Shown one piece after another: positions 1 to 64,000 of a DNA stretch of 64,000 nt. Positions within the stretch are counted from its first letter, which is position 1, and each line of letters opens with the position of its first letter. Location: positions 186,001-250,000 of the forward strand of contig NZ_JADPVI010000001.1 of assembly GCF_015679325.1 (NCBI RefSeq). The letters run 5' to 3'. The notes beneath the pieces are model-generated. The model saw only the letters and a list, made by a program, of their open reading frames with translations. It made no database searches and was not told the DNA's origin. The stretch comes from Kaistella gelatinilytica. GTDB taxonomy: Bacteria > Bacteroidota > Bacteroidia > Flavobacteriales > Weeksellaceae. The position numbers were made by a program, and so were the translations under genes.

Positions 1-660
1 TCTTTTTCCAGCCAACATTAAATCTGTTGCTCTTCTCACTGCATCTACTGCAGATTCTCTACAACCGTATTTGTTATCGAATTTTGATTTTGTAACTGAA
101 TCATTTACGTTGATTGCAGGCATTACCAAAGTTCCGTTTGCCATTCTTTCGTATAATCTGTGAACTCCAGTTGTAGTTTCTTCAGAAAGTCCTTTAATTC
201 CGGCAGTTAATTCCGGATATTTATCGAAAACAAGGTTCGTTAAATCACCACCATCATCTAAGATCAAATTTAATGGTTGTCTGTCTTTTCCGAAAAATAC
301 GGTTTGTTCTATACACCACTCAAATTCTTCCTCAGTCATTCCTTTCCAGGCGTAAACAGGAATTCCTGCTGCTGCGATCGCTGCTGCTGCGTGATCCTGA
401 GTAGAGAAAATATTACATGATGACCAGGTAACATCGGCTCCAAGAGCAACCAAAGTTTCAATTAAAACTGCAGTTTGAATCGTCATGTGAAGACAACCTG
501 CGATTCTTGCTCCTTTCAAAGGTTGAGAAGGACCGTATTCTTCGCGGATCGCCATTAAACCTGGCATTTCTGCTTCGGCTAAATTAATTTCTTTTCTGCC
601 AAATTCTGCTAATGACATGTCCTTCACTTTGTAAGGAACGTATTGTGTTGTAGTTTCCAT
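1..660 (-). CDS. ahcY: S-adenosyl-L-homocysteine hydrolase (N-terminal part, runs off window)
   Basis: Hydrolyses S-adenosylhomocysteine to adenosine and homocysteine, which keeps methyltransferases from product inhibition. The 220 codons present read [20 protein letters not shown] and continue through typical family blocks: [61 protein letters not shown] and [13 protein letters not shown]. The NAD-binding half lies outside the window. The ATG at 660 is the natural start, with a flavobacterial -7 box 19 nt upstream. The gene is open at the window edge and shows no frameshift. Identification is by residues I recognise from the family. Confidence 0.95.
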
Positions 661-679
661 CTATTAAATAAACTTTTTG

Positions 680-687
680 CAAATATA
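680..687 (-). promoter_or_regulatory. -7 box of the ahcY promoter
   Basis: Reads TATATTTG on the minus strand and matches the Bacteroidota TAnnTTTG consensus. It would place the transcript start about 13 nt before the ahcY ATG. No clear -33 TTTG is visible. Confidence 0.55.
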
Positions 688-802
688 CGAAAACCCTTTC
701 TTTATCTAAAATGAGATTATGAAATACTTATTATTACTTAAATCTATGAGTTGATATTTACTAATTGTCAAATTGCTTACTTTTACGATATAATATTTTT
801 TG

Positions 803-1414
803 ATGCCACTTTATAGAGATTTTTCAGATGATAACGCGATGATTCTCCTTTGGAAATATGATGAAAAGGAAGAATTAAATTCTCAATTTTTAGTTGAGGA
901 AGAGAATTATGACAAGATAAAAGATTATCACCCGACTAAAATGAAAGAACTTCTTTTGGTGCGGAAAATTCTGAAATCTGTCTTGCCTGATCACAAAATT
1001 CTCTACCAGGAAAGAACTCCTTATTTATTTCCGAATGATTTTGAAATTTCGGTAACGCATTCTTTTCCTTACGCGGCTTTGGCGATCTCAAAAAATAAAA
1101 TTGGGATCGATATTGAGCCTTTTAATGAAAAGATCAAAAGAATTCAACACAAATTTTTGCATGAAGATGAAGCTGGTTTTATCGAAGAAGAAAAAGAAAT
1201 TGCTTATCTAACGGTGATCTGGTCTTTGAAAGAAAGCCTGTACAAAATTCATCACTCTAATTACTGGTCGCTCAAAAAGCATTATGAAGTAAAACCTTTC
1301 AGTCTGGATTTTCCTTTCAATATTCAGTGCAGAGTCCATGACGAGAAGGTTTCAGATCTTTATAGTGCAAGAGTAGAATTTTTTGAAAATTATTGTTTTA
1401 CTATTGTTGACTGA
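803..1414 (+). CDS. 4'-phosphopantetheinyl transferase superfamily protein
   Basis: Predicted to move the phosphopantetheine arm of coenzyme A onto a carrier-protein serine. The Sfp/AcpS signatures are visible: KIGIDIEPF (Mg-binding Asp and Glu, around residues 100-107) and, about 45 residues later, WSLKESLYK. At 203 residues it is nearer the Sfp/HetI type than the short AcpS type. A TTG lies directly before the chosen ATG at 803, and I prefer the ATG. The last 25 nt overlap the convergent FUSC gene. The carrier protein acted on cannot be told from the sequence; flavobacteria use such enzymes for fatty-acid, flexirubin or siderophore carriers. Confidence 0.85.
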   Translation: MPLYRDFSDDNAMILLWKYDEKEELNSQFLVEEENYDKIKDYHPTKMKELLLVRKILKSVLPDHKILYQERTPYLFPNDFEISVTHSFPYAALAISKNKIGIDIEPFNEKIKRIQHKFLHEDEAGFIEEEKEIAYLTVIWSLKESLYKIHHSNYWSLKKHYEVKPFSLDFPFNIQCRVHDEKVSDLYSARVEFFENYCFTIVD

Positions 1415-3651
1415 TGTTCCGGTTCTATTTTTTCCGCCCCTTTTCTTTGTTCTTTGGCAACGTCGTAGATCAGTTCCAAGATTTCCTGTAAATTTTTCAA
1501 TTCTGTGAGATGCGTGATTCGGTTGGGATCGCGCAGATTAGAAATTTCATTTTCGGTAATTTCTTTTTTTCGAATTTCCATTAATTTTTCTACAGAATCT
1601 TCTGGCTTCAGAGCGCTTTCTTCTCTAATGTTTTCATGAAATTTCTCCTGTTCCAGAAGTAAACTCGTTCGCAATAATTCAGCAGAAATTTTACGCTTCC
1701 AACTTTCAAAATCGATCTCTGGATAATCTTTCGCAGATTTTGGATATTGAGAGAATGATGCGATATAAGCCGTTATCAAATGCGCCGTATTCACAAACTG
1801 ATGAATATTTTCGAGTTTTTTCTGCTGATTTTTGGGATCAGAAATCATTCGCTGGAAATTGTCAGAAAGATTGGCCAAGTCGATCACAGCATCTTTCCTT
1901 CGCAATTTGTATTCTTGAATTGCAGTGTTTTTATCATTAAAGAAATTCATGACCGCCGTGAAATATTTTAAATTGCTTTTCGCGGCTTTCTTCATTAAAT
2001 CTAAATTCTGGGTATGTTCCCAAACCGGCAAGATGAAATAAGAAACTCCGAAAGCTACAATTCCGCCTATCGCTGTATCGAGAATTCTGTCTTTAAAAAT
2101 CAGATTTACGTTTCCGGGTTTCAGAAAATTGAAACTTAAGAACACATAAATTGTCATAAAGAAAACTGCCCAAAAATAATTGGCTTTCAAAAAACTAAAG
2201 CACAAGATCATATTTAACATCAATAATGCAAAAAGAAAAGCGGTGTTCGAAATTCCAAATAAAATAAGATAGGCTACGACTGCACCTGCGACGGTACCGT
2301 ATAAACGCAAAAGATTTCGATGTTTGGTGGTGGAATAAGCCGGTCGCATGATGGCAACGATCGTAATTAAGATCCAGTAAGAATGACCAATGCCGAGGAA
2401 TTCTAACTTAGAAAATAAATAACCGATCAATAATGCCAGAACGATTCGGATCGAATGCCGGAACTGCGATGATTTCAAGGAAAAATTATTCCATAAAACC
2501 TTTAAATTTAATTTTTGAGTGCTCGGCAAGAATTTCTCCAGATCTAAACCTGTTGACAGACTTTTTGCCAACTTTTGATCCTGGCTGAACACTTTGTAAA
2601 TGGTTTTTACTTCGTCTGTAAGGTCTGTGATACGGACTAAAATTAACCGCATTACCATAAAGTTTTCCAAATTACCGGAGTTCAATTTCTGATTGCGCAA
2701 GTCAAAATATTCTTCAAAAAGTTTATTGAGTTCGTCTTCAATTTGTAGAATAGGTTTTGCTTTGGAGCCACTTTGCAGTGCAATTCCGATATTGCTTAGT
2801 TCCTCCGAAAGTTTTTCCAGGTATAAACTGATTGATTTTAAAAAACCGGTGTCACCGAAACTCTCCTGAACTTTATTATAATCACTGTCTGAAGTCATTA
2901 ACTTCTCATGAAGATCGATGGAGTTGAGAAACATCAACATCAATAATCTGCTGGTCGTCGTTGATTCATTGACGATTTTTCGTGTTTTGAAAACAGTTTC
3001 CCGCGTTTCTTCCTGTAGATTTTTAATTTTGATCTGTTCTGCAATTACTTCCGAATATAAACTGGCAAAATCAGGTTTGTCGAGGTAGAATTTAGATTTT
3101 ATTTTCAGATAATCCGCAAGGAGAAGATAATTTTCGCCGATCATTTGTCCTGCTAATTTGTAGGGCTGAATTCGGGAAACTACAAGGAAAATAAGGAGAT
3201 AACAGATAGAACCGGCTAAAAAGATGAGGGAACTTTTAATAATATTTGTACCTGTCAAATGACCATCAATAAAAATCGCCAAAACGACCAGAGATAAAGA
3301 ACCGACTGCAGCAAGTCTTTGTCCGTAAACACCAATGATGGAAAAAAATAATCCAAAAACAACTATTTCTATATAAATAAGTGGCGGATAATCTTTAATA
3401 ATACTCGCAATAAGCGCCACAAAAAAGAAGCACACAATGGCAAGAATCAGAGAGTTCCTTCTTCTCACAAAAGGGCCCGGTTGATCTGTTAATCCTACAA
3501 AACTCGTTGCAAGAGGGAAGAGAAAGAACTCTTTGAGCAAGCCGAAATAAGCGAAAATAATGCTTGGAACTACGATTGCCAAAGTAATTCGCACTGCCGA
3601 AAAGATATACTGGCTCGTTGCAAATTTTTTAAATTCTGTGGCGTAATTCAT
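1390..3651 (-). CDS. FUSC/YccS-family inner-membrane protein
   Basis: A 753-residue protein with two hydrophobic blocks of several membrane helices, about residues 15-160 and 400-545. Each is followed by a long charged, partly coiled-coil cytoplasmic region. This duplicated arrangement is that of the YccS/FUSC (aromatic-acid exporter-like) family. The block ILITIVAIMRPAYSTTKHRN followed by LRLYGTVAGAVVAYL is a recognisable piece of the second FUSC domain. The transport substrate is unknown; family members have been linked to efflux of aromatic acids. It is a single gene, separated from porV by a terminator and convergent with the phosphopantetheinyl transferase gene. Confidence 0.8.
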   Translation of the reverse strand: MNYATEFKKFATSQYIFSAVRITLAIVVPSIIFAYFGLLKEFFLFPLATSFVGLTDQPGPFVRRRNSLILAIVCFFFVALIASIIKDYPPLIYIEIVVFGLFFSIIGVYGQRLAAVGSLSLVVLAIFIDGHLTGTNIIKSSLIFLAGSICYLLIFLVVSRIQPYKLAGQMIGENYLLLADYLKIKSKFYLDKPDFASLYSEVIAEQIKIKNLQEETRETVFKTRKIVNESTTTSRLLMLMFLNSIDLHEKLMTSDSDYNKVQESFGDTGFLKSISLYLEKLSEELSNIGIALQSGSKAKPILQIEDELNKLFEEYFDLRNQKLNSGNLENFMVMRLILVRITDLTDEVKTIYKVFSQDQKLAKSLSTGLDLEKFLPSTQKLNLKVLWNNFSLKSSQFRHSIRIVLALLIGYLFSKLEFLGIGHSYWILITIVAIMRPAYSTTKHRNLLRLYGTVAGAVVAYLILFGISNTAFLFALLMLNMILCFSFLKANYFWAVFFMTIYVFLSFNFLKPGNVNLIFKDRILDTAIGGIVAFGVSYFILPVWEHTQNLDLMKKAAKSNLKYFTAVMNFFNDKNTAIQEYKLRRKDAVIDLANLSDNFQRMISDPKNQQKKLENIHQFVNTAHLITAYIASFSQYPKSAKDYPEIDFESWKRKISAELLRTSLLLEQEKFHENIREESALKPEDSVEKLMEIRKKEITENEISNLRDPNRITHLTELKNLQEILELIYDVAKEQRKGAEKIEPEHQSTIVKQ

Positions 3652-3675
3652 TATGTAAATTTAGGAGTTTAAGGT

Positions 3676-3705
3676 ATAAAAAAAGTCTCAATTTCTTGAG
3701 ACTTT
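3676..3705 (-). terminator. Intrinsic terminator after porV
   Basis: A 10-bp stem AAAGTCTCAA/TTGAGACTTT (3682-3691 with 3696-3705) and a 4-nt loop, followed on the minus strand by a T run. It separates the porU-porV operon from the FUSC gene. Confidence 0.8.
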
Positions 3706-3727
3706 ATTATTTTAAAATTGAGAAGAA

Positions 3728-4852
3728 TTAATAGTCTTGTGAATTTGAAGAATCTTCTCCAATATTCCATGTTAATCCGAATCTCAAAGTATTATCTAAA
3801 GCTGAATTAACTTTGGATGTATTGATTAAATAAGACATATCTAAACCGAAAGACTGGTATTTAAGACCAACCCCAACTGTTGCGTATTGTCTAGCTCCCT
3901 GTTCTTCACTTTCATGAAAATAACCACCTCTTATGGCGAAAGCATTGTCGTACTCATATTCTACAGCTCCACTAAACATTAAACTTTTTTGGTTGCTGAA
4001 TGATTTTCCGATGCCATCAAGTACACCAACATTGGGAACGTTCCCCGTATTATCAGGTCCCGGAACCAAAATTTTTGAAGCTTCGAAATTTAATCCTACA
4101 CGGTTTAGATCATCAACAAACAAATCGTAACCTGCACCTAACCTTGCCATGGTTGGAAGGTATGATCTAGATTCGTCGTTACCAGTATAATCTAACCTTG
4201 GTCCTAAATTCTGTATAGCAAAACCACCTCTCGCACGACCTTCAAAGTCATTAATACTTGCATGTTTCGGAGACATATAATATCCTGAAACATCTACTGC
4301 GAAAGAGTTTGCAGGCTTCAAAGTATTATCGGAGTTGAAACCACCCGACAAATCTGAACGGATAAATCTACCTGTAACTGCCATTGAATAATTATCGGTA
4401 AGCTTTAAACCATAAGCAACATCAATTGAAAATTCATTTGGTTTTGCTGTACCTAACTGAACTACTTCATTTCCAACATAATCTGTAAGATCTACAGAAC
4501 CCATGTTGAAATAATAGATACTCGCAGAGATCGTTGATCTCTCTTCATCGCCCAAAAATTGGTGATAAGCACCATAAAGTAGAAATACATCATTGGTCAA
4601 TTTACCCATGTAAGGAGTATAATTAATTCCGATCGCAGAAGTTGTTTTGCTGAATGGATATTTTGCGGCATTCCAAAACTGAGAGAAGGCATCAGTCGTC
4701 GTTGCAACTCCCTGATCTCCCATTCCTCCTGCTCTTGCATCTGGAGAAATCCGTAGAAAAGGTGCACCGGTAAGAACTGGCTGAATCTGCGAATACGCCA
4801 CAACACTCAATCCTAATCCTAATCCTAAAAATAGTTTTTTAGTCAATGTCAT
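3728..4852 (-). CDS. porV: Type IX secretion outer-membrane protein PorV (LptO)
   Basis: Outer-membrane beta-barrel (FadL-like fold) that picks up cargo from the SprA translocon and delivers it to the PorU sortase. The 374-residue protein starts with a signal peptide (MTLTKKLFLGLGLGLSVVAY, cut after SQ). It then shows the PorV block PFLRISPDARAGGMGDQGVA and FWNAAKYPF, followed by alternating amphipathic strands to a C-terminal FGLTWNIG strand. It lies 26 bp downstream of porU on the same strand, so the two are probably cotranscribed, as in Flavobacterium johnsoniae. A terminator follows. Confidence 0.95.
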   Translation of the reverse strand: MTLTKKLFLGLGLGLSVVAYSQIQPVLTGAPFLRISPDARAGGMGDQGVATTTDAFSQFWNAAKYPFSKTTSAIGINYTPYMGKLTNDVFLLYGAYHQFLGDEERSTISASIYYFNMGSVDLTDYVGNEVVQLGTAKPNEFSIDVAYGLKLTDNYSMAVTGRFIRSDLSGGFNSDNTLKPANSFAVDVSGYYMSPKHASINDFEGRARGGFAIQNLGPRLDYTGNDESRSYLPTMARLGAGYDLFVDDLNRVGLNFEASKILVPGPDNTGNVPNVGVLDGIGKSFSNQKSLMFSGAVEYEYDNAFAIRGGYFHESEEQGARQYATVGVGLKYQSFGLDMSYLINTSKVNSALDNTLRFGLTWNIGEDSSNSQDY

Positions 4853-4878
4853 AAAGTAAATTTTTTATCGTTATTTTT

Positions 4879-7800
4879 TTATTTTAATAGAACCATTTTC
4901 TCTACTGCCGTTGCAGTACCCTTACATTTATCTTGATTCTGGCTTTTTGCAAATATTTTAAAAATATAAGTTCCTTTTCCAACTGCGTCACCAAAATCAT
5001 CATTACCATCCCATTCAATCGCAGTTCGCGGTGTTCTAAACCCCTGGAAAAAAGGTTCTGCCGTCACGGAGGTGCTTATTGTTTTTACTAATTTCCCTGT
5101 GATGGTATAGATCTGTACATTTACATCTAATATATCATCGCAGTTATGTTCAAACTGAACATAGGTTTTGTTCGTAAAAGGATTTGGCCAATTTAATAAT
5201 TTATTAACTACTAAATTTTGGTTGGTTTCATCCTTAACTACAAAGTTTAACGTTTCAGTTGTAGAATTATTGTTGATGTCCCAAACTTTAAAACTTAATT
5301 GATGAGCTCCCGGTGCTAAGTTACGGAAAGGATAGCTGACATTTCCCTTTTGGTAATCTTTAAGCGAAGCATCAGTACAGCCATTTCCGTCCCCGGAAAA
5401 ATAGAAGTCATTGAGTACAACGGTATCTACAATTTTACCATCTAAAATCGTGGTGATGTCGTGACCAATACCAGAACCTGTTGAGTTAATTCCCTTATCA
5501 TCATTGACGCAAGCGAGAAGCAAAGGGTTTTGATCCGTAATTCCGCCATCTGCAAAATTGGTATTGTTCATGTACAATTTTACTTTCGGTGGAGTAGTAT
5601 CGTTAATACCATCTGGATTAATTCCCCCAACCTTTTGAATCTGATTATTAAAAACATCAAATACTTTATTGTCAGCGTAGGCTAAAATTCTTCCGTCTCC
5701 AATTTCGTAATTAATATCTTTAGGCACATAAAATTCAACCGCGAAAACACCATTTACAGCAAGACCTGAAGATTTTACGATAGGACCATTTTCCTCTGAA
5801 AAATTAAGAACGGGTGTCATCTTCGGCTCATTGTCGTTATTTAATGTTTTCTTATTTAATCTCTTATCAAAGATATTAATTGCAACTCTGCCATTAAATG
5901 AGGTATCTATTGTACCATCTGCTTTATTAATATGCCCTTTAACGGTTACAAAATCAAGCGCGCGTAATTGTCCCGAAACTGGTGATTCAATCTGGTCAAT
6001 ATTGAGCAATCTTTTTGGGCGACTCAATTTCATTGCAGGATCTCCGAGATAATTTACTTTCAAATGGTTCGCATTTGTCTTCTTTTCTATTTTTGCTTTT
6101 AAAAATGCATCGCCAAGATTAGTGAAATCATCATTGACCAATTCAAAGATATGCTTGGTGAAAATTTGGGTAAATTCTTCGCCATAACCTACACCAATTG
6201 CACGGCTCGATGTAATCATTATTGCAGCGCCGCCTTGTTTTGATTTGATAACCTGTTCTCCTGCCGAAAATGTAGCAGGATCATCCCATAAAGTGAATTC
6301 ACAAGTGATTGTAGAAACTAAAGGAAAACGCGTGTAAACGTTGTTGTAATTATTAAAATTCTGAATTTGATCAATTGTTAGTACTCGTTCCTGCGCCCAA
6401 CCATTAATTCCTCCATGTCCGAAATAAAAGAGATAAAGACTGTTCCCAACATCATTAGAGATCGCTTGGTTAACCTGCGGATATCTTTGTCCACCCGCAG
6501 AAGTTTGAGCAGTGAAAGCGTCCAGATATAATTTCCGAACATTATATTCTTTTCTTAAAGTACCTGCTTCAAAATTATTGACCAGCGAAATGTTCATCGT
6601 ATTGTGGAACGGAACTAAATTATCTGCATCATCATCTACGACAAAATCAAGTTTCATCCGCCATTCCCCAAAAGGGGTTGATTGTCCGGGAAGTGCATTG
6701 GTATATGCAAGCGTTTTATCAATCAACAATTTGGCTTCGGAAATATTTGCTGCAGGTAATCTACCGACTGGTAGATCGGGTAGGGTATCAGACAAAGCAT
6801 ACGTAGAAGGGCTTTGCAATGAAGTCATTCCGTAATAATCATCTGTCACAAAAGAATCGGCATAATTTCCACTCTCTTCACTTTCGTAAGACGGAATAAT
6901 GTCTGACCCGGGGTTATTTTTCCCCTTGTAATCGTAAGAAGTATCACCAAGAATAAATAAATATTTTAATTTTCCACCTGGCGTATTGAGTTTCGTCGCG
7001 AAATCCCGAACTGCGGTAATATCTTTGCTGCCACTGCTGAATTCATTGTAAATTTTATTGATGTCGACTACAGCAACATTATATTTATTTTGATAGAAAT
7101 TTGCAAGTCGTTGTGCCTGACCCATCATTTGCGGAACCGTGATCATCAAATAATCAATATTTTGTAATCCTGCGAGATCCTGATTTTCGATTTTTCCAAC
7201 AAAAGAAGGTGCGAACGCATCACTGCTTTTAAATGCTACAAATTCGTTGACGAAAATATTATTGTTGGCGTTATAACCAAAAGCAAAATTCGATGTACTT
7301 CCGGATTTATTTACTTTTTTAGTGACATTGGTGATGTCGGAAACTTGCCATATTTGCTCTACAGAAGAGGCATCTGCAAGATTGAATGTGTAAGTGGTTC
7401 CACTTCCTTCATTAATATCATATCTCCGGAAATTCATCTGGGAGTTATTAAATTTTAAGTCCTCTTTATATTGAACCTCGGCGTAATCAAAATAAAATTT
7501 CCCATTCGGATTGCTGGACGTATTTGGCAGATAATTGAAAGTTAAAGTGTTTCCCTGTAAATTTGTAATGGTACCGGCAAACACTTTAGGGATGACAAAT
7601 TCCTTTATTTCGTCTGAAGGAATCGCAGATATCTCTGAGTTTAAACCATTAATATTTCGTGTGATACTGTTTCCACTGGATTGGTAACCAATAACTCTGG
7701 TTCTGTATTTAATGACATCTGTAGATTGGATCGGGGATTTTGTAGTAAATGAAACCGCTTTACTTCCAGAAAATGAATCGCCTGTCCAGATTCTTCCGAT

Positions 7801-8784
7801 TTTCATCAGATTAAATTTCTCCTCATTAATATACTGATAATCGTCATAACGACTAATGATATTCCCATTCACCGCTTCGTCCATTTCCTGGATTCTTTTT
7901 CCGGGGCCTAAATCAAAATTGATAAAGTAGTAGGCGAAATCATCATATATATTGATGAAATTATTTGATTTTTCAGTTCTGGTATCTATTCGGCGGTTTC
8001 CGTTTCCATTTGAATTTCCATCAGATTTATAAATATTGTAACCGTTTGGACCTTGAGCGTAAAAAAGTGCATAATCGTCATCGTTCCAAACACCATCATT
8101 TTCACCAATTACTTGAATCGCATCTTCCTGTAAAGCAGAAAATCGTGTATCCAGATTATGTTCAGGCAACATTAATCCCCCATTTCCATAAATTCTGAAA
8201 TTTTTCGGATTGATATTGGAAGGATTAATGCCATTGTCACGCAAAAATTTCGACGTGATCTTGAAAACCCCGGATTTATCGACTTTAATTTTATAGAAAT
8301 TTCCTGATTTTAAAGGATTATCGTTAGATCCAATTTTACCAGTTATTGATAATGCCGGATTCGCGTTTCCACCGCTTACAATACTAAAAGAAACCAATCG
8401 GAAAAGATTGTCTTTTTCTAATTTTAAGGTAGAGACTCTAATATTTGTCGTTTTTTCCTGAGTGTAAGGATCGGTATAATAGGAAACTGATGATTTTTCC
8501 TGCATCGGAATGCTGGACGTACTTACTTCAAAAATTTCTTTTGAGGTTATTTTTTCCCAAACAAAATTCCCTATTTTTTGATTACCACCCGAAAATTTTT
8601 CACTGGAACGAAAAAAGATAGAACCTTCTTCGTAAGCAAAACCTTCATTGGTAAAATATGGGACGGTTGTTTTATAACTTCCAAAATCAATGACTTTGCT
8701 TCCATTCCATTGAATATTAATGGTTTGTGCAGCAGCAAAAGAGAAAAACAAACTGGTTAAGACAAGAGTTAAGATGCGTTTCAT
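4879..8784 (-). CDS. porU: Type IX secretion sortase PorU (C25 gingipain-like)
   Basis: Cell-surface cysteine peptidase that removes the C-terminal signal of T9SS cargo and, in Porphyromonas gingivalis, attaches the cargo to A-LPS. The 1301-residue protein has a signal peptide (about 1-19), a long N-terminal beta-rich region and a C25 peptidase domain. His790 in FGHGGING and Cys828 in STITCEF are the predicted catalytic pair. Immunoglobulin-like C-terminal modules follow, including LNWPNPFTN and a GKGTYIFKIFAKS strand near the end. The length is normal for flavobacterial PorU. It is first gene of the porU-porV operon and divergent from gldJ. Confidence 0.95.
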   Translation of the reverse strand: MKRILTLVLTSLFFSFAAAQTINIQWNGSKVIDFGSYKTTVPYFTNEGFAYEEGSIFFRSSEKFSGGNQKIGNFVWEKITSKEIFEVSTSSIPMQEKSSVSYYTDPYTQEKTTNIRVSTLKLEKDNLFRLVSFSIVSGGNANPALSITGKIGSNDNPLKSGNFYKIKVDKSGVFKITSKFLRDNGINPSNINPKNFRIYGNGGLMLPEHNLDTRFSALQEDAIQVIGENDGVWNDDDYALFYAQGPNGYNIYKSDGNSNGNGNRRIDTRTEKSNNFINIYDDFAYYFINFDLGPGKRIQEMDEAVNGNIISRYDDYQYINEEKFNLMKIGRIWTGDSFSGSKAVSFTTKSPIQSTDVIKYRTRVIGYQSSGNSITRNINGLNSEISAIPSDEIKEFVIPKVFAGTITNLQGNTLTFNYLPNTSSNPNGKFYFDYAEVQYKEDLKFNNSQMNFRRYDINEGSGTTYTFNLADASSVEQIWQVSDITNVTKKVNKSGSTSNFAFGYNANNNIFVNEFVAFKSSDAFAPSFVGKIENQDLAGLQNIDYLMITVPQMMGQAQRLANFYQNKYNVAVVDINKIYNEFSSGSKDITAVRDFATKLNTPGGKLKYLFILGDTSYDYKGKNNPGSDIIPSYESEESGNYADSFVTDDYYGMTSLQSPSTYALSDTLPDLPVGRLPAANISEAKLLIDKTLAYTNALPGQSTPFGEWRMKLDFVVDDDADNLVPFHNTMNISLVNNFEAGTLRKEYNVRKLYLDAFTAQTSAGGQRYPQVNQAISNDVGNSLYLFYFGHGGINGWAQERVLTIDQIQNFNNYNNVYTRFPLVSTITCEFTLWDDPATFSAGEQVIKSKQGGAAIMITSSRAIGVGYGEEFTQIFTKHIFELVNDDFTNLGDAFLKAKIEKKTNANHLKVNYLGDPAMKLSRPKRLLNIDQIESPVSGQLRALDFVTVKGHINKADGTIDTSFNGRVAINIFDKRLNKKTLNNDNEPKMTPVLNFSEENGPIVKSSGLAVNGVFAVEFYVPKDINYEIGDGRILAYADNKVFDVFNNQIQKVGGINPDGINDTTPPKVKLYMNNTNFADGGITDQNPLLLACVNDDKGINSTGSGIGHDITTILDGKIVDTVVLNDFYFSGDGNGCTDASLKDYQKGNVSYPFRNLAPGAHQLSFKVWDINNNSTTETLNFVVKDETNQNLVVNKLLNWPNPFTNKTYVQFEHNCDDILDVNVQIYTITGKLVKTISTSVTAEPFFQGFRTPRTAIEWDGNDDFGDAVGKGTYIFKIFAKSQNQDKCKGTATAVEKMVLLK

Positions 8785-8946
8785 GTGGTGTATAGTTTCA
8801 CGGATACAAATTAAACGAAAAATAATAAATAATAATATGGTACAATAAAATTAAATTGTTAACGTTTTCCAAAAAAATCAATATTATAATTTGATTTATA
8901 AGATTATTTCTTTTTTCTTTGTACTTTGATAAATTCGATATAAACT

Positions 8947-10554
8947 ATGAGCAAACTAAAGTTGTTTTCATTAATAATGCTAAGTTCTACCATTTTACTT
9001 ATGAGTTGCGGCGGAAGCGGTGGCGGTAAAAAAGGTGGTGGTACAAAACGTTTTACCAGTAAGACCGGTTGGAAACCAAATGATCAAAAAGGTTGGTTTT
9101 TTACAGGAAAACAACAGAAACAGAAAGGGTGGCCGGGAATGGTTTATGTAGAAGGCGGAACCTTCACCATGGGACAGGTAAAAGATGACGTAATGCATGA
9201 TTGGAATAATACTCCAAAAAGAATGCAGGTAAGTGCATTTTTTATCGGCGAAACTGAAATCACCAACTACGAATACAGAGAATATGTGACCTGGTTGAAA
9301 TTTGTATTTCCACCATCTGATCCAAGTTTTAAAGAAATATACAAAGGCGCGCTTCCAGATACTTTGGTTTGGAATAATAAATTGTCAAGAAACGATTTTG
9401 CAGAAACCTATTTCAGACGACCAGAATATGATTATTATCCTGTTGTAGGAGTTTCCTGGTTGCAGGCTTCAAGATATTGCGACTGGTTGACTGATCGTGC
9501 AAACGAAAAAGCATTGATGGAACAAGGAGTTATTTCGAAAGATTTCTATACTAATGACGCGAATAATCAAGGAGCCAATTCCTTTAATTTAGATAAATTT
9601 AAAGCGAATGATCCTGAAATGGAAGCGTACATTAATACGCAAAGATTACAGCAAAAATCCGGGATCAAAACTTCGAATCAAAGAATTCTTGCTGCTAACC
9701 GTAATGCAACTGCAGGTGTTGTAGAAAAATTCAGACTTCCAACGGAAGTTGAATGGGAATTTGCGGCACTTGGAATGCAAAAAGAAAGAGAATACAATCT
9801 CTACACCAGCAAAAAACCTGAGATCCAAATGCTGAAAGGTAAAAAAGGAAAAAACCGGGGAATGTATCTTGAAAACTTTAAGCAAGGTAGAGGAGATTAT
9901 TCTGGAGTTGCAGGATGGAAAAATGATGGTTCGCCAACAACTTCCGATGTTAAACAATATCCTTCGAATAATTTGGGAATTTTTGGAATGTTCGGTAACG
10001 TTTCTGAATGGACTGCCGATGTTTACAGACCAATTATAGATGAAGATGCAAGTGATTTTAATTATTACAGAGGAAATGTTTCCAAAGAAGTGGTAAAAAA
10101 TGCTGATGGAACATTCAAGAAAATTGAAGCAGCGAAATACGATACGCTTTCTGACGGAAGATTAGTGTATAAAGGCTTACCAGGACAATATGAGAGAGAA
10201 ACAGTTGCTGATAACAGAAACTTTAGAGACGGAGATTTCCAGTCATCTCTTGATGCAGGTTATGGTAAAGAAGAAGACAGTACAACAGCAGGTTACAATA
10301 TGTACAATTCTAAGCAGAAACGATTTATTGTTGATGATAGAGGTAGAGTAGTTATGCAAAAAGATAAAGTATCCAGGACCACCAGAATTTCTAATGAGGT
10401 ACGTGTAATCAAAGGAGGTTCCTGGTTAGATGGATCTTACTGGTTAGATCCGGGTCAAAGAAGATTCCGTGAAGAAGGAAAATCTTACGGATGGGTTGGT
10501 TTCCGAGTATCGCAAGATGCTAAATCAACTGGAAAAGGTAGAACAAAAAGATAA
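8947..10554 (+). CDS. gldJ: Gliding motility/T9SS lipoprotein GldJ
   Basis: Outer-membrane lipoprotein related to GldK, needed for the type IX secretion ring and, in gliders, for motility. A lipoprotein signal ends at Cys21 (LLMSCGG). A glycine- and lysine-rich linker follows, then a formylglycine-generating-enzyme (SUMF1) fold: PGMVYVEGGTFTMG, ETEITNYEY, YPVVGVSWLQASRYCDWL, FRLPTEVEWEFAA, GNVSEWTADVY and a C-terminal RVIKGGSW...FRVSQ block. The 535-residue length is close to that of known GldJ. The order porV-porU-gldJ-murF is conserved in flavobacteria. A possible weak promoter (TACTTTG at 8922-8928, one base short of consensus) precedes it. Confidence 0.95.
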   Translation: MSKLKLFSLIMLSSTILLMSCGGSGGGKKGGGTKRFTSKTGWKPNDQKGWFFTGKQQKQKGWPGMVYVEGGTFTMGQVKDDVMHDWNNTPKRMQVSAFFIGETEITNYEYREYVTWLKFVFPPSDPSFKEIYKGALPDTLVWNNKLSRNDFAETYFRRPEYDYYPVVGVSWLQASRYCDWLTDRANEKALMEQGVISKDFYTNDANNQGANSFNLDKFKANDPEMEAYINTQRLQQKSGIKTSNQRILAANRNATAGVVEKFRLPTEVEWEFAALGMQKEREYNLYTSKKPEIQMLKGKKGKNRGMYLENFKQGRGDYSGVAGWKNDGSPTTSDVKQYPSNNLGIFGMFGNVSEWTADVYRPIIDEDASDFNYYRGNVSKEVVKNADGTFKKIEAAKYDTLSDGRLVYKGLPGQYERETVADNRNFRDGDFQSSLDAGYGKEEDSTTAGYNMYNSKQKRFIVDDRGRVVMQKDKVSRTTRISNEVRVIKGGSWLDGSYWLDPGQRRFREEGKSYGWVGFRVSQDAKSTGKGRTKR

Positions 10555-10575
10555 TTTTATTTAAAATATTTTAAT

Positions 10576-10606
10576 AATCCTTCTGTAATTGCAGAAGGAT
10601 TTTTTA
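10576..10606 (+). terminator. Intrinsic terminator after gldJ
   Basis: Ten-bp stem AATCCTTCTG/CAGAAGGATT (10576-10585 with 10592-10601), a 6-nt loop and a T run. Its tail overlaps the predicted murF -7 box. Confidence 0.85.
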
Positions 10607-10612
10607 TTTTTG
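10605..10612 (+). promoter_or_regulatory. -7 box of murF, implying a leaderless transcript
   Basis: TATTTTTG matches TAnnTTTG and ends 4 nt before the murF ATG, so the transcript start should fall at or beside the start codon. It sits inside the T tract of the gldJ terminator. Confidence 0.5.
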
Positions 10613-10616
10613 GAGA

Positions 10617-11891
10617 ATGAATGCAGCCACTTTTTATCCCATTTTTCTACAAGCCGGGAAAGTAACCATCGACAACAGAAAAATTGAAAGAAATGATATT
10701 TTCTTTGCTTTTTCCGGAGAGAATTTTAACGCTGCAACTTTGGCAGAAAAAGCCATCGACCAGGGAGCTTTAGCAGTTATTGTAGAACAAAAAGCCTTTG
10801 AAAATACTGAGCGTAATATATTTTACGTTTCTTCTACTGTACAATTTTTGCAGGAATTAGCTCTTTTGCACAGAAGCCGTCTCAAAATTCCGATCATTGC
10901 TCTAACCGGAAGCAACGGAAAAACGACGACCAAAGAAATTATTCACGAGGTCCTGTCGCAAAAGTATAGCGTTCAATACACTTTTGGAAATCTCAATAAT
11001 CATATTGGTGTCCCTCTAACTTTACTTTCTATCAAACCGGAACATGAAATTGCCGTTGTAGAAATGGGAGCGAATCACCAGAAGGAAATAGAAATGCTTT
11101 GTAAAATTGCACAACCGAATTTAGGATACATCACCAACTTCGGTAAAGCACATCTTGAAGGTTTTGGAGGAGTTGAAGGCGTTATTAAAGGGAAATCTGA
11201 AATGTATGACTATCTGATAGAAAACAAGCAAACCCTTTTAGTGAATGAAAATGATCCCATTCAAGTAAAGAAAACAGAAGATTATTCTCCTAAAATTACT
11301 TTTGGTAAAGAAAATTCTGACTATCAATTCGAAGAATTTTCGACGCAGAATTTTGTAGGATTATCTTTTAAAGGAAATCAAGCACAGTCCCATTTAACAG
11401 GTAATTACAATTTTACCAATCTTTGTGCGGCGGCGAGTTTAGGATTTCATTTTAACGTCGGTTTTGAAGACATTAAAAAAGCCATTGAAAATTATATCCC
11501 GACCAATATGCGGTCGCAGATTTTAGAAAAGGACGGAAAGGTTTTTGTGCTCGATACATACAATGCCAATCCGAGTTCTATGGCTGAATCGCTTAAAAAT
11601 TTCAGCACGTTCGACGGCACAAAAACAATTATTATCGGTGATATGTTAGAATTAGGCGCAGATTCAGAAACTGAACATCAGGCGATTCTGGACTTAGCGC
11701 AAAAGCTGCATTTTGATGAAATGATCACCGTTGGAAATCATTTTACAAACGTCAATCAAAATTCGGGGTCTTTTCTGAATTCTGCAGAGCTTTCAGCTTA
11801 TTTAAAGGAGCATTCAATTTCTTCAAAAAATATTTTATTAAAAGGATCGCGCGGAATTGCTTTAGAGCAAATTCTGGAATTTATTCATTAA
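10617..11891 (+). CDS. murF: UDP-MurNAc-tripeptide-D-alanyl-D-alanine ligase MurF
   Basis: Cytoplasmic Mur ligase that adds D-Ala-D-Ala to UDP-MurNAc-tripeptide using ATP. The 424-residue protein has the three Mur domains: an N-terminal UDP-binding region with SRxI-like DNRKIERNDIFFAFSG, the ATPase P-loop GSNGKTTTK at about residues 99-107 followed by NLNNHIGVPLTLL and EMGANHQKEI, and a C-terminal domain with DTYNANPSSM and GDMLELG. The start at 10617 gives the usual flavobacterial N terminus. The gene overlaps the convergent NUDIX gene by 4 nt. It lies just after gldJ, a common flavobacterial order, but a terminator separates them. Confidence 0.95.
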   Translation: MNAATFYPIFLQAGKVTIDNRKIERNDIFFAFSGENFNAATLAEKAIDQGALAVIVEQKAFENTERNIFYVSSTVQFLQELALLHRSRLKIPIIALTGSNGKTTTKEIIHEVLSQKYSVQYTFGNLNNHIGVPLTLLSIKPEHEIAVVEMGANHQKEIEMLCKIAQPNLGYITNFGKAHLEGFGGVEGVIKGKSEMYDYLIENKQTLLVNENDPIQVKKTEDYSPKITFGKENSDYQFEEFSTQNFVGLSFKGNQAQSHLTGNYNFTNLCAAASLGFHFNVGFEDIKKAIENYIPTNMRSQILEKDGKVFVLDTYNANPSSMAESLKNFSTFDGTKTIIIGDMLELGADSETEHQAILDLAQKLHFDEMITVGNHFTNVNQNSGSFLNSAELSAYLKEHSISSKNILLKGSRGIALEQILEFIH

Positions 11892-12493
11892 CTTAAATTC
11901 CAGTAATCATTCAGGACAAGTTTAATATTCTGAAAAGTCATTGGCAAAACTTCTCTGTTGATCATCTCTTCATTTTTCCAGGTAACTTCCGAAATTCCTT
12001 CTTCGATTTGAGGAACAGGCGTTTCGTTTCCGACGTAGGTCATTTTGAACCAATAGGTAGTTTTTAAAATCTTTTCTCCATTTCGTTCGGTGTAAATGTG
12101 AAACGTATTGTTGAGGAATTCTTCTAAAATTAATTCTTTTAAACCCGTTTCTTCTTCAACTTCCCGAAGCGCCGCCTGTTCCAAAGATTCATCTTTTTCT
12201 ATTTTCCCTTTCGGCAGATCCCATTTGCCCATTCGCCGGATAAACAGCAGTTCGTCTTTTTTGTTTTTTACAAGACCACCTGCAGCTTCAATAACTTTGA
12301 ACATGTGCGTGAAATCTTCCCAAATTTCCTCAATATTTTCCCCGTAAACATTCATTTCTGAGCATGAGGTGTTTTCTAAAAGATCAACTGCAATTTCTAA
12401 AGTTGCAAAACCTTCGAAGCGCAAATTTTTTTGAATGTCTTCAGGATACTTACTTAAAGTTAATTTTTTTTCATTCACAAAAACTTTATACAT
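11888..12493 (-). CDS. NUDIX hydrolase
   Basis: About 201 residues. The NUDIX box runs from GKIEKDESLEQAALREVEEE into TGL, with the three metal-binding Glu of REVEEE intact, and is preceded by GKWDLPKGK. This part resembles the bacterial diadenosine-polyphosphate/mutator-type hydrolases. The N-terminal about 65 residues are an additional domain I cannot name. A TTG two codons upstream could be read as a start, but ATG at 12493 is preferred. The substrate is unknown; the WDLPKGK block is usual in enzymes acting on dinucleoside polyphosphates. It is divergent from the SRPBCC gene with only 33 bp between them. Confidence 0.85.
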   Translation of the reverse strand: MYKVFVNEKKLTLSKYPEDIQKNLRFEGFATLEIAVDLLENTSCSEMNVYGENIEEIWEDFTHMFKVIEAAGGLVKNKKDELLFIRRMGKWDLPKGKIEKDESLEQAALREVEEETGLKELILEEFLNNTFHIYTERNGEKILKTTYWFKMTYVGNETPVPQIEEGISEVTWKNEEMINREVLPMTFQNIKLVLNDYWNLS

Positions 12494-12513
12494 TTGCAAC
12501 GTTTTAATTAATA

Positions 12514-12521
12514 CAAAAATA
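12514..12521 (-). promoter_or_regulatory. -7 box for the NUDIX hydrolase gene
   Basis: Minus-strand TATTTTTG (TAnnTTTG), 20 nt before the chosen ATG at 12493. This supports that start over the upstream TTG. Confidence 0.5.
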
Positions 12522-12526
12522 TAAAA

Positions 12527-12913
12527 ATGAATTTAGAAGGACGCAAGATTATTGTAAATAAATCAGTGAATGAATTGGTAGAATTGTTGAAAAATCCTGA
12601 AGATTATAAAACATTAATGCCGGATTCATTACAAAGTTTTGAAGTTCGCGATAATGGTTTTAAATTTAGCTTGAAAGGAATGCCCGAAATTGCCCTGAAA
12701 ATTGAAGAAGTTACAGAAAATCAGGTGGTTTTGAAATCTGCAAGTTCAAGCTTAGAATTTTCTTTGAAAGGAATGTTTAATGCGATCAGCGAAAATCAAA
12801 CTGAAGTTCAATTGCTTTTTGAAGGCAATTTTAATCCGTTCATTAAAATGATGGTTGAAAAGCCCCTTCAGAATTTTATTAATTCGCTAACCGACAATAT
12901 CGAAAAGATTTAA
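12527..12913 (+). CDS. SRPBCC-fold (START-like) small protein
   Basis: A 128-residue cytoplasmic protein without signal peptide. The pattern is beta-strand, an NELVELLKNPEDYKTLMPDS helix, alternating strands (FEVRDNGFKFSLKG, LKIEEVTENQVVLKS, TEVQLLFEG) and a long C-terminal helix. This fits the SRPBCC/polyketide-cyclase-like ligand-binding fold found as a single-domain protein in flavobacteria. No catalytic residues can be assigned and the ligand is unknown. It ends at a bidirectional terminator shared with gldA. Confidence 0.65.
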   Translation: MNLEGRKIIVNKSVNELVELLKNPEDYKTLMPDSLQSFEVRDNGFKFSLKGMPEIALKIEEVTENQVVLKSASSSLEFSLKGMFNAISENQTEVQLLFEGNFNPFIKMMVEKPLQNFINSLTDNIEKI

Positions 12914-12933
12914 ATACAACTTTATAAAAATTA

Positions 12934-12964
12934 AAATCCCCAAAATAATTCATTTTGGGGATTT
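12934..12964. terminator. Bidirectional terminator between the SRPBCC gene and gldA
   Basis: Thirteen-bp stem AAATCCCCAAAAT/ATTTTGGGGATTT (12934-12946 with 12952-12964) with A and T flanks. It lies between two convergent genes. Confidence 0.85.
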
Positions 12965-12967
12965 TTA

Positions 12968-13663
12968 TTATTGGGTGTAACTGGCAAATGCTTCTTCCAA
13001 ACTACCGTATCTCCCCTTAAATTCCTCAATATTCGAATCCTGGATAATGTTTCCCTCATGAATCAAAATTACGCGGGAACAGAGCGCTTCTACTTCCTGC
13101 ATGATGTGGGTGGAAAGGATGATCGTTTTTTCTTTTCCGATCTGTTTAATTACGTTTCTAATCTCTATGATCTGATTGGGATCTAAGCCATTTGTCGGTT
13201 CATCTAAGATCAGTAGATCAGGGGAATGTAAGATCGCTTGAGCCAGACCAACTCGCTGCTGATAACCTTTTGACAATTGGGAGATTTTCTTAGATTTTTC
13301 AGGTGTGATCCCAACCAAGTCAATAACTTCCTCAATTCGTTCTTTTGAAATTTGATGTAGATCAGCGACGAAATTTAAATATTCTTTTACATACATTTCG
13401 CTATACAAAGGATTATTTTCCGGGAGAAAACCCATTTTCTTCTTTACGCTAATTTCATCTACCCGAATATCTTTTCCATCAAATAAGATCTCACCATCAT
13501 CAATTTTCAATGCACCTACGATAGATTTCATCAACGTGGATTTTCCGGCACCGTTTGGACCTAATAAACCTATTATCTCGTTGTTGTTGATTTCGATATT
13601 AATATTATTCAGAGCGATCTGTTCGCCGAATTTCTTGCTAAGATTGATGATTCGTAGTGACAT
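12968..13663 (-). CDS. gldA: ABC transporter ATP-binding protein, GldA-like
   Basis: A 231-residue ABC ATPase with Walker A GPNGAGKST (about 35-43), Q-loop region MGFLPENNPLY, signature LSKGYQQRVGLAQAI, Walker B LLILDEPTNGLDP and H-loop ILSTH. The sequence is close to GldA, the ATPase that works with GldF and GldG in gliding and secretion. Flavobacterium johnsoniae GldA has a longer C terminus (about 300 residues), so this copy is short, although it ends naturally before a terminator. gldF and gldG are not adjacent, as is also true in F. johnsoniae. A generic ABC-2 type exporter ATPase is the alternative. Confidence 0.75.
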   Translation of the reverse strand: MSLRIINLSKKFGEQIALNNINIEINNNEIIGLLGPNGAGKSTLMKSIVGALKIDDGEILFDGKDIRVDEISVKKKMGFLPENNPLYSEMYVKEYLNFVADLHQISKERIEEVIDLVGITPEKSKKISQLSKGYQQRVGLAQAILHSPDLLILDEPTNGLDPNQIIEIRNVIKQIGKEKTIILSTHIMQEVEALCSRVILIHEGNIIQDSNIEEFKGRYGSLEEAFASYTQ

Positions 13664-13682
13664 AAACTTAATTTGAAGACTG

Positions 13683-13690
13683 CAAATTTA
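13683..13690 (-). promoter_or_regulatory. -7 box of the gldA promoter
   Basis: Minus-strand TAAATTTG, 19 nt before the ATG at 13663; matches TAnnTTTG. Confidence 0.55.
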
Positions 13691-13900
13691 GGAAAATGAA
13701 GTAGAAGTTTTTGTGATAAATAAAAATAGTCATTAATAATGTTTAATAAAAAAGACCCAATAATTATTCCCAGTCTATAAAGAAAAAAGGAAGAGTCATA
13801 AATTTTCTGTGAACGTCCGGATTAAAATCCCGAAGCCTTAACAATTTGATCTCCATTTGAAACAAAAAAAACCTCCACAAATAAATGTGAAGTTTTTAAG

Positions 13901-13982
13901 TGAGCGCGACAGGATTCGAATGCCGACAGATCGGCACTGGCTCTGTGACCGTCCCGATTAAAAATCGGGATGCTCTATCTAG
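13901..13982 (-). pseudogene. Decayed tRNA-Arg remnant
   Basis: Parts of tRNA-Arg are recognisable on the minus strand: D-arm-like GATAGAGCA, the variable region GACGGTCACAG, and TTCGAATCCTGTCGCGCTCA. The 5' acceptor and start of the D arm are missing. The anticodon arm is replaced by a TCCCGA/TCGGGA stem around TTTTTAA, and a TGCCGA/TCGGCA hairpin has been inserted into the T arm. It cannot fold as a normal tRNA. It is either the product of a tandem duplication or the scar of an element that once used the tRNA end. Confidence 0.8.
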
Positions 13983-14002
13983 TTTTACATTTTATTTTAA
14001 AC

Positions 14003-14034
14003 AAAAAAAACTCCACAAATAAATGTGAAGTTTT
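14003..14034 (-). terminator. Terminator of the tRNA cluster after tRNA-Arg
   Basis: Stem AAAACTCCACA/TGTGAAGTTTT (14007-14017 with 14024-14034, one G-U pair). On the minus strand it begins 5 nt after the tRNA 3' end and runs into eight Ts. Confidence 0.8.
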
Positions 14035-14038
14035 TAAG

Positions 14039-14112
14039 TGAGCGCGACAGGATTCGAACCTGTGACCGTCTGCTTAGAAGGCAGATGCTCTATCCAGCTG
14101 AGCTACGCACCC
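14039..14112 (-). tRNA. tRNA-Arg (anticodon TCT)
   Basis: A 74-nt cloverleaf. The acceptor GGGTGCG pairs with CGCGCTC (two G-U pairs). The anticodon stem is TCTGC/GCAGA around CTTCTAA, giving TCT, and the T arm contains GGTTCGAATCC. The discriminator is A and CCA is not encoded. It reads AGA codons. Confidence 0.95.
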
Positions 14113-14160
14113 AAAATATTGGGGTTTTTGAACTTATCTCTGGGAAGATGAAGTCTCTAA

Positions 14161-14188
14161 AAAAAGAAAACTCTCGAAAGAGTTTTCT
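14161..14188 (-). terminator. Hairpin terminator between tRNA-Pro and tRNA-Arg
   Basis: Ten-bp stem AGAAAACTCT/AGAGTTTTCT around CGAA (14165-14174 with 14179-14188), followed on the minus strand by a T tract. tRNA-Arg may therefore have its own promoter or depend on readthrough. Confidence 0.75.
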
Positions 14189-14194
14189 ATAAAG

Positions 14195-14269
14195 TCGGGG
14201 CGGCAGGATTCGAACCTGCGACCTCCTGGTCCCAAACCAGGCGCGATGACCGGACTACGCTACGCCCCG
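14195..14269 (-). tRNA. tRNA-Pro (anticodon TGG)
   Basis: A 75-nt cloverleaf with acceptor CGGGGCG/CGCCCCG. The anticodon loop TTTGGGA between CCTGG and CCAGG gives TGG; the T arm is GGTTCGAATCC. The discriminator is A and no CCA is encoded. Confidence 0.95.
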
Positions 14270-14291
14270 AATAATTTTTTTGTGAAAGTTG

Positions 14292-14378
14292 CGGAGAGTA
14301 AGGGATTCGAACCCTTGGTACAGTTTCCCATACGCTTGTTTAGCAAACAAGTCCTTTCGGCCACTCAGGCAACTCTCC
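14292..14378 (-). tRNA. tRNA-Ser (anticodon GCT)
   Basis: An 87-nt class II tRNA with a long variable arm. The acceptor is GGAGAGT/ACTCTCC with discriminator G. The anticodon loop TTGCTAA between CTTGT and ACAAG gives GCT, which reads AGC and AGT. Confidence 0.95.
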
Positions 14379-14474
14379 ATTGCAATATTTATAAGAGCTT
14401 CTGTTCTGTAATTGCGAGTGCAAATATAGAAAAGTTTTGCCTACTAACCAAAATAATTTCCTAAAAAATATTTG

Positions 14475-14482
14475 TATTTTTG
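14475..14482 (+). promoter_or_regulatory. -7 box of the amidase gene
   Basis: TATTTTTG matches TAnnTTTG. It predicts a start about 23 nt before the ATG at 14512 and excludes the in-frame ATG at 14437. Confidence 0.55.
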
Positions 14483-14511
14483 ACATTATTTTTAACAAAA
14501 TTTTTACAACT

Positions 14512-15528
14512 ATGCGTAAGCCATTATATATCATTTCTTTAAGTTTTCTTATTGTTTCCTGTGGAAGTCAAAAAAATATTCAAAAAGTGGTTACAAAACC
14601 AACTTTACCCAAAACGATGCCTGCAAACCCACCAGTTTCTGTTGCAAAACCTAAAATTGTGCATGAAGGGGGAGTGGATTTTTACAAGGAAAATATTGCA
14701 GATGCCACCAAAAATGATAATACGATCAGTTACGGTTCTATCGTTTCTGCAAATCCGAACGGTTACAATGTTGTAAAAACTTATTTTCCTGCAGTCGGGC
14801 AAAATTTTAGACAGAAATATATTATTTTACATTACACTGCTTTGGATGATGATAAGTCTGTCGCGGTTCTTACCCAGCAATCGGTGAGCGCGCATTATCT
14901 TGTCAATAACTTGGGTGACAGAGAAATTTATCAGCTGGTTGATGAGAATAAACGAGCTTACCACGCAGGAATTAGCGCCTGGAGAACGGATAAGATGCTC
15001 AACGATACTTCTATAGGGATCGAAATTGTCAACAGTGGTTACAAAACAGATTCCACAGGAACGCGCGTTTTCCCGGAATTTGACGATGCACAGGTTCTCA
15101 AAATCGCAGCTTTAGTGAAAGATATCGCGAACAGATATATGATTCCGGCGACGAATATTTTAGGACATTCTGATATTGCGCCGACAAGAAAGCAAGATCC
15201 AGGTCCAAAATTCCCCTGGAAAAAATTATACAAAGACTATCAACTCGGAATGTGGTACGACGAAGCTACAAAACAGAATTTCATTAGTCAGATCATTCCG
15301 GAAACTTTTGGGGCAGAGATGAGTACCGCACAATCTATTTTCAAATACCAAACTGCTTTGAAGACTTTAGGATATGGTCTAGAACCATCGGGAACGATCG
15401 ATGATGCCACCAAAAAAACGATCGAAGCTTTTCAATATCATTTCAGACCGGAAAAATATGACGGTTTGATGGATGCGGAAACCTGGTCAATTTTGCAAGC
15501 TTTGAATCAAAAATATCCTAATAAATAA
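14512..15528 (+). CDS. N-acetylmuramoyl-L-alanine amidase lipoprotein with peptidoglycan-binding domain
   Basis: Predicted to cut the bond between MurNAc and the peptide stem at the outer membrane or in the periplasm. The 338-residue protein has a lipoprotein signal (SFLIVSCGS). An Amidase_2 (AmpD-type) domain starts near residue 105, with zinc ligands in IILHYTA and GHSDIAPTRKQDPGP and the SIGIEIVN strand. A C-terminal PG_binding_1 domain of about 60 residues contains LKTLGYGLEPSG and TWSILQALNQ. An upstream in-frame ATG at 14437 would destroy the signal peptide and lies before the promoter box, so 14512 is used. A terminator follows. Confidence 0.9.
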   Translation: MRKPLYIISLSFLIVSCGSQKNIQKVVTKPTLPKTMPANPPVSVAKPKIVHEGGVDFYKENIADATKNDNTISYGSIVSANPNGYNVVKTYFPAVGQNFRQKYIILHYTALDDDKSVAVLTQQSVSAHYLVNNLGDREIYQLVDENKRAYHAGISAWRTDKMLNDTSIGIEIVNSGYKTDSTGTRVFPEFDDAQVLKIAALVKDIANRYMIPATNILGHSDIAPTRKQDPGPKFPWKKLYKDYQLGMWYDEATKQNFISQIIPETFGAEMSTAQSIFKYQTALKTLGYGLEPSGTIDDATKKTIEAFQYHFRPEKYDGLMDAETWSILQALNQKYPNK

Positions 15529-15589
15529 ATCTTCTTTAATTTCAATTGAATTATTCAAATTGAATTAAAGAAATTTCAACGAAAACCAT

Positions 15590-15619
15590 AAACGGACGAC
15601 CATATTTCGTCCGTTTTTT
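15590..15619 (+). terminator. Intrinsic terminator after the amidase gene
   Basis: Ten-bp stem AAACGGACGA/TCGTCCGTTT (15590-15599 with 15607-15616) followed by Ts. A second, weaker AT-rich inverted repeat lies just upstream at about 15535-15570. Confidence 0.85.
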
Positions 15620-15688
15620 ACAAGAGGAAATTGAAAACTCATTTTAAAATCCGACAAAAAAATCTTAACTTTTCAACAAATTATTTTT

Positions 15689-17089
15689 ATGGAAAATTTC
15701 AGAAATGAAAGTGATCTTTTAGGAACTTTACAGGTTCCTGCAAACGCATATTACGGTGTTCAAACACAGAGAGCGATTGAGAATTTTAAAATATCCGGTC
15801 AGTATCTTTCTTCCTATCCACACTTTATCAGAGGTTTGGCAATGGTGAAAAAAGCAGCTGCTAAAACAAATTACGAATTAGGTTTGCTGGAAGAAGGTCT
15901 TTATCAGAAAATTGCGCAAAGTTGCGATGAGTTGATGGAAGGTAAATTTCACAATGAATTCCCTATTGATATGATTCAGGGTGGAGCGGGAACTTCTGTG
16001 AATATGAATGCCAATGAAGTAATTGCTAATATTGTCTTAGAAAAATTAGGAAAAGAAAAAGGCGATTACCAATTTTGTTCGCCAAACGATCATATCAATC
16101 TTTCGCAATCAACAAACGATGCATATCCAACCGCGATAAAAATGGCTTTGTTGCAGATGAACAAAGAATTGGTTGAGAAACTAAAGAAAACAATTGCAGC
16201 TTTTCGCCAAAAAGGCGTTGAATTCAACGATGTGATCAAAATGGGAAGAACGCAGCTTCAAGACGCCGTTCCGATGACAATGGGTCAGGAATTCGAAGCG
16301 TATGCCGCGACTCTGGAAGAAGATATTTCAAAATTGAACAACAACGCTCACCTTTTTGTTGAAATAAATATGGGTGCAACTGCGATCGGAACAGGAATTA
16401 ATGCTCCGGTTGGTTATGCCAAATTGTGCGCGAAAAACTTAGCTCAGATTTCTGGTTATCCTGTTGTTTCTGCACCAAATTTGGTCGAAGCAACTCCTGA
16501 CACTGGTTCTTATGTCATCTACTCTTCGGCAATGAAAAGACTTGCGGTGAAACTTTCTAAAATTTGTAATGATTTGAGATTGCTTTCTTCCGGTCCAAGA
16601 GCAGGTTTTTTTGAAATCAATCTTCCGCCAATGCAACCTGGATCTTCAATTATGCCCGGAAAAGTGAATCCAGTAATTCCGGAGGTTGTTAATCAGGTTT
16701 GTTATAAAGTTTTTGGAAACGATTTAACGGTGACTTTCGCCGCCGAAGCCGGGCAATTACAACTCAATGTAATGGAGCCCGTTTTGTCGCATGCTATTAT
16801 GGAAAGTATGAATTTCCTTGGGAATGCGTTAGATACTTTAAGAGAAAAATGTATTGTTGGAATTACTGCCAATAAAGAAATTTGCCTCAATATGGTTAAA
16901 CACAGCATCGGAATTGTGACAGCGTTGAATCCTTACATCGGATATAAAAATTCTACAGAAATAGCGAAAGAAGCTTTAGCAACAGGAAACAGTGTATATA
17001 ATTTAGTTTTAGAGAAAGGAATTCTTTCTCAGGAAAAATTAGATGAAATTTTGGATCCTAAAAATATGTTGAAACCGCATCAGTTTTAA
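15689..17089 (+). CDS. aspA: Aspartate ammonia-lyase
   Basis: Converts L-aspartate to fumarate and ammonia, feeding the TCA cycle during amino-acid growth. The 466-residue fumarase/aspartase-superfamily protein has the expected N-terminal DLLGTLQVPANAYYGVQTQRA, GGAGTSVNMNANEVIAN, SPNDHINLSQSTNDAYPTA, GRTQLQDAVPMT and the superfamily signature GSSIMPGKVNP carrying the catalytic-loop Ser. The opening and the TNDAYPTA block fit aspartase better than class II fumarase. It is 43 bp upstream of the M16 peptidase gene and may be cotranscribed with it. Confidence 0.93.
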   Translation: MENFRNESDLLGTLQVPANAYYGVQTQRAIENFKISGQYLSSYPHFIRGLAMVKKAAAKTNYELGLLEEGLYQKIAQSCDELMEGKFHNEFPIDMIQGGAGTSVNMNANEVIANIVLEKLGKEKGDYQFCSPNDHINLSQSTNDAYPTAIKMALLQMNKELVEKLKKTIAAFRQKGVEFNDVIKMGRTQLQDAVPMTMGQEFEAYAATLEEDISKLNNNAHLFVEINMGATAIGTGINAPVGYAKLCAKNLAQISGYPVVSAPNLVEATPDTGSYVIYSSAMKRLAVKLSKICNDLRLLSSGPRAGFFEINLPPMQPGSSIMPGKVNPVIPEVVNQVCYKVFGNDLTVTFAAEAGQLQLNVMEPVLSHAIMESMNFLGNALDTLREKCIVGITANKEICLNMVKHSIGIVTALNPYIGYKNSTEIAKEALATGNSVYNLVLEKGILSQEKLDEILDPKNMLKPHQF

Positions 17090-17132
17090 TTGATATCAAA
17101 ATTTTCAATTATAAAATTTTTTAAGTAAACCA

Positions 17133-20021
17133 ATGACAGGATCGATTAAAATGACAGGTGCAGCCATATTTCAGACAAATAAGTTCACAGATAAAGCAGG
17201 ATTTTCTTACGAATCGGTAATCGATGACAAAAATGGAGTTCGAATTTACGCCCTAAAAAATGGGTTGAAAGTTTACCTTGCTCAAAATTTCGATGCTCCA
17301 AAAATTCAAACTTATATTCCCGTAAAAACTGGAAGCAATAATGATCCGTCCGACAATACAGGTTTGGCGCATTATCTGGAGCATATGATGTTCAAAGGAA
17401 CGTCTAAATTAGCTTCGGCGAACTGGGAGAAGGAAAAACCACTTTTGGAGGAAATTTCCAACCTTTATGAGCAACATAAAGCGGAACAGGATCCAGAGAA
17501 AAAGAAAGAACTTTATAAAAAGATTGACGAAGTTTCGCAGGAAGCCAGCAAGTTTGCCATCGCGAACGAATATGATAAAGCGATTTCGTCGCTCGGAGCT
17601 TCGGGAACAAATGCGCATACCTGGCTCGATGAAACGGTTTACAAAAATAATATTCCGAATAATGAGTTAGAAAAATGGCTGAAAGTTGAGAAAGAAAGAT
17701 TTTCTGAACTCACTTTAAGATTATTCCATACTGAACTGGAAGCGGTTTACGAAGAATTTAACCGTGCCCAAGATAACGACGCTCGTTTGGTGAATTATGA
17801 ATTGATGGACGCACTTTTTCCCAAACATCCAAATGGTCAACAAACGACTTTGGGGAAATCGGAACATCTGAAAAATCCATCCATGGTCGCGATTCACAAA
17901 TATTTTGATGAATATTATGTTCCCAACAATTACGCAATGGTTTTGGTGGGAGATTTAGATTTTGAGAAAACGATCGAATTAGTCGATCAATATTTCGGAA
18001 CTTTTCAATACCGTAAACTTCCAGAAAAGACGAAGATTTCTGAAGAGCCAATGACCGAAATTGTAGAAAGAACGGTAAAAAGTCCGTCTGCACCGAGATT
18101 ACAAATGGCGTGGAGAACTGATTCTTATGGAACACATGAAGCCAGACTTGCTGAAATGGTTGCCAATATTTTATCAAATTCAGGCGAATCTGGATTGATC
18201 GATCTAAATATCAATCAAGGTCAAAAAGCTTTGCGCGCCATGGCTTATTCGTCGCCTTTCAAAAATTATGGAACTTTTTCGATGGTTATTGTACCGAAAA
18301 ATGAGCAAACTTTAGAAGAAGCAAAACAATTATTGCTCGATCAGATCGAATTGGTGAAAAAAGGCGATTTCCCCGAGTGGCTTATTCAGGCGGTAATCAA
18401 CGATATGAAGATCCAGAGAATGAAAGCCTTTGAAACCGCAGATGGTTTGGCGACAACACTTTATGGCGTTTTTATCAATGACCAAACCTGGGAAGAAGAG
18501 TTGAATGAAATTAATGAATACGAGACGATTACAAAAGCAGATATTGTACAATTTGCGAATGATTTTTTCAAAGAAAATTATGTCGTTGTAAAAAAAGAAA
18601 AAGGGATCAATGATAAATTGGTTCGTGTAGAAAACCCCGGAATTACGCCTATTAAGATAAATAAAGATGCACAGTCTTCATTTTTAAAAGAAGTTTTAAA
18701 GGAAAGATCCACTGATATTAAACCTGAATTTATTGATTATTCAACAGCCATTAAAACCGCTCAAATTAAAGGTAAGGAAGTAAGTTTTGTTGAAAATAAA
18801 TACAATGATGTTGCACAGGCTTATTTTATTTTCCCTTTCGGAAGCGATCATGACAAAGAGCTCGGTTTGGCAACTCAGGTTTTGCAATACTTAGGGACTG
18901 ATAAATTAAATGCAGAAGAACTCAACGAGGAATTTTTTAAACTGGGGATTTCCAATGATTTCCGAACGATTTCAGATCAGCTCATTATTTCAATCAGCGG
19001 TTTGGAAGAAAATTTGCCGCAAGGAATTGAATTGTTGAAAGACTGGATGCAAAATGCAAAACCTGATGAAGAAGTTTATCGTCAGAACATCAATACTATT
19101 TTAGAAAGTAGGGAAGTCGCTAAAAAAGACAAGGGTAGAATTATGGCGGCGCTTTCCAGTTACGCGAAATTCGGCAGGGAATCCCGTTTTACAGATATCA
19201 TTTCTGAAAAGAGACTGAAGGAAATTAATTCGGAGGAGATGACGGAAAAAGTTAAAGACTTGCTTCAAATGCCTTATCAAATTTTCTTTTACGGAACTGA
19301 CTTTGATCATTTTCAAAAATATGTAAAGCCTTTTATTGAGGAAGAAATTATAGCAATTCCACCAAAAAAAATATATGAAGAACCTGCGACTGAAGGAAAA
19401 ATTTATTTTACCAATTACGATATGGTTCAAACTGAAATGACCAAAGTCGCAAAAGGAAGCAATGTGAACCTGAAAAACTTCGGAAAAATAAAATTATTTA
19501 ATGAATATTTTGGGCGTGGATTATCTTCAATTGTCTTCCAGGAAATTCGGGAGAGTAAGAGTTTGGCGTATTCTGCGTACGTTTCTTACGCCACTAACAG
19601 TGAACTCGATCATCCGGATTATATCACCACTTATGTGGGAACTCAGGCCAATAAATTATCACAAGCAGTCATTGCGATGGATGAATTAATGGCTGATCTA
19701 CCGCAAGTTCCGGCTCAGTTTAATAATGCTAGAAATTCGGCTTTAAAACAAATTGCTGCGGCAAGGGTGAACCGAACCAATATTTTCTTTAATCATTTAA
19801 ATTTAAAGAAATTAGGAATTGATTACGATATCAGAAAAGATATCTATTCCGAAATTGAAGAACTGACCTTAGCAGATTTAACCGATTTTTATACTAAAGA
19901 AATGAAACCGTTGAAATATAATACTGCAATCATCGGTAAAAAAGAGAATCTCGATTTTGAAGCTCTAAATAAAATGGGTGATTTTAGAGAATTAAGTCTG
20001 GAAGAAATTTTCGGATATTAA
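17133..20021 (+). CDS. M16-family zinc metallopeptidase (two-repeat form)
   Basis: A 962-residue insulinase-family peptidase with tandem M16 halves. The inverted zinc motif HYLEHMMFKG is at about residues 81-90, and the third ligand Glu is in the ELEAVYEEFNR helix. Between them lies a charged, helical insertion (about 105-150). The second half (from about 530) lacks a zinc motif, as is usual for the inactive half, and has the RESKSLAYSAY block. There is no signal peptide, so it is probably cytoplasmic. Two in-frame ATGs (17133 and 17151) are possible. It probably degrades peptides. A terminator follows. Confidence 0.88.
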   Translation: MTGSIKMTGAAIFQTNKFTDKAGFSYESVIDDKNGVRIYALKNGLKVYLAQNFDAPKIQTYIPVKTGSNNDPSDNTGLAHYLEHMMFKGTSKLASANWEKEKPLLEEISNLYEQHKAEQDPEKKKELYKKIDEVSQEASKFAIANEYDKAISSLGASGTNAHTWLDETVYKNNIPNNELEKWLKVEKERFSELTLRLFHTELEAVYEEFNRAQDNDARLVNYELMDALFPKHPNGQQTTLGKSEHLKNPSMVAIHKYFDEYYVPNNYAMVLVGDLDFEKTIELVDQYFGTFQYRKLPEKTKISEEPMTEIVERTVKSPSAPRLQMAWRTDSYGTHEARLAEMVANILSNSGESGLIDLNINQGQKALRAMAYSSPFKNYGTFSMVIVPKNEQTLEEAKQLLLDQIELVKKGDFPEWLIQAVINDMKIQRMKAFETADGLATTLYGVFINDQTWEEELNEINEYETITKADIVQFANDFFKENYVVVKKEKGINDKLVRVENPGITPIKINKDAQSSFLKEVLKERSTDIKPEFIDYSTAIKTAQIKGKEVSFVENKYNDVAQAYFIFPFGSDHDKELGLATQVLQYLGTDKLNAEELNEEFFKLGISNDFRTISDQLIISISGLEENLPQGIELLKDWMQNAKPDEEVYRQNINTILESREVAKKDKGRIMAALSSYAKFGRESRFTDIISEKRLKEINSEEMTEKVKDLLQMPYQIFFYGTDFDHFQKYVKPFIEEEIIAIPPKKIYEEPATEGKIYFTNYDMVQTEMTKVAKGSNVNLKNFGKIKLFNEYFGRGLSSIVFQEIRESKSLAYSAYVSYATNSELDHPDYITTYVGTQANKLSQAVIAMDELMADLPQVPAQFNNARNSALKQIAAARVNRTNIFFNHLNLKKLGIDYDIRKDIYSEIEELTLADLTDFYTKEMKPLKYNTAIIGKKENLDFEALNKMGDFRELSLEEIFGY

Positions 20022-20046
20022 AAACAAAATCAATAACGATAATAAT

Positions 20047-20078
20047 AAAAAGATGAAATTTTACTTTCATCTTTTTTT
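20047..20078 (+). terminator. Intrinsic terminator after the M16 peptidase gene
   Basis: Twelve-bp stem AAAAAGATGAAA/TTTCATCTTTTT (20047-20058 with 20065-20076) ending in a T run. Confidence 0.85.
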
Positions 20079-20109
20079 ATTTTGTGCCGTTTAAGAAATA
20101 AATATGGAT

Positions 20110-20117
20110 TAATTTTG
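20110..20117 (+). promoter_or_regulatory. -7 box supporting a TTG start at 20138
   Basis: TAATTTTG matches TAnnTTTG and puts the transcript start near 20124, about 14 nt before the TTG. A TTTG at 20081-20084 may be the -33 element, although the 25-nt gap is a little long. Confidence 0.5.
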
Positions 20118-20137
20118 TTTATTAAATAAATAATTCC

Positions 20138-21580
20138 TTGTTTTCAAAATATCTTATAATAATTTTTGCAATTTCTCTTCCTGTAATTTTATTCGGTCAG
20201 GAAAATTTACCTTTTACAAATGATCAATATAGTGGAATAAACGCTGCATTAGTTTCGCCAACACAAACTTTTCTTAATCCAAATCCCTGGGATATTAATT
20301 TATTTGCAGAAGATGTTTTTTTGCAAAATGATTACGTTTATATTTCGCAGCAAAGCTTTTTGGGGCTTCGAAATACGCCAACAAGATCACGCAATAAAAT
20401 AAAAAATATTAATGGAGAAAATACCGCAAGTGTCGTAGATTTTTTCAATAAAGATTTCGGTAATTACCATTTCAGTTCCGATATTTTAGGACCTTCTTTC
20501 AGTAAAAAAATCCAAATTAAAGATAAATATTTCACAGTCGGTTTGTTCTCAAGATTACGAACACAAACTTCTGCAATTAACGTTGATAATTACTTAAAAT
20601 TTGGCAATCAAGGAATTGTAGAACCGGAGTTTTATTCTTTAAAACCCTTGCAAATTAATTTTATGAACTGGGGCGAAATTGGTCTTAATGTCGCTACAGA
20701 AATATTTCCTTATTCCGATTACCAATGGATTGTAGGCGCAAATGTTAAATATGAGATCGGTTTTGATGCTTTGCAGGTGAACAGTAATTCACCGATCGAG
20801 CTGCACAGGACTTCGGAGATCACAAACGGAGTCGATACGAAAACCATCTATGCGTCGAATTATGACATTGAAGTTAACCTCGCAACCAATTATAATTTTG
20901 ACAAAAAACGTTATGAATACAAGCAAAAAGGGAAAGGATTTGGTTTAGATTTCGGAATTGCAGTTGTTGATCCTATTGAAAATTCTGATGATTATAATTT
21001 TAAAGCCAGCTTAAATATTCTGGACCTTGGAAAAGTCAATTATGACGGTGAAAAACATTTGTTTGCAGGAAATAGCATCAAAGTAGTTAATAATACGAAT
21101 CTTGATAACACCAAATTTAAAAGTCCTGATCAATATTTTCAGCTTTTAAGCAAAGAAGTTTATGGCAATGAAAATGCCTCTTTTCGTGGCAACGATTTTC
21201 AGATGGGATTACCGACGAGCATTCATTTAAACGCTAGTAAAAACGTTGGCGAGCATCAGTATGTCAATGCAGACTGGATTCAGCGGATCCCAGTTTTCGA
21301 AAATTCTTTAAAGAGAAGCAATGTTTTTTCAGCTTCCTATTCTGTTCATAAGCCAGTTTTAGGTTACGGTGCCTCAATGTATTTGTATGAATATAGAAGT
21401 CTTCAATTCGGTGGATATTTGAGATTTGGACCTTTAATTTTAGGCAGTTCTAATGTTTTACCTTTACTTTTTAATCAGAAAAAACTGCATTCCGGTGATT
21501 TCTATATTGCGTTAAAAATCTATCCTTTTTGGGATAATGAAATGAAAAGACACCGTCGGGCAAACTGTAATTGTGATTAA
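20138..21580 (+). CDS. Exported protein of DUF5723 type, TTG start
   Basis: A 480-residue protein with a signal peptide (FSKYLIIIFAISLPVILFG, cut before QEN). Many amphipathic beta-strands follow, alternating aromatic and polar residues, as in an outer-membrane barrel. I recognise it as a Bacteroidota-specific family of unknown function, probably DUF5723. The signal peptide begins at a TTG; no in-frame ATG gives a signal peptide, and a promoter box lies at the right distance, so TTG is taken as the start. It stands between two terminators, as a single-gene unit. Function unknown. Confidence 0.7.
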   Translation: MFSKYLIIIFAISLPVILFGQENLPFTNDQYSGINAALVSPTQTFLNPNPWDINLFAEDVFLQNDYVYISQQSFLGLRNTPTRSRNKIKNINGENTASVVDFFNKDFGNYHFSSDILGPSFSKKIQIKDKYFTVGLFSRLRTQTSAINVDNYLKFGNQGIVEPEFYSLKPLQINFMNWGEIGLNVATEIFPYSDYQWIVGANVKYEIGFDALQVNSNSPIELHRTSEITNGVDTKTIYASNYDIEVNLATNYNFDKKRYEYKQKGKGFGLDFGIAVVDPIENSDDYNFKASLNILDLGKVNYDGEKHLFAGNSIKVVNNTNLDNTKFKSPDQYFQLLSKEVYGNENASFRGNDFQMGLPTSIHLNASKNVGEHQYVNADWIQRIPVFENSLKRSNVFSASYSVHKPVLGYGASMYLYEYRSLQFGGYLRFGPLILGSSNVLPLLFNQKKLHSGDFYIALKIYPFWDNEMKRHRRANCNCD

Positions 21581-21670
21581 AAATCGATTAATTTAACTGG
21601 GAAAATTGATGATTTTCAAATAAAGGGTGATTACACTCTTGTTTAGACTCGCTGGATTGCAGATATTTGC

Positions 21671-21700
21671 AATGTAAAACATAATAACTTTACATTTTTT
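21671..21700 (+). terminator. Possible weak terminator after the DUF5723 gene
   Basis: Eight-bp AT-rich stem AATGTAAA/TTTACATT (21671-21678 with 21689-21696), 10-nt loop and a short T run. Confidence 0.4.
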
Positions 21701-21732
21701 CATTAGAATTTAAACTAGAAACCATGAAAACT

Positions 21733-21763
21733 AAAACTCCGGAGGTAAGTCCGGAGTTTTTTT
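21733..21763 (+). terminator. Strong hairpin terminator with an overlapping 18-codon ORF
   Basis: Eleven-bp GC-containing stem AAAACTCCGGA/TCCGGAGTTTT (21733-21743 with 21750-21760), then a T run. A short ORF (21724-21780, MKTKTPEVSPEFFCEKNY) reads through it. The rest of the gap 21581-21878 shows nothing else I can name. Confidence 0.8.
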
Positions 21764-21878
21764 GTGAGAAAAATTATTGATTTCCACTTGACAATTTTGA
21801 GATCAACATTTTTTCATATAACCAAAAAAAAATCCCGTGAAAATTATCCCGTGAATTATTATTACTAATTTTGGCGGA

Positions 21879-24020
21879 TTATTTCACCACTTTCATCTCA
21901 TTGATCAACCATTTTGCATCTGCATATTTGTCGATGATGAAAAGGATATATTTCGTATCGACCATAATATTTCGGCTGAAACGGGGATCGAAATTGATGT
22001 CGCTCATCGTTCCTTCCCATTGTCTGTCGAAGTTAAGACCAATTAAATTTCCATAAGCATCCAAAGTTGGACTACCCGAATTTCCGCCGGTCGTATGATT
22101 TGTCGCGGTAAAATTTACAGGAACATCGCCGCTTTTGTCTTTATAAATTCCATAATCTTTCGTATTATAAAGTTGGATCAGTTTTTTTGGAACATCAAAT
22201 TCATAATCTCCAGGAACATATTTTTCCATAATTCCCGCAATATGCGTTTGGTAACCGTACGTTACAGCATCTCTTGGACTGGAACCTTTGATCTTTCCAT
22301 AAGTTACACGAAGTGTAGAATTCGCGTCTGGAAAGAAAGTTCGGTTTTTATCCGTTTCCATCTGCTGTGCCATATATTTTTTCTGCAAAACATCGATTTG
22401 ATTTTGATAATCACTGAACTGAGAATCTGTCCCTTTCATGTACGTTTCTCTAAAATTCATGAAGAGTTTCATCAACGGATCATTTTTTAGATTTTTAATT
22501 AAAGCATTCTGATCTGCGAAAACTTTATTAATATCAGTATAAGTTGTTGCGCCATTGATAGAACCGCGTCCTGTAATTACGGAGTTTTTTGAGAGCTTTT
22601 CAATATCGGCAAGATTTTTTGCTTCATTTTTATATTGATCGAAACCTGAAGGTAAAAATTTAGATTGTGTTTTATTTGCATAAAGCGCCAATAATTTTGC
22701 GGTTACTTTCGCATCCAATTCACCATCGTAATCCTCATAGATCCCGGATAATCTGGATTTAAAACCTTCTAAAGCTTTAGCATCCATTTTACCGGATTCT
22801 GCCGCCTGCATATAATTGTAGAAGTTATTGGCGAGAGAAAGCGTTTCTGCATTTCGAACCGTCTCAGAATAAAAAGATTTATTCAAAGAGTATGGAGATT
22901 GCTCTGTGTAAAGTCGGTTCAACTCGTCGATCGTTGATTTGATCTGTGGATTTTTCGCAATTAAAGTCTGCTCGTACGCTTTCTTTTTTCCGACCGCATC
23001 CGATTTTTTCAAACCTTCGACTTCGCCGATCCATTTTTTCCAGTAATTAGCTACAGAGGCGTATTTCGAAGCATATTTAATTCTCGTTGCATTGTCCGAA
23101 CGCATTTTTTCATCTAAAGTTTTCAGGGCAACTTCACGAACCGCGATCATGGTTGGATCAGTTTCCGTCATTATTTTTTCTACCGCAATTGCCGGTAAAT
23201 ATTCAGTCGTTTTTCCTGGAAATCCGAATACGAAGGTGAAATCATTTTCCTGCTTGTCTTTAATGGAAACGGGTAAGAAATATTTTGGTTTGTACGGAAC
23301 ATTGTCTTTCGAATATTCTGCCGGTTTATTGTCTTTATCCGCATAAATTCTAAACATAGAGAAATCTCCCGTATGTCTTGGCCAAACCCAGTTATCGGTA
23401 TCTGAACCAAATTTCCCAATACTTTGCGGCGGTGCTCCAACCAAACGAATATCCTTGTAAGTTTCGATGAGATAAGCGTAATATTTATTGCCATAATACA
23501 TCGGACGAATCATTAATTTTTGCCAAGGCTCTAATTTGAAACCAGATTTTACGGATTCCATATTTTTTTTAATGAGTTCTTCAGAAGCTTTTGCATCTAA
23601 ATTCTGAGTTCCTGCTAAGACTTGTGCGGTAACTTCTTTAATGTCTGAGATAAAATCAACCGTAACTCCCGGATTTGGCAGTTCACCATTCATATCTTTC
23701 GCCCAGAAACCATCGCTTAAATAATCATGTTCAACACTCGAATGTTTCTGAATTTGCCCGTAACCACAATGGTGATTCGTTAGAAGCAAACCTTGCGGAG
23801 AAATAATTTCTGCGGTACAACCACCATTAAACTGAACAACAGCATCTTTTATGCTTGGTTTAGAAGTATCGAAGATCTGTTTTGCAGAAATTTTCATTCC
23901 TAAATCTTTCATTTCTTTTTCATTGAGTTCCGTGGGAATCCACATTCCGCCGTACTGTTGCGCGAATGCCATCACCGCCGGAAATAATACTGCTGAGAGT
24001 AAAATATGCTTTCTTTTCAT
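21879..24020 (-). CDS. dpp11: S46 dipeptidyl peptidase, DPP11-type (Asp/Glu-specific)
   Basis: Periplasmic serine exopeptidase that removes dipeptides from oligopeptides. The 713-residue protein has a signal peptide (HILLSAVLFPAVMAFA), the S46 N-terminal QYGGMWIP, the His-containing TNHHCGYG (about 83-84), GSDTDNWVWPRHTGDF with the Asp, and TTGGNSGSPT with the nucleophile Ser648. The residue 18 after that Ser is Arg666 in GLNFDRQWEG. The equivalent position is Arg673 in Porphyromonas gingivalis DPP11 and Gly in DPP7, so acidic P1 specificity is predicted. An upstream in-frame ATG at 24062 was rejected because it would precede the signal peptide. Confidence 0.9.
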   Translation of the reverse strand: MKRKHILLSAVLFPAVMAFAQQYGGMWIPTELNEKEMKDLGMKISAKQIFDTSKPSIKDAVVQFNGGCTAEIISPQGLLLTNHHCGYGQIQKHSSVEHDYLSDGFWAKDMNGELPNPGVTVDFISDIKEVTAQVLAGTQNLDAKASEELIKKNMESVKSGFKLEPWQKLMIRPMYYGNKYYAYLIETYKDIRLVGAPPQSIGKFGSDTDNWVWPRHTGDFSMFRIYADKDNKPAEYSKDNVPYKPKYFLPVSIKDKQENDFTFVFGFPGKTTEYLPAIAVEKIMTETDPTMIAVREVALKTLDEKMRSDNATRIKYASKYASVANYWKKWIGEVEGLKKSDAVGKKKAYEQTLIAKNPQIKSTIDELNRLYTEQSPYSLNKSFYSETVRNAETLSLANNFYNYMQAAESGKMDAKALEGFKSRLSGIYEDYDGELDAKVTAKLLALYANKTQSKFLPSGFDQYKNEAKNLADIEKLSKNSVITGRGSINGATTYTDINKVFADQNALIKNLKNDPLMKLFMNFRETYMKGTDSQFSDYQNQIDVLQKKYMAQQMETDKNRTFFPDANSTLRVTYGKIKGSSPRDAVTYGYQTHIAGIMEKYVPGDYEFDVPKKLIQLYNTKDYGIYKDKSGDVPVNFTATNHTTGGNSGSPTLDAYGNLIGLNFDRQWEGTMSDINFDPRFSRNIMVDTKYILFIIDKYADAKWLINEMKVVK

Positions 24021-24253
24021 TTTAAAAATTTGCCCTAAAAATAAGGAAATTTTAGGAAACAAATTTGGCGTAACTTTAGGGAAGATTTTATGGTTTTATC
24101 TTTTAATATTGAATGATTTTAACTTTTAAAAATAAATTGAATTGAGATCTTTAATTGAGGTTGATAGTAATTCCATAAATATTAATTTTGAGAAAAATGA
24201 AGTCTTCAATTTAATGAGGTATAATTTTTGAGTCGAAACAGATAAATTAAAAC

Positions 24254-24667
24254 ATGGAGCTTTCTCAACAAATTACCTGGCTTTTTATCCTTGCCATTCC
24301 TATTGCTTGTGTCGCGTGGACGGTGACGCACGAAGAAATTTTTAAAGAACCTCGGTCATATTGTGTAGAAAAATCGCAGGAATGTAAAAAACTCGTTCAA
24401 AGAAAATTTTTCTATCTTTTCACCTGTGAATATTGTTTCAGTCATTATGTTACCGCGATATTTCTGATCATTACAGAATATAAATTGCTTTATGACGATT
24501 GGCGGGGTTATATTGTTTCCCTTTTTGCTTTGGTATTTGTAGCCAATGTTTATATGAGCCTTTTTGCTTTTTTGAGACAAAGTTTGAAAGCTGAAAAAAT
24601 CGAAGCGAAGTTGAAAGATAATGAGTGGCACGAGGTAAAAGAAGAAATAGAAAATAAGAACAAATAA
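24254..24667 (+). CDS. Small membrane protein with a CxxC motif, unknown function
   Basis: A 137-residue protein with three likely membrane helices (about 8-25, 60-77 and 88-107). The short stretch between the first two contains Cys37, Cys43 and the pair in FTCEYCFSH. A charged C-terminal tail of about 30 residues follows. The TCxxCFS arrangement before a helix recalls DUF1360-like proteins, but I cannot confirm the family. It lies 9 bp upstream of the next gene and the two are probably cotranscribed. A possible -7 box TAATTTTG lies at 24183-24190. Confidence 0.6.
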   Translation: MELSQQITWLFILAIPIACVAWTVTHEEIFKEPRSYCVEKSQECKKLVQRKFFYLFTCEYCFSHYVTAIFLIITEYKLLYDDWRGYIVSLFALVFVANVYMSLFAFLRQSLKAEKIEAKLKDNEWHEVKEEIENKNK

Positions 24668-24676
24668 ATTAATAAT

Positions 24677-25153
24677 ATGAAAAATACAGAGAGACTACAA
24701 AAGTATCAGTTTGAAAATTACACTTATGTCACCAATTTCGAAAGATTTGAAGACGCAGAAGAATATGCAGCGGAAAATGCAGGAGAAATTGTTGAAGTTG
24801 GTTTTACCGATGGTGCCGATAATCCTGAAATGAATTCTGACGGTCATTTAATGGCGACAAGAAATACGTTTAGAGTAGGTTTAGATCCTGAATATGAAGT
24901 GCTGTATTCTGATGATCCAAGATTTCAGGAAATGGCAGAAGATATTTTAGAAAATATGAAGGAAAAAGAAAATGATGTCTTGCCAGAAGACTGGATTTCT
25001 GACCAGAACATCGCATCAGGTGATCGCATCATCATCATTAAAAACGGAGAAGTGAATACCGTGACGACGAGAGAAAGAATTAAATTCCTCATGCGCGGAA
25101 ATGTTTATGAGATCGCGGTGAAAATTGCTAATTCTCAGACAGAGAAACTTTAA
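24677..25153 (+). CDS. Acidic cytoplasmic protein of unknown function
   Basis: A 158-residue soluble, strongly acidic protein (RFEDAEEYAAENAGEIVEV, DILENMKEKENDVLPEDW). It has no signal peptide or membrane segment and no motif I recognise. It directly follows the small CxxC membrane protein gene and shares its terminator, so the pair probably forms an operon. Conservation is unknown to me. Confidence 0.6.
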   Translation: MKNTERLQKYQFENYTYVTNFERFEDAEEYAAENAGEIVEVGFTDGADNPEMNSDGHLMATRNTFRVGLDPEYEVLYSDDPRFQEMAEDILENMKEKENDVLPEDWISDQNIASGDRIIIIKNGEVNTVTTRERIKFLMRGNVYEIAVKIANSQTEKL

Positions 25154-25172
25154 AGTTTTGATTTCAAAATAT

Positions 25173-25209
25173 TTCGGCGACAGTTTATCTGTCGCCGAAT
25201 TTTTTTTTA
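25173..25209 (+). terminator. Strong terminator after the 24.2-25.1 kb operon
   Basis: Eleven-bp stem TTCGGCGACAG/CTGTCGCCGAA (25173-25183 with 25189-25199), 5-nt loop and nine or more Ts. Confidence 0.9.
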
Positions 25210-25246
25210 AAAGCATAATCAAATTCTCCTTGTCGAAGCTGATGTT

Positions 25247-26383
25247 TTAAATTTCGCTTGTTTCGTTTCTCACGATCTCCGCTTTTGCCGCCAATTCTTT
25301 CGGGTCTTCTTCCGTATCGTAAAATAACCATTCGACCGCTCTTGGAAATTCCTGCGACCAGAAAAATTCCTGATGTCTACCTTCGTTATTAATGCTGATC
25401 TTAAATTCAAACTGCAGCGAATGCGAATCTTCCCAACCTTCCATGGTTTTTTCGAAAAGATCCATTCTTTCGGTCATTTCAGAACCTTCCAGTTCGCCAC
25501 CATACAAATAAACTTTAATATCATAAGGATTTTTGAAATTCATTTGCGGATAATTATTCTCCGGATTGATCCAAAGCGAAGGGGAGAAGATCATCAGTTT
25601 CGAATAAACTTCCGGATACAAAAATCCACTGTAGATACTGATCAAAGCACCCAAAGAACTTCCACCAATTCCAGTAAATTCCCGCTCCGGTTTTGTACGA
25701 TAAACAGAATCAACATAAGGTTTTAAAGTATCTGCAAGAAAACGAATGTATTTTTTGCCTTCTGCATTTTCCGTGATCGAATTATTATCTAAAACGTATT
25801 CTTTAATTCGGTCTTCACTACCATTTTCGATGGCAATGATGATGACGTCGCCTCGTCCGTATTCCGCGAGGATTGACATTTTCTGATCTATTTCCCAGTT
25901 TCCAAAAGCCGAACCTTCATTAAAAAGATTTTGAGCATCATGAAGATAAAGAACGGGATAATCTTTTTTAGTTTTATGATAATTGTAGGGTAGAAGTGCC
26001 CAGATCTTTCTTGTTCGGTTCAACTGTGGAATAAAAAATTTCTCAGAAATTATTTCAACAATTGGGAAGAATTCTTTTTTGAACGGTCCCCAGTTTACAC
26101 GCCATCTTTCGACATGATCTTCTTTTTCGCTGTCCGATTTATTCGCTTTTCTGTTGGGCGTAATATTTCCGAAACGGTCGATCTCTACATTTCCCCAACC
26201 TCCGCGCGTATATTTATATTCAATCGCCTCCGGAAGTTTCTCATCGTCAATATCGATGGTATAAGAATTTGTATCGATAAGTTTAAGTTGAAAAGCTAAA
26301 TCTTTCGGATCCCATTTGTTAAAATTACCGGTAATAAATACGGGTCTGTCGTCATCTTCATTAGATATTATCGTAAAATTCAT
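25247..26383 (-). CDS. Putative esterase (D-type, PF00756-like) with N-terminal E-set domain
   Basis: A 378-residue soluble protein. Residues about 1-90 resemble a starch/glycogen-binding E-set or CBM48/CBM20 module (VFITGNFNKWDP, AIEYKYTRGGWGNVEID). Residues about 105-360 form an alpha/beta-hydrolase esterase domain: YPVLYLHDAQNLFN, the nucleophile in GIGGSSLGALIS, MIFSPSLW and a C-terminal His in NEGRHQEFFW. There is no signal peptide, so it probably acts in the cytoplasm. It is divergent from glgB and shares a 243-bp promoter region with it, which together with the E-set suggests a glycogen link. The substrate is unknown. Confidence 0.8.
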   Translation of the reverse strand: MNFTIISNEDDDRPVFITGNFNKWDPKDLAFQLKLIDTNSYTIDIDDEKLPEAIEYKYTRGGWGNVEIDRFGNITPNRKANKSDSEKEDHVERWRVNWGPFKKEFFPIVEIISEKFFIPQLNRTRKIWALLPYNYHKTKKDYPVLYLHDAQNLFNEGSAFGNWEIDQKMSILAEYGRGDVIIIAIENGSEDRIKEYVLDNNSITENAEGKKYIRFLADTLKPYVDSVYRTKPEREFTGIGGSSLGALISIYSGFLYPEVYSKLMIFSPSLWINPENNYPQMNFKNPYDIKVYLYGGELEGSEMTERMDLFEKTMEGWEDSHSLQFEFKISINNEGRHQEFFWSQEFPRAVEWLFYDTEEDPKELAAKAEIVRNETSEI

Positions 26384-26557
26384 TTCTTGTTCTGCTGTTT
26401 TTTGAAGGTCTAAAAATAAGAATTTTAATTTGTAAATGTTTCTGTCCTGGAAAATGCAATTCGTTTTCTTTTTTACGTAATGATTTTAAGTTATGATTTG
26501 AGAATCGGTAATTTAATCATAAATCATTTTCCGACTGTTTTTTACTTTTATTTTAAA

Positions 26558-26565
26558 TATATTTG
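26558..26565 (+). promoter_or_regulatory. -7 box of the glgB promoter
   Basis: TATATTTG matches TAnnTTTG and would give a 5' leader of about 55 nt before the ATG at 26627. The rest of 26384-26626 holds no other clear signal. Confidence 0.5.
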
Positions 26566-26626
26566 ATGTGTAAAAGGCGGATTTCTGGATAACCTAAAAT
26601 TTTCACCTTTTTTAATTCTTAAAACT

Positions 26627-28783
26627 ATGGAAAAAGTCCTGCCTCATTCCTTATTTACCGATCATGACATCTATCTTTTCCGCGAAGGAAAGCACTACAA
26701 ATTATACGATAAATTTGGTTCTCACAATGCGGAAATCGATGGTGTAAAAGGCGTTTATTTTGCAGTTTGGGCACCTTTTGCAAAGAAGGTTTCCGTCATC
26801 GGTGATTTTAATGAATGGCATTCTGAAAAGCATAATTTGTTGCCTAGATGGGACAGTTCGGGTATTTGGGAAGGCTTTATTCCCAATTTAAAATGGGGCG
26901 ATATTTATAAATACGGAATTCGAACCAATAAAGATATTCTCCTCGAAAAAGGCGATCCTTTTGCGCTGAGTTGGGAACAAAATGTTCAGGCGAGTTCTGT
27001 AATTTCAACAACCTGGTACGAGTGGAATGATGAAAACTGGATGGCCGAACGCTGGAAAAGTAATTCTCTAAATGCTCCGATTTCCGTTTACGAAATGCAC
27101 CTCGCTTCATGGATGCGTGGACTAGATGATCCGACAAGATTTTTCAATTATCGCGAAATTGCAGAACGGCTCGTTCCTTATTTGATGGAGATGAATTTTA
27201 CACACGTAGAGTTTATGCCGGTCATGGAATATCCTTATGATCCAAGTTGGGGTTATCAGGTGACTGGATTTTTCGCGGCAACTTCCCGTTTTGGGTCTCC
27301 TCAGGATTTAATGTTTTTAATTAATGAGCTCCACAGGAATAATATAGGGGTCATTCTTGATTGGGTTCCTTCTCATTTTCCCGGCGATGCGAACGGTTTG
27401 CATTATTTTGACGGAACTTTTCTCTACGAACACGAAGATCCGCGAAAAGGTTTTCATCCCGACTGGAAATCCTATATTTTTAATTATGGAAGACCGGAAG
27501 TAAAATCTTTTTTAATTTCAAATGCCATGTTTTGGCTCGACCGTTATCATGCCGATGGATTGCGTGTTGATGCCGTAACGTCAATGCTGCATTTAGACTA
27601 TTCGAGGAATGAAGGCGAATGGGAACCCAATATTGAAGGTGGAAATGTGAATTTGGAAGCAAAATTATTTTTGCAGGAATTCAACACCGCAGTTTACAAA
27701 GAGTTTCCCGATATTATGACGATTGCTGAAGAAAGTTCTGACTTTCCGATGCTTACAAAACCCGTTTACGACGGCGGAATCGGTTTCGGTATGAAATGGA
27801 TGATGGGCTGGATGCACGACACCTTAAAATATTTTAAAGAAGATCCAACCGGTCGAAAATATTTGCATAATAAGATCACTTTTGCTTCGATGTACGTCTA
27901 TAATGAAAATTATATGATGCCTCTTTCTCATGATGAAGTCGTACACGGAAAATCAAGTTTAATTTATAAAATGCCGGGAGACGAATGGCAGAAATTCGCC
28001 AATCTTCGCGCTTTATACACGTACATGTTTACGCATCCGGGAGCAAAACTTCTTTTTATGGGCGACGAATTCGGCCAAACAAATGAATGGAATTTTAAGA
28101 TTTCCCTCGATTGGCATTTGCTGAAATATCCTGTTCATAAAGGTTTGCAGGATTTTGTTAGAGATTTAAATATTCTCTACAGAACTGAAACCTCTCTTTA
28201 CGAAAACCAGTTTAAACCGGAAGGATTTGAGTGGGTTGAAGCGAATGACTGTGATAATTCGATTTTTATTTATTTGAGGAAAGGCAAAATTGAAGAGGAT
28301 GTTTTGATGATCGTTTTAAATTTAGCGCCACGAGTTTTCGATTATAAAATTGGCGTTGACGAAGGCACAAACTGGGAAGTTATTTTAAATTCAGATGACG
28401 AAAAATATGGCGGAAGCGGCGTAAAAGCAGTTATCGTAGATGAAGAAGATGACGAATGGATGTTCCGTCCCAATGCAATTATTTTAAATTTGCCACCACT
28501 TTCGGGAGTCGTTTTAAAACAGAAAAAACCTGTTAAGAGAAAGAAAAGTACCGTTTCGAACACAGCTAAGAAAATGGACTCTTCAGCGAAAAAATCGGTG
28601 GTTCCCAAAACAAAATCTCCTGGTCTTGTCAAAAGTAAAGTGTTAGATAAAAAAGGCGAAACTGAAGTGAAAACTGAAAGTAGTACTGCAAATAAATCTA
28701 AGCCTGCGGCTAAAGTTTCCCGGATTAAAAAAGTGATCACTGAAGCTGCACCCGAATTAAAAAAGATTACTAAGAAAAAATAA
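26627..28783 (+). CDS. glgB: 1,4-alpha-glucan branching enzyme with a basic C-terminal tail
   Basis: Makes alpha-1,6 branches in glycogen. The 718-residue protein has an N-terminal CBM48 (GVYFAVWAPFAKKVSVIGDF, residues about 40-125) and a GH13 barrel with the nucleophile Asp in GLRVDAVTSM, the acid Glu in IAEESSDFP and the Asp of PLSHDEVVHG. A C-terminal beta domain ends near residue 630 (LPPLSGVVLKQKK). The last about 85 residues are a Lys/Ser/Thr/Ala-rich, presumably disordered tail not found in standard GlgB (about 640 residues). glgA follows after 65 bp; glgC is not in the window. Confidence 0.93.
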   Translation: MEKVLPHSLFTDHDIYLFREGKHYKLYDKFGSHNAEIDGVKGVYFAVWAPFAKKVSVIGDFNEWHSEKHNLLPRWDSSGIWEGFIPNLKWGDIYKYGIRTNKDILLEKGDPFALSWEQNVQASSVISTTWYEWNDENWMAERWKSNSLNAPISVYEMHLASWMRGLDDPTRFFNYREIAERLVPYLMEMNFTHVEFMPVMEYPYDPSWGYQVTGFFAATSRFGSPQDLMFLINELHRNNIGVILDWVPSHFPGDANGLHYFDGTFLYEHEDPRKGFHPDWKSYIFNYGRPEVKSFLISNAMFWLDRYHADGLRVDAVTSMLHLDYSRNEGEWEPNIEGGNVNLEAKLFLQEFNTAVYKEFPDIMTIAEESSDFPMLTKPVYDGGIGFGMKWMMGWMHDTLKYFKEDPTGRKYLHNKITFASMYVYNENYMMPLSHDEVVHGKSSLIYKMPGDEWQKFANLRALYTYMFTHPGAKLLFMGDEFGQTNEWNFKISLDWHLLKYPVHKGLQDFVRDLNILYRTETSLYENQFKPEGFEWVEANDCDNSIFIYLRKGKIEEDVLMIVLNLAPRVFDYKIGVDEGTNWEVILNSDDEKYGGSGVKAVIVDEEDDEWMFRPNAIILNLPPLSGVVLKQKKPVKRKKSTVSNTAKKMDSSAKKSVVPKTKSPGLVKSKVLDKKGETEVKTESSTANKSKPAAKVSRIKKVITEAAPELKKITKKK

Positions 28784-28848
28784 AACGCTCGAATTGCTTT
28801 AAATTCACTTATTCTCATAGTGAATTTTGAAATTTAGAAAATTGAAAT

Positions 28849-30255
28849 ATGAAGATTTTTAACCTTTCCATGGAATGTTATCCTGTTGCAAAAGTCGGTG
28901 GACTCGCCGATGTAGTAGGAGCTTTGCCAAAATATCTGAATAAAATTGAAGGCGTTGAAGCCAGCGTAATTATGCCGTGGTACAATAAACCTTTTGTTCA
29001 CGACCACAACTTCGAAATTGTTTTTGATGGATGGATTCACCAAAGTGTACACACTTTTCAGGTTCAGGTGATGAAAGAAAGAAGTCAGTCTTTAGGTTTC
29101 GATTTATATTTGGTCAAGATCCCCGGACTTTTAGACCGCGATAATCCTTACGGTTATTGGGATGAAAGTCAACAGTTTTTAGCTTTTCAGCACGGTGTTT
29201 TGCACTGGCTTTCTGCGATGCAGATTCGTCCGGATATTTTACACTGCCACGATTATCACACCGGATTAGTTCCGTTCATGATTGAAAATTGTCCCGAATT
29301 TAATTTTTTGAAAGGCGTAAAAACTATCGGTACCATTCACAACGGAGAATATCAAGGACAAATGCGATGGGACATGGCGAATTATATGCCGTGGTTTTAT
29401 GGGGAACAATGGGGACTTCTCGATTGGAATGGCTATATCAATCCGTTGGTGTCAATGATCAAATGTTGTCATGCCTTTAATGCCGTTTCTAATGGTTACA
29501 TGCAGGAACTTTTTCAGAGTTTCCGCGGTTTGGAAAGTTTGGTTCAGCAAGAAGGTAGCAAAGCTTACGGAATTATCAATGGTATTGATACCGAAGTTTG
29601 GGATCCTGAAACCGATGCTTTTCTAGATTTTAATTTTAATAAAAAAGATGCACTCGAAGGAAAATGGAAAAATAAAAAAGCCCTGTGTGAAGAATATGGT
29701 TTGAATCCAGATCTGCCTTTATTCAGTTTTATCGGAAGATTCGCCGGAGAAAAAGGCGCAGATTTTCTACCGGAAATTGTATGGAAAAGCATTCAGCAGA
29801 CAGAAGGAAGACTGAATATTATGATTTTAGGTTCAGGTGAAAAACAGATAGAAAATCAATTGCTTGAGTTAAATGAAACCTATTCCAATTTTGCGCTCGA
29901 TTTGGGTTACAAAGAATATCTCTCTCACAAAATTTATGCTTCTTCAGATTTTCTTTTAATGCCTTCCCGCGTAGAACCATGCGGATTGAATCAAATGTAT
30001 GCAATGCGTTACGGGACAATTCCTATTGTGCGGTATATCGGCGGTTTGCGCGATACTGTGGAAGACATTTCTACAGGAGGAAGTGGCATTAATTTTGGAA
30101 GCGCCAGTGCAGAAGATACGGTAAATGCGATGCACAGAGCGATGCATATTTATCACGACCACGATCTGATGAAAAATTTGGTGAGATCGAATATGAATTA
30201 TGATTTTTCCTGGGATCATTCGGCGCAGTTGTATCTAGAGCTTTATCGAAAATAA
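28849..30255 (+). CDS. glgA: Glycogen synthase (GT5)
   Basis: Extends alpha-1,4-glucan from ADP-glucose (or UDP-glucose) in the cytoplasm. The 468-residue GT5 enzyme has the N-terminal KVGGLADVVGALPK nucleotide-sugar loop at about residues 15-28, HCHDYHTGLVPF, TIHNGEYQG, GIINGIDTEVWDP and the C-terminal SRVEPCGLNQMYAMRYGTIPIV carrying the catalytic Glu. The length is normal. Close spacing to glgB indicates an operon for glycogen synthesis. The nucleotide-sugar donor cannot be told from the sequence. Confidence 0.94.
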   Translation: MKIFNLSMECYPVAKVGGLADVVGALPKYLNKIEGVEASVIMPWYNKPFVHDHNFEIVFDGWIHQSVHTFQVQVMKERSQSLGFDLYLVKIPGLLDRDNPYGYWDESQQFLAFQHGVLHWLSAMQIRPDILHCHDYHTGLVPFMIENCPEFNFLKGVKTIGTIHNGEYQGQMRWDMANYMPWFYGEQWGLLDWNGYINPLVSMIKCCHAFNAVSNGYMQELFQSFRGLESLVQQEGSKAYGIINGIDTEVWDPETDAFLDFNFNKKDALEGKWKNKKALCEEYGLNPDLPLFSFIGRFAGEKGADFLPEIVWKSIQQTEGRLNIMILGSGEKQIENQLLELNETYSNFALDLGYKEYLSHKIYASSDFLLMPSRVEPCGLNQMYAMRYGTIPIVRYIGGLRDTVEDISTGGSGINFGSASAEDTVNAMHRAMHIYHDHDLMKNLVRSNMNYDFSWDHSAQLYLELYRK

Positions 30256-30316
30256 GTTAGTCATTTAAAATTCTTCTTGATAAATTTCATTTAACCCATT
30301 TAATGATCAGATTCAC

Positions 30317-30688
30317 ATGTTAATACCTACGCTCGGTACTTTTTGGAGGGAAAAAAGATATCGCCAATTGACAGTCAGTACGATCGGTGTTCTGGTTTTA
30401 GGAATAATCGGATACCGTTTTTTGGAAGGCTGGAGTTGGCTCGACTGTATTAATTATGCAGTTTCAATAATGGTAACCACGGGAAATGCCGAAGTTTATC
30501 CGAAATCTGACTGGGGAAAAATATTCAATGTTTTCTACATGGTTTTAAGTGTATTTTTAATTTTATTTTTTATTAATACCCTTCAGCAACACTTCCATGA
30601 AAGCCGACAGTCAGGAAAAATAAAACGCAAAAGACACCAGAAAATAATTGAAAAGAAGATCACGACGCAGTTAAGTGACGACGAATAA
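30317..30688 (+). CDS. Two-helix pore-loop (ion channel-like) membrane protein
   Basis: A 123-residue protein with TM1 (about 20-38), a re-entrant segment INYAVSIMVTTGNAEVYPKSDWGKIF (about 49-74) and TM2 (about 75-95), then a basic tail. The helix-pore-helix plan matches the Ion_trans_2 family of potassium channels. The selectivity-filter position reads TTGNAEVYP where channels have TVGYGDxxP, so potassium selectivity is doubtful. The start at 30317 is the first ATG before TM1. It may be cotranscribed with glgA (61 bp). It could be a diverged channel or another pore protein. Confidence 0.6.
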   Translation: MLIPTLGTFWREKRYRQLTVSTIGVLVLGIIGYRFLEGWSWLDCINYAVSIMVTTGNAEVYPKSDWGKIFNVFYMVLSVFLILFFINTLQQHFHESRQSGKIKRKRHQKIIEKKITTQLSDDE

Positions 30689-30773
30689 TTTGAATCTTTT
30701 TCTCCTAAAATTTAAAAATAACTTTCAAAATAAATTTTCTCTCATCTGATAACCTCAGAAACTTATAAAACCG

Positions 30774-30781
30774 TAAGTTTG
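30774..30781 (+). promoter_or_regulatory. -7 box of the DMT transporter gene
   Basis: TAAGTTTG, 16 nt before the ATG at 30798; matches TAnnTTTG. Confidence 0.55.
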
Positions 30782-30797
30782 CAGGCTGAAAAAAAGA

Positions 30798-31790
30798 ATG
30801 GAGAAGAAAAGTATTTTTAAAGGAGTTTTATACGTTGCGATGGGCGCAAGTATTTTTGGAATGTTGGCGACTTTCGTGAAATTATCTTACCGGGATGGCT
30901 ACACCACTTCAGAAGTTACGACCGCACAATTTGTTTTGGGTTTGTTGGGATTATTAATTTTAAATGTAATTCAGACCAAAACTTCAAAAAAAAATCTGGC
31001 AAAACCCACTGCGAAGGAGATCAAAATTTTGATGCTCGCAGGAACTTCTTTAGGTTGCACGAGTTTATTCTACTATCTGTGTGTACAATATATTAATGTT
31101 TCTATCGCGATCGTTTTGCTGATGCAGTCCGTTTGGTTTAGTGTTGTTGTTGAAAGTTTTATTTCTAAAAAATTCCCCAATGCGAAGAAAGTGATTGCTA
31201 CGATCATTGTTTTGGCAGGAACCTTTCTCGCTACAAATCTTATCAATTTAGATGTGAAATTAGATTGGCACGGCGTATTTTGGGGATTAATGGCGGCTGC
31301 TTCTTTTACGGCGACAATGTTTACTTCAAATACATTGGCGACGCATATTCCGGTGTTGAGAAAAAGTTTGATCATGCTTTCCGGCGGTGGTGTGATCGTT
31401 TTTATATTTCTCTTTTTTGCACAGATCGGTCCTTTGCATTTTGATGTTTTGAAATCATTTTATTTGAATTTTACCGATAATACGCAACATATTAAGCCGT
31501 TCGAATTTTCGATTTTTTATACGTACGGATTTATTCTCGCCTTGTTCGGAACCATCATTCCACCAACTTTGTTTAATCTTGGATTCCCAAAAACAGGTTT
31601 AGGATTAGGGAGTATTATTTCTTCCTTAGAATTGCCCGTTTCAGTGACGATGGCTTTTATATTATTGGGTGAGAAAGTAATTTTAATTCAATGGGTCGGA
31701 ATTGTTTTAATCCTGTTCGCCATTGTGTTAATGAATTTACCTTCCAGAAAAAAGGATTTGCTCCCTGAATTTGTTAAAGTTAAGAAGTAA
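30798..31790 (+). CDS. DMT-superfamily (EamA) transporter
   Basis: A 330-residue integral membrane protein with about ten helices in two EamA repeats. The first repeat begins LYVAMGASIFGMLATFVKLSYRDG and contains FYYLCVQYINVSIAIVLLMQSVW; the second contains GLMAAASFTATMF and GTIIPPTLFNLGFPKTGLGLGSIISSLELPVSVTMAFILLGE. This is the pattern of drug/metabolite exporters related to RhaT/YdcZ-like families. The substrate is unknown; such proteins usually export amino acids, nucleosides or other metabolites. It is convergent with the EEP-family gene. Confidence 0.85.
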   Translation: MEKKSIFKGVLYVAMGASIFGMLATFVKLSYRDGYTTSEVTTAQFVLGLLGLLILNVIQTKTSKKNLAKPTAKEIKILMLAGTSLGCTSLFYYLCVQYINVSIAIVLLMQSVWFSVVVESFISKKFPNAKKVIATIIVLAGTFLATNLINLDVKLDWHGVFWGLMAAASFTATMFTSNTLATHIPVLRKSLIMLSGGGVIVFIFLFFAQIGPLHFDVLKSFYLNFTDNTQHIKPFEFSIFYTYGFILALFGTIIPPTLFNLGFPKTGLGLGSIISSLELPVSVTMAFILLGEKVILIQWVGIVLILFAIVLMNLPSRKKDLLPEFVKVKK

Positions 31791-31805
31791 GAAAAATTAG
31801 ATTTT

Positions 31806-32891
31806 TTAATCGTCCGTCACCACGGCATCTCTTTCACCTTCTTCATTTTTTCCTTCCTCGATCATTTCGTCAGCTTCGGATTTTTCATCAGAATCTGCTT
31901 TTTCTATTTTTTCTTTTTGCCGGTCGTTCTGATGATCGATAAAAAATTCGCAGAAAACAGGTAAGTGATCGGACCCAAATTTTTCTAAAGTTTTTAATTC
32001 TTTAATGAAGATATGTTCGCTGTGAAACATCAGATCAATAGGAAATCTCAGCAAACGGTACTTTGCGTGAAAAGTAGAAATAAAAGCTTTTCCCACGCGA
32101 GGATCGATTAAATGACTGATTTTCCGGAATAGGACCGAAGATTTTGACCACGCAACATTATTAAAATCGCCCACAACAATTACCGGTTTTTTGATCTCCT
32201 TGATCCGTTTTGCAACGCTCAGTAAGTCGCCATCTCTCTCTTTCGAGGTTTTTTCTTCCGTGGGACTCGGCGGTGGTGGATGAATTCCAAAAAAAACAAA
32301 TTCAAAACCATCTTCCGTCCGAAGATGCGCTTCAATACTCGGAATATCGTCAGCAACAAAAAAATGAGTTTTAGCGTTTTCTAATCTGATCTTCGAATAG
32401 AAATGCATTCCGTACGTATTTTCCAGGGCAACTTTATGATGATGCGGATATTCATTTTCTAAAACAACAAGTGCTTTTTCCCAGTCTTTATTACTTTCCA
32501 TGGTGAGAAAAACATCAGGATCATTTTTTTTAATGAGGTCAACAAAACGGTGAAATTCGGTGTTGAATTGATAAATATTCGCTGAGATGATCTTTAAAGT
32601 ATTCGATGCACTTTGAGTAGAAGTTTCTATTTTTTTGACCGGATAATATCGCGTGTATTTAATAAGTGTAATGCTGTGATAGACGATGATCAAGAGTAAA
32701 AGCGTTTGCGAATACCAGCAGAAATTATTTTTGTAGAAAAGAAATCCTACTATAAAAGTAATGAGCGCGAAATGATTGATCTGAATTTTACCAAAATCTG
32801 CCACCCGGAAAATCCAGTAAGAACTTGGCACTTTGGGCAATAAGGTTAAAATCAAAAGAAGTACAACGAAGACAAGGTAAATTTCCCACAT
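31806..32891 (-). CDS. Membrane-anchored endonuclease/exonuclease/phosphatase family protein
   Basis: A 361-residue protein with three N-terminal membrane helices (about 1-17, 36-52 and 58-75), then an EEP hydrolase domain (about 95-325). This has ISANIYQFN, the metal-binding Glu in VFLTMESNKDW, the IHPPPPSPTEE loop, VVGDFNNVAW and the final GSDHLPVFCEF. The last about 35 residues are a very acidic tail. The domain probably faces the periplasm. It could cleave phosphodiesters in nucleic acids, lipids or other substrates; the family does not decide which. Confidence 0.82.
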   Translation of the reverse strand: MWEIYLVFVVLLLILTLLPKVPSSYWIFRVADFGKIQINHFALITFIVGFLFYKNNFCWYSQTLLLLIIVYHSITLIKYTRYYPVKKIETSTQSASNTLKIISANIYQFNTEFHRFVDLIKKNDPDVFLTMESNKDWEKALVVLENEYPHHHKVALENTYGMHFYSKIRLENAKTHFFVADDIPSIEAHLRTEDGFEFVFFGIHPPPPSPTEEKTSKERDGDLLSVAKRIKEIKKPVIVVGDFNNVAWSKSSVLFRKISHLIDPRVGKAFISTFHAKYRLLRFPIDLMFHSEHIFIKELKTLEKFGSDHLPVFCEFFIDHQNDRQKEKIEKADSDEKSEADEMIEEGKNEEGERDAVVTDD

Positions 32892-33033
32892 ATTATATTA
32901 ATGTCGGATAAATTTATACTTTTTAGTAATACCGACAAAGTGTAAAATAGAACTTAAAAGTGCTGTGAAAAATAAAATGTAGGTGATAAATATCAAATTT
33001 TAATTTTTTAAAGATTTATTGAAACAAGCTGAT

Positions 33034-33041
33034 TATCTTTG
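33034..33041 (+). promoter_or_regulatory. -7 box of the L,D-transpeptidase gene
   Basis: TATCTTTG matches TAnnTTTG and predicts a 5' leader of about 38 nt. Confidence 0.5.
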
Positions 33042-33085
33042 CTCATGGTACTATTCTTGCAAACGCTACACGAAATAATTTAAAC

Positions 33086-34057
33086 ATGTTCTCCACTAAG
33101 AAAAAATTTCCTTTTTTAAATCTCTTTTTTGCTTTAGTCACGGTTTCGGTTTTTATCCATTGTAAAAAAGATGATGTGGTAATAGAAAAAACTTTGCCTC
33201 AAAATAATTCAGCACGATCTGAAAAAGATTCCTTAAAGAAAGTGGAAGCTGAAAAACCTGCAATTAAATACACCGCTTTTATTTTTCCGAAAAAGAAGAA
33301 AGATTCTGCGATGGCAGCTTTTAATAAACAATTTTCGAAAGATGAACAGTATACGATTCTGGCTTTGAACCGTTTAGATCTGAAGAATAAATGGCGTGCC
33401 GATACGCTTGCTGTTCCCGATAAAATAGATTCTACGTTGATGGCTTATTCACCCTTTCCCAATAATTTAGAGATCTTAAAGGATGTTCATAAAATTGTTC
33501 TATTTTCTTATCCAATTCAGGCGTATGCACTTTATGCGAATGGAAATTTGGTAAAATGGGGTCCCACAAGTATGGGTGCTAAAAAAGCACAAACCGAACG
33601 TGGATTAACATTTGCGAACTGGAAAAAAGAACTGTCAATTTCGTCTGTATCAAGCGAGTGGAAACTGCCGTACAATTTTAATATTCATAATAGACTGGGA
33701 ATTGGTTGGCATCAATATGATCTGCCCGGTTATCCTGCGTCGCATTCTTGCTTGAGATTATTGATGAACGACGCAAAATTTCTTTACAACTGGACCGACC
33801 AATGGACGTTGAATAAAGGCGGCGCAACAGTTAAAGCCAACGGAACACCAGTTATCGTTTTTGGCGATTACAAATGGGGTGGAAAAAAGCCCTGGAAAAA
33901 TTTAATTCAAGATGCAAAATCTAACGATATTTCCGTCAAAGAATTGAATGACCTGATCCAACCAGATCTTGCTAAAATTCTTCAGGAACAGAAGAAAACT
34001 GATGAAGTTCATTCTCAACTGACGGCAAATAATACTGAACAAAAACCTGCAGCTTAA
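33086..34057 (+). CDS. L,D-transpeptidase (YkuD-type) lipoprotein
   Basis: A 323-residue protein with a lipoprotein signal (VSVFIHCKK, Cys about 27) and a linker to about residue 120. A YkuD domain follows (about 130-270): VLFSYPIQAYALYANGNLVKW, the His in GWHQYDLPGYP and the catalytic motif ASHSCLRLL with Cys. The motif has Ser where most family members have Gly (SHGCxR). A Gln- and Lys-rich tail ends the protein. It is expected to form 3-3 crosslinks or attach proteins to peptidoglycan. The 3' end overlaps the convergent gene by 4 nt. Confidence 0.85.
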   Translation: MFSTKKKFPFLNLFFALVTVSVFIHCKKDDVVIEKTLPQNNSARSEKDSLKKVEAEKPAIKYTAFIFPKKKKDSAMAAFNKQFSKDEQYTILALNRLDLKNKWRADTLAVPDKIDSTLMAYSPFPNNLEILKDVHKIVLFSYPIQAYALYANGNLVKWGPTSMGAKKAQTERGLTFANWKKELSISSVSSEWKLPYNFNIHNRLGIGWHQYDLPGYPASHSCLRLLMNDAKFLYNWTDQWTLNKGGATVKANGTPVIVFGDYKWGGKKPWKNLIQDAKSNDISVKELNDLIQPDLAKILQEQKKTDEVHSQLTANNTEQKPAA

Positions 34058-34581
34058 ACATTTTCAAAACTTCGGATCGATTCTTCGGCAAACTCCCGCA
34101 ATTTTTGCATTTCTTTTCGCGCTTTTATTTGTCCGAATCTTGCGGCAATATAAGTTGCGATCAATAAAAAAAGCATTACAAAAAAAGCCGAAGGTGCCCA
34201 GGGAAAATCGTTGCTTTTAATTTGTTTTTCTACGTACCAAAGCGTGATAAAAACCATCCACACAATTGAAAGAATAAAATACAGGAACATAAAAAACGTC
34301 CATACGGCGCTGGTTGGGCCAAAAACTCCACGAATTACGGTTTTATTTTCTTCTTCGTCAGTTTCTGTTCTTAATGCTAAACATGGTTTCCAGAATTGGT
34401 CATGATCGCTTTTCACACTGATGATCGCAGCTTCATTATTCACATTTCCGGTATATTCAGCGGAATGCTCGCTCAAAAATTTCTGCAGTAAAACCGTATA
34501 ATTTTCCCGGCTTATGTCGGTAAATATTTTAAATCTCGGTCGGGAACGTATGCTGTCTAAAACGGTTTCTTCAATTTGCAT
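34054..34581 (-). CDS. Two-helix membrane protein of unknown function
   Basis: A 175-residue protein with a soluble N-terminal domain (about 1-85, with a beta-rich segment) followed by two adjacent membrane helices (about 92-115 and 128-145) and a charged C-terminal helix. No motif is recognised. Its start overlaps the end of the upstream aspartyl-protease gene by 11 nt, so the two are probably translationally coupled. Confidence 0.65.
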   Translation of the reverse strand: MQIEETVLDSIRSRPRFKIFTDISRENYTVLLQKFLSEHSAEYTGNVNNEAAIISVKSDHDQFWKPCLALRTETDEEENKTVIRGVFGPTSAVWTFFMFLYFILSIVWMVFITLWYVEKQIKSNDFPWAPSAFFVMLFLLIATYIAARFGQIKARKEMQKLREFAEESIRSFENV

Positions 34582-35905
34582 CTTGGTAAGGAATTGGGTC
34601 GATTAATTTTATTTCAAAAGTCATTTTTTGATTTTTTCGCTCTATTTCAAAGGTGATTCTTGTACCATCTTCATCTTTCAGCAGATTATTGATTTTCTGC
34701 AAAGTGTAATCGCCCACTTTCTTTTTATTAATACTGATGATTTTATCATCTTTCCTGATTCCGGCAGTGTAACAAGGAGAATTGATGCGACAACCGGCGA
34801 CTGAATACAGTGGTTTTAAAACAAAATTGTACTTAAAAGTATCTTTGGATTCATAAGCAAGTACACTGTTATCGTTTTTGCTGCGTTTTGCAGTTTCTAT
34901 GGTGACCAGATCTTTTTCCCACGTCATTCCGTCATGTTGAATATCCAAACCGCTCTTGTTGAATAAAAAAGGATCATCGAAATTTTTATTTTTACGCAAA
35001 TAAATTTTCTGGTTCGGATAGTCGAAGATCACTGAAAATCTACGCAAAATATCGCTGCCGATGGAACCTTTTCTGCCGAGAACGATTCTTACATTTTGTA
35101 TCGAATATTCATCAGGCATTGCAGTTAAAGGTTTTTCAAAAACAAAATCACCAATATAAAAGCGATGAATTCGGCTTCTTTTACCAAAGATATCACCATT
35201 AAATCCCTGTCCTAAATAATCTTCAATATTCGGGCGGTTATAAACAAAATCATCGATCAGCTTCGGGAAAAGCCAGATTGCATCGCTATTACCAAGATCG
35301 AGGAGCATTTTTGAATCGATATTAGAATGAGTCATTTCTACACCCGCCATTAAATAAGGTTTATTTCCTTCAATAGAAATCGGAAATTCGGTATATCTCT
35401 TTTTGCTTTTCTGAAGAAGTTGATCATCGTTGAATACGGTTATTTTTTTGGAGACAAAATCAATTTGTACAGGGTGATCTTTAAAAAACTGATATCCGAT
35501 AATGCCATTTACGGGAATCCCAACATGGGAAGAAAAGTTAATGCTTTCGTCTAAAATAATAAAAACGGTGTGTTTTAAATCCTGGAAATCCTTTCCAATT
35601 TTGACCACATTATTATCAGATCGCAAACCTTCGATATTTTTACTTTCACCCAGACCCGAAAATTTAATTTTTTCGATATCATTAAAGTTGATTTGTTTAT
35701 CTTCTAAGCTAAAGAGAATCGTCTCATTGACGCCGGAATCAAGTAAAAAAGTAAGGTCAACTCCATTTATATTCAGTGGTACAAAAATAAGATTGTTGAT
35801 CAATTGAAAAGGGATCACCGTTTTCTTGTGATGCGTGATTTTGAATTCATTTTGACCCCAGGAAAAACTAAAAAAAAGAAGAAATATTATTTTTACAAAT
35901 TTCAT
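34571..35905 (-). CDS. Retropepsin-like aspartyl protease with C-terminal PDZ domain
   Basis: A 444-residue exported protein with signal peptide (FVKIIFLLFFSFSWG). Two pepsin/retropepsin-type lobes follow: the first carries FLLDSGVNETI, the second MLLDLGNSDAIW, giving DSG and DLG at the active-site positions. A PDZ domain covers about residues 355-430 (CYTAGIRKDDKIISINKKKV). This layout is common in Bacteroidota. DLG in place of D[ST]G in lobe two could reduce activity. A start 33 nt upstream was rejected because it puts charged residues before the signal. It forms an operon with the overlapping downstream gene. Confidence 0.85.
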   Translation of the reverse strand: MKFVKIIFLLFFSFSWGQNEFKITHHKKTVIPFQLINNLIFVPLNINGVDLTFLLDSGVNETILFSLEDKQINFNDIEKIKFSGLGESKNIEGLRSDNNVVKIGKDFQDLKHTVFIILDESINFSSHVGIPVNGIIGYQFFKDHPVQIDFVSKKITVFNDDQLLQKSKKRYTEFPISIEGNKPYLMAGVEMTHSNIDSKMLLDLGNSDAIWLFPKLIDDFVYNRPNIEDYLGQGFNGDIFGKRSRIHRFYIGDFVFEKPLTAMPDEYSIQNVRIVLGRKGSIGSDILRRFSVIFDYPNQKIYLRKNKNFDDPFLFNKSGLDIQHDGMTWEKDLVTIETAKRSKNDNSVLAYESKDTFKYNFVLKPLYSVAGCRINSPCYTAGIRKDDKIISINKKKVGDYTLQKINNLLKDEDGTRITFEIERKNQKMTFEIKLIDPIPYQDAN

Positions 35906-36006
35906 GTATTGAAGATACAAACTTTTGATACATCGCAACGCTAAAAAGTGATTGACATTTTGTATTAATCTTTTCGATTATAAATGCTTTGAAATTTAAA
36001 ATTACC

Positions 36007-36014
36007 TAAATTTG
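36007..36014 (+). promoter_or_regulatory. -7 box of ppc, implying a leaderless transcript
   Basis: TAAATTTG ends 4 nt before the ppc ATG. A TTTG at 35988-35991 could serve as -33 element (15-nt gap). The transcript start would fall on or next to the ATG. Confidence 0.5.
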
Positions 36015-36018
36015 TTAG

Positions 36019-38562
36019 ATGCGATACGAAGAAAAAATTGAAAAATTCCGCCAACTGGTGGAGAATAAATTCCAGATCTATAATTCTCTTTTCATGAGTT
36101 TGCCTTATGATAAAATGAGTAATATCGGTATGTTGCTGCCTTTTTTGTATGAAGAAAGTAGAGTAGGTTATGAGAAAGGTAAAAATCCGGAAGAAATTAT
36201 GGATGAGTTTTTCACCAAACATACGGAGCTTGAAACTGAGGAACAAAAAACGGAACTGCTCTTTAAAATCATACAGTATATTGAGCGACAAGTTGTGTTG
36301 TTTGACAGTATTGAAGATGCGGCTTTCGCAGAATTGCATTCAGAAAGTGATGCCGGAACTTTAATGCAGCTTCACGAACGGGCTTCTCAGGAACATCAGC
36401 TGGAAGCGACGCGCCAAAAGATGAAAGATTTTGGGATTAAAGTAGTTTTCACGGCGCATCCGACACAATTTTATCCCAATTCTGTACAAAGAATTCTTCA
36501 TGATCTGCGTACGGCAATAATGAAAGATTCTGTCACAGAAATCGATATGCTGTTGCAGCAGTTGGGCAAAACTCCTTTCGTCAACAAAGAAAAACCGACG
36601 CCTTTAGATGAAGCGATGAGCATTATTTTTTATCTGCGTTACGTGTATTACGATACGATCGGTGAACTGTACAAAAAAGTGAAAAATTCTTTTGGGACCG
36701 ATTCTTTTGTGCCGAATCAGGATATGATCCAGCTCGGTTTCTGGCCTGGAGGAGATCGCGACGGAAACCCCTTTGTCACCGCAGAAATTACCTTAAAAGT
36801 GGCGGAAGAACTTCGTCTTTCCATTCTGAAATCTTATTACGAACATTTGAAAAATTTAAGAAGACGATTAAGTTTTAGAGGAGTTTCGGAGATTTTAGAA
36901 ACGCTTGGTCATGAATTATATGACGCCATTTTTAAAGATGATCAAAGCATTACTTCCGACCAAATTTTAAAATATATCAACGCGGCAGAAAAAGTAATTA
37001 TCGAACAGCATAACGGACTTTTCCTGAATCTTCTACAGGATTTCAAAGATCGGGTCAAAATTTTTGGGACCCATTTCGCTACTTTAGATATTCGACAGGA
37101 CAGTCGCGTTCATCAGGAAGTCATCGATGATATTATGACTAAAAAATCGGGTTTAAACAGTGAAAGTATTTCCATTGAAGAAAAATTAAAATGGGTGCTC
37201 GAAACTGATATTATTCTCGATCCTGACGATTTTGATGGCATTACCAAAGACACTTTAGAGAACATTTATAACATAAAATACATTCAGAAAAGGAATGGTG
37301 AACAGGGATTGAGCCGCTATATTATTTCTAACTCTGATCATATTAAAGATGTTTTGAATGTTTTTGCGCTCTTCAAATTATGTGGTTATCAAGAAGAAGA
37401 TATTAATATGGATATTGTTCCGCTTTTTGAAACCATGGAAGGTTTGGATGCCGGTGAAAAGGTGATGCGACAGTTGTATGAACTTCCAGTTTATAGAAAA
37501 CATCTGGAAAGACGCGGAAATGCGCAAACCATTATGCTCGGTTTTTCTGATGGCACCAAAGATGGCGGTTATTTAAAAGCCAACTGGGAAATTTATGAAA
37601 CCAAAGAACAGCTTACGAAAGTTTCAGAGGATCACGATATTAAGGTGATTTTGTTTGACGGAAGAGGCGGCCCTCCTGCACGAGGTGGCGGAAAAACCCA
37701 CGATTTCTATGCTTCACAGGGAAAAACGATTGCAAATAATAAAATTGAAATCACGATTCAAGGTCAAACAATAACAAGTGTTTTTGGCAATAAAGATCAG
37801 GCGAAATATAATTTTGAACAATTATTAACTGCCGGAATTGAAAATGATGTTTTCAAAAATGCAAAAAAGGATTTAAGCAAAAAAGAGCGGCAACTCATTG
37901 AAGAACTGGCTGAAATAAGTTTTAAAAAATATTCAGATCTCAAAGCGCATCCGATGTTTGTGCCGTATCTTCAGGAAATGAGTACGCTCGAATATTACGG
38001 GAAAACCAATATCGGAAGTCGGCCTACAAAAAGAGGTGCTGGAAATGCTATTAAATTTGAAGATCTGCGCGCAATTCCTTTCGTAGGTTCCTGGAGTCAG
38101 CTGAAACAAAATGTTCCCGGCTTTTTCGGATTTGGATTTGCTTTGAATGCTTTAAAGAAAGAAGGTCGTTTTGATGAAGTGATCGATTTGTACAAAGGTT
38201 CAGATTTCTTTAAAACATTGGTGTTGAATTCGATGATGAGCATGAATAAATCCTATTTTCCACTCACGTATTACATGAAAAACAATGCAAAATTCGGCGA
38301 ATTCTGGACAGTTATTTTTGAGGAATACAAACTTTCAAAAACGATGACTTTAGAATTGACCAGTTTTAAAATGTTGATGGAAGAAGAACCACTCTCAAGA
38401 AAATCGGTACAGATTCGGGAAAAAATTGTTTTGCCCTTATTGAGTATTCAGCAATATGCTTTAATTAAAATTCAGAAAAAAGAAGGTAATAAAGAGGCGT
38501 ATGAAAAACTGGTCATGCGTTCCCTTTTTGGAAATATTAATGCGAGTCGGAATTCAGCTTAA
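36019..38562 (+). CDS. ppc: Phosphoenolpyruvate carboxylase
   Basis: Carboxylates PEP to oxaloacetate, refilling the TCA cycle. The 847-residue enzyme has the catalytic-His block VVFTAHPTQFYPNSVQRI (about 150), GFWPGGDRDGNPFVT, the RQDSR block, the MLGFSDGTKDGGYLKANW loop and FDGRGGPPARGGG. HPTQ replaces the common HPTE; I believe this is usual in the flavobacterial branch. The shortened N terminus and overall length also fit that branch. It ends RNSA, slightly different from the classical RNTG C terminus. A strong terminator follows. It stands alone. Confidence 0.94.
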   Translation: MRYEEKIEKFRQLVENKFQIYNSLFMSLPYDKMSNIGMLLPFLYEESRVGYEKGKNPEEIMDEFFTKHTELETEEQKTELLFKIIQYIERQVVLFDSIEDAAFAELHSESDAGTLMQLHERASQEHQLEATRQKMKDFGIKVVFTAHPTQFYPNSVQRILHDLRTAIMKDSVTEIDMLLQQLGKTPFVNKEKPTPLDEAMSIIFYLRYVYYDTIGELYKKVKNSFGTDSFVPNQDMIQLGFWPGGDRDGNPFVTAEITLKVAEELRLSILKSYYEHLKNLRRRLSFRGVSEILETLGHELYDAIFKDDQSITSDQILKYINAAEKVIIEQHNGLFLNLLQDFKDRVKIFGTHFATLDIRQDSRVHQEVIDDIMTKKSGLNSESISIEEKLKWVLETDIILDPDDFDGITKDTLENIYNIKYIQKRNGEQGLSRYIISNSDHIKDVLNVFALFKLCGYQEEDINMDIVPLFETMEGLDAGEKVMRQLYELPVYRKHLERRGNAQTIMLGFSDGTKDGGYLKANWEIYETKEQLTKVSEDHDIKVILFDGRGGPPARGGGKTHDFYASQGKTIANNKIEITIQGQTITSVFGNKDQAKYNFEQLLTAGIENDVFKNAKKDLSKKERQLIEELAEISFKKYSDLKAHPMFVPYLQEMSTLEYYGKTNIGSRPTKRGAGNAIKFEDLRAIPFVGSWSQLKQNVPGFFGFGFALNALKKEGRFDEVIDLYKGSDFFKTLVLNSMMSMNKSYFPLTYYMKNNAKFGEFWTVIFEEYKLSKTMTLELTSFKMLMEEEPLSRKSVQIREKIVLPLLSIQQYALIKIQKKEGNKEAYEKLVMRSLFGNINASRNSA

Positions 38563-38595
38563 AAATTTTATTGGAAATTTAAATTCTGTAATTGA

Positions 38596-38626
38596 AAAAA
38601 ACGCTTCGAAAAAGAAGCGTTTTTTG
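38596..38626 (+). terminator. Intrinsic terminator after ppc
   Basis: Stem AAAAAACGCTTC/GAAGCGTTTTTT (38596-38607 with 38614-38625), loop GAAAAA, running into Ts. Confidence 0.9.
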
Positions 38627-38759
38627 ATTTTTAAAGGATTGAATTATTTCGTTTAAACCATTAAGTTAATGAAGATATGAAGAAGGATTAATAAAAATCT
38701 GAAGATTTTATAAGCGTGCTTCTTAAATTTTATTTCAAATTCTTATTAATATTAAAGGT

Positions 38760-40364
38760 TTATTGTTTAATAATTTTCTCGATGTATTCGTTTTTCTCGG
38801 TTTTTACTTTCACGAAATAAACGCCTTTTCCAAGACTTTCAATATTATTTGTTTTCTCTTTTGTCAATGTTTTTATTTTTCTTCCTAAAACATCATACAA
38901 TTCCACAGAGTTGATCTTTTCTGAAGTTGTAATGGTAAAAGTCGATTTTACTGGATTCGGGTAAATTGAAATTGAGGATTTTGTTGCGTTTTCATTCGTT
39001 GCTAATGTCACATTTAGAGCTTTTCCAAAATTTAAAATTCCGTAACCCATTGGATCAGTATAGTTGGGGAAAAGAGAGGCGTTCTGACGAAGCAAATTTC
39101 TTACTTCCGGTAATGATTTGGTTGGAATTGCCTGAAGCAAACAAGCGACTCCGCCTGCAGCAAGTGGTGTTGCAAAAGAAGTTCCACTGCCTGAAGTTAC
39201 GCCATTATTATAACCCATATAAGTAGAAGTTCCTCTTGCGCTTGCATCGGGTTTTATTACGCCTACATAATTGGGTCCGAATGAGGAAAAAGAAGAGCTC
39301 GCACCCGTTGAAGTTACTGCTCCTACCGTAAAAACTTTTTCGTTATCAGACGGAGTTATAATGTAATGCCATGGTTTTTGGGCTTCATTTCCGGCAGCTG
39401 CCAAAACAAAAATTCCTTTTTCCGTCGCGATTTGAGCAGTTCTTGCAATGAACGAGGTTGTTCCCGTCATGTCCGAATAAAGCAAGCTGTATCTTGGATC
39501 ATCGAAATCATAGTATCCCAATGAAGTTGAGATCACATCAACGCCCTTTCTGTCGGCTTCTTCCGCAGCTTCTGTCCAGTAAATTTGCTCTTCGGGAATT
39601 TCATTTACGGCATCTTCACTTGCGTATAAATAAAAATCTGCATCCGGAGCGGTACCAACGAAACTGTTTGCAACATATCCTGCAATCGTTCCTAAACAGT
39701 AAGAACCGTGATTATTAAGCGTGGTATTATAGATGTCTGTACTTTTGTTCACGAAATTGTAACCGCCCTTGATCTGTCCATTATTTCTGATTCTTGCATA
39801 AGCTGAACCTGTATTTACAGTTGGGAAACCAGTGTCGATCACGGCAATCGTCATTCCTGTTCCGGTAAAACCCGCAATATGAAGTGGACGTAAATTCACC
39901 TGGTTAATTTGTGCTAAACCTTGACCATAATTAAAATCGGTTTTTCCCTCGTTGTTGTTGAAGTCTTCGAATTTGTTTACTTTTTTAATGTTATTTGGTC
40001 CGCGATTTCTGTGCTTAATGAAGCTTTCTACAGAATCAACATACGTTTGCGCTTTGATCTGAATAATTTGTTCAGCAGTTGCATTTACCGCAACACCATT
40101 CATCCATTTCGAATAATCGGTTACTGTGAAACCAAGATTTCTGATATTCTGAATATAAGTAGGTTCGATGGGAGCATCCTGATCATTAAGCGCAATTCCC
40201 AGTCGGGTTCGCCGATCCAGAGATTTCTGGGTAAGTTCTGTTGTAGGATTTGCGTAAAAAGCAGCTTTGTTCGGTTTATCTTTGAAAATCACAAAGACAA
40301 GTTCTGTTTGGGCACTTACAAAACTAAAAAGTACAAGGATGAAAACGGATAAAATTTTCTTCAT
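38760..40364 (-). CDS. Secreted S8 subtilisin-like protease with T9SS sorting domain
   Basis: A 534-residue extracellular protease. A signal peptide (ILSVFILVLFSFVSA) and a propeptide region (about 20-125) precede the S8 domain, with Asp in AVIDTGFP, His in LNNHGSYCLGT and Ser in GTSFATPLAAGG. The C terminus is a type A T9SS sorting domain: ISIYPNPVKSTFTI, VELYDVLGRKIKTL and GKGVYFVKVKT. It should be secreted through the PorU/PorV route found in this window. The chosen start removes eight residues that precede the signal peptide. It stands alone with its own promoter. Confidence 0.93.
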   Translation of the reverse strand: MKKILSVFILVLFSFVSAQTELVFVIFKDKPNKAAFYANPTTELTQKSLDRRTRLGIALNDQDAPIEPTYIQNIRNLGFTVTDYSKWMNGVAVNATAEQIIQIKAQTYVDSVESFIKHRNRGPNNIKKVNKFEDFNNNEGKTDFNYGQGLAQINQVNLRPLHIAGFTGTGMTIAVIDTGFPTVNTGSAYARIRNNGQIKGGYNFVNKSTDIYNTTLNNHGSYCLGTIAGYVANSFVGTAPDADFYLYASEDAVNEIPEEQIYWTEAAEEADRKGVDVISTSLGYYDFDDPRYSLLYSDMTGTTSFIARTAQIATEKGIFVLAAAGNEAQKPWHYIITPSDNEKVFTVGAVTSTGASSSFSSFGPNYVGVIKPDASARGTSTYMGYNNGVTSGSGTSFATPLAAGGVACLLQAIPTKSLPEVRNLLRQNASLFPNYTDPMGYGILNFGKALNVTLATNENATKSSISIYPNPVKSTFTITTSEKINSVELYDVLGRKIKTLTKEKTNNIESLGKGVYFVKVKTEKNEYIEKIIKQ

Positions 40365-40385
40365 TTTTAAATTATTAGATTGAAA

Positions 40386-40393
40386 CAAAAGTA
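40386..40393 (-). promoter_or_regulatory. -7 box of the subtilase gene
   Basis: Minus-strand TACTTTTG, 21 nt before the ATG at 40364; matches TAnnTTTG. It immediately follows the terminator of the upstream gene. Confidence 0.55.
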
Positions 40394-40395
40394 AA

Positions 40396-40423
40396 AAAAA
40401 TGCTGAATATTTTCAGCATTTTT
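40396..40423 (-). terminator. Terminator after the KRKYTKK-repeat gene
   Basis: Twelve-bp stem AAAAATGCTGAA/TTCAGCATTTTT (40396-40407 with 40412-40423), loop TATT, with further Ts on the minus strand. Confidence 0.85.
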
Positions 40424-40444
40424 AAGACGATTATTTTAAAAAGC

Positions 40445-40987
40445 TTATTTAATATACGTTTTGTTTCCGTTTTTATTAATATAGTATTTTCCGCCTTTTG
40501 GACCTACAAGAACCTGATGTCCATTATAATCTCCGCCATTGGTAGGATTATAAGCTTGCTTTACGGTGTTGTGCGCAAGAGTTGTTTTTGCGGACGTCGC
40601 AGTTTGTGTGTATTTCGTTGCTGGTTGTGCGGAAGCTGCAGGTTGAACTGTACTGGTTGTTGGAGTTGCAGAATTTAACACCGTTTTTCTGGTATACGTT
40701 CTTTTTGGTTTTACCATACTGTTATCAGTCGTGGTTGCAGAAACTGCGGGAGTCACCGCAACAGCTGTTTTTTTCGTATATTTTCTTTTTGGTTTCGCAT
40801 CAGTATTAACGGCAGTTACCGGACCATTTGCAGTAACCATTGTCAAAGTGGAAGCATCACTTTTTTTGGTGTACTTTCTTTTTGTTTTGGTGGTCGGTGT
40901 GCTCGTATCAACCGTTTGAGCAAAGAATTCTGTTGTTCCAAAAGCTGTTATTAAGAATAACATCAAGAACAATTTTGTCGTTTTCAT
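40445..40987 (-). CDS. Secreted basic KRKYTKK-repeat protein with PBCV-adaptor-like C terminus
   Basis: A 180-residue protein with a signal peptide (LFLMLFLITAFGTTEFFAQ). A low-complexity Thr/Ala/Ser/Val region follows with three copies of a basic motif about 30 residues apart: TKRKYTKKS, PKRKYTKKT and PKRTYTRKT. The last about 25 residues, LVGPKGGKYYINKNGNKTYI, match the short GxxGGKYYIN motif of the PBCV-specific basic adaptor domain. Function unknown; its charge would suit binding to nucleic acid, LPS or anionic polysaccharide. It is a single gene closed by a strong terminator. Confidence 0.7.
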   Translation of the reverse strand: MKTTKLFLMLFLITAFGTTEFFAQTVDTSTPTTKTKRKYTKKSDASTLTMVTANGPVTAVNTDAKPKRKYTKKTAVAVTPAVSATTTDNSMVKPKRTYTRKTVLNSATPTTSTVQPAASAQPATKYTQTATSAKTTLAHNTVKQAYNPTNGGDYNGHQVLVGPKGGKYYINKNGNKTYIK

Positions 40988-41125
40988 AATTTTATTTATT
41001 AAGTTAATTGCTGAATATTTATCTAAAATTATTCCATAACTTATTGGAAATCAAAAAATAAAAGATTTTATGATAGATTAAAAAAACATTAAAGAAAATT
41101 AATTTTTTAAAAAACTTAATTTTAG

Positions 41126-41133
41126 TAAATTTG
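41126..41133 (+). promoter_or_regulatory. -7 box upstream of the sugar aminotransferase gene
   Basis: TAAATTTG (TAnnTTTG). It implies a leader of about 98 nt, which contains a 12-codon ORF at 41150-41188 (MKSPLKFSVKKH). Confidence 0.5.
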
Positions 41134-41237
41134 AACAAATATTTTTTTTATGAAATCGCCATTAAAATTTTCTGTAAAGAAACACTAGTGAAGATAGGCG
41201 ATTGCATATGACCAATAAAATCCAATAAAATTTTCAT

Positions 41238-42365
41238 ATGAAAAAAATTCAGATGGTTGACCTTCAAAGTCAATACTACAAGATAAAAGCCGACGTCGAT
41301 AATGCAGTTTTAAACGTGATCGATTCGGCTGCCTTTATTAATGGACCTGAAGTGAAATCTTTTCAGGCAGAATTGGAGCAGTACTTAGACGTAAAACACG
41401 TAATTCCCTGCGCAAATGGAACTGATGCTTTGCAAATTGCGTTAATGGCGCTTGATCTACAAGAAGGTGATGAGGTGATCACGGCAGATTTTACTTTTGT
41501 CGCCACCGTAGAAGTTGTTCATTTATTAAAATTAAAATCAGTTTTGGTCGATGTAGATTACGATACATTTACCATTGATATCGATAAATTGAAAGCTGCC
41601 ATAACGCCGAAGACAAAAGTGATCATTCCGGTTCATATTTTTGGTCAGTGTGCAAATATGGAGGAAATCTTAAAAGTAGCGAAAGAACACAATTTGTACG
41701 TGATAGAAGACAGTGCACAAGCAATTGGGTCTGATATTATTTTCGCAGATGGGACAACGAAAAAATCGGGAACAATGGGAATTTTGGGTACGACTTCTTT
41801 TTTTCCTTCTAAAAATTTAGGTTGCTACGGTGATGGTGGTGCAATTTTTACGAATGATGACGAGCTTGCGCATAAGATTCGCGGTATCGTAAATCACGGA
41901 ATGTACGAAAGATATTACCACGATGAAGTTGGCGTTAACTCCCGTTTAGACAGTCTTCAGGCTACGATTTTAAGAAAAAAGCTTCCACTTTTAGATGGTT
42001 ATAATGACGCAAGAAGAAAAGCTGCAGATTATTACGACGAAGCATTTGCCGGAAATCCAAATATCTTAACACCGAAAAGAGCTAAGTATTCTACGCACGT
42101 TTTTCATCAATATACGTTGAGAATTTTGAATGGAAAAAGAAATGAACTTCAGAAGTTTTTGACGGAAAAAGAAGTACCTGCAATGATTTATTATCCTGTG
42201 GCATTAAGAAAACAGAAGGCCTATTTCCAGGAAAGCAATGATGCCGATTTTGTAAATACCGACAAATTGTTGGAGCAAGTTATTTCTTTGCCGATGCATA
42301 CAGAATTGGATGAGGAGCAGCTGAAATATATTACCGATTCGGTTTTGGAGTTTATGAATAAATAG
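41238..42365 (+). CDS. DegT/DnrJ/EryC1/StrS-family PLP aminotransferase
   Basis: Predicted to aminate a keto-sugar nucleotide for surface polysaccharide synthesis. The 375-residue protein has the family blocks PCANGTDALQIALMAL, DEVITADFTFVATVEVV, PVHIFGQCANMEEI, VIEDSAQAIGS and FFPSKNLGCYGDGGAIF with the PLP-binding Lys, then NSRLDSLQATILRKKL. The sequence is closest in feel to WbpE/WlbC enzymes acting on UDP-3-keto-N-acetylglucosaminuronic acid. That specificity is an inference. Neighbouring galE supports a sugar-nucleotide role. Confidence 0.88.
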   Translation: MKKIQMVDLQSQYYKIKADVDNAVLNVIDSAAFINGPEVKSFQAELEQYLDVKHVIPCANGTDALQIALMALDLQEGDEVITADFTFVATVEVVHLLKLKSVLVDVDYDTFTIDIDKLKAAITPKTKVIIPVHIFGQCANMEEILKVAKEHNLYVIEDSAQAIGSDIIFADGTTKKSGTMGILGTTSFFPSKNLGCYGDGGAIFTNDDELAHKIRGIVNHGMYERYYHDEVGVNSRLDSLQATILRKKLPLLDGYNDARRKAADYYDEAFAGNPNILTPKRAKYSTHVFHQYTLRILNGKRNELQKFLTEKEVPAMIYYPVALRKQKAYFQESNDADFVNTDKLLEQVISLPMHTELDEEQLKYITDSVLEFMNK

Positions 42366-42427
42366 TTTACAGCCACTTTGTCAAAGTTAAAATCTTTGAG
42401 AAGTTATTAAGTATAATAAAAAAAGAA

Positions 42428-42868
42428 ATGCAATTGTTTAAATTTAAATTCGTTTATTATTTGGCGATTGTCTTCTCTTTTTTGACGTCTTGCCTTTTTG
42501 GATACATTGTGGTTTTAAAAATTAATACCGTTACTGAAATTGGTCTTCTTAAAGATGATTTGATTTATTTTCCTTTAAATTTTATTTCATTTCTGTCTTT
42601 TACAGTTTCATTTTTTCTGCTGATTAAATTCAGATCATCTGCGATAAAAGCTTTAAATTTTGGAATAATTGCATTTTGTATTTTAATAATTTCAATAATA
42701 TATAAATCATTTATATTCAATGAAATTCAGTTTAAGTTTTTAGTTGGCTGGTTTATAATTTTTTTAATTAATGTATTTATTTTAGTAGTAATTAATAAAT
42801 ATAGAATCGAAAATATGCATAAAATTTATTCAGACGAAATTAATGAAATTGGACAGAAGAAAAGTTGA
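42428..42868 (+). CDS. Four-helix membrane protein of unknown function
   Basis: A 146-residue, very hydrophobic protein with four likely membrane helices (about 9-29, 45-62, 70-90 and 100-120) and a short charged tail. No motif recognised. The gene is more AT-rich than its neighbours and sits at the left edge of a short low-GC insert that also holds the toxin-antitoxin pair. Confidence 0.55.
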   Translation: MQLFKFKFVYYLAIVFSFLTSCLFGYIVVLKINTVTEIGLLKDDLIYFPLNFISFLSFTVSFFLLIKFRSSAIKALNFGIIAFCILIISIIYKSFIFNEIQFKFLVGWFIIFLINVFILVVINKYRIENMHKIYSDEINEIGQKKS

Positions 42869-42915
42869 AAGATAGATGATTAGTAAGTTTTAAAAGTTAT
42901 CATTAAATTTACATT

Positions 42916-43179
42916 ATGAATACCGAAACCTTAAAAATAAATTTAGCACAAAGGATTTTATCTTTGAACGATTTACCACTTTTAGAGAAAATAAAAAATT
43001 TACTTAAAGAAGATGATGATGTCATCTACTATACTGTTGAAGGTAAATCTATTACAAAAGATCAATTTATTTCTGAAATGGATGAGCAGCAAAAGGATAT
43101 AAAAAATGGAACTGCTAAATTTCATACTACTGACAATGTTAGGAAAATTGTTAAGAATGAAAGTAGTTTGGGAAGATAG
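42916..43179 (+). CDS. Probable antitoxin of a type II toxin-antitoxin pair
   Basis: An 87-residue protein with an N-terminal helical segment (TETLKINLAQRILSLNDLPLLEKIKNLL), an acidic middle and a VEGKSITKDQFISEMDEQ helix likely to bind the toxin. It resembles the short antitoxins found beside RelE/ParE toxins in Bacteroidota; the toxin gene overlaps its 3' end by 23 nt. The antitoxin family is not certain. Confidence 0.7.
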   Translation: MNTETLKINLAQRILSLNDLPLLEKIKNLLKEDDDVIYYTVEGKSITKDQFISEMDEQQKDIKNGTAKFHTTDNVRKIVKNESSLGR

Positions 43180-43447
43180 GGCTTTATCAGATCTGAAAAA
43201 TGCTGTTTCATTTATTAAATTGCAAAGTCCAAAAAATGCTGAAATGGTTTTAGAAAAGTTGGTAAAACTCTCCGAATCACTGTCGAATATGCCTTACAAA
43301 TTTCCCAAAGAACCTTTGTATGATAGGGAAAATATTCGTTTTGTTACAAAATGGAGTTTCAAAATGATTTACCAAGTTGAAAAAGAAATGATTATTATTC
43401 TAAGGATTTTCAGTACACACCAAAATCCTGATAAAATTTTAGAATAA
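43157..43447 (+). CDS. RelE/ParE-superfamily toxin
   Basis: A 96-residue protein with the ParE/RelE plan: MKVVWEDRALSDLKNAVSFI, a helix KNAEMVLEKLVKLSESLSNMP, RFVTKWSFKMIYQVEKEMIIILRIFSTHQNP. The C-terminal IIILRIFSTHQNP strand is typical of ParE-type toxins. RelE-type toxins cut mRNA on the ribosome and ParE-type toxins poison gyrase; the sequence favours ParE/RelE-like without deciding. The ATG at 43157 was chosen to give the usual N-terminal strand. Translation is probably coupled to the overlapping antitoxin gene. Confidence 0.8.
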   Translation: MKVVWEDRALSDLKNAVSFIKLQSPKNAEMVLEKLVKLSESLSNMPYKFPKEPLYDRENIRFVTKWSFKMIYQVEKEMIIILRIFSTHQNPDKILE

Positions 43448-43482
43448 ATACAAAATCTAATTAAATCACCAATTAAAAATAC

Positions 43483-44499
43483 ATGACAATACTCGTTACC
43501 GGCGGACTCGGTTATATCGGTTCTCACACGGTTGTAGAACTTTTACAAAATAATTTTCAAGTCATCATTGTTGATGATACGTCTAATTCTGAAAAATTTA
43601 TTCGCAATAATATTGAAAAAATCGCTGGTAAAAGACCCGTTTTCTTTCCATTTGATTTAAAAAGAAAAGAACTGCTTTCCCAGGTTTTCGATGCTTATGA
43701 AATCGATGGCTGTATTCATTTTGCCGCTTACAAAGCAGTAGGAGAGAGCCAGGAAAAACCTTTGGATTACTATGAAAACAATCTCTTTTCTCTGATCAAT
43801 GTGTTGCAGGAATTTAAAGCAAGAAATATTTCGAACTTTATTTTCAGTTCTTCCTGCACAGTTTACGGACAAGCAGATAAACAGCCCATCGACGAAAATA
43901 CACCTCTGAAAATGCCGGAATCTTCTTACGGAAAGACCAAGCAAATGGGCGAGGAAATTCTGAAAGATTTTGCAACAGCTTATCAAAAGAAAGTCTCTTT
44001 GCTGCGTTATTTTAATCCTATTGGTTCGCATCCCACTGCTTTATTGGGGGAATTGCCAATTGGTGTTCCAAATAATTTAGTTCCTTATGTGACTCAAACC
44101 GCTTCCGGAATTAGAGAGAAATTATCGATCTGGGGAAATGATTATCCGACGGAAGATGGAACTGCAGTTCGCGATTATATTTATGTTGTTGATCTTGCAA
44201 AAGCACATGTGAAAGCATTGCAAAAATTGATGAAGGAAACTTCCGAAACTTTGATTGATGTTTACAATCTTGGGACAGGAAAAGGTTCCTCCGTTTTAGA
44301 AGTGGTTGAAGCGTTCGAAATTGCTAACGATGTAAAAGTTCCCTATCAGATCTGTGAAAGAAGAGCCGGCGATATTACGGTTGCCTATGCAAATGCAGAT
44401 AAAGCCGAAAGAGAACTGGGTTGGAAAGCCGATACTTCTCTGAAAGAAGCTTTAAGAACAACCTGGGAATGGCAGAAATATCTGGAAAGCAGAAAATAG
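43483..44499 (+). CDS. galE: UDP-glucose 4-epimerase
   Basis: Interconverts UDP-glucose and UDP-galactose. The 338-residue extended SDR enzyme has the NAD-binding GGLGYIGSHTVVEL, HFAAYKAVGESQEKPLDYYENN, SSSCTVYG, the YGKTKQMGE active-site Tyr-Lys pair, LRYFNPIGSHP and GDYPTEDGTAVRDYIYVVDLA-type block (here NDYPTEDGTAVRDYIYVVDLA in pieces). Length is standard. It supplies sugar nucleotides for surface polysaccharide, in keeping with the upstream sugar aminotransferase gene. A bidirectional terminator follows. Confidence 0.93.
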   Translation: MTILVTGGLGYIGSHTVVELLQNNFQVIIVDDTSNSEKFIRNNIEKIAGKRPVFFPFDLKRKELLSQVFDAYEIDGCIHFAAYKAVGESQEKPLDYYENNLFSLINVLQEFKARNISNFIFSSSCTVYGQADKQPIDENTPLKMPESSYGKTKQMGEEILKDFATAYQKKVSLLRYFNPIGSHPTALLGELPIGVPNNLVPYVTQTASGIREKLSIWGNDYPTEDGTAVRDYIYVVDLAKAHVKALQKLMKETSETLIDVYNLGTGKGSSVLEVVEAFEIANDVKVPYQICERRAGDITVAYANADKAERELGWKADTSLKEALRTTWEWQKYLESRK

Positions 44500-44527
44500 A
44501 ATCCGATAATCTTAAGTTTAAAAAATA

Positions 44528-44562
44528 AAAAAATCCTGAAAAATTAATTTTCAGGATTTTTT
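44528..44562. terminator. Bidirectional terminator between galE and the receptor gene
   Basis: Long stem AAAAAATCCTGAAAA/TTTTCAGGATTTTTT (44528-44542 with 44548-44562 approximately) between convergent genes, with A/T flanks on both sides. Confidence 0.88.
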
Positions 44563-44583
44563 GTATTTGCAACAATCATCAAT

Positions 44584-47175
44584 CTACATTGGTGGACCTT
44601 GTTCGTCATCACCGCTGGAATTGCTGTTGATATCTTTTTTACGTTTTTGCTGCTCTACTTTATCACCTTGCTTAAATCGGTAACTCAAAGAAATACTCAT
44701 TTGTCGCGGTTGCCATTGCTGATAACTGTACTGAGAATAACTTGAATTGGTTACTGTATTTTCTCTTGCCCGAGTATTGAAAATATCCTGAATATTAAAA
44801 GCGATCGTTCCGTTTCCTTTCCAAATTGTCTGGCTTGCTCCTAAATTTACAGCATACATTGGTTTTCTTTGGTTAGAAACTGTATTTTCTGCACCTCGGT
44901 AAAATCCTTGTATCTGAAAACTTGTAGTTTTAGTAGGTTTAAACGTATTGGTCAAACGTAATCTTGTAGAAAATCCATTTCCAGAAAAATCTCTATCAGT
45001 TAAAGGATTGTTTGGGAAAAGATTGAAACTACCTTCGTTTTTGTAACCGTATAAATCTGCACTTCCCATGATTTTCCACCATTTGAAAGGGTCGTAAGTT
45101 GCATTAATATCTAAACCATATTGTGTTTCACTTCCTGCATTTACAGGCATGGTGTAGATCACCGTGTTTCCGTCTCCATTTAAACCAGAATATTGGTAAA
45201 AATTAACTTCGTCTTCCGATTTTTTATAATACAAAGTTGGGTTAAAAGTAACTTTGCTCTTCGTTAAATTATATCCTAATTCAAAAGAGTTTTCATAGGT
45301 TGGGTTCAAATCAGGGTTTCCGCTGAAGAGGTTTCTGTTGTTGTTATAGGACATGAACGGGATAAGGAAAAATGAACGGGGTCTGTTAATTCTTCTGGAA
45401 TAATTCAGCAATAACTGATTGTTTTTATTCAGATCATAACTTAAAAATACACTTGGGAAAAATTTCAAATAATTTTTATCAACGCTGGTCTGAGTCGCAT
45501 CATTCATTTTTTTAAAATTGACACTGATGTCTGTATTTTCAGCTCTTAAACCCAATTGATAACCAAAACTTTTGATCTTGCTTTTGAATTGTGCGTAACC
45601 TGCAAGAACATTTTCTTTGTAAGAAGTGTCGCTCGTGAAATCAGGTAAAATACTTGCTGGACCATTATTTTTACTTTCATCGACATAGTAATTGTACCTG
45701 TTTTCATTTCCGTCAAACCTTACACCTGCTTCAAATTTAGAAGCTTCACCAATTGGCAATTCGTAATCTCCTTTTCCTAAAATTTTGGTGTTATCAGATT
45801 GCGTCAGGATATTATTTAGAGTCAAGGTCGGAACATCTAAAAGATTGTCGAATCCGTTTTCTGTCGTTACTGAATTTCCGTCGCTTTTACTATTCTGATA
45901 ACTTGTAGCCAAAGAAAGCAACTGTCCTTTGTCGCCAATTTTTTGGTCAAAACCTAAATCTGCCTGAAAAGAATTATTTTTATTCGTGCCTTCATTCAAT
46001 CGGTTTGTGAACTGATCTTTTAAAGTAAACGGAACATTAGGATAACCAGCTGCTGTTCTGTCTTTCACAATAACATTATCGAAATAGTTGGTTTCTCCCG
46101 TCGATTGATTATTGAAATTTCTGAACATTACAGAAGCGTTCAAAGTCGACTTATCAGTAACATCTAAAAGAATTCCGGTCGTCACATTGTAGTTTTGGTT
46201 TTCACTTTTATTGGTTCCATCCTGAATAGATTTCATGGAAAAACCGTCTGTTAGATTTTGTGGATTTAAAAATGAATTAAATTCAGAGTTATTGGTAGAA
46301 TTACTTCTGTTGTAACCACCACCACCATTGATGTAATAAGTTAAAGAACCTTTTTTCCAGCTTAAATTGGTGTTTAATCTGGTAGTTGGTAAATAGCCCA
46401 AAGTTCCTTCAACACTTCCGTTGAAACCTACTTTCTTAGATTTCTTGAGGATAATATTTAGAATTCCTGCTGTTCCACTTGCTTCATATTTAGAAGATGG
46501 ATTGGTAATTACCTCAATTCTTTCAATTTGATCAGCCGGAATAGATTGCAGCGCATTTGCACCATCATCAATTCCAAGCATAGAGGAAGGTTTTCCGTTG
46601 ATCAAAAATTTTACATTGGTATTTCCACGCATAGAAACAGTTCCATCTGTATCTACATCTACGGAAGGAACATTCGCTAAAACATCCTGCAGATTTCCGC
46701 CTTTTGCTACAATATCCAAAGACGGATCGTACACTTTTTTGTCAATTTCTACGCGATAAGCTTTCACCGCTTGACCTGTAATTACAACACCTTGAATATC
46801 TGAAGTTTTCGTGCCGGTAACTGAACTTTCAGCTTCTATGGTAAAATTACCGAGGTTTGCAGCTTCGGAAATTTGTTTGTTTAAAGTTGTCTTTTTAAAG
46901 TCGATCGCTTCAACGGTTATATCATAATTTCCCGGAGTTAAAGGCAGTTGATAAGCGCCTTTGTCGTCTGTTAAAGTCGCATCACTAAAAAGTTTGTTGG
47001 CTTTATTGCTAAAGGTTACAGAAGCATAAGGAACTGCGTTATTTTGCTTGTTTACAATTTTTCCCGTAACATTTACTTTCTGTTGAGCAAAGGCTAAACT
47101 TGCCGCTCCCAAAACGAAAGTTAGTGCCAAAGTTCTTTTCCTGATAATTGATGAGATCTCAATTCTGTTCGTCAT
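44584..47175 (-). CDS. TonB-dependent-receptor-like outer-membrane protein (OMP_b-brl_3 type)
   Basis: An 863-residue outer-membrane protein. It has an N-terminal signal (RTLALTFVLGAASLAFA), a CarboxypepD_reg-like domain (about 33-115, VNVTGKIVNKQNNAVPYASV), a plug domain (about 140-250, LQDVLANVPSVDVDTDGTVSMRG and IERIEVITNPSSKYEASGTAGILNI) and a 22-strand-type barrel ending FNIQDIFNT...MSISLSYRF. The end of the protein is a polar tail. No TonB box is obvious. The ligand is unknown. It stands alone after a terminator; a 126-bp gap separates it from mltG. Confidence 0.9.
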   Translation of the reverse strand: MTNRIEISSIIRKRTLALTFVLGAASLAFAQQKVNVTGKIVNKQNNAVPYASVTFSNKANKLFSDATLTDDKGAYQLPLTPGNYDITVEAIDFKKTTLNKQISEAANLGNFTIEAESSVTGTKTSDIQGVVITGQAVKAYRVEIDKKVYDPSLDIVAKGGNLQDVLANVPSVDVDTDGTVSMRGNTNVKFLINGKPSSMLGIDDGANALQSIPADQIERIEVITNPSSKYEASGTAGILNIILKKSKKVGFNGSVEGTLGYLPTTRLNTNLSWKKGSLTYYINGGGGYNRSNSTNNSEFNSFLNPQNLTDGFSMKSIQDGTNKSENQNYNVTTGILLDVTDKSTLNASVMFRNFNNQSTGETNYFDNVIVKDRTAAGYPNVPFTLKDQFTNRLNEGTNKNNSFQADLGFDQKIGDKGQLLSLATSYQNSKSDGNSVTTENGFDNLLDVPTLTLNNILTQSDNTKILGKGDYELPIGEASKFEAGVRFDGNENRYNYYVDESKNNGPASILPDFTSDTSYKENVLAGYAQFKSKIKSFGYQLGLRAENTDISVNFKKMNDATQTSVDKNYLKFFPSVFLSYDLNKNNQLLLNYSRRINRPRSFFLIPFMSYNNNRNLFSGNPDLNPTYENSFELGYNLTKSKVTFNPTLYYKKSEDEVNFYQYSGLNGDGNTVIYTMPVNAGSETQYGLDINATYDPFKWWKIMGSADLYGYKNEGSFNLFPNNPLTDRDFSGNGFSTRLRLTNTFKPTKTTSFQIQGFYRGAENTVSNQRKPMYAVNLGASQTIWKGNGTIAFNIQDIFNTRARENTVTNSSYSQYSYQQWQPRQMSISLSYRFKQGDKVEQQKRKKDINSNSSGDDEQGPPM

Positions 47176-47301
47176 ATTCTTAGTTTAAACTATACTGATT
47201 GTTATTTTTAACAAAAGTTAAATTAAATGTTTGTTTGATAATTACGTAATTCCAAAAAAAGTCCTCAGAATTTTCTGATATTCGCTTTTTAAATTTTACA
47301 A

Positions 47302-48339
47302 TTATCTGATATTTTTAGAGTTCAGCCATTGCTGATATTCTTTTGCGTTAACTTCATGTTCGGCTGCATTCGCTGTGAATTTGTGAAAACCAAATCTTTT
47401 CGGATCAGCGCACATATAAATAAAGTCACTTTTCTGCGCGTTTAAAACGGCATCAACCGAGTTTTTATCAACCATACAAATTGGTCCGGGCGGAATTCCT
47501 GCCGTGTAATAAGTATTGTAGGGAGACGGTTCGCGCAAATGTTTGAAGAAAACTCTTTTCAATGTTTCTCCCTGAAAATTATTGGCTTTACTCACTGCGT
47601 AAATTACAGTTGGATCGCTTTGCAATTTCATGCCTTTTCTATATCGGTTCAGATACAAACCTGCAACGGTCTTCATTTCGTCAGGTTTTCCACCGGTTTC
47701 TTTGTAAACTAAAGATGCCAAAGCATAGATCTGATCACGGCTTAAACCGGAATTTTGCTCCTTCGCTTTTCTTTCGGCAGTCCAGAAATTGTTATATTCT
47801 CCTTCAAATTTTTTAAAGAAATCTTTTGGAGTTACCGTCCAGAAGAAGTTGTAGGAATCGATGAAGAAATATTTTTTCAGATCTTCGGCGTTGGTAAGAC
47901 CTTTATCGGCTGCAATTTTATTTAGATCGGTGGCAAATTTCAAAGAGTCTAACTCTGTTTTTTTAGCAACTTTTCCTATCATCTGATAAACAGAGAAAAA
48001 ATCACCAATTCGGAACGTATTTCCGGTTTGGTTACCAGCTTTGATCATGTTGACCAGATCGGTGTTATTGGTTCCAGATTTTATGTGGTATCGACCGGCA
48101 TTAAAAAATTGAGTAAGGTTTTTGCTTTTTGCGACCTCTGCAAATGTTTCCTTATTTTTGATATACGGCGCAATCGAATCCAGGATCGAATTGAAATTGG
48201 CGGAATGAGGAATTAAGACATAGCCTTCTTTTTCCACATTATTGCCATAATACTTTTTGTAATATCGGTATCCAAAAAAACTTCCGACTGCAAAAAGTAG
48301 AAAGACAATGACCAAAACTATACCCGAAGATTTTTTCAT
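47302..48339 (-). CDS. mltG: Endolytic peptidoglycan transglycosylase MltG
   Basis: Inner-membrane lytic transglycosylase that cuts nascent glycan strands and sets glycan length. The 345-residue protein has one N-terminal membrane helix (VLVIVFLLFAVGSFFGY), a LysM-like module (about 40-150) and the YceG domain: LASLVYKETGGKPDEMKTVAGLYLNRYRKGMKLQSDPTVIYA, SPYNTYYTAGIPPGPI, NAAEHEVNAKEYQQW. Tyr stands in place of the first Glu of the enterobacterial VEKET motif, while the second Glu is present. It follows dapF by 19 nt in the same operon, so two peptidoglycan genes are coupled. Confidence 0.92.
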   Translation of the reverse strand: MKKSSGIVLVIVFLLFAVGSFFGYRYYKKYYGNNVEKEGYVLIPHSANFNSILDSIAPYIKNKETFAEVAKSKNLTQFFNAGRYHIKSGTNNTDLVNMIKAGNQTGNTFRIGDFFSVYQMIGKVAKKTELDSLKFATDLNKIAADKGLTNAEDLKKYFFIDSYNFFWTVTPKDFFKKFEGEYNNFWTAERKAKEQNSGLSRDQIYALASLVYKETGGKPDEMKTVAGLYLNRYRKGMKLQSDPTVIYAVSKANNFQGETLKRVFFKHLREPSPYNTYYTAGIPPGPICMVDKNSVDAVLNAQKSDFIYMCADPKRFGFHKFTANAAEHEVNAKEYQQWLNSKNIR

Positions 48340-48358
48340 TAATATGATCTGAAATATG

Positions 48359-49135
48359 CTATAAATTAATTTTACCTTTAAAAACCTGTTTTGCGGGACC
48401 TTCTAACCAAATGTTTCTGAAGCTTTCTCCGTCCTGTTCTGCGTAAACTTTCAGATTTCCACCCAAAACTTTTACATTGACAGAAGTTTGATTTTTATCT
48501 TTTAGAAAAACCAGGGCCGAAGCGGTTGCTCCGGTTCCACAACTGAAAGTTTCATCTTCAACTCCTCTTTCGTAAGTTCTGATGAAAATTTCGTTTTCCG
48601 AGAGTTCTTCCACAAAATTCACATTGATTCCTTCTTCGCAATAAGACGAAGAATTTCTAATATTGTTACCGTTTTCGAAAACTTTATAATTCTTTAACAT
48701 TTCCACAAAAGTCACATAATGCGGGGAACCGGTATTGAGTTCAAAACCGTTTTCAACGTTTTTAATAACGCCAACATCGATCATTTTTAATTTAATGATG
48801 CCGTTGTGGATTTCCGCTTCGTGTAAACCGTCGATTGCGGTAAAGGTTGTTTGATCTTCAAAAACATCAAGAAAATGGGCAAAAGCAACAAGACATCTTC
48901 CACCATTTCCGCACATTGTACTCTCGTTCCCATCGGAATTGTAGTAAACCATTTTGAAATCAGAGGTCGAATCATTTTCCAGTAGAATCAGGCCGTCACC
49001 ACCAATTCCGAATCGGCGGTCGCAGAGTTTTTCTATGATCTCTTTCTCTTTTGGGAATTGCAGATCACGGTTATCGATCATTACGAAATCGTTTCCCGTT
49101 CCTTGATACTTAAAAAATTCTATGGTATTTTGCAT
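48359..49135 (-). CDS. dapF: Diaminopimelate epimerase
   Basis: Converts LL- to meso-diaminopimelate for peptidoglycan and lysine synthesis. The 258-residue protein carries the two catalytic cysteines in MCGNGGRC and FSCGTGATASA, with the N-terminal FFKYQGTGNDFVMIDNRD typical of the family. Length is near 260-280 residues, as usual. It is first gene of the dapF-mltG operon. Confidence 0.95.
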   Translation of the reverse strand: MQNTIEFFKYQGTGNDFVMIDNRDLQFPKEKEIIEKLCDRRFGIGGDGLILLENDSTSDFKMVYYNSDGNESTMCGNGGRCLVAFAHFLDVFEDQTTFTAIDGLHEAEIHNGIIKLKMIDVGVIKNVENGFELNTGSPHYVTFVEMLKNYKVFENGNNIRNSSSYCEEGINVNFVEELSENEIFIRTYERGVEDETFSCGTGATASALVFLKDKNQTSVNVKVLGGNLKVYAEQDGESFRNIWLEGPAKQVFKGKINL

Positions 49136-49173
49136 AAAACTTGGCGGTTTTTACCCGGATATTTTTGGGAGTG

Positions 49174-49181
49174 CAAAGATA
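49174..49181 (-). promoter_or_regulatory. -7 box of the dapF-mltG operon
   Basis: Minus-strand TATCTTTG, 38 nt before the dapF ATG; matches TAnnTTTG. Confidence 0.55.
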
Positions 49182-49222
49182 CTGAAAACTTTATCACCGC
49201 ATAATGAACCTTATCGTTTAAA

Positions 49223-49894
49223 TCACTTGCTGTGATAGGTTTGATGGTCTTTTCGCCATTCGATGTATCCAATAATTGCCATAATCGTGAAGATAAAATA
49301 TTGAATCGATGTGATGCCTAAACCTTTGTAAATCATCATTGGTACGCAAATTAAATCACCCACGATCCAAAAGATCCAGTTTTCAATTTTACGTTTCGCC
49401 ATTAACCACATTCCGACAAGGAAAATCGCAGTGGTAAAAACATCCAACCAGTTTGCCCAATCCAGATGATATAATCCAAGCTTTACGTTGGTCATTGAAA
49501 ATTGATTGTCGATAAAAGGTTTGTAATAATAAACGATGGTGACTAAAATTAGACTTATAAAAAATAATATTCCGGAGAAAAGCCATTCTTTTTTGGTCGC
49601 CCAGGAAACTTCTACGTGAATATGATCTTTCGAACTTTTTGACCATAAGATCCAGCCATAAACACTCATCACGCTGTAGTAAAAATTGATCATCATGTCG
49701 CCAAGAAGTCCGAATTTATAAAGGATATAAACGTAAAGTACAGTAGAAATAATTCCTGTGGGATAAACCCAGATGTTCTTTTTGATCGAAAAGAAAACGC
49801 TTAGCAAACCGAAAATGGTGGCAATTGCTTCCAGAAAAATTTGATAAGTTTGGTAAGATTCGTAAGGCTTCAGAAAAAGATCGTGGAAATTCAT
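49223..49894 (-). CDS. pnuC: Nicotinamide riboside transporter PnuC
   Basis: Facilitates nicotinamide riboside uptake; the substrate is trapped inside by phosphorylation. The 223-residue protein has seven membrane helices (starting about residue 20) with family blocks LEAIATIFGLLSVFFSIKKN, WVYPTGIISTVLYV, DMMINFYYSVMSVYGWILW and the late WIVGDLICVPMMIYKGLGITSIQYFIF. A single gene with a promoter box 5 nt before its ATG. A thiamine (PnuT) or riboflavin (PnuX) form is possible, but the sequence fits PnuC. Confidence 0.9.
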   Translation of the reverse strand: MNFHDLFLKPYESYQTYQIFLEAIATIFGLLSVFFSIKKNIWVYPTGIISTVLYVYILYKFGLLGDMMINFYYSVMSVYGWILWSKSSKDHIHVEVSWATKKEWLFSGILFFISLILVTIVYYYKPFIDNQFSMTNVKLGLYHLDWANWLDVFTTAIFLVGMWLMAKRKIENWIFWIVGDLICVPMMIYKGLGITSIQYFIFTIMAIIGYIEWRKDHQTYHSK

Positions 49895-49899
49895 GAGCT

Positions 49900-49907
49900 C
49901 AAAGATA
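49900..49907 (-). promoter_or_regulatory. -7 box of pnuC, implying a leaderless transcript
   Basis: Minus-strand TATCTTTG ends 5 nt before the pnuC ATG at 49894, so transcription should begin at the start codon. Confidence 0.5.
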
Positions 49908-50075
49908 GTAATTCTGTGAAATAAAAGAGGTCGTTCTTTAGTAGAGAAATTGTATAAAGCAATCGATTTTTCATCTCTAAGTCGACCAATTCGTGGTAGT
50001 GTTTACAACTTAGACATTTCAATTTTTATGCTTAATGAGGAAACGAGGTTTTAATTTTTCTCTTAAATTTTAATA

Positions 50076-50083
50076 TATATTTG
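50076..50083 (+). promoter_or_regulatory. -7 box of the beta-barrel gene at 50100
   Basis: TATATTTG, 16 nt before the ATG; matches TAnnTTTG. Confidence 0.55.
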
Positions 50084-50099
50084 TTAAAAATAAATAGAT

Positions 50100-50693
50100 A
50101 TGACTAAAAATTTCTTAATGATGATCGCATTCTTAACATTTGCAAACGTTTATTCGCAGGAAGAAGGTAAATTCAGAGTCGGTTTAGATTTCGGGGTCGC
50201 CATTCCTACCGCGGGAGGAGTCGGAGCCTTGAGCGCAATAGAGCCCAAATATAATCTGAAAGATAATATGAATATAGGTTTGCGAATGGGAATCGCAGGA
50301 ATGGTTCGAGACATTCAGGGTTCGACGAATTACGAAAGCGCTAAAGTTTCTGCAAATACCTCTTATCTGGCGACTTACGATTATTATTTCAATAATTCCG
50401 GCGGCTCATTCGTTCCATTTGTCGGGGCCGGAGCCGGATATTATTCCTTCGCGAGCGTTGTGATTGATAATAATTCCAATTCAAACGGAGTGTCGTTAGA
50501 CATTGCAGGAAAATTTGCGGGAATGGCAAGAGCGGGATTTGAATGGCATAAATTCAGAATGGGCGCAGAATATAATTTTGTTCCAGAATCAGATCTACAG
50601 AACACGGCAGGTGAAAAGGTAGGAACTACGGCAAATTCTTATTTTGGAGTTTCCTTAGGATTTTTCGTAGGTGGTGGAAAGTGGGGTCAATAA
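50100..50693 (+). CDS. Small outer-membrane beta-barrel protein
   Basis: A 197-residue protein with a signal peptide (NFLMMIAFLTFANVYSQ) and about eight amphipathic beta-strands, for example KFRVGLDFGVAIPT, MNIGLRMGIAGMV, FVPFVGAGAGYYSF and a terminal YFGVSLGFFVGGG. This is the size and pattern of OmpA/OmpW-like or OMP_b-brl barrels. No functional motif. It is monocistronic and convergent with the efflux cluster. Confidence 0.75.
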   Translation: MTKNFLMMIAFLTFANVYSQEEGKFRVGLDFGVAIPTAGGVGALSAIEPKYNLKDNMNIGLRMGIAGMVRDIQGSTNYESAKVSANTSYLATYDYYFNNSGGSFVPFVGAGAGYYSFASVVIDNNSNSNGVSLDIAGKFAGMARAGFEWHKFRMGAEYNFVPESDLQNTAGEKVGTTANSYFGVSLGFFVGGGKWGQ

Positions 50694-50769
50694 ACTCCCT
50701 TTGGTTTAAAGCCGAATTCTAACAGAAAGAAAACATTTTAGGACTTTTCCTGCTCCGATGAGGTTCCGA

Positions 50770-50918
50770 ACCCATAATTATACGTTGGTCGACGTGTAAT
50801 ATGTGGTTACGAACGTATAATTTGGTGTTTGCGACGTATAATTATACGTTGGTTGACGTATAATTACTCGTTGTCAACGTATTGGATGAGGCCGGGAACG
50901 TATAATTATGGGCAAACA
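50770..50918. repeat. Seven-unit degenerate array with a 21-22 bp period
   Basis: The motif ACGTATAATTA recurs with starts at about 50770, 50792, 50813, 50834, 50856, 50877 and 50898, spaced 22, 21, 21, 22, 21 and 21 bp. The fourth unit holds a perfect 16-bp palindrome ACGTATAATTATACGT (50834-50849). Units one and six are the most diverged. The array lies between the 3' ends of two convergent genes. Confidence 0.9.
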
Positions 50919-50954
50919 ACCGCAAATGGTAAATGATCATTGTATACATAAAGC

Positions 50955-51161
50955 TTAAACTCCACAAGATTCTCCCTCATTACTCACTCCAGTTTTCGTT
51001 AAAATTTTATCTAGCAAACACCAATTCGTCATCGATGATTGCAGTAAATTAATACCTACAAATCCAGTTAACCACAACCAATTTTGGCTCACGTAAATTG
51101 ATAAAAGGATACTTGTCAAAATCATGGTTCCGGCGAAAGCGTGTATTATTCTAGTTTTCAT
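50955..51161 (-). CDS. YgaP-like (DUF2892) two-helix membrane protein
   Basis: A 68-residue protein with two membrane helices (about 4-24 and 28-45). The pattern WLWLTGFVGINLLQSSMTNWCLLDKIL is that of the DUF2892/YgaP transmembrane domain, which in E. coli YgaP is fused to a rhodanese. One conserved Cys lies in the NWC position and another near the C terminus. It is the last gene of the efflux cluster, 25 nt after the PII-like gene. The matching rhodanese half is a separate gene at 57647-57958. Confidence 0.75.
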   Translation of the reverse strand: MKTRIIHAFAGTMILTSILLSIYVSQNWLWLTGFVGINLLQSSMTNWCLLDKILTKTGVSNEGESCGV

Positions 51162-51186
51162 TTTATTTATTTTAATATTTATATTT

Positions 51187-51492
51187 TCAAAATTGCTGTT
51201 CCAAAGCGATCAAAGCAATGTGAACTTTGGATAATGTTTCTTGTCCTAAATTGAACTCTTCAATTTTTTTAAGAATTAAAGGCGTATTTTCCTCAGGTAC
51301 AAAAACCGTAAATAATAGAGAGTCTGTTTCTGCATATGAAGAAGCAAACCAATTATCGACGACGTTGCTTTGAGCGTCATTTTTAAAACCTTTTACAGTA
51401 CTGTAAGTAAAAGATTTTACTCCTGATTTTACCAAAATATTTTTGATTTCACTTTCAAATTCCTTGATCGCGGTGATGAGTAATAATTTCAT
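51187..51492 (-). CDS. Small PII-like (GlnB-fold) protein
   Basis: A 101-residue cytoplasmic protein with alternating strands and helices: MKLLLITAIKEFESEIKNIL, SGVKSFTYSTVKGFK, LLFTVFVPEENTPLILKKIEEF and VHIALIALEQQF. This is the ferredoxin-like PII fold seen in small accessory proteins beside RND pumps. It lacks the T-loop uridylylation Tyr of GlnB. It lies downstream of the RND permease, separated by a hairpin, and upstream of the DUF2892 gene. The ligand is unknown; some relatives bind metals or nucleotides. Confidence 0.6.
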   Translation of the reverse strand: MKLLLITAIKEFESEIKNILVKSGVKSFTYSTVKGFKNDAQSNVVDNWFASSYAETDSLLFTVFVPEENTPLILKKIEEFNLGQETLSKVHIALIALEQQF

Positions 51493-51506
51493 AATTTGAT
51501 GTTTTG

Positions 51507-51540
51507 AAAATTCTCTGTCGAAATATTATCCGACAGAGAA
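51507..51540 (-). terminator. Hairpin between the RND permease and PII-like genes
   Basis: Perfect 10-bp stem TTCTCTGTCG/CGACAGAGAA (51511-51520 with 51531-51540), 10-nt loop, followed on the minus strand by TTTT. It would end or attenuate the pump transcript before the last two genes. Confidence 0.75.
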
Positions 51541-51549
51541 ATAGGTTAA

Positions 51550-54500
51550 TTAATCCTGAAGATCTCCTTCAATGGAAACGGATTCTGCTTCGATAACTGC
51601 AGGTTCGTTGTGAAGCCATTTTTTCTTTTCAGACATATAATAAATCAATGGAATAACAATCAAAGTCAAAAGCGTAGAAACGATCGCTCCAAATACCAAT
51701 GAGATTGCCAATCCCTGGAAAATCGGGTCGAATAAAATCACGATTGCGCCAATTACCACTGCTCCGGTTGTTAATAAAATCGGTGTCGTTCTCACTGCTC
51801 CTGCTTCAATGATTGCGCGTTTTATTGGCGCTCCTTCTTTCAAACGAATTTCAATAAAGTCAATCAAAAGAATCGAATTTCTCACCATAATTCCTGCTAA
51901 AGCAATCATTCCGATAAAGGAAGTTGCCGTAAAGAAAGCGCCTAATAACCAGTGTCCGAGTACAATCCCAACCAGCGAAAGTGGAATAGGGATCATCATC
52001 ATAATTGGGGTTTTAAAGTTTTGGAACCAACCTACGATCAACATATAAATAATGAGAATTACCACTAAAAATGCAACACCCAAATCCCGGAAAACTTCCA
52101 AAGTAATTTGCCATTCTCCATCCCATTTCACAGTATAATCAGATTCGTCTTTTGGCGCATTCATGTACAATTCGTTCAAGGAATATCCCGCTGGAAGTTT
52201 GATGTTTTTCAATTTTTCATCCATTCCGAGAATTGCATACGCCGGACTTTCTAATCCTCCTGCCATATCTGCAAGAATATAAACCACGCGTTTTTGGTCT
52301 TTTCTGTAAATTGATTTTTCCAAAGTTTCGCGCTGAACTTTTACAATATCACTTACCGGAACCATTCCTGCCTGACCTTTCACTTTTAAGTCCGTTATGT
52401 CGGAAATGCTGGTTTTGTCGCCATCATTTAATTTCATTACAATATCAATCGCGTCATTTGATTTAGGGTCAAATAAATTTCCGACAGAATGTTCGCTAAT
52501 TAGATAAGTAAGATTTCCAACAATTTGTTGAGGTGCGACACCGTTCAACATTGCTTTTTCTTTATCGGCTACGATTTTAAATTCAGTTTGTGGCGATTCT
52601 ACCATCCAATCTACATCAACAACATCATCGGTATTGATGAGGATTTTCTGAACTTCATCTGCAATTCGAACTTGCTCGTCATAATCTGGTCCGTAAACTT
52701 CGGCAACAATGGTTGATAAAACTGGCGGTCCAGGTGGAACTTCTACGATTTTTACATTCGCTCCATATTTTTTCGCAATCTTGTGAATCTCTGGACGAAT
52801 CACTTTTGCCACATCATGACTTTGTAAATCGCGATCTTCTTTATGTAAAAGATTCACCTGAATATCTGCAGTATTGCTACTTCCGCGCATATCGTAATGA
52901 CGAACCAATCCATTAAACGTAATTGGCGACGCCGACCCAATATAAGATTGATAATTCACCACTTCTGGAACGGTTTTCAAATATTGAGCAATGTCTTGCG
53001 TAACTGCAGCAGTTCTTTCTAAAGTCGTCCCTTCTGGTAAATCGATGACTACTTGAACTTCATTTTTATTATCAAAAGGAAGCATTTTCACCGCCACCCA
53101 TTTTGCCGCAAAAGCAAACATGGAAATCATCAACAAAACACCCGTAATTCCGAGCATGGTCCATCTTTTCTTTTTGTTATCAAGCAAAGGTTGCTCAATC
53201 TTTTTGTATATTTTATAGATGAATCCGGTTTCTAAACCTTGCTCTTCTTTATGTTCCTCACTGTCTTTTACTTTTAATAAATGGAAACCTAAATAAGGCG
53301 TAATCGTTAAAGCCACAAAAAGGGAAAGTAACATCGCAATCGAAGCGCCAATCGGCATCGGCGACATATAAGGTCCCATCATTCCAGATACAAATGCCAT
53401 GGGTAAAATCGCTGCAATCACTGTAAATGTTGCTAAAATCGTTGGATTTCCAACTTCATTAATGGCGAAAATTGCGGCTTGCTTAAACGGTAATTTCTTC
53501 ATGTGGAAATGCCGGTGCATATTTTCCGCGATAATAATACTGTCATCAACGACGATTCCCACAACGAAAACTAGGGCGAAAAGCGTAATCCTGTTCAGCG
53601 TATAACCCAACATATAATACGCGAAAAGCGTTAATGCAAAGGTTAAGGGAACTGAGAAGAACACGACTAAACCGCCTCTCCAACCCATTGCGAGCATCAC
53701 CAAAAGCGTCACTGCGACAATCGCAATTCCCAAGTGGCTCATTAATTCAGATACTTTGTGAGAAGCCGTTTCCCCGTAATTTCGGGTTACTTCAACATGG
53801 ACATCATCGGGAATTAAAGTTTTCTTTAAAGTTTCCACCTGATCCAAAATCTCTGCAGAAATATGCATCGCATCGGCACCTTTTACTTTAGAAATAGAAA
53901 GGGTTACCGCAGGATATTCTGATAAAAAACTCTTGCCTTTTTCAGTCGCGTTTCCGTAACCGAAATTCACATAATTCTTTGTGGAGGAAGGTCCATCTTC
54001 AATTTTTGCAACTTGTTTTAGATAAACCGGCATATTTTGAGAAGTTCCAATGACCAGGTTTCCAACATCTTCAGCAGAATTTAAAAACTCACCAGTTGTT
54101 ACCAAATATTCCTGATCGTTGCTCGCAAAACTTCCAGATTGTGAACTGCCATTATTGGCCTGAATCATTTGCATAATTCCCAACGCATCAACATTGGATT
54201 CTGCCATTTTATCTTTGTCAACTACCACTTGCAACTGTCGGCTTCTTCCGCCAATCACGTTCGTTAGGGAAACATCTTTAATTTTTTTGACTTCTGAAGC
54301 AAGTTCTTCGGTCATTTGTCTTAACTGAAAATCGCTGTATTTTTCACTCCAAAGCGTCAATCCCAGCATCGGAACATCATCGATGGAACGGGTTTTAATT
54401 AAGGGTTCGTAAACTCCTTTTGGAAAGATGTTTTTGTTTTTCATCATCTCATCGTAGAGTTTCACGTAAGAACGTTCGGTATCTTCACCCACGTAAAACT

Positions 54501-54795
54501 GCACGATAATCATGGCTTTGCCGTTCATCGCCATACTGTGAACGTGCTCTACACCTTTGATGTTGGAGATTATTTTTTCCAAAGGTTTCACCACGCGATT
54601 TTCTACTTCCGTAGGATTTGCGCCGGGATAACCAACCATTACGTCGGCCATTGGTACAATAATCTGTGGTTCCTCTTCTCTCGGTATTAATGTCGAACTG
54701 TACATCCCAATCGCCATCAACGCGACCATCAACAGAATTGATAGTTTTGAATTGATGAAGACTTCGGCAATACGTCCTGCTATTCCTTGTTGCAT
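51550..54795 (-). CDS. RND efflux permease (AcrB/HAE1-like)
   Basis: Inner-membrane proton-driven pump of a tripartite system. The 1081-residue protein has 12 helices and two large periplasmic loops: start IAEVFINSKLSILLMVALMAIG, GYPGANPTEVENRVVKPLEK, TM4 FVVGIVVDDSIIIAENMHRHF with adjacent Asp residues, PLSLVGIVLGHWLLGAFFTATSFIGMIALAGIMVRNSILLIDF, and C-terminal EAGAVRTTPILLTT. The double Asp in TM4 fits the drug/hydrophobe (HAE) type rather than heavy-metal CusA types. It is downstream of the adaptor and TolC genes. Its substrate cannot be inferred. Confidence 0.92.
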   Translation of the reverse strand: MQQGIAGRIAEVFINSKLSILLMVALMAIGMYSSTLIPREEEPQIIVPMADVMVGYPGANPTEVENRVVKPLEKIISNIKGVEHVHSMAMNGKAMIIVQFYVGEDTERSYVKLYDEMMKNKNIFPKGVYEPLIKTRSIDDVPMLGLTLWSEKYSDFQLRQMTEELASEVKKIKDVSLTNVIGGRSRQLQVVVDKDKMAESNVDALGIMQMIQANNGSSQSGSFASNDQEYLVTTGEFLNSAEDVGNLVIGTSQNMPVYLKQVAKIEDGPSSTKNYVNFGYGNATEKGKSFLSEYPAVTLSISKVKGADAMHISAEILDQVETLKKTLIPDDVHVEVTRNYGETASHKVSELMSHLGIAIVAVTLLVMLAMGWRGGLVVFFSVPLTFALTLFAYYMLGYTLNRITLFALVFVVGIVVDDSIIIAENMHRHFHMKKLPFKQAAIFAINEVGNPTILATFTVIAAILPMAFVSGMMGPYMSPMPIGASIAMLLSLFVALTITPYLGFHLLKVKDSEEHKEEQGLETGFIYKIYKKIEQPLLDNKKKRWTMLGITGVLLMISMFAFAAKWVAVKMLPFDNKNEVQVVIDLPEGTTLERTAAVTQDIAQYLKTVPEVVNYQSYIGSASPITFNGLVRHYDMRGSSNTADIQVNLLHKEDRDLQSHDVAKVIRPEIHKIAKKYGANVKIVEVPPGPPVLSTIVAEVYGPDYDEQVRIADEVQKILINTDDVVDVDWMVESPQTEFKIVADKEKAMLNGVAPQQIVGNLTYLISEHSVGNLFDPKSNDAIDIVMKLNDGDKTSISDITDLKVKGQAGMVPVSDIVKVQRETLEKSIYRKDQKRVVYILADMAGGLESPAYAILGMDEKLKNIKLPAGYSLNELYMNAPKDESDYTVKWDGEWQITLEVFRDLGVAFLVVILIIYMLIVGWFQNFKTPIMMMIPIPLSLVGIVLGHWLLGAFFTATSFIGMIALAGIMVRNSILLIDFIEIRLKEGAPIKRAIIEAGAVRTTPILLTTGAVVIGAIVILFDPIFQGLAISLVFGAIVSTLLTLIVIPLIYYMSEKKKWLHNEPAVIEAESVSIEGDLQD

Positions 54796-54866
54796 AATTA
54801 TTAGTTTAATTTAACAATGAATCAATTTACCAGTGTAACAAATTTTATTTGAATTGATTGGTAGAC

Positions 54867-54895
54867 TGTTACATTATTTTATTGTTACATTATTT
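54867..54895. repeat. 13-bp direct repeat with 16-bp period
   Basis: TGTTACATTATTT occurs at 54867-54879 and 54883-54895, overlapping the stop of the adaptor gene. Further TGTAACA-like half-sites lie nearby at about 54835. Confidence 0.75.
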
Positions 54896-55969
54896 AGTTA
54901 CTTTTGCTCCGTTATAAAGTTTTCCTTGCGCCGAAACGATGTAAGGTTCTTTTGCTGTAAGTCCAGATAAAACTTCGACTTGATCGCCAAAATCTTTTCC
55001 TACTTTCACCCAACGAAGCACTGCCGTATTATTTGAACTGATGGTATAAACTCCCGTCAACTGGCCTTTTTCGACCAAAGCAGATTTCGGAATCATCACG
55101 CCTTCCTGAAAATCCTGATTCACTTTCCCAGAATTTTTAAAAGGAAACTGGATGTTCACAAACATCCCCGGCAATAAATTTTGACTTCCCGAAACATTAA
55201 CTTTCACCATATATTGTCCACCAGTATTTGTCGATGATTTGCTTATTTCTGCTACGGTTCCGCCAACTTCTTGGTTTGTTGATTTCAAAGTAATTTTCAC
55301 CGGCATTCCTTGAGTGATTTGGGTAATGTTTTGCTCCGAAACCAAAACTTGCGCTTGCAAAGCAGATGGAGATTCGATGGTTAACAGAGGCATTCCCGGA
55401 CTTGCCATATCTCCTTGTTCTGCAAATTTAGCCGTGATTACTCCGGAAATTGGTGCGGTAATATTCGTGTAGCGATATTGAGAATTCACTTCACTTTTCA
55501 TGGCTTGTGCGGCTTGTAAACCGGCTTGAGCCATTTCGTAGCGCGCTCTCATATCATCAAGTTCTTTTTGAGAAGCACTTTGATTTTTATATAAATTCGA
55601 GAAACGCTCGTAATCTTTTTTAGCTATATGATAACTTGCCTGTGCTTGAGAAATTTGCGCATTGGCTTGTCCACCTTTTGCCTGAATATCTGTGGAATTG
55701 ATGCTTACCAATAATTGTCCCGCACTCACGTTTTGTCCAACTTCGGCTTTCATTCCCGTGATGTAACCCATCATTCTGGTACTTACATTCACGGTGTTTT
55801 TCGCGACTAATTTTCCACTTGCGCTTGCATAAGCCCCTTCAGAATTATTTCCGGACTGATTTACGGTTACTTGAATTGGCGTCTGCTTTAGTGCTGCATC
55901 CTTCCCGTCTGCCGAGCAACTGCTCATGGTTAATCCTAAAAGTAGGACGGAGTAAACTAATATTTTCAT
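54890..55969 (-). CDS. RND periplasmic adaptor (membrane-fusion) lipoprotein
   Basis: Links the permease to TolC. The 359-residue protein has a lipoprotein signal with Cys18 (LTMSSCSAD), a lipoyl/beta-barrel segment (GYITGMKAEVGQNVSAGQLLVSI), a coiled-coil hairpin (about 105-165, NAQISQAQASYHIAKKDY to ARYEMAQAGLQAAQAM), a second lipoyl half (NITAPISGVITAKFAEQGDMASPGMPLLTIE) and a C-terminal beta-barrel/MP domain. It follows TolC by 105 nt, a gap filled by a 7-bp repeat tract, and precedes the permease by 94 nt. Confidence 0.93.
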   Translation of the reverse strand: MKILVYSVLLLGLTMSSCSADGKDAALKQTPIQVTVNQSGNNSEGAYASASGKLVAKNTVNVSTRMMGYITGMKAEVGQNVSAGQLLVSINSTDIQAKGGQANAQISQAQASYHIAKKDYERFSNLYKNQSASQKELDDMRARYEMAQAGLQAAQAMKSEVNSQYRYTNITAPISGVITAKFAEQGDMASPGMPLLTIESPSALQAQVLVSEQNITQITQGMPVKITLKSTNQEVGGTVAEISKSSTNTGGQYMVKVNVSGSQNLLPGMFVNIQFPFKNSGKVNQDFQEGVMIPKSALVEKGQLTGVYTISSNNTAVLRWVKVGKDFGDQVEVLSGLTAKEPYIVSAQGKLYNGAKVTK

Positions 55970-55980
55970 GTTGATTTATT

Positions 55981-56039
55981 TTGAGATTTGAGATTTGAGA
56001 TTTGAAGATTTAAGATTTGAGATTTGAGATTTGAAAGAT
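55981..56039. repeat. 7-bp tandem microsatellite (TTGAGAT)n
   Basis: Eight units: three perfect TTGAGAT, then TTGAAGAT, TTAAGAT, two perfect, then TTGAAAGAT. A further TCTCTTGTCT direct repeat (56041-56050 and 56063-56072) follows. It fills the gap between the adaptor and TolC genes. Confidence 0.9.
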
Positions 56040-56074
56040 GTCTCTTGTCTCATATCTAATAATCTCTTGTCTAA

Positions 56075-57370
56075 TTATTTTAAAAATTTAAAGTATTCCA
56101 GCGCCGAATTATATTCGAAAATCGCCTGTTGATATTCCAGTTCTTTTTGGGACATTTGAGTTTCTGCGGAAAGCAAATCAGAAGATTTATCTAAACCTTT
56201 ATCGTATCTGTTTTTTCGGATTCTGTAGGCTTCTGCACTTTGATCCCAGGATAATTTGGTTAAAGAAACTTTGTTGTCCGCATCTAAAACCTGACGATAC
56301 GATTTGTTGAGTTCTAACTGATTTTGTTTTTGATATTGCTGAATTTCAGTTTGTGCTTTTGAGAGATCTGCTTTGTAAACTTCTTTTTCGCTTTTGGCTT
56401 TGTAACCATCGAAGACATTCCAGGATAATTGCAATCCGAGTAAATAACCATTGCCATTGAATTTATAAACTTTATTGTCATTTAATTCAAAACTTCCAAA
56501 GGCATTTAATTTTGGTAAAAACTTCGCATCGGCTGATTTCATCATAAAATCGTAGGCTTCCAAAGATTTTTCATACGCCTGCAAATCTTTTCTGTTTTCA
56601 TTGAGTTTTGGATTTTGCTCCAAAATATTTTCCTGATAAGAAAACTCATCCATCGGCTTGAAAACTTTATTTTCCGAATCTTCATTCAATAAAAAATAAA
56701 CATAATCCGAAGCATTTCTCACATTAGATTTCGCATATTGAATCTGACTTTCAATTTCAGAAACTCTAACATTCATATACAACACTTCAGATTTCTGAAT
56801 CATTCCGTTTTTGTAATAATTATCGATGACTTTTTTGTTGGCCAATGTTGTGTTTTTTGCTTCTTCTAAAACTTTCACCACTTTATACGCCATTTGCAAT
56901 TGGAGATAGGCTTTATTCAAATCAAACTGAAGATATTCTTTGGTACGTTCTGCTTTTATTTTCAAAACGTCCACTTTTACTTCTCCCGCTTTTTTCTGAT
57001 AAACCGCATCTTTATTAAAAATGGGTTGCTGCACTTCTAATTTCGTAGCGAAATTGAAAATATTATCGGGATTATTTAATTGAGTTGGATCGAAATCCAT
57101 CATCGTAATTCTGGATTGGTTGAGTTTTGTTCCGAAAGCCATCAACGGACTGTTAGTCGCAGTTCCTGTGTAAGAAGCGGTTACGTTGGGCAAATACATT
57201 GCGCGAGTTTGCAACAAACCGGCTTGTGCAGAATTTACTTCATCATTCGCCAATTTCAAGGAAAGGTTTTGACCTTCAATTCTGGATTCTAAATCTTTTT
57301 TAGAAATTTGAATGGTATCCTGCGCGAAAATTTGTGTTGATATAAATAGTAGGAATAATACTTTCTTCAT
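56075..57370 (-). CDS. TolC-family outer-membrane efflux protein
   Basis: Outer-membrane channel and periplasmic tunnel of the tripartite pump. The 431-residue protein has a signal peptide (KKVLFLLFISTQIFA), then two helical repeats each of about 190 residues with long amphipathic helices, e.g. EVNSAQAGLLQTRAMYLPNVTASY and LGLQLSWNVFDGYKAKSEKEVYKADLSKAQTEI, ending AIFEYNSALEYFKFLK. It is first gene of the pump operon, with a promoter box and a putative Crp/Fnr-type site upstream. Confidence 0.92.
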   Translation of the reverse strand: MKKVLFLLFISTQIFAQDTIQISKKDLESRIEGQNLSLKLANDEVNSAQAGLLQTRAMYLPNVTASYTGTATNSPLMAFGTKLNQSRITMMDFDPTQLNNPDNIFNFATKLEVQQPIFNKDAVYQKKAGEVKVDVLKIKAERTKEYLQFDLNKAYLQLQMAYKVVKVLEEAKNTTLANKKVIDNYYKNGMIQKSEVLYMNVRVSEIESQIQYAKSNVRNASDYVYFLLNEDSENKVFKPMDEFSYQENILEQNPKLNENRKDLQAYEKSLEAYDFMMKSADAKFLPKLNAFGSFELNDNKVYKFNGNGYLLGLQLSWNVFDGYKAKSEKEVYKADLSKAQTEIQQYQKQNQLELNKSYRQVLDADNKVSLTKLSWDQSAEAYRIRKNRYDKGLDKSSDLLSAETQMSQKELEYQQAIFEYNSALEYFKFLK

Positions 57371-57388
57371 GTCTTAATAATTTGATGA

Positions 57389-57396
57389 CAAAAGTA
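57389..57396 (-). promoter_or_regulatory. -7 box of the TolC-adaptor-RND operon
   Basis: Minus-strand TACTTTTG, 18 nt before the ATG; matches TAnnTTTG. Predicted transcript start near 57382. Confidence 0.6.
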
Positions 57397-57418
57397 TTGC
57401 AGTAAAAAATCCTGCACA

Positions 57419-57432
57419 GTGACAAATGTTAC
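57419..57432. promoter_or_regulatory. Putative Crp/Fnr-type operator of the pump operon
   Basis: GTGAC-AAAT-GTTAC on the plus strand is a near-perfect 14-bp dyad (GTgACA-AA-TGTtAC). Its centre at 57425.5 is 29.5 bp from the distal edge of the -7 box, about -43 from the predicted start. Confidence 0.5.
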
Positions 57433-57470
57433 AGAGTCTATTAACATTGAAAGTTAGCAGTGTTTTTTTC

Positions 57471-57567
57471 GCACGGATTTCACAGATTTAAACGGATGAA
57501 TGTATTAGTTTGAAATTATTAATTGATGTCAAAAAAAAATCTGTGAAAATCCGTGTGATCTGTGCGC
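57471..57567. repeat. Imperfect palindromic intergenic element
   Basis: Left arm 57471-57490 (GCACGGATTTCACAGATTTA) and right arm about 57537-57567 are inverted, with a 9-nt insertion in the right arm. The element is built from CACGGATTT/CACAGATTT units flanked by A and T runs. It resembles dispersed repeats seen in other flavobacterial genomes. Confidence 0.8.
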
Positions 57568-57597
57568 TGAAAATAATTAAGATGTGGTGCAAAATGA

Positions 57598-57623
57598 AAA
57601 ACCCCGAAATTAATCGAGGTTTT
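57598..57623 (-). terminator. Weak terminator after the rhodanese gene
   Basis: Ten-position stem AAAACCCCGA/TCGAGGTTTT with one C-A mismatch, 6-nt loop, and Ts on the minus strand. Confidence 0.65.
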
Positions 57624-57646
57624 ATCTGCAGAATATAGTGATGTAT

Positions 57647-57958
57647 TTAAATTTTACCATTCAAACTTCCCCAACCGCCACCGTTGTGAACGTCGGTATA
57701 GCCATTATTCAAAAGAATTGTTTTCGCAGAACCACTTCTCATTCCAGAAGCGCAACATGTAATAATCGTTTTGTTTTTGTCCTTTAATTTGCCAAGATTA
57801 TTTTGAAGTTGGTCCACCGGAATATTGATGGAACCTTTAATATGTCCACTTGAATATTCTCCTTTGCTGCGAACATCAAGGATAATTGCGCCTTTTTTTA
57901 CAAGGTCTGCGTAATCTGTTTTTGTGAAGCCGAATAATTGATTAATAGTATCTAACAT
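57647..57958 (-). CDS. Single-domain rhodanese (sulfurtransferase)
   Basis: Transfers sulfane sulfur between thiols or cyanide. The 103-residue protein has ILDVRSKGEYSSGHIKGSINIPVDQL and the active-site loop TCCASGMRSGSA, where the second Cys is the expected persulfide carrier, followed by NGYTDVHNGGGWGSL. There is no signal peptide. It lies 70 nt after the Crp/Fnr-type regulator gene with its own promoter and putative operator. The E. coli homologue YgaP joins such a domain to a DUF2892 membrane part, which here is encoded separately at 50955-51161. Confidence 0.92.
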   Translation of the reverse strand: MLDTINQLFGFTKTDYADLVKKGAIILDVRSKGEYSSGHIKGSINIPVDQLQNNLGKLKDKNKTIITCCASGMRSGSAKTILLNNGYTDVHNGGGWGSLNGKI

Positions 57959-57988
57959 AATTTTGAGTATTTGATTGATTTAATACTG

Positions 57989-57996
57989 CAAATTTA
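57989..57996 (-). promoter_or_regulatory. -7 box of the rhodanese gene
   Basis: Minus-strand TAAATTTG, 30 nt before the ATG; matches TAnnTTTG. Predicted transcript start near 57982. Confidence 0.6.
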
Positions 57997-58018
57997 GGTC
58001 AGCCAAATTGGGACTACA

Positions 58019-58032
58019 GTAATCTATATCAC
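58019..58032. promoter_or_regulatory. Putative Crp/Fnr-type operator of the rhodanese gene
   Basis: GTAAT-CTAT-ATCAC on the plus strand is a 14-bp dyad with the same layout as the site at 57419-57432. Its centre at 58025.5 is again 29.5 bp from the distal edge of the -7 box. It overlaps the stop codon of the regulator gene. Confidence 0.5.
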
Positions 58033-58637
58033 AGAAGTTCAATTTTATTTCGGGAAAGAATTAAAAGATGATCTTTTTCCATTTGTTTGAGAACTCTGCT
58101 CGTTGCTTCCCGTGTAATTCCAAGTTCATCCGCCAATTGCTGATGTGTTACTGAAATTTCTTTAGAATTATACAGTTGAGTTTTCTGTTTGATGAGGTGT
58201 AAAAGTCTCGTATCAATTTTTTGGAAAGCCACCGAATTCACAACATCCAGTAATTCCTCAAATCGTTTTTGATAGAGATCAAAAATAAATTCCGTCCAGT
58301 CTGGATATTTCTTCACCCATTCTTTGGCTTTATCTGCCGGGATCAGCATGATATCTGCATCTTCTTCTACAATGGCTTTGATTTTCGATGTTTCATTTTT
58401 CATTCCGGCCAGAATTGAAACGATGCAGCTTTCACCCGGCGTTAAATAGTAGAGTAGGATTTCGCGACCATCTTCTTCAGTCCGGATAACTTTAATACTT
58501 CCGGAAATAACCACGGGAATATGTTTGATATAAGAATCCATGTTCACGATAGTTTCACCTGCTTTAAAATGTTTCAGGTTACCGGAATCTTCAATTTCTT
58601 TCACTAAATCGGACTGGAAAATATCTTTTAAAATCAT
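58029..58637 (-). CDS. Crp/Fnr-family transcriptional regulator
   Basis: A 202-residue regulator with an N-terminal cyclic-nucleotide-binding-like beta-roll (about 20-115: FKAGETIVNMDSYIKHIPVVISGSIKV, GESCIVSILAG), a dimer helix (about 118-140) and a winged helix-turn-helix (about 155-200: THQQLADELGITREATSRVLKQMEKDHLLIL). There is no cysteine cluster for an Fe-S centre as in Fnr; one Cys lies in GESCIVS. The recognition helix REATSRVLK is of the Crp/Fnr type. The effector is unknown. It probably controls the adjacent rhodanese and pump genes. Confidence 0.9.
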   Translation of the reverse strand: MILKDIFQSDLVKEIEDSGNLKHFKAGETIVNMDSYIKHIPVVISGSIKVIRTEEDGREILLYYLTPGESCIVSILAGMKNETSKIKAIVEEDADIMLIPADKAKEWVKKYPDWTEFIFDLYQKRFEELLDVVNSVAFQKIDTRLLHLIKQKTQLYNSKEISVTHQQLADELGITREATSRVLKQMEKDHLLILSRNKIELL

Positions 58638-58641
58638 AGTT

Positions 58642-58649
58642 CAAAGTTA
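58642..58649 (-). promoter_or_regulatory. -7 box of the Crp/Fnr gene, implying a leaderless transcript
   Basis: Minus-strand TAACTTTG ends 4 nt before the ATG at 58637; matches TAnnTTTG. Confidence 0.5.
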
Positions 58650-58838
58650 ATCATTAATATTATTCTACAATTTCCGTCCAGATAACAGAGGAACATTAAA
58701 CAATGCACAATTCCAGGCACAATGTTGATGTATTTTTCGGTTTTACATTTTTAGTATGAATGTCAGGTTTTTACCGCTTGCAAAAGTGTTTAAGAAAAAT
58801 ATTTTATCGAATTATAGTTAATAATTATTAAATTTTTA

Positions 58839-58846
58839 TATTTTTG
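58839..58846 (+). promoter_or_regulatory. -7 box of the amino-acid permease gene
   Basis: TATTTTTG, 21 nt before the ATG at 58868. It overlaps the alternative TTG start at 58844, which is therefore unlikely. Confidence 0.55.
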
Positions 58847-58867
58847 GGAATCTTAAACAAAAATCAA

Positions 58868-60373
58868 ATGTCAAATCTTTGGAAAACAAAATCCCTCAGT
58901 TCACTTCTTGCAAGCGCAGAAGATTCGGAAAAGGGACTAAAAAGAACTCTTAGTGCAGCTTCACTGGTCGCCCTGGGAATTGGAGCTATTATTGGCGCAG
59001 GATTATTTTCTTTAACCGGAATTGCTGCTGCAGATAATGCAGGTCCAGCCGTGGTTTACTCCTTTATATTAGCTGCTTTAGGATGTGCATTTGCCGGACT
59101 TTGTTATGCTGAATTTGCCTCCATGATCCCAGTTGCAGGGAGTGCCTATACTTATTCTTATGCAACAATGGGTGAATTTATGGCCTGGATCATCGGCTGG
59201 GATTTAGTTCTTGAATACGCACTTGGAGCTGCCACGGTTGCCGCTTCATGGTCACAATATGTCGCAAAATTTATGCTGAGTTTCGGCATTACTTTACCCG
59301 TTTCCCTTTTGCATGGTCCATGGGACGTTATCGTAGATGCGAACGGCGTTTCTTCGACACCCGGAATTTTAAATCTACCTGCGATCCTGATCATTTGTTT
59401 GCTGTCTTTACTATTAATTAAAGGAACGAAGGAATCAGCGTTGATCAACAATATATTAGTAATTCTAAAAGTAACCGTAGTTTTAGTATTCATCGCACTT
59501 GGTTGGGGTTTCATCAATCCAGCGAATCATACTCCTTTTATTCCTATCAATCAAGGTGAAGTCTTGATGGATCAGGGGAAAATGGGTTTCTTTGAATTTT
59601 TCCAGAGTGATTATTTCGGACATTATGGTTGGAGCGGAATTTTACGTGGAGCCGGAGTTGTTTTCTTCGCATTCATCGGTTTTGACGCCGTAAGTACTGC
59701 AGCACAGGAAGCAAAAAATCCTCAAAAAGGAATGCCGATCGGAATTATCGGATCATTGATCATCTGTACCATATTATATGTGCTATTTTCTTACGTTTTG
59801 ACAGGTTTAGAAAATTATGTCAACTTCAAAGGAGATGCAAGTCCGGTGACAACAGCTTTTGCGAAAACTGGATATACCTTTTTAAATTCAGCCTTGACCA
59901 TTGCAATTATTGCAGGTTACACTTCCGTAATGTTGGTGATGTTGATGGGTCAGAGTCGTGTATTTTACAGCATGAGTGTTGATGGTTTGTTGCCTAAATT
60001 CTTCAGTGATCTTCACAAAACAAGTCAAACTCCCTGGAAAACCAACGTAGCGTTCATGATCTTCGTGAGTTTATTTGCAGGATTTGTACCCGTTTCAGAT
60101 TTAGGACACATGGTAAGTATCGGAACTTTATTTGCCTTCTCTCTCGTTTGTATCGGCGTGATCGTAATGAGAAAAACAAATCCAGATGCAGTTCGTGGTT
60201 TCCGCGTTCCATTTGTACCGGTTTTACCAATTTTAGGAGTGATCATTTGTGTGGCGTTAATGGCCGGTTTACCGAAAGAAAGTTGGGAACGACTTGCGAT
60301 TTGGTTGGCGCTCGGTTTAGTCGTTTACTTTGTTTACAGTAAGAAACATTCTAAGCTTAATAATGATAATTAA
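58868..60373 (+). CDS. APC-superfamily amino-acid permease (cationic amino-acid type)
   Basis: A 501-residue integral membrane protein with 12-14 helices. The N-terminal LVALGIGAIIGAGLFSLTG is the APC substrate-binding helix. Other blocks are CAFAGLCYAEFASMIPVAGSAYTYSY, GVVFFAFIGFDAVSTAAQEAKNPQKGMPIGI and AGYTSVMLVMLMGQSRVFYSMSVDGLLP. This pattern is that of YfnA/CAT-type permeases. It probably imports amino acids by proton symport; the exact substrate is unknown. The ATG at 58868 is chosen because the in-frame TTG at 58844 lies within the promoter. A strong terminator follows. Confidence 0.9.
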   Translation: MSNLWKTKSLSSLLASAEDSEKGLKRTLSAASLVALGIGAIIGAGLFSLTGIAAADNAGPAVVYSFILAALGCAFAGLCYAEFASMIPVAGSAYTYSYATMGEFMAWIIGWDLVLEYALGAATVAASWSQYVAKFMLSFGITLPVSLLHGPWDVIVDANGVSSTPGILNLPAILIICLLSLLLIKGTKESALINNILVILKVTVVLVFIALGWGFINPANHTPFIPINQGEVLMDQGKMGFFEFFQSDYFGHYGWSGILRGAGVVFFAFIGFDAVSTAAQEAKNPQKGMPIGIIGSLIICTILYVLFSYVLTGLENYVNFKGDASPVTTAFAKTGYTFLNSALTIAIIAGYTSVMLVMLMGQSRVFYSMSVDGLLPKFFSDLHKTSQTPWKTNVAFMIFVSLFAGFVPVSDLGHMVSIGTLFAFSLVCIGVIVMRKTNPDAVRGFRVPFVPVLPILGVIICVALMAGLPKESWERLAIWLALGLVVYFVYSKKHSKLNNDN

Positions 60374-60391
60374 GCGATATTAATTATACTG

Positions 60392-60422
60392 ATCCCGCCA
60401 ATTTTTGGCGGGATTTTTTTTT
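60392..60422 (+). terminator. Intrinsic terminator after the permease gene
   Basis: Ten-bp GC-rich stem ATCCCGCCAA/TTGGCGGGAT (60392-60401 with 60405-60414), 3-nt loop and nine Ts. Confidence 0.92.
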
Positions 60423-60444
60423 ACACTTCTATTTTTAAATTTTC

Positions 60445-60452
60445 TATTTTTG
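60445..60452 (+). promoter_or_regulatory. -7 box of the YCF48/BNR-like gene
   Basis: TATTTTTG, 15 nt before the ATG at 60468; matches TAnnTTTG and argues against the in-frame ATG at 60405, which lies in the terminator. Confidence 0.55.
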
Positions 60453-60467
60453 GGTAAATTATTTTTT

Positions 60468-61493
60468 ATGAAAAATGCTTTTAGGATTCTAATTTTTCTT
60501 TTTTGTCTGAATTTTTCTTTTGCGCAAAAAGTTGAATTTGAAACCCTATTGAAAGATCAAATTTCGATTCGTGCCTTACAGATCTACGATGGGAAAGTTT
60601 GGTATTCCGGAACTGATTCTAAATTTGGCTATGTCAGTTTAAAAGATTCTGCGGACAAAATGCAGATGAGACTTTCTGAGGAAAAACTCGAGTTTCGGAC
60701 TTTGGCGCAGGATTCTAAACAATTTTATGCTATTAATATTTTGAGTCCAGCGTACCTATTTGCTATAAATAAGAAATCGTTAAAATATAAGATAACCAAA
60801 GTTGACACTGCTAAAACTGCTTTTTTTGATGCTTTTATTTTTGATAAATTCGACAGAGGAATAGCAATCAGCGATCCGATGGAAAGTGGAAATGCTAATC
60901 CGCTCCTATTTTTTAAATCTGTGTTAAATCCAAAAGAAACAGTTAGACCGACTTTCCCAAAATATTTTCCGGGTGAAGCCCATTTCGCTGCAAGCAATAC
61001 CAATATTGCGATGAATGGCGATAAAGTCTGGATCGCAACAGGTGGAACACACTCAAGAATATTTAAATTTTCCTGGAGTGATCCAATGAAGTGGGAAGCG
61101 TTTGAAACACCATTCGTCCAGGGAACTTCTTCCACAGGAATTTATTCCATCGATTTTTACGATAAAAATTTCGGTATCGCAGTTGGTGGTGATTATACAA
61201 AACAAGCCGAAAATATCGACAATATTGCAACCACGAACGATGGTGGAAAAACCTGGCAAATTCAAGCTTCCGGGAAAAATACTGGTTATAAAACCTGCGT
61301 AAAGTTTCGTCCTAAATCTAAAGGAAAAGACATTATCGCAGTCGGTGATCAAAACATAGAATTCTCTTCTGATTACGGCAAAACATGGAAAACCATTTCT
61401 GAAGAAAAGGGATTGTATGTTTGTCAATGGATCGATCAGAATACGGTAGTTTTCGCCGGGAAAAACAGAATTGTGAAAATGAAAATTGAGTGA
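60468..61493 (+). CDS. Exported BNR/YCF48-like beta-propeller protein
   Basis: A 341-residue protein with a signal peptide (FRILIFLFCLNFSFA) and repeated propeller blades. Asp-box-like turns are visible in TNDGGKTWQI and SSDYGKTWKT, and blade strands in VWYSGTDSKFGYV, VWIATGGTHSRIF and FGIAVGGDY. Relatives are often labelled oxidoreductase without evidence. No catalytic residues can be assigned. It probably sits in the periplasm or at the surface; no T9SS tail is present. Confidence 0.72.
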   Translation: MKNAFRILIFLFCLNFSFAQKVEFETLLKDQISIRALQIYDGKVWYSGTDSKFGYVSLKDSADKMQMRLSEEKLEFRTLAQDSKQFYAINILSPAYLFAINKKSLKYKITKVDTAKTAFFDAFIFDKFDRGIAISDPMESGNANPLLFFKSVLNPKETVRPTFPKYFPGEAHFAASNTNIAMNGDKVWIATGGTHSRIFKFSWSDPMKWEAFETPFVQGTSSTGIYSIDFYDKNFGIAVGGDYTKQAENIDNIATTNDGGKTWQIQASGKNTGYKTCVKFRPKSKGKDIIAVGDQNIEFSSDYGKTWKTISEEKGLYVCQWIDQNTVVFAGKNRIVKMKIE

Positions 61494-61600
61494 TGCTTTT
61501 AAACATTGCTACGTTTTTTATTTGCATTAGAAACTGTCAAAACTCATTTTGACTGGTAAGAACTTTTAAGTCATAATTCGACAACTCCTAACAAATTTCG

Positions 61601-61608
61601 TATTTTTG
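61601..61608 (+). promoter_or_regulatory. -7 box of hemN
   Basis: TATTTTTG, 54 nt before the ATG at 61663; matches TAnnTTTG. No dyad like those at 57419 and 58019 is seen at the corresponding distance. Confidence 0.55.
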
Positions 61609-61662
61609 CACAACGAAATTTCAAACTGAATTTCAGAATTACAACTTAAACCAGAGTTAAAA

Positions 61663-63021
61663 ATGAATTCTTTAATCGATAAATATAATATTCCCGGACC
61701 TCGATATACGTCTTATCCGACCGTTCCTTTTTGGGATGATGCTAGTTTCAGCAGCGATTTATGGCAACAATCTGTCCTTAAAACATTTAATGAAACCAAT
61801 GATTCCGAAGGGATCTCCGTTTATATACACCTTCCTTTTTGTGAGCAGTTATGCACTTTTTGTGCGTGTCATAAGAGAATTACAAAGCAACATTCTGTAG
61901 AAACTCCTTATCTGGAATCTGTTTTGAAAGAGTGGGATCTGTATGTGAAACTTTTTGGCAGAACTCCAAAAATTAAAGAACTTCATTTAGGCGGCGGAAC
62001 ACCAACTTTTTTCTCGCCAGATAACTTGAGAATATTACTGGAAGGTATTTTTTCAAAAGCAGAAATCGCGGACAAACCACAATTTTCTTTTGAAGGACAT
62101 CCCAATAATACGACAAGAGAACATTTACAGACTTTATATGATTTAGGGTTCCGACGCGCCAGTTTTGGTGTTCAGGATTATGATCCTAAAGTTCAGAAAG
62201 CCATTAACCGAATTCAGCCTTTTGAAAACGTGAAAAACGTTACGGAAATGGCGCGTGAAATTGGTTACGAAGGTGTTTCTCACGATTTAGTGTTCGGACT
62301 ACCTTTCCATACGTGGGAAAAAATGGAATTTACAATTCGCAAAACGTTGGAATTAAAACCAGACCGTTTGGCTTTTTATTCTTACGCACACGTTCCCTGG
62401 ATCAAAGGCGTCGGACAAAGAGGTTTCGATGAAAATGATTTGCCAAGTGGGGAAGAAAAAAGAAAGCTTTACACCAACGGAAAAAAATTACTGGAAGAGT
62501 TAGGATATATCGAAGTAGGAATGGATCACTTTGCTTTGCCACACGATGATCTTTATCAATCGATGGTTTCCGGAGATATTCACCGGAATTTTATGGGATA
62601 CTCTTCCAGCAAAACCAAATTAATGGTTGGTTTGGGAATGTCTGCAATTTCAGATTCCTGGTATTCTTTTGCCCAAAGCAACAAAAGCGTTGAAGAGTAT
62701 CAAAAGCTTGTAGAACAAGGGATAATTCCTGTTGTTAAAGGTCATGTTTTGAATGAGGAAGACCTCATTATCAGACAGCATATTCTGAATTTGATGTGTC
62801 GTTTGGAAACTTCCTGGGATCTGCAAACCAGTTTCCCGGAAATCGAAAATGCTTTAGAATCTTTAAAGGAAATGGAAGCCGATGGTTTGGTAGAAATTTC
62901 TGACAACTCCATAAAGATCACCGATAAAGGTCGAGCCTTCACCAGAAATGTGGCGATGACTTTTGATTTAAGAATGATGCGAAACAAACCCGAAACCCGG
63001 ATTTTTTCGATGACGATATAA
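61663..63021 (+). CDS. hemN: Oxygen-independent coproporphyrinogen III oxidase
   Basis: Radical-SAM enzyme that decarboxylates coproporphyrinogen III to protoporphyrinogen IX without oxygen. The 452-residue protein has YIHLPFCEQLCTFCACHKR, which supplies the CxxxCxxC cluster ligands plus a fourth Cys two residues later, as in E. coli HemN. Other blocks are LHLGGGTPTFFSPDNL, RASFGVQDYDPKVQKAINRIQPFE, HDLVFGLPFHTW and GMDHFALP. The C-terminal helical domain is present (LNLMCRLETSW). This is the true HemN type rather than the HemW chaperone. A terminator follows. Confidence 0.95.
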   Translation: MNSLIDKYNIPGPRYTSYPTVPFWDDASFSSDLWQQSVLKTFNETNDSEGISVYIHLPFCEQLCTFCACHKRITKQHSVETPYLESVLKEWDLYVKLFGRTPKIKELHLGGGTPTFFSPDNLRILLEGIFSKAEIADKPQFSFEGHPNNTTREHLQTLYDLGFRRASFGVQDYDPKVQKAINRIQPFENVKNVTEMAREIGYEGVSHDLVFGLPFHTWEKMEFTIRKTLELKPDRLAFYSYAHVPWIKGVGQRGFDENDLPSGEEKRKLYTNGKKLLEELGYIEVGMDHFALPHDDLYQSMVSGDIHRNFMGYSSSKTKLMVGLGMSAISDSWYSFAQSNKSVEEYQKLVEQGIIPVVKGHVLNEEDLIIRQHILNLMCRLETSWDLQTSFPEIENALESLKEMEADGLVEISDNSIKITDKGRAFTRNVAMTFDLRMMRNKPETRIFSMTI

Positions 63022-63025
63022 AAAG

Positions 63026-63056
63026 AAAGCGGCTTGAGAAAGTCGCTTTTTTTTTT
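63026..63056 (+). terminator. Intrinsic terminator after hemN
   Basis: Ten-bp stem AAAGCGGCTT/AAGTCGCTTT with one G-U pair (63026-63035 with 63040-63049), GAGA loop and a T tract. Confidence 0.85.
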
Positions 63057-63149
63057 GGATGTTTTTGAAGTTCAGTAAAAGTTTGATTCAAAACTGTCGG
63101 CAGATTTGATTATCTTAGGGAAATAAAATATTGAAAAAAATTCCTTTCT

Positions 63150-63662
63150 ATGACCATTTCAAATAGTTCAATTAAAGATATTCCCGAGATATTCAGACTT
63201 TACAAACTCGCGACTGACTATCAAAAAATAAAATTTCCCGGAAATGTCTGGCCCGATTTCGATCTCGAATTTATCACCACAGAAGTTCTTGAAAATAGAC
63301 AGTTCAAAATTACCATCGATGACAAAATTGCCTGCATTTGGGCAATGACTTATAATGATTTAGCTATTTGGGAAGAGAAAGAAAACAATGATGCCATCTA
63401 CATTCATCGCATTGCGACAAACCCAGATTTTAGAGGGAATAATTTTGTCCAAATGATTGCGGATTGGTCCAAAGATTTTGCGAAAAAAGAAGATAAGAAG
63501 TTTGTCCGAATGGATACTTGTGGCCAGAACGATCGTCTAATTAATCATTATAAAAACTGTGGCTTTGAATTTTTAGGAATGAAAAGACTTCAAGCTTCTT
63601 CCGAATTACAGGCACATTATCAAGATGCAGATGTTTGTTATTTTGAGATTGAAGTGAATTAA
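63150..63662 (+). CDS. GNAT-family N-acetyltransferase
   Basis: A 170-residue cytoplasmic acetyltransferase. The GNAT fold shows in the N-terminal helix SSIKDIPEIFRLYKLA, the strand-turn IYIHRIATNPDFRGNNFVQMIADW that forms the acetyl-CoA-binding motif (RGNNF in place of the common GxGxG/A), and the C-terminal VRMDTCGQNDRLINHYKNCGFEFLG. The substrate is unknown. The next gene starts 17 nt downstream, so the two may be cotranscribed. Confidence 0.87.
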   Translation: MTISNSSIKDIPEIFRLYKLATDYQKIKFPGNVWPDFDLEFITTEVLENRQFKITIDDKIACIWAMTYNDLAIWEEKENNDAIYIHRIATNPDFRGNNFVQMIADWSKDFAKKEDKKFVRMDTCGQNDRLINHYKNCGFEFLGMKRLQASSELQAHYQDADVCYFEIEVN

Positions 63663-63679
63663 ATTTTCTTTAAAACGTG

Positions 63680-64000
63680 ATGACTAAATACTTTAGCCTA
63701 ATATTACTATTCATTTTTGCGTTTTTTTTCAGTCAGAAAAAGCAGTGTTACTGCGCAGAAGATTCGGAGATGAATAACGCCACAACTTCCTGTGAAACCA
63801 AAGTTCTGCAAAATGGCGGAAAATTGTACTGGCAATATAACTGTAATAAAATTTGGCTCACTTTAGAAAATAAAAAGAAGAAAATAGAAATTGATCAAAT
63901 AGATGTTTCTGATTTCGGGCTCACTTATCGTTTAGGATTTCACTTCATCAAAGAATATAAGAATAGTCTCTTGTTCCGAACTGGTTGTGGTGCGAACGGA
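63680..64000 (+). CDS. Exported Cys-rich protein of unknown function (5' part, runs off window)
   Basis: 107 codons are present with no stop. The N terminus is a signal peptide (YFSLILLFIFAFFFS), then a segment with CYCAEDSE, SCETKVL and YWQYNCNKIW (cysteines at regular spacing), suggesting disulfide bonds in the periplasm. No family recognised. ATG at 63680 is used; a GTG lies one base out of frame just before it. Confidence 0.55.
   Translation, partial: MTKYFSLILLFIFAFFFSQKKQCYCAEDSEMNNATTSCETKVLQNGGKLYWQYNCNKIWLTLENKKKKIEIDQIDVSDFGLTYRLGFHFIKEYKNSLLFRTGCGANG

Follow-up and report, generated by a model that had tools for sequence, protein, structure and literature searches.

Do the two operator-like dyads that flank a small rhodanese gene in Kaistella gelatinilytica belong to one regulator, and what would such a regulator control? 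We examined this question in a window of 64,000 nucleotides (contig NZ_JADPVI010000001.1, positions 186,001 to 250,000), to which all positions refer unless another locus is named. The minus strand carries a Crp/Fnr-family gene, then the rhodanese gene, and then the TolC, adaptor, and RND permease genes (Table 1). Direct reading and a pattern search both identified the dyads, which are GTGACAAATGTTAC at 57419–57432 for TolC (minus strand, GTAACATTTGTCAC-22 nt-TACTTTTG) and GTAATCTATATCAC at 58019–58032 for the rhodanese (minus strand, GTGATATAGATTAC-22 nt-TAAATTTG). Both dyads and both TAnnTTTG boxes lie where the original prediction had placed them, with exactly 22 bp between the members of each pair, and its value of 29.5 bp from dyad center to distal box edge is correct for both promoters. 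The TGA stop codon of the regulator gene (58029–58031) falls within the rhodanese operator half-site (58029–58032, GTGA or GTAA).

At class II promoters, the site of Escherichia coli CRP is centered at −41.5, the standard position for class II activation. The TAnnTTTG box of Flavobacterium psychrophilum occupies −12 to −5 (PMC9723704). Because the spacer is 22 bp long, the dyad then spans −48 to −35, with its center at −41.5. The earlier proposal of a center near the class II activator position thus stands, with its value of −43 corrected to −41.5. With start positions taken from the F. psychrophilum box, both window sites would have the class II Crp/Fnr promoter geometry.

Table 1. Features of the two window promoters and of the adjoining genes (window coordinates)
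Feature	Position	Strand	Evidence
Operator dyad, TolC-adaptor-RND operon, GTAACATTTGTCAC	57419..57432	-	Present in 26/26 TolC promoters examined
22-bp spacer between dyad and -7 box, TolC promoter	57397..57418	-	Same length in 26/26; mean pairwise identity 0.44 vs 0.82 for half-sites
TAnnTTTG -7 box TACTTTTG, TolC promoter	57389..57396	-	Read directly; conserved
Operator dyad, rhodanese gene, GTGATATAGATTAC	58019..58032	-	Present in 29/29 rhodanese promoters examined
22-bp spacer, rhodanese promoter	57997..58018	-	Same length in 29/29; mean pairwise identity 0.41 vs 0.83 for half-sites
TAnnTTTG -7 box TAAATTTG, rhodanese promoter	57989..57996	-	Read directly; conserved
TolC-family outer membrane efflux gene	56075..57370	-	Pfam OEP above cut-off
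RND periplasmic adaptor gene	54890..55969	-	NCBIfam RND_mfp above cut-off
RND permease gene	51550..54795	-	Pfam ACR_tran above cut-off
Single-domain rhodanese gene, 103 aa	57647..57958	-	Pfam Rhodanese above cut-off
Crp/Fnr-family regulator gene, 202 aa	58029..58637	-	Pfam cNMP_binding and HTH_Crp_2 above cut-off

Two further features were observed around these genes. An inverted repeat element with two pairs of 12-nt arms lies upstream of the TolC dyad (57469–57558); by eye, similar CACGGATT/CACAGATT stretches occur in several relatives and are absent from others. The amino-acid permease adjoining the regulator (58868–60370) is 43–61% identical in some relatives and 89–100% in others, a split that may reflect different genes or exchange.

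The dyad was rejected as a predictor by itself, being enriched neither in the window nor in the genome. A loose form occurs 3 times in the window against 2.21 expected (at least 3 in 36 of 100 shuffles), and the tighter GTRAY-N4-RTYAC gives 47 sites genome-wide compared with 51 in a reversed control. Requiring a leading T gave 24 strand hits in the genome and 17 in the control. We scanned all 47 genomic dyads in both orientations (94), with offset statistics drawn from 46 of them (92 orientations). TAnnTTTG stands at +22 in 5 of the 94 orientations, where ~0.08 would be expected. For 46 dyads in both orientations, it lies elsewhere between offsets 0 and 52 in 4 cases; the 47th dyad, scanned separately, lacks the box at +22. 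At the measured background, 0.076 composites at +22 are expected in the 92 orientations (P about 2e-8), and P is still 5e-5 when the TAnnTTTG background is raised five-fold. Since the two window sites prompted the search, independent evidence comes from the three remaining composites, for which about 0.07 would be expected.

We repeated the search with TGTRAYNNNNRTYAC in G162, whose regulator is 81% identical, and in G124, which belongs to another genus. G162 gave 21 strand hits against 29 for the reversed control, and G124 gave 44 against 48. Among the distinct dyads examined with their flanks, the box stands at +22 in 4 of 16 in G162 (before TauE, a CxxCH lipoprotein, rhodanese, and TolC) and in 3 of 39 in G124 (before a dps-like gene, TolC, and rhodanese); the lipoprotein and dps labels are our readings of the translations. 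Other offsets from 0 to 52 account for 2 boxes in each genome, and G162 has a further rhodanese with the box at +23. The lipoprotein-like gene of G162 (L265, C1:1055557) lies about 1.6 kb from its regulator gene. The G124 composite before the dps-like gene looks like a non-sulfur member and counts against a sulfide regulon.

The five composites of the K. gelatinilytica genome head the two window units, a peroxiredoxin gene beside cydAB, an SQR-like gene, and a TauE-PDO operon. In the peroxiredoxin unit (dyad at L092 4734), cydA and cydB follow. The SQR-like flavoprotein gene comes after this cluster, with its dyad at 8341 and its start at 8404 of L092; the protein matches solved sulfide:quinone reductases with E 3.5e-38 and scores 49 bits in the NCBIfam SQR model, which has a cut-off of 525. 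The operon in L093 begins with TauE/SafE and a small gene that by eye encodes a lipoprotein-like product. A metallo-beta-lactamase/rhodanese fusion and a rhodanese come next, then a gene read by eye as cupin-like, a methyltransferase-like gene, a further rhodanese, and thioredoxin. Its fusion protein, of the persulfide-dioxygenase/rhodanese type, matches 3tp9 (E 2.4e-63) and 3r2u (E 1.8e-58), and its thiopurine-methyltransferase-like protein carries a YgaP-type membrane segment. The same composite heading three further units suggests that the purpose of the set is sulfide and persulfide handling. Judged from their predicted products, the units form a tool set for sulfide oxidation and persulfide clearance, with the RND pump as the odd member. 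A near-miss, with a dyad, 22 bp, and a GAAATTTG box, precedes a Thioredoxin_9 gene (L094 5375–5435; C2:374374), which is possibly a further member of the regulon, so that the edge of the set is blurred.

The gene at 58029–58637 is of the Crp/Fnr family and near both sites, as had been claimed: PF00027 and PF13545 both score above their curated cut-offs. Like E. coli CRP, the regulator has an R-E...R pattern in its recognition helix (TREATSR; RE...SR), and the sites have the TGTGA-N6-TCACA form and the −41.5 center. Unlike CRP, it is associated with the Bacteroidota TAnnTTTG promoter and with different genes, and the RS motif of the cAMP site is absent, as CRP GDFIGELGLFEEGQERSAW aligns with GESCIVSILAGMKNETSKIKA in a single-sequence alignment. 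The NCBIfam CRP model gives 56.7 bits against a cut-off of 266, too low for a cAMP-dependent CRP. FNR also belongs to the Crp/Fnr superfamily and activates in class II fashion, with the half-site TTGAT. The protein here differs from FNR in that the [4Fe-4S] cysteine cluster is absent, Cys71 being its only cysteine, and in that the half-sites are GTGA/GTAA-like.

We sorted the 36 genomes of the genus by their regulator: 23 have type A (64–100% identity), 4 type C (about 36%; G026 was placed here by score only), 4 type B (51–52%), and 5 none. Cys71 aligns in 59/59 rows of type A to D regulators, where some loci appear in duplicate, and 47/48 rows of types A and B have no other cysteine. The stretch around it aligns with the beginning of the cAMP-binding loop of CRP. 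A structure prediction from 9 close sequences was unusable (mean pLDDT 46), so Cys71 is placed by sequence only. GTGA makes up 33 of 80 half-sites from type A genomes and 0 of 8 from type C/D (P 0.02, the rows not being independent), a suggestive sign that the helix Glu may covary with the G of the half-site.

Judged from gene content, sulfide or sulfane sulfur is probably the signal. The sites could also be those of the regulator while the signal is oxygen limitation, cyanide, nitric oxide, electrophiles, or a heme-bound gas. The presence of cydAB and peroxiredoxin within the set is in keeping with such a signal, cytochrome bd and rhodanese also serve in cyanide defense, and Cys71 lies near what is presumably the position of the heme-ligand cysteine of CooA. 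We nevertheless consider this unlikely, as the SQR-like protein, the persulfide-dioxygenase/rhodanese, TauE/SafE, and the several rhodaneses point to sulfide, and so do the 51–53% identical (type B) relatives of the regulator, which are close to TauE and PDO genes. A TauE-like match is near in 9/9 fetched type B loci and a PDO match in 7/9. None of these 9 loci has the strict composite; by eye, a variant dyad, GTAACCAAAGTAAC, precedes TauE in three of them (L206–L208). Among six other cysteine-bearing loci outside the genus (L215–L220), the composite is found only in L219, together with TauE and PDO. In L218 we found an SQR_III-like gene at 228 bits (cut-off 525) and a TsuA-like one at 47 bits (cut-off 400); L216 has a thioredoxin match, and the sulfur-gene queries that we used matched nothing in L215, L217, and L220. 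Regulator relatives in other lineages thus adjoin sulfur genes, mostly without the strict composite.

The regulator at 58029–58637 in all likelihood binds the dyads, given how closely the site tracks it. Where the genome has a regulator of type A or C, 19 of 22 TauE loci carry the composite; where it has neither, 1 of 8 does (Fisher P 4e-4). Of the 27 genomes that have regulator A or C, 22 also have a TolC ortholog, compared with 0 of the 9 that do not (P 2e-5). These comparisons draw on genomes of a single genus, which are not independent of one another, and the pump is usually linked to the regulator. In G168, G085, and G172, TolC lies apart from the regulator and the site is still kept. The correlation fails at four of the 30 TauE loci: G075, G146, and G155 have the regulator and no site, and G137 has the site with no type A or C regulator detected. 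The 30 loci come from the 36 genomes searched, the remaining six lacking a full close TauE. The composite is thus found at 20 of 30 TauE-PDO promoters in the genus; the ten others have none further upstream in the 1500 bases searched at each, and wider stretches at G155, G075, and G146 gave none either.

Binding of the dyads by a different Crp/Fnr protein of this genome appears improbable. Four such proteins are present, all with the Glu of the helix, and each lacks both the Arg that precedes it and Cys71; they are only 16–19% identical to the regulator over the alignment (22–27% in local matches). The G137 site would suit another binder, as would the TolC sites of G143, G063, and G105, which adjoin a ~36% relative of the regulator (as is also the case in G162). 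However, the relative beside TolC in G143, G063, and G105 belongs to the same cysteine-bearing group, and the site tracks types A and C.

The sites are very probably functional operators, as their conservation indicates. The original prediction had staked its claim on the dyads persisting at orthologous rhodanese and TolC loci, and the composite is present in 55/55 promoters: dyad, 22 bp, and TAnnTTTG are kept at 29/29 rhodanese promoters, at 22/22 TolC promoters in the genus, and at 4/4 in other genera. The named relatives in the comparison are seven Kaistella and one Frigoriflavimonas. Mean pairwise identity across the rhodanese, TolC, and TauE promoters is 0.82–0.88 in the half-sites versus 0.41–0.46 in the spacers. 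Close orthologs of the smaller units, with our own genome included, give a similar picture: the composite is present at 3/3 peroxiredoxin genes, with two different dyad sequences, and the dyad stands at 22 bp at 4/4 SQR-like genes, where the box is exact in 2 and has one mismatch in 2.

The position of a site is by itself no proof of activation, and the bound protein could be a repressor or the dyads functionless relics. We hold this to be slightly less probable still than a different binder. A center at −41.5 is the standard place for class II activation, and relics would hardly be conserved in all 55 rhodanese and TolC promoters examined while the spacer drifts. In addition, the 29 rhodanese promoters come from 30 regulator loci, and the remaining locus (L018, of G126; also L190) has no rhodanese match within 1.5 kb on either side of the regulator; its left half-site persists as the stop codon, and its right half-site reads ATAAG instead of RTYAC. 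Conservation of the rhodanese half-site merely as the stop codon of the regulator, with TGA or TAA forming bases 2–4 of the half-site in 22 of 30 loci, can be dismissed, since in seven displaced loci the dyad lies 160–193 nt after the stop and is kept at the rhodanese promoter, and since the TolC, TauE, SQR-like, and Prx sites would be left unexplained.

In the displaced loci, namely L010 (2116–2269), L006, L011, L013, L014, L016, and L019, extra DNA separates the regulator stop from the rhodanese dyad, and the operator has stayed with the rhodanese. The insert of L010, whose 28-nt inverted arms are 86% complementary, resembles a small mobile repeat. The TauE-like gene of G126 has one TAA within the match. 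In G155 (L059 1498–2226; L195 7359 onward), the first 93 TolC residues run straight into the end of the RND permease behind an intact promoter composite, and no adaptor match was seen at this fused locus. K. palustris DSM 21579 has the same arrangement.

The original prediction that the regulator activates both the rhodanese gene and the TolC operon draws support from conservation, helix fit, and site tracking, from which we infer binding, activation, and transcript starts. A regulator dimer would occupy the CRP-type dyad, centered at −41.5 in a sigma-A promoter that has a TAnnTTTG box. Because a CRP-type site is centered at this position, the bound dimer should activate in class II fashion, and we strongly predict activation by the bound regulator. 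The five units of the same design would respond together to sulfide and sulfane sulfur (persulfide, polysulfide). The SQR-like protein would oxidize sulfide, joined by persulfide dioxygenase and rhodaneses, the TauE/SafE exporter, thioredoxin, peroxiredoxin with cytochrome bd, and the RND pump. A sulfane-sulfur species would act on Cys71; persulfide sensing is proposed here because of the position and conservation of this residue and the gene content. On this evidence, we give even odds that Cys71 is the sensor. More tentatively, the single cysteine, placed where the former cAMP loop begins, may have taken over from the nucleotide as the switch of a Crp/Fnr-fold persulfide sensor, with the activated dimer driving a class II regulon of fixed geometry and the RND pump exporting reactive sulfur species or their adducts. 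The pump might conceivably export a product or by-product of sulfide stress. Overall, we assign a probability of about 0.75 to an activator of the Crp/Fnr family that counts an RND pump among its targets and that probably responds to sulfide or persulfide.

Known systems have similar roles and other proteins. The Staphylococcus aureus cst operon encodes TauE, a persulfide dioxygenase/rhodanese fusion, and SQR, a gene set similar to that found here. FisR controls sulfide oxidation or reactive-sulfur detoxification. So do SqrR and BigR (PMC9774590), which are ArsR-type; all three resemble the regulator here in role and belong to other protein families. Unlike the predicted Crp/Fnr activator with its one cysteine, CstR belongs to an unrelated repressor family, and the persulfide regulators CstR and SqrR use several cysteines (PMC9774590). 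The single cysteine is thus a point against persulfide sensing. MexR and MarR are sulfane-sulfur-sensing regulators of multidrug efflux, with an RND pump under MexR (PMC11211675). The system here would likewise couple sulfane sulfur to an efflux pump, but through a positively acting Crp/Fnr protein rather than a MarR-family repressor. In titles and abstract openings of open-license literature, no Crp/Fnr-type regulator of sulfide or sulfane sulfur was found among the matches listed, some queries possibly being too narrow. The sulfide and sulfane-sulfur regulators met in this material belong to other families, namely ArsR-type SqrR and BigR, MarR-type MexR and MarR, and others by title.

The finding is larger than first noted, comprising a predicted Crp/Fnr-type class II sulfide/persulfide regulon that includes an RND pump. 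A dyad, 22 bp, and TAnnTTTG are suggested as a sequence rule for class II promoters in Bacteroidota, and with an operator at so exact a spacing, experiments can directly address the signal, the sensor residue, and what the pump does. If persulfide sensing by this regulator holds true, the RND pump would be an arm of sulfide detoxification in flavobacteria.
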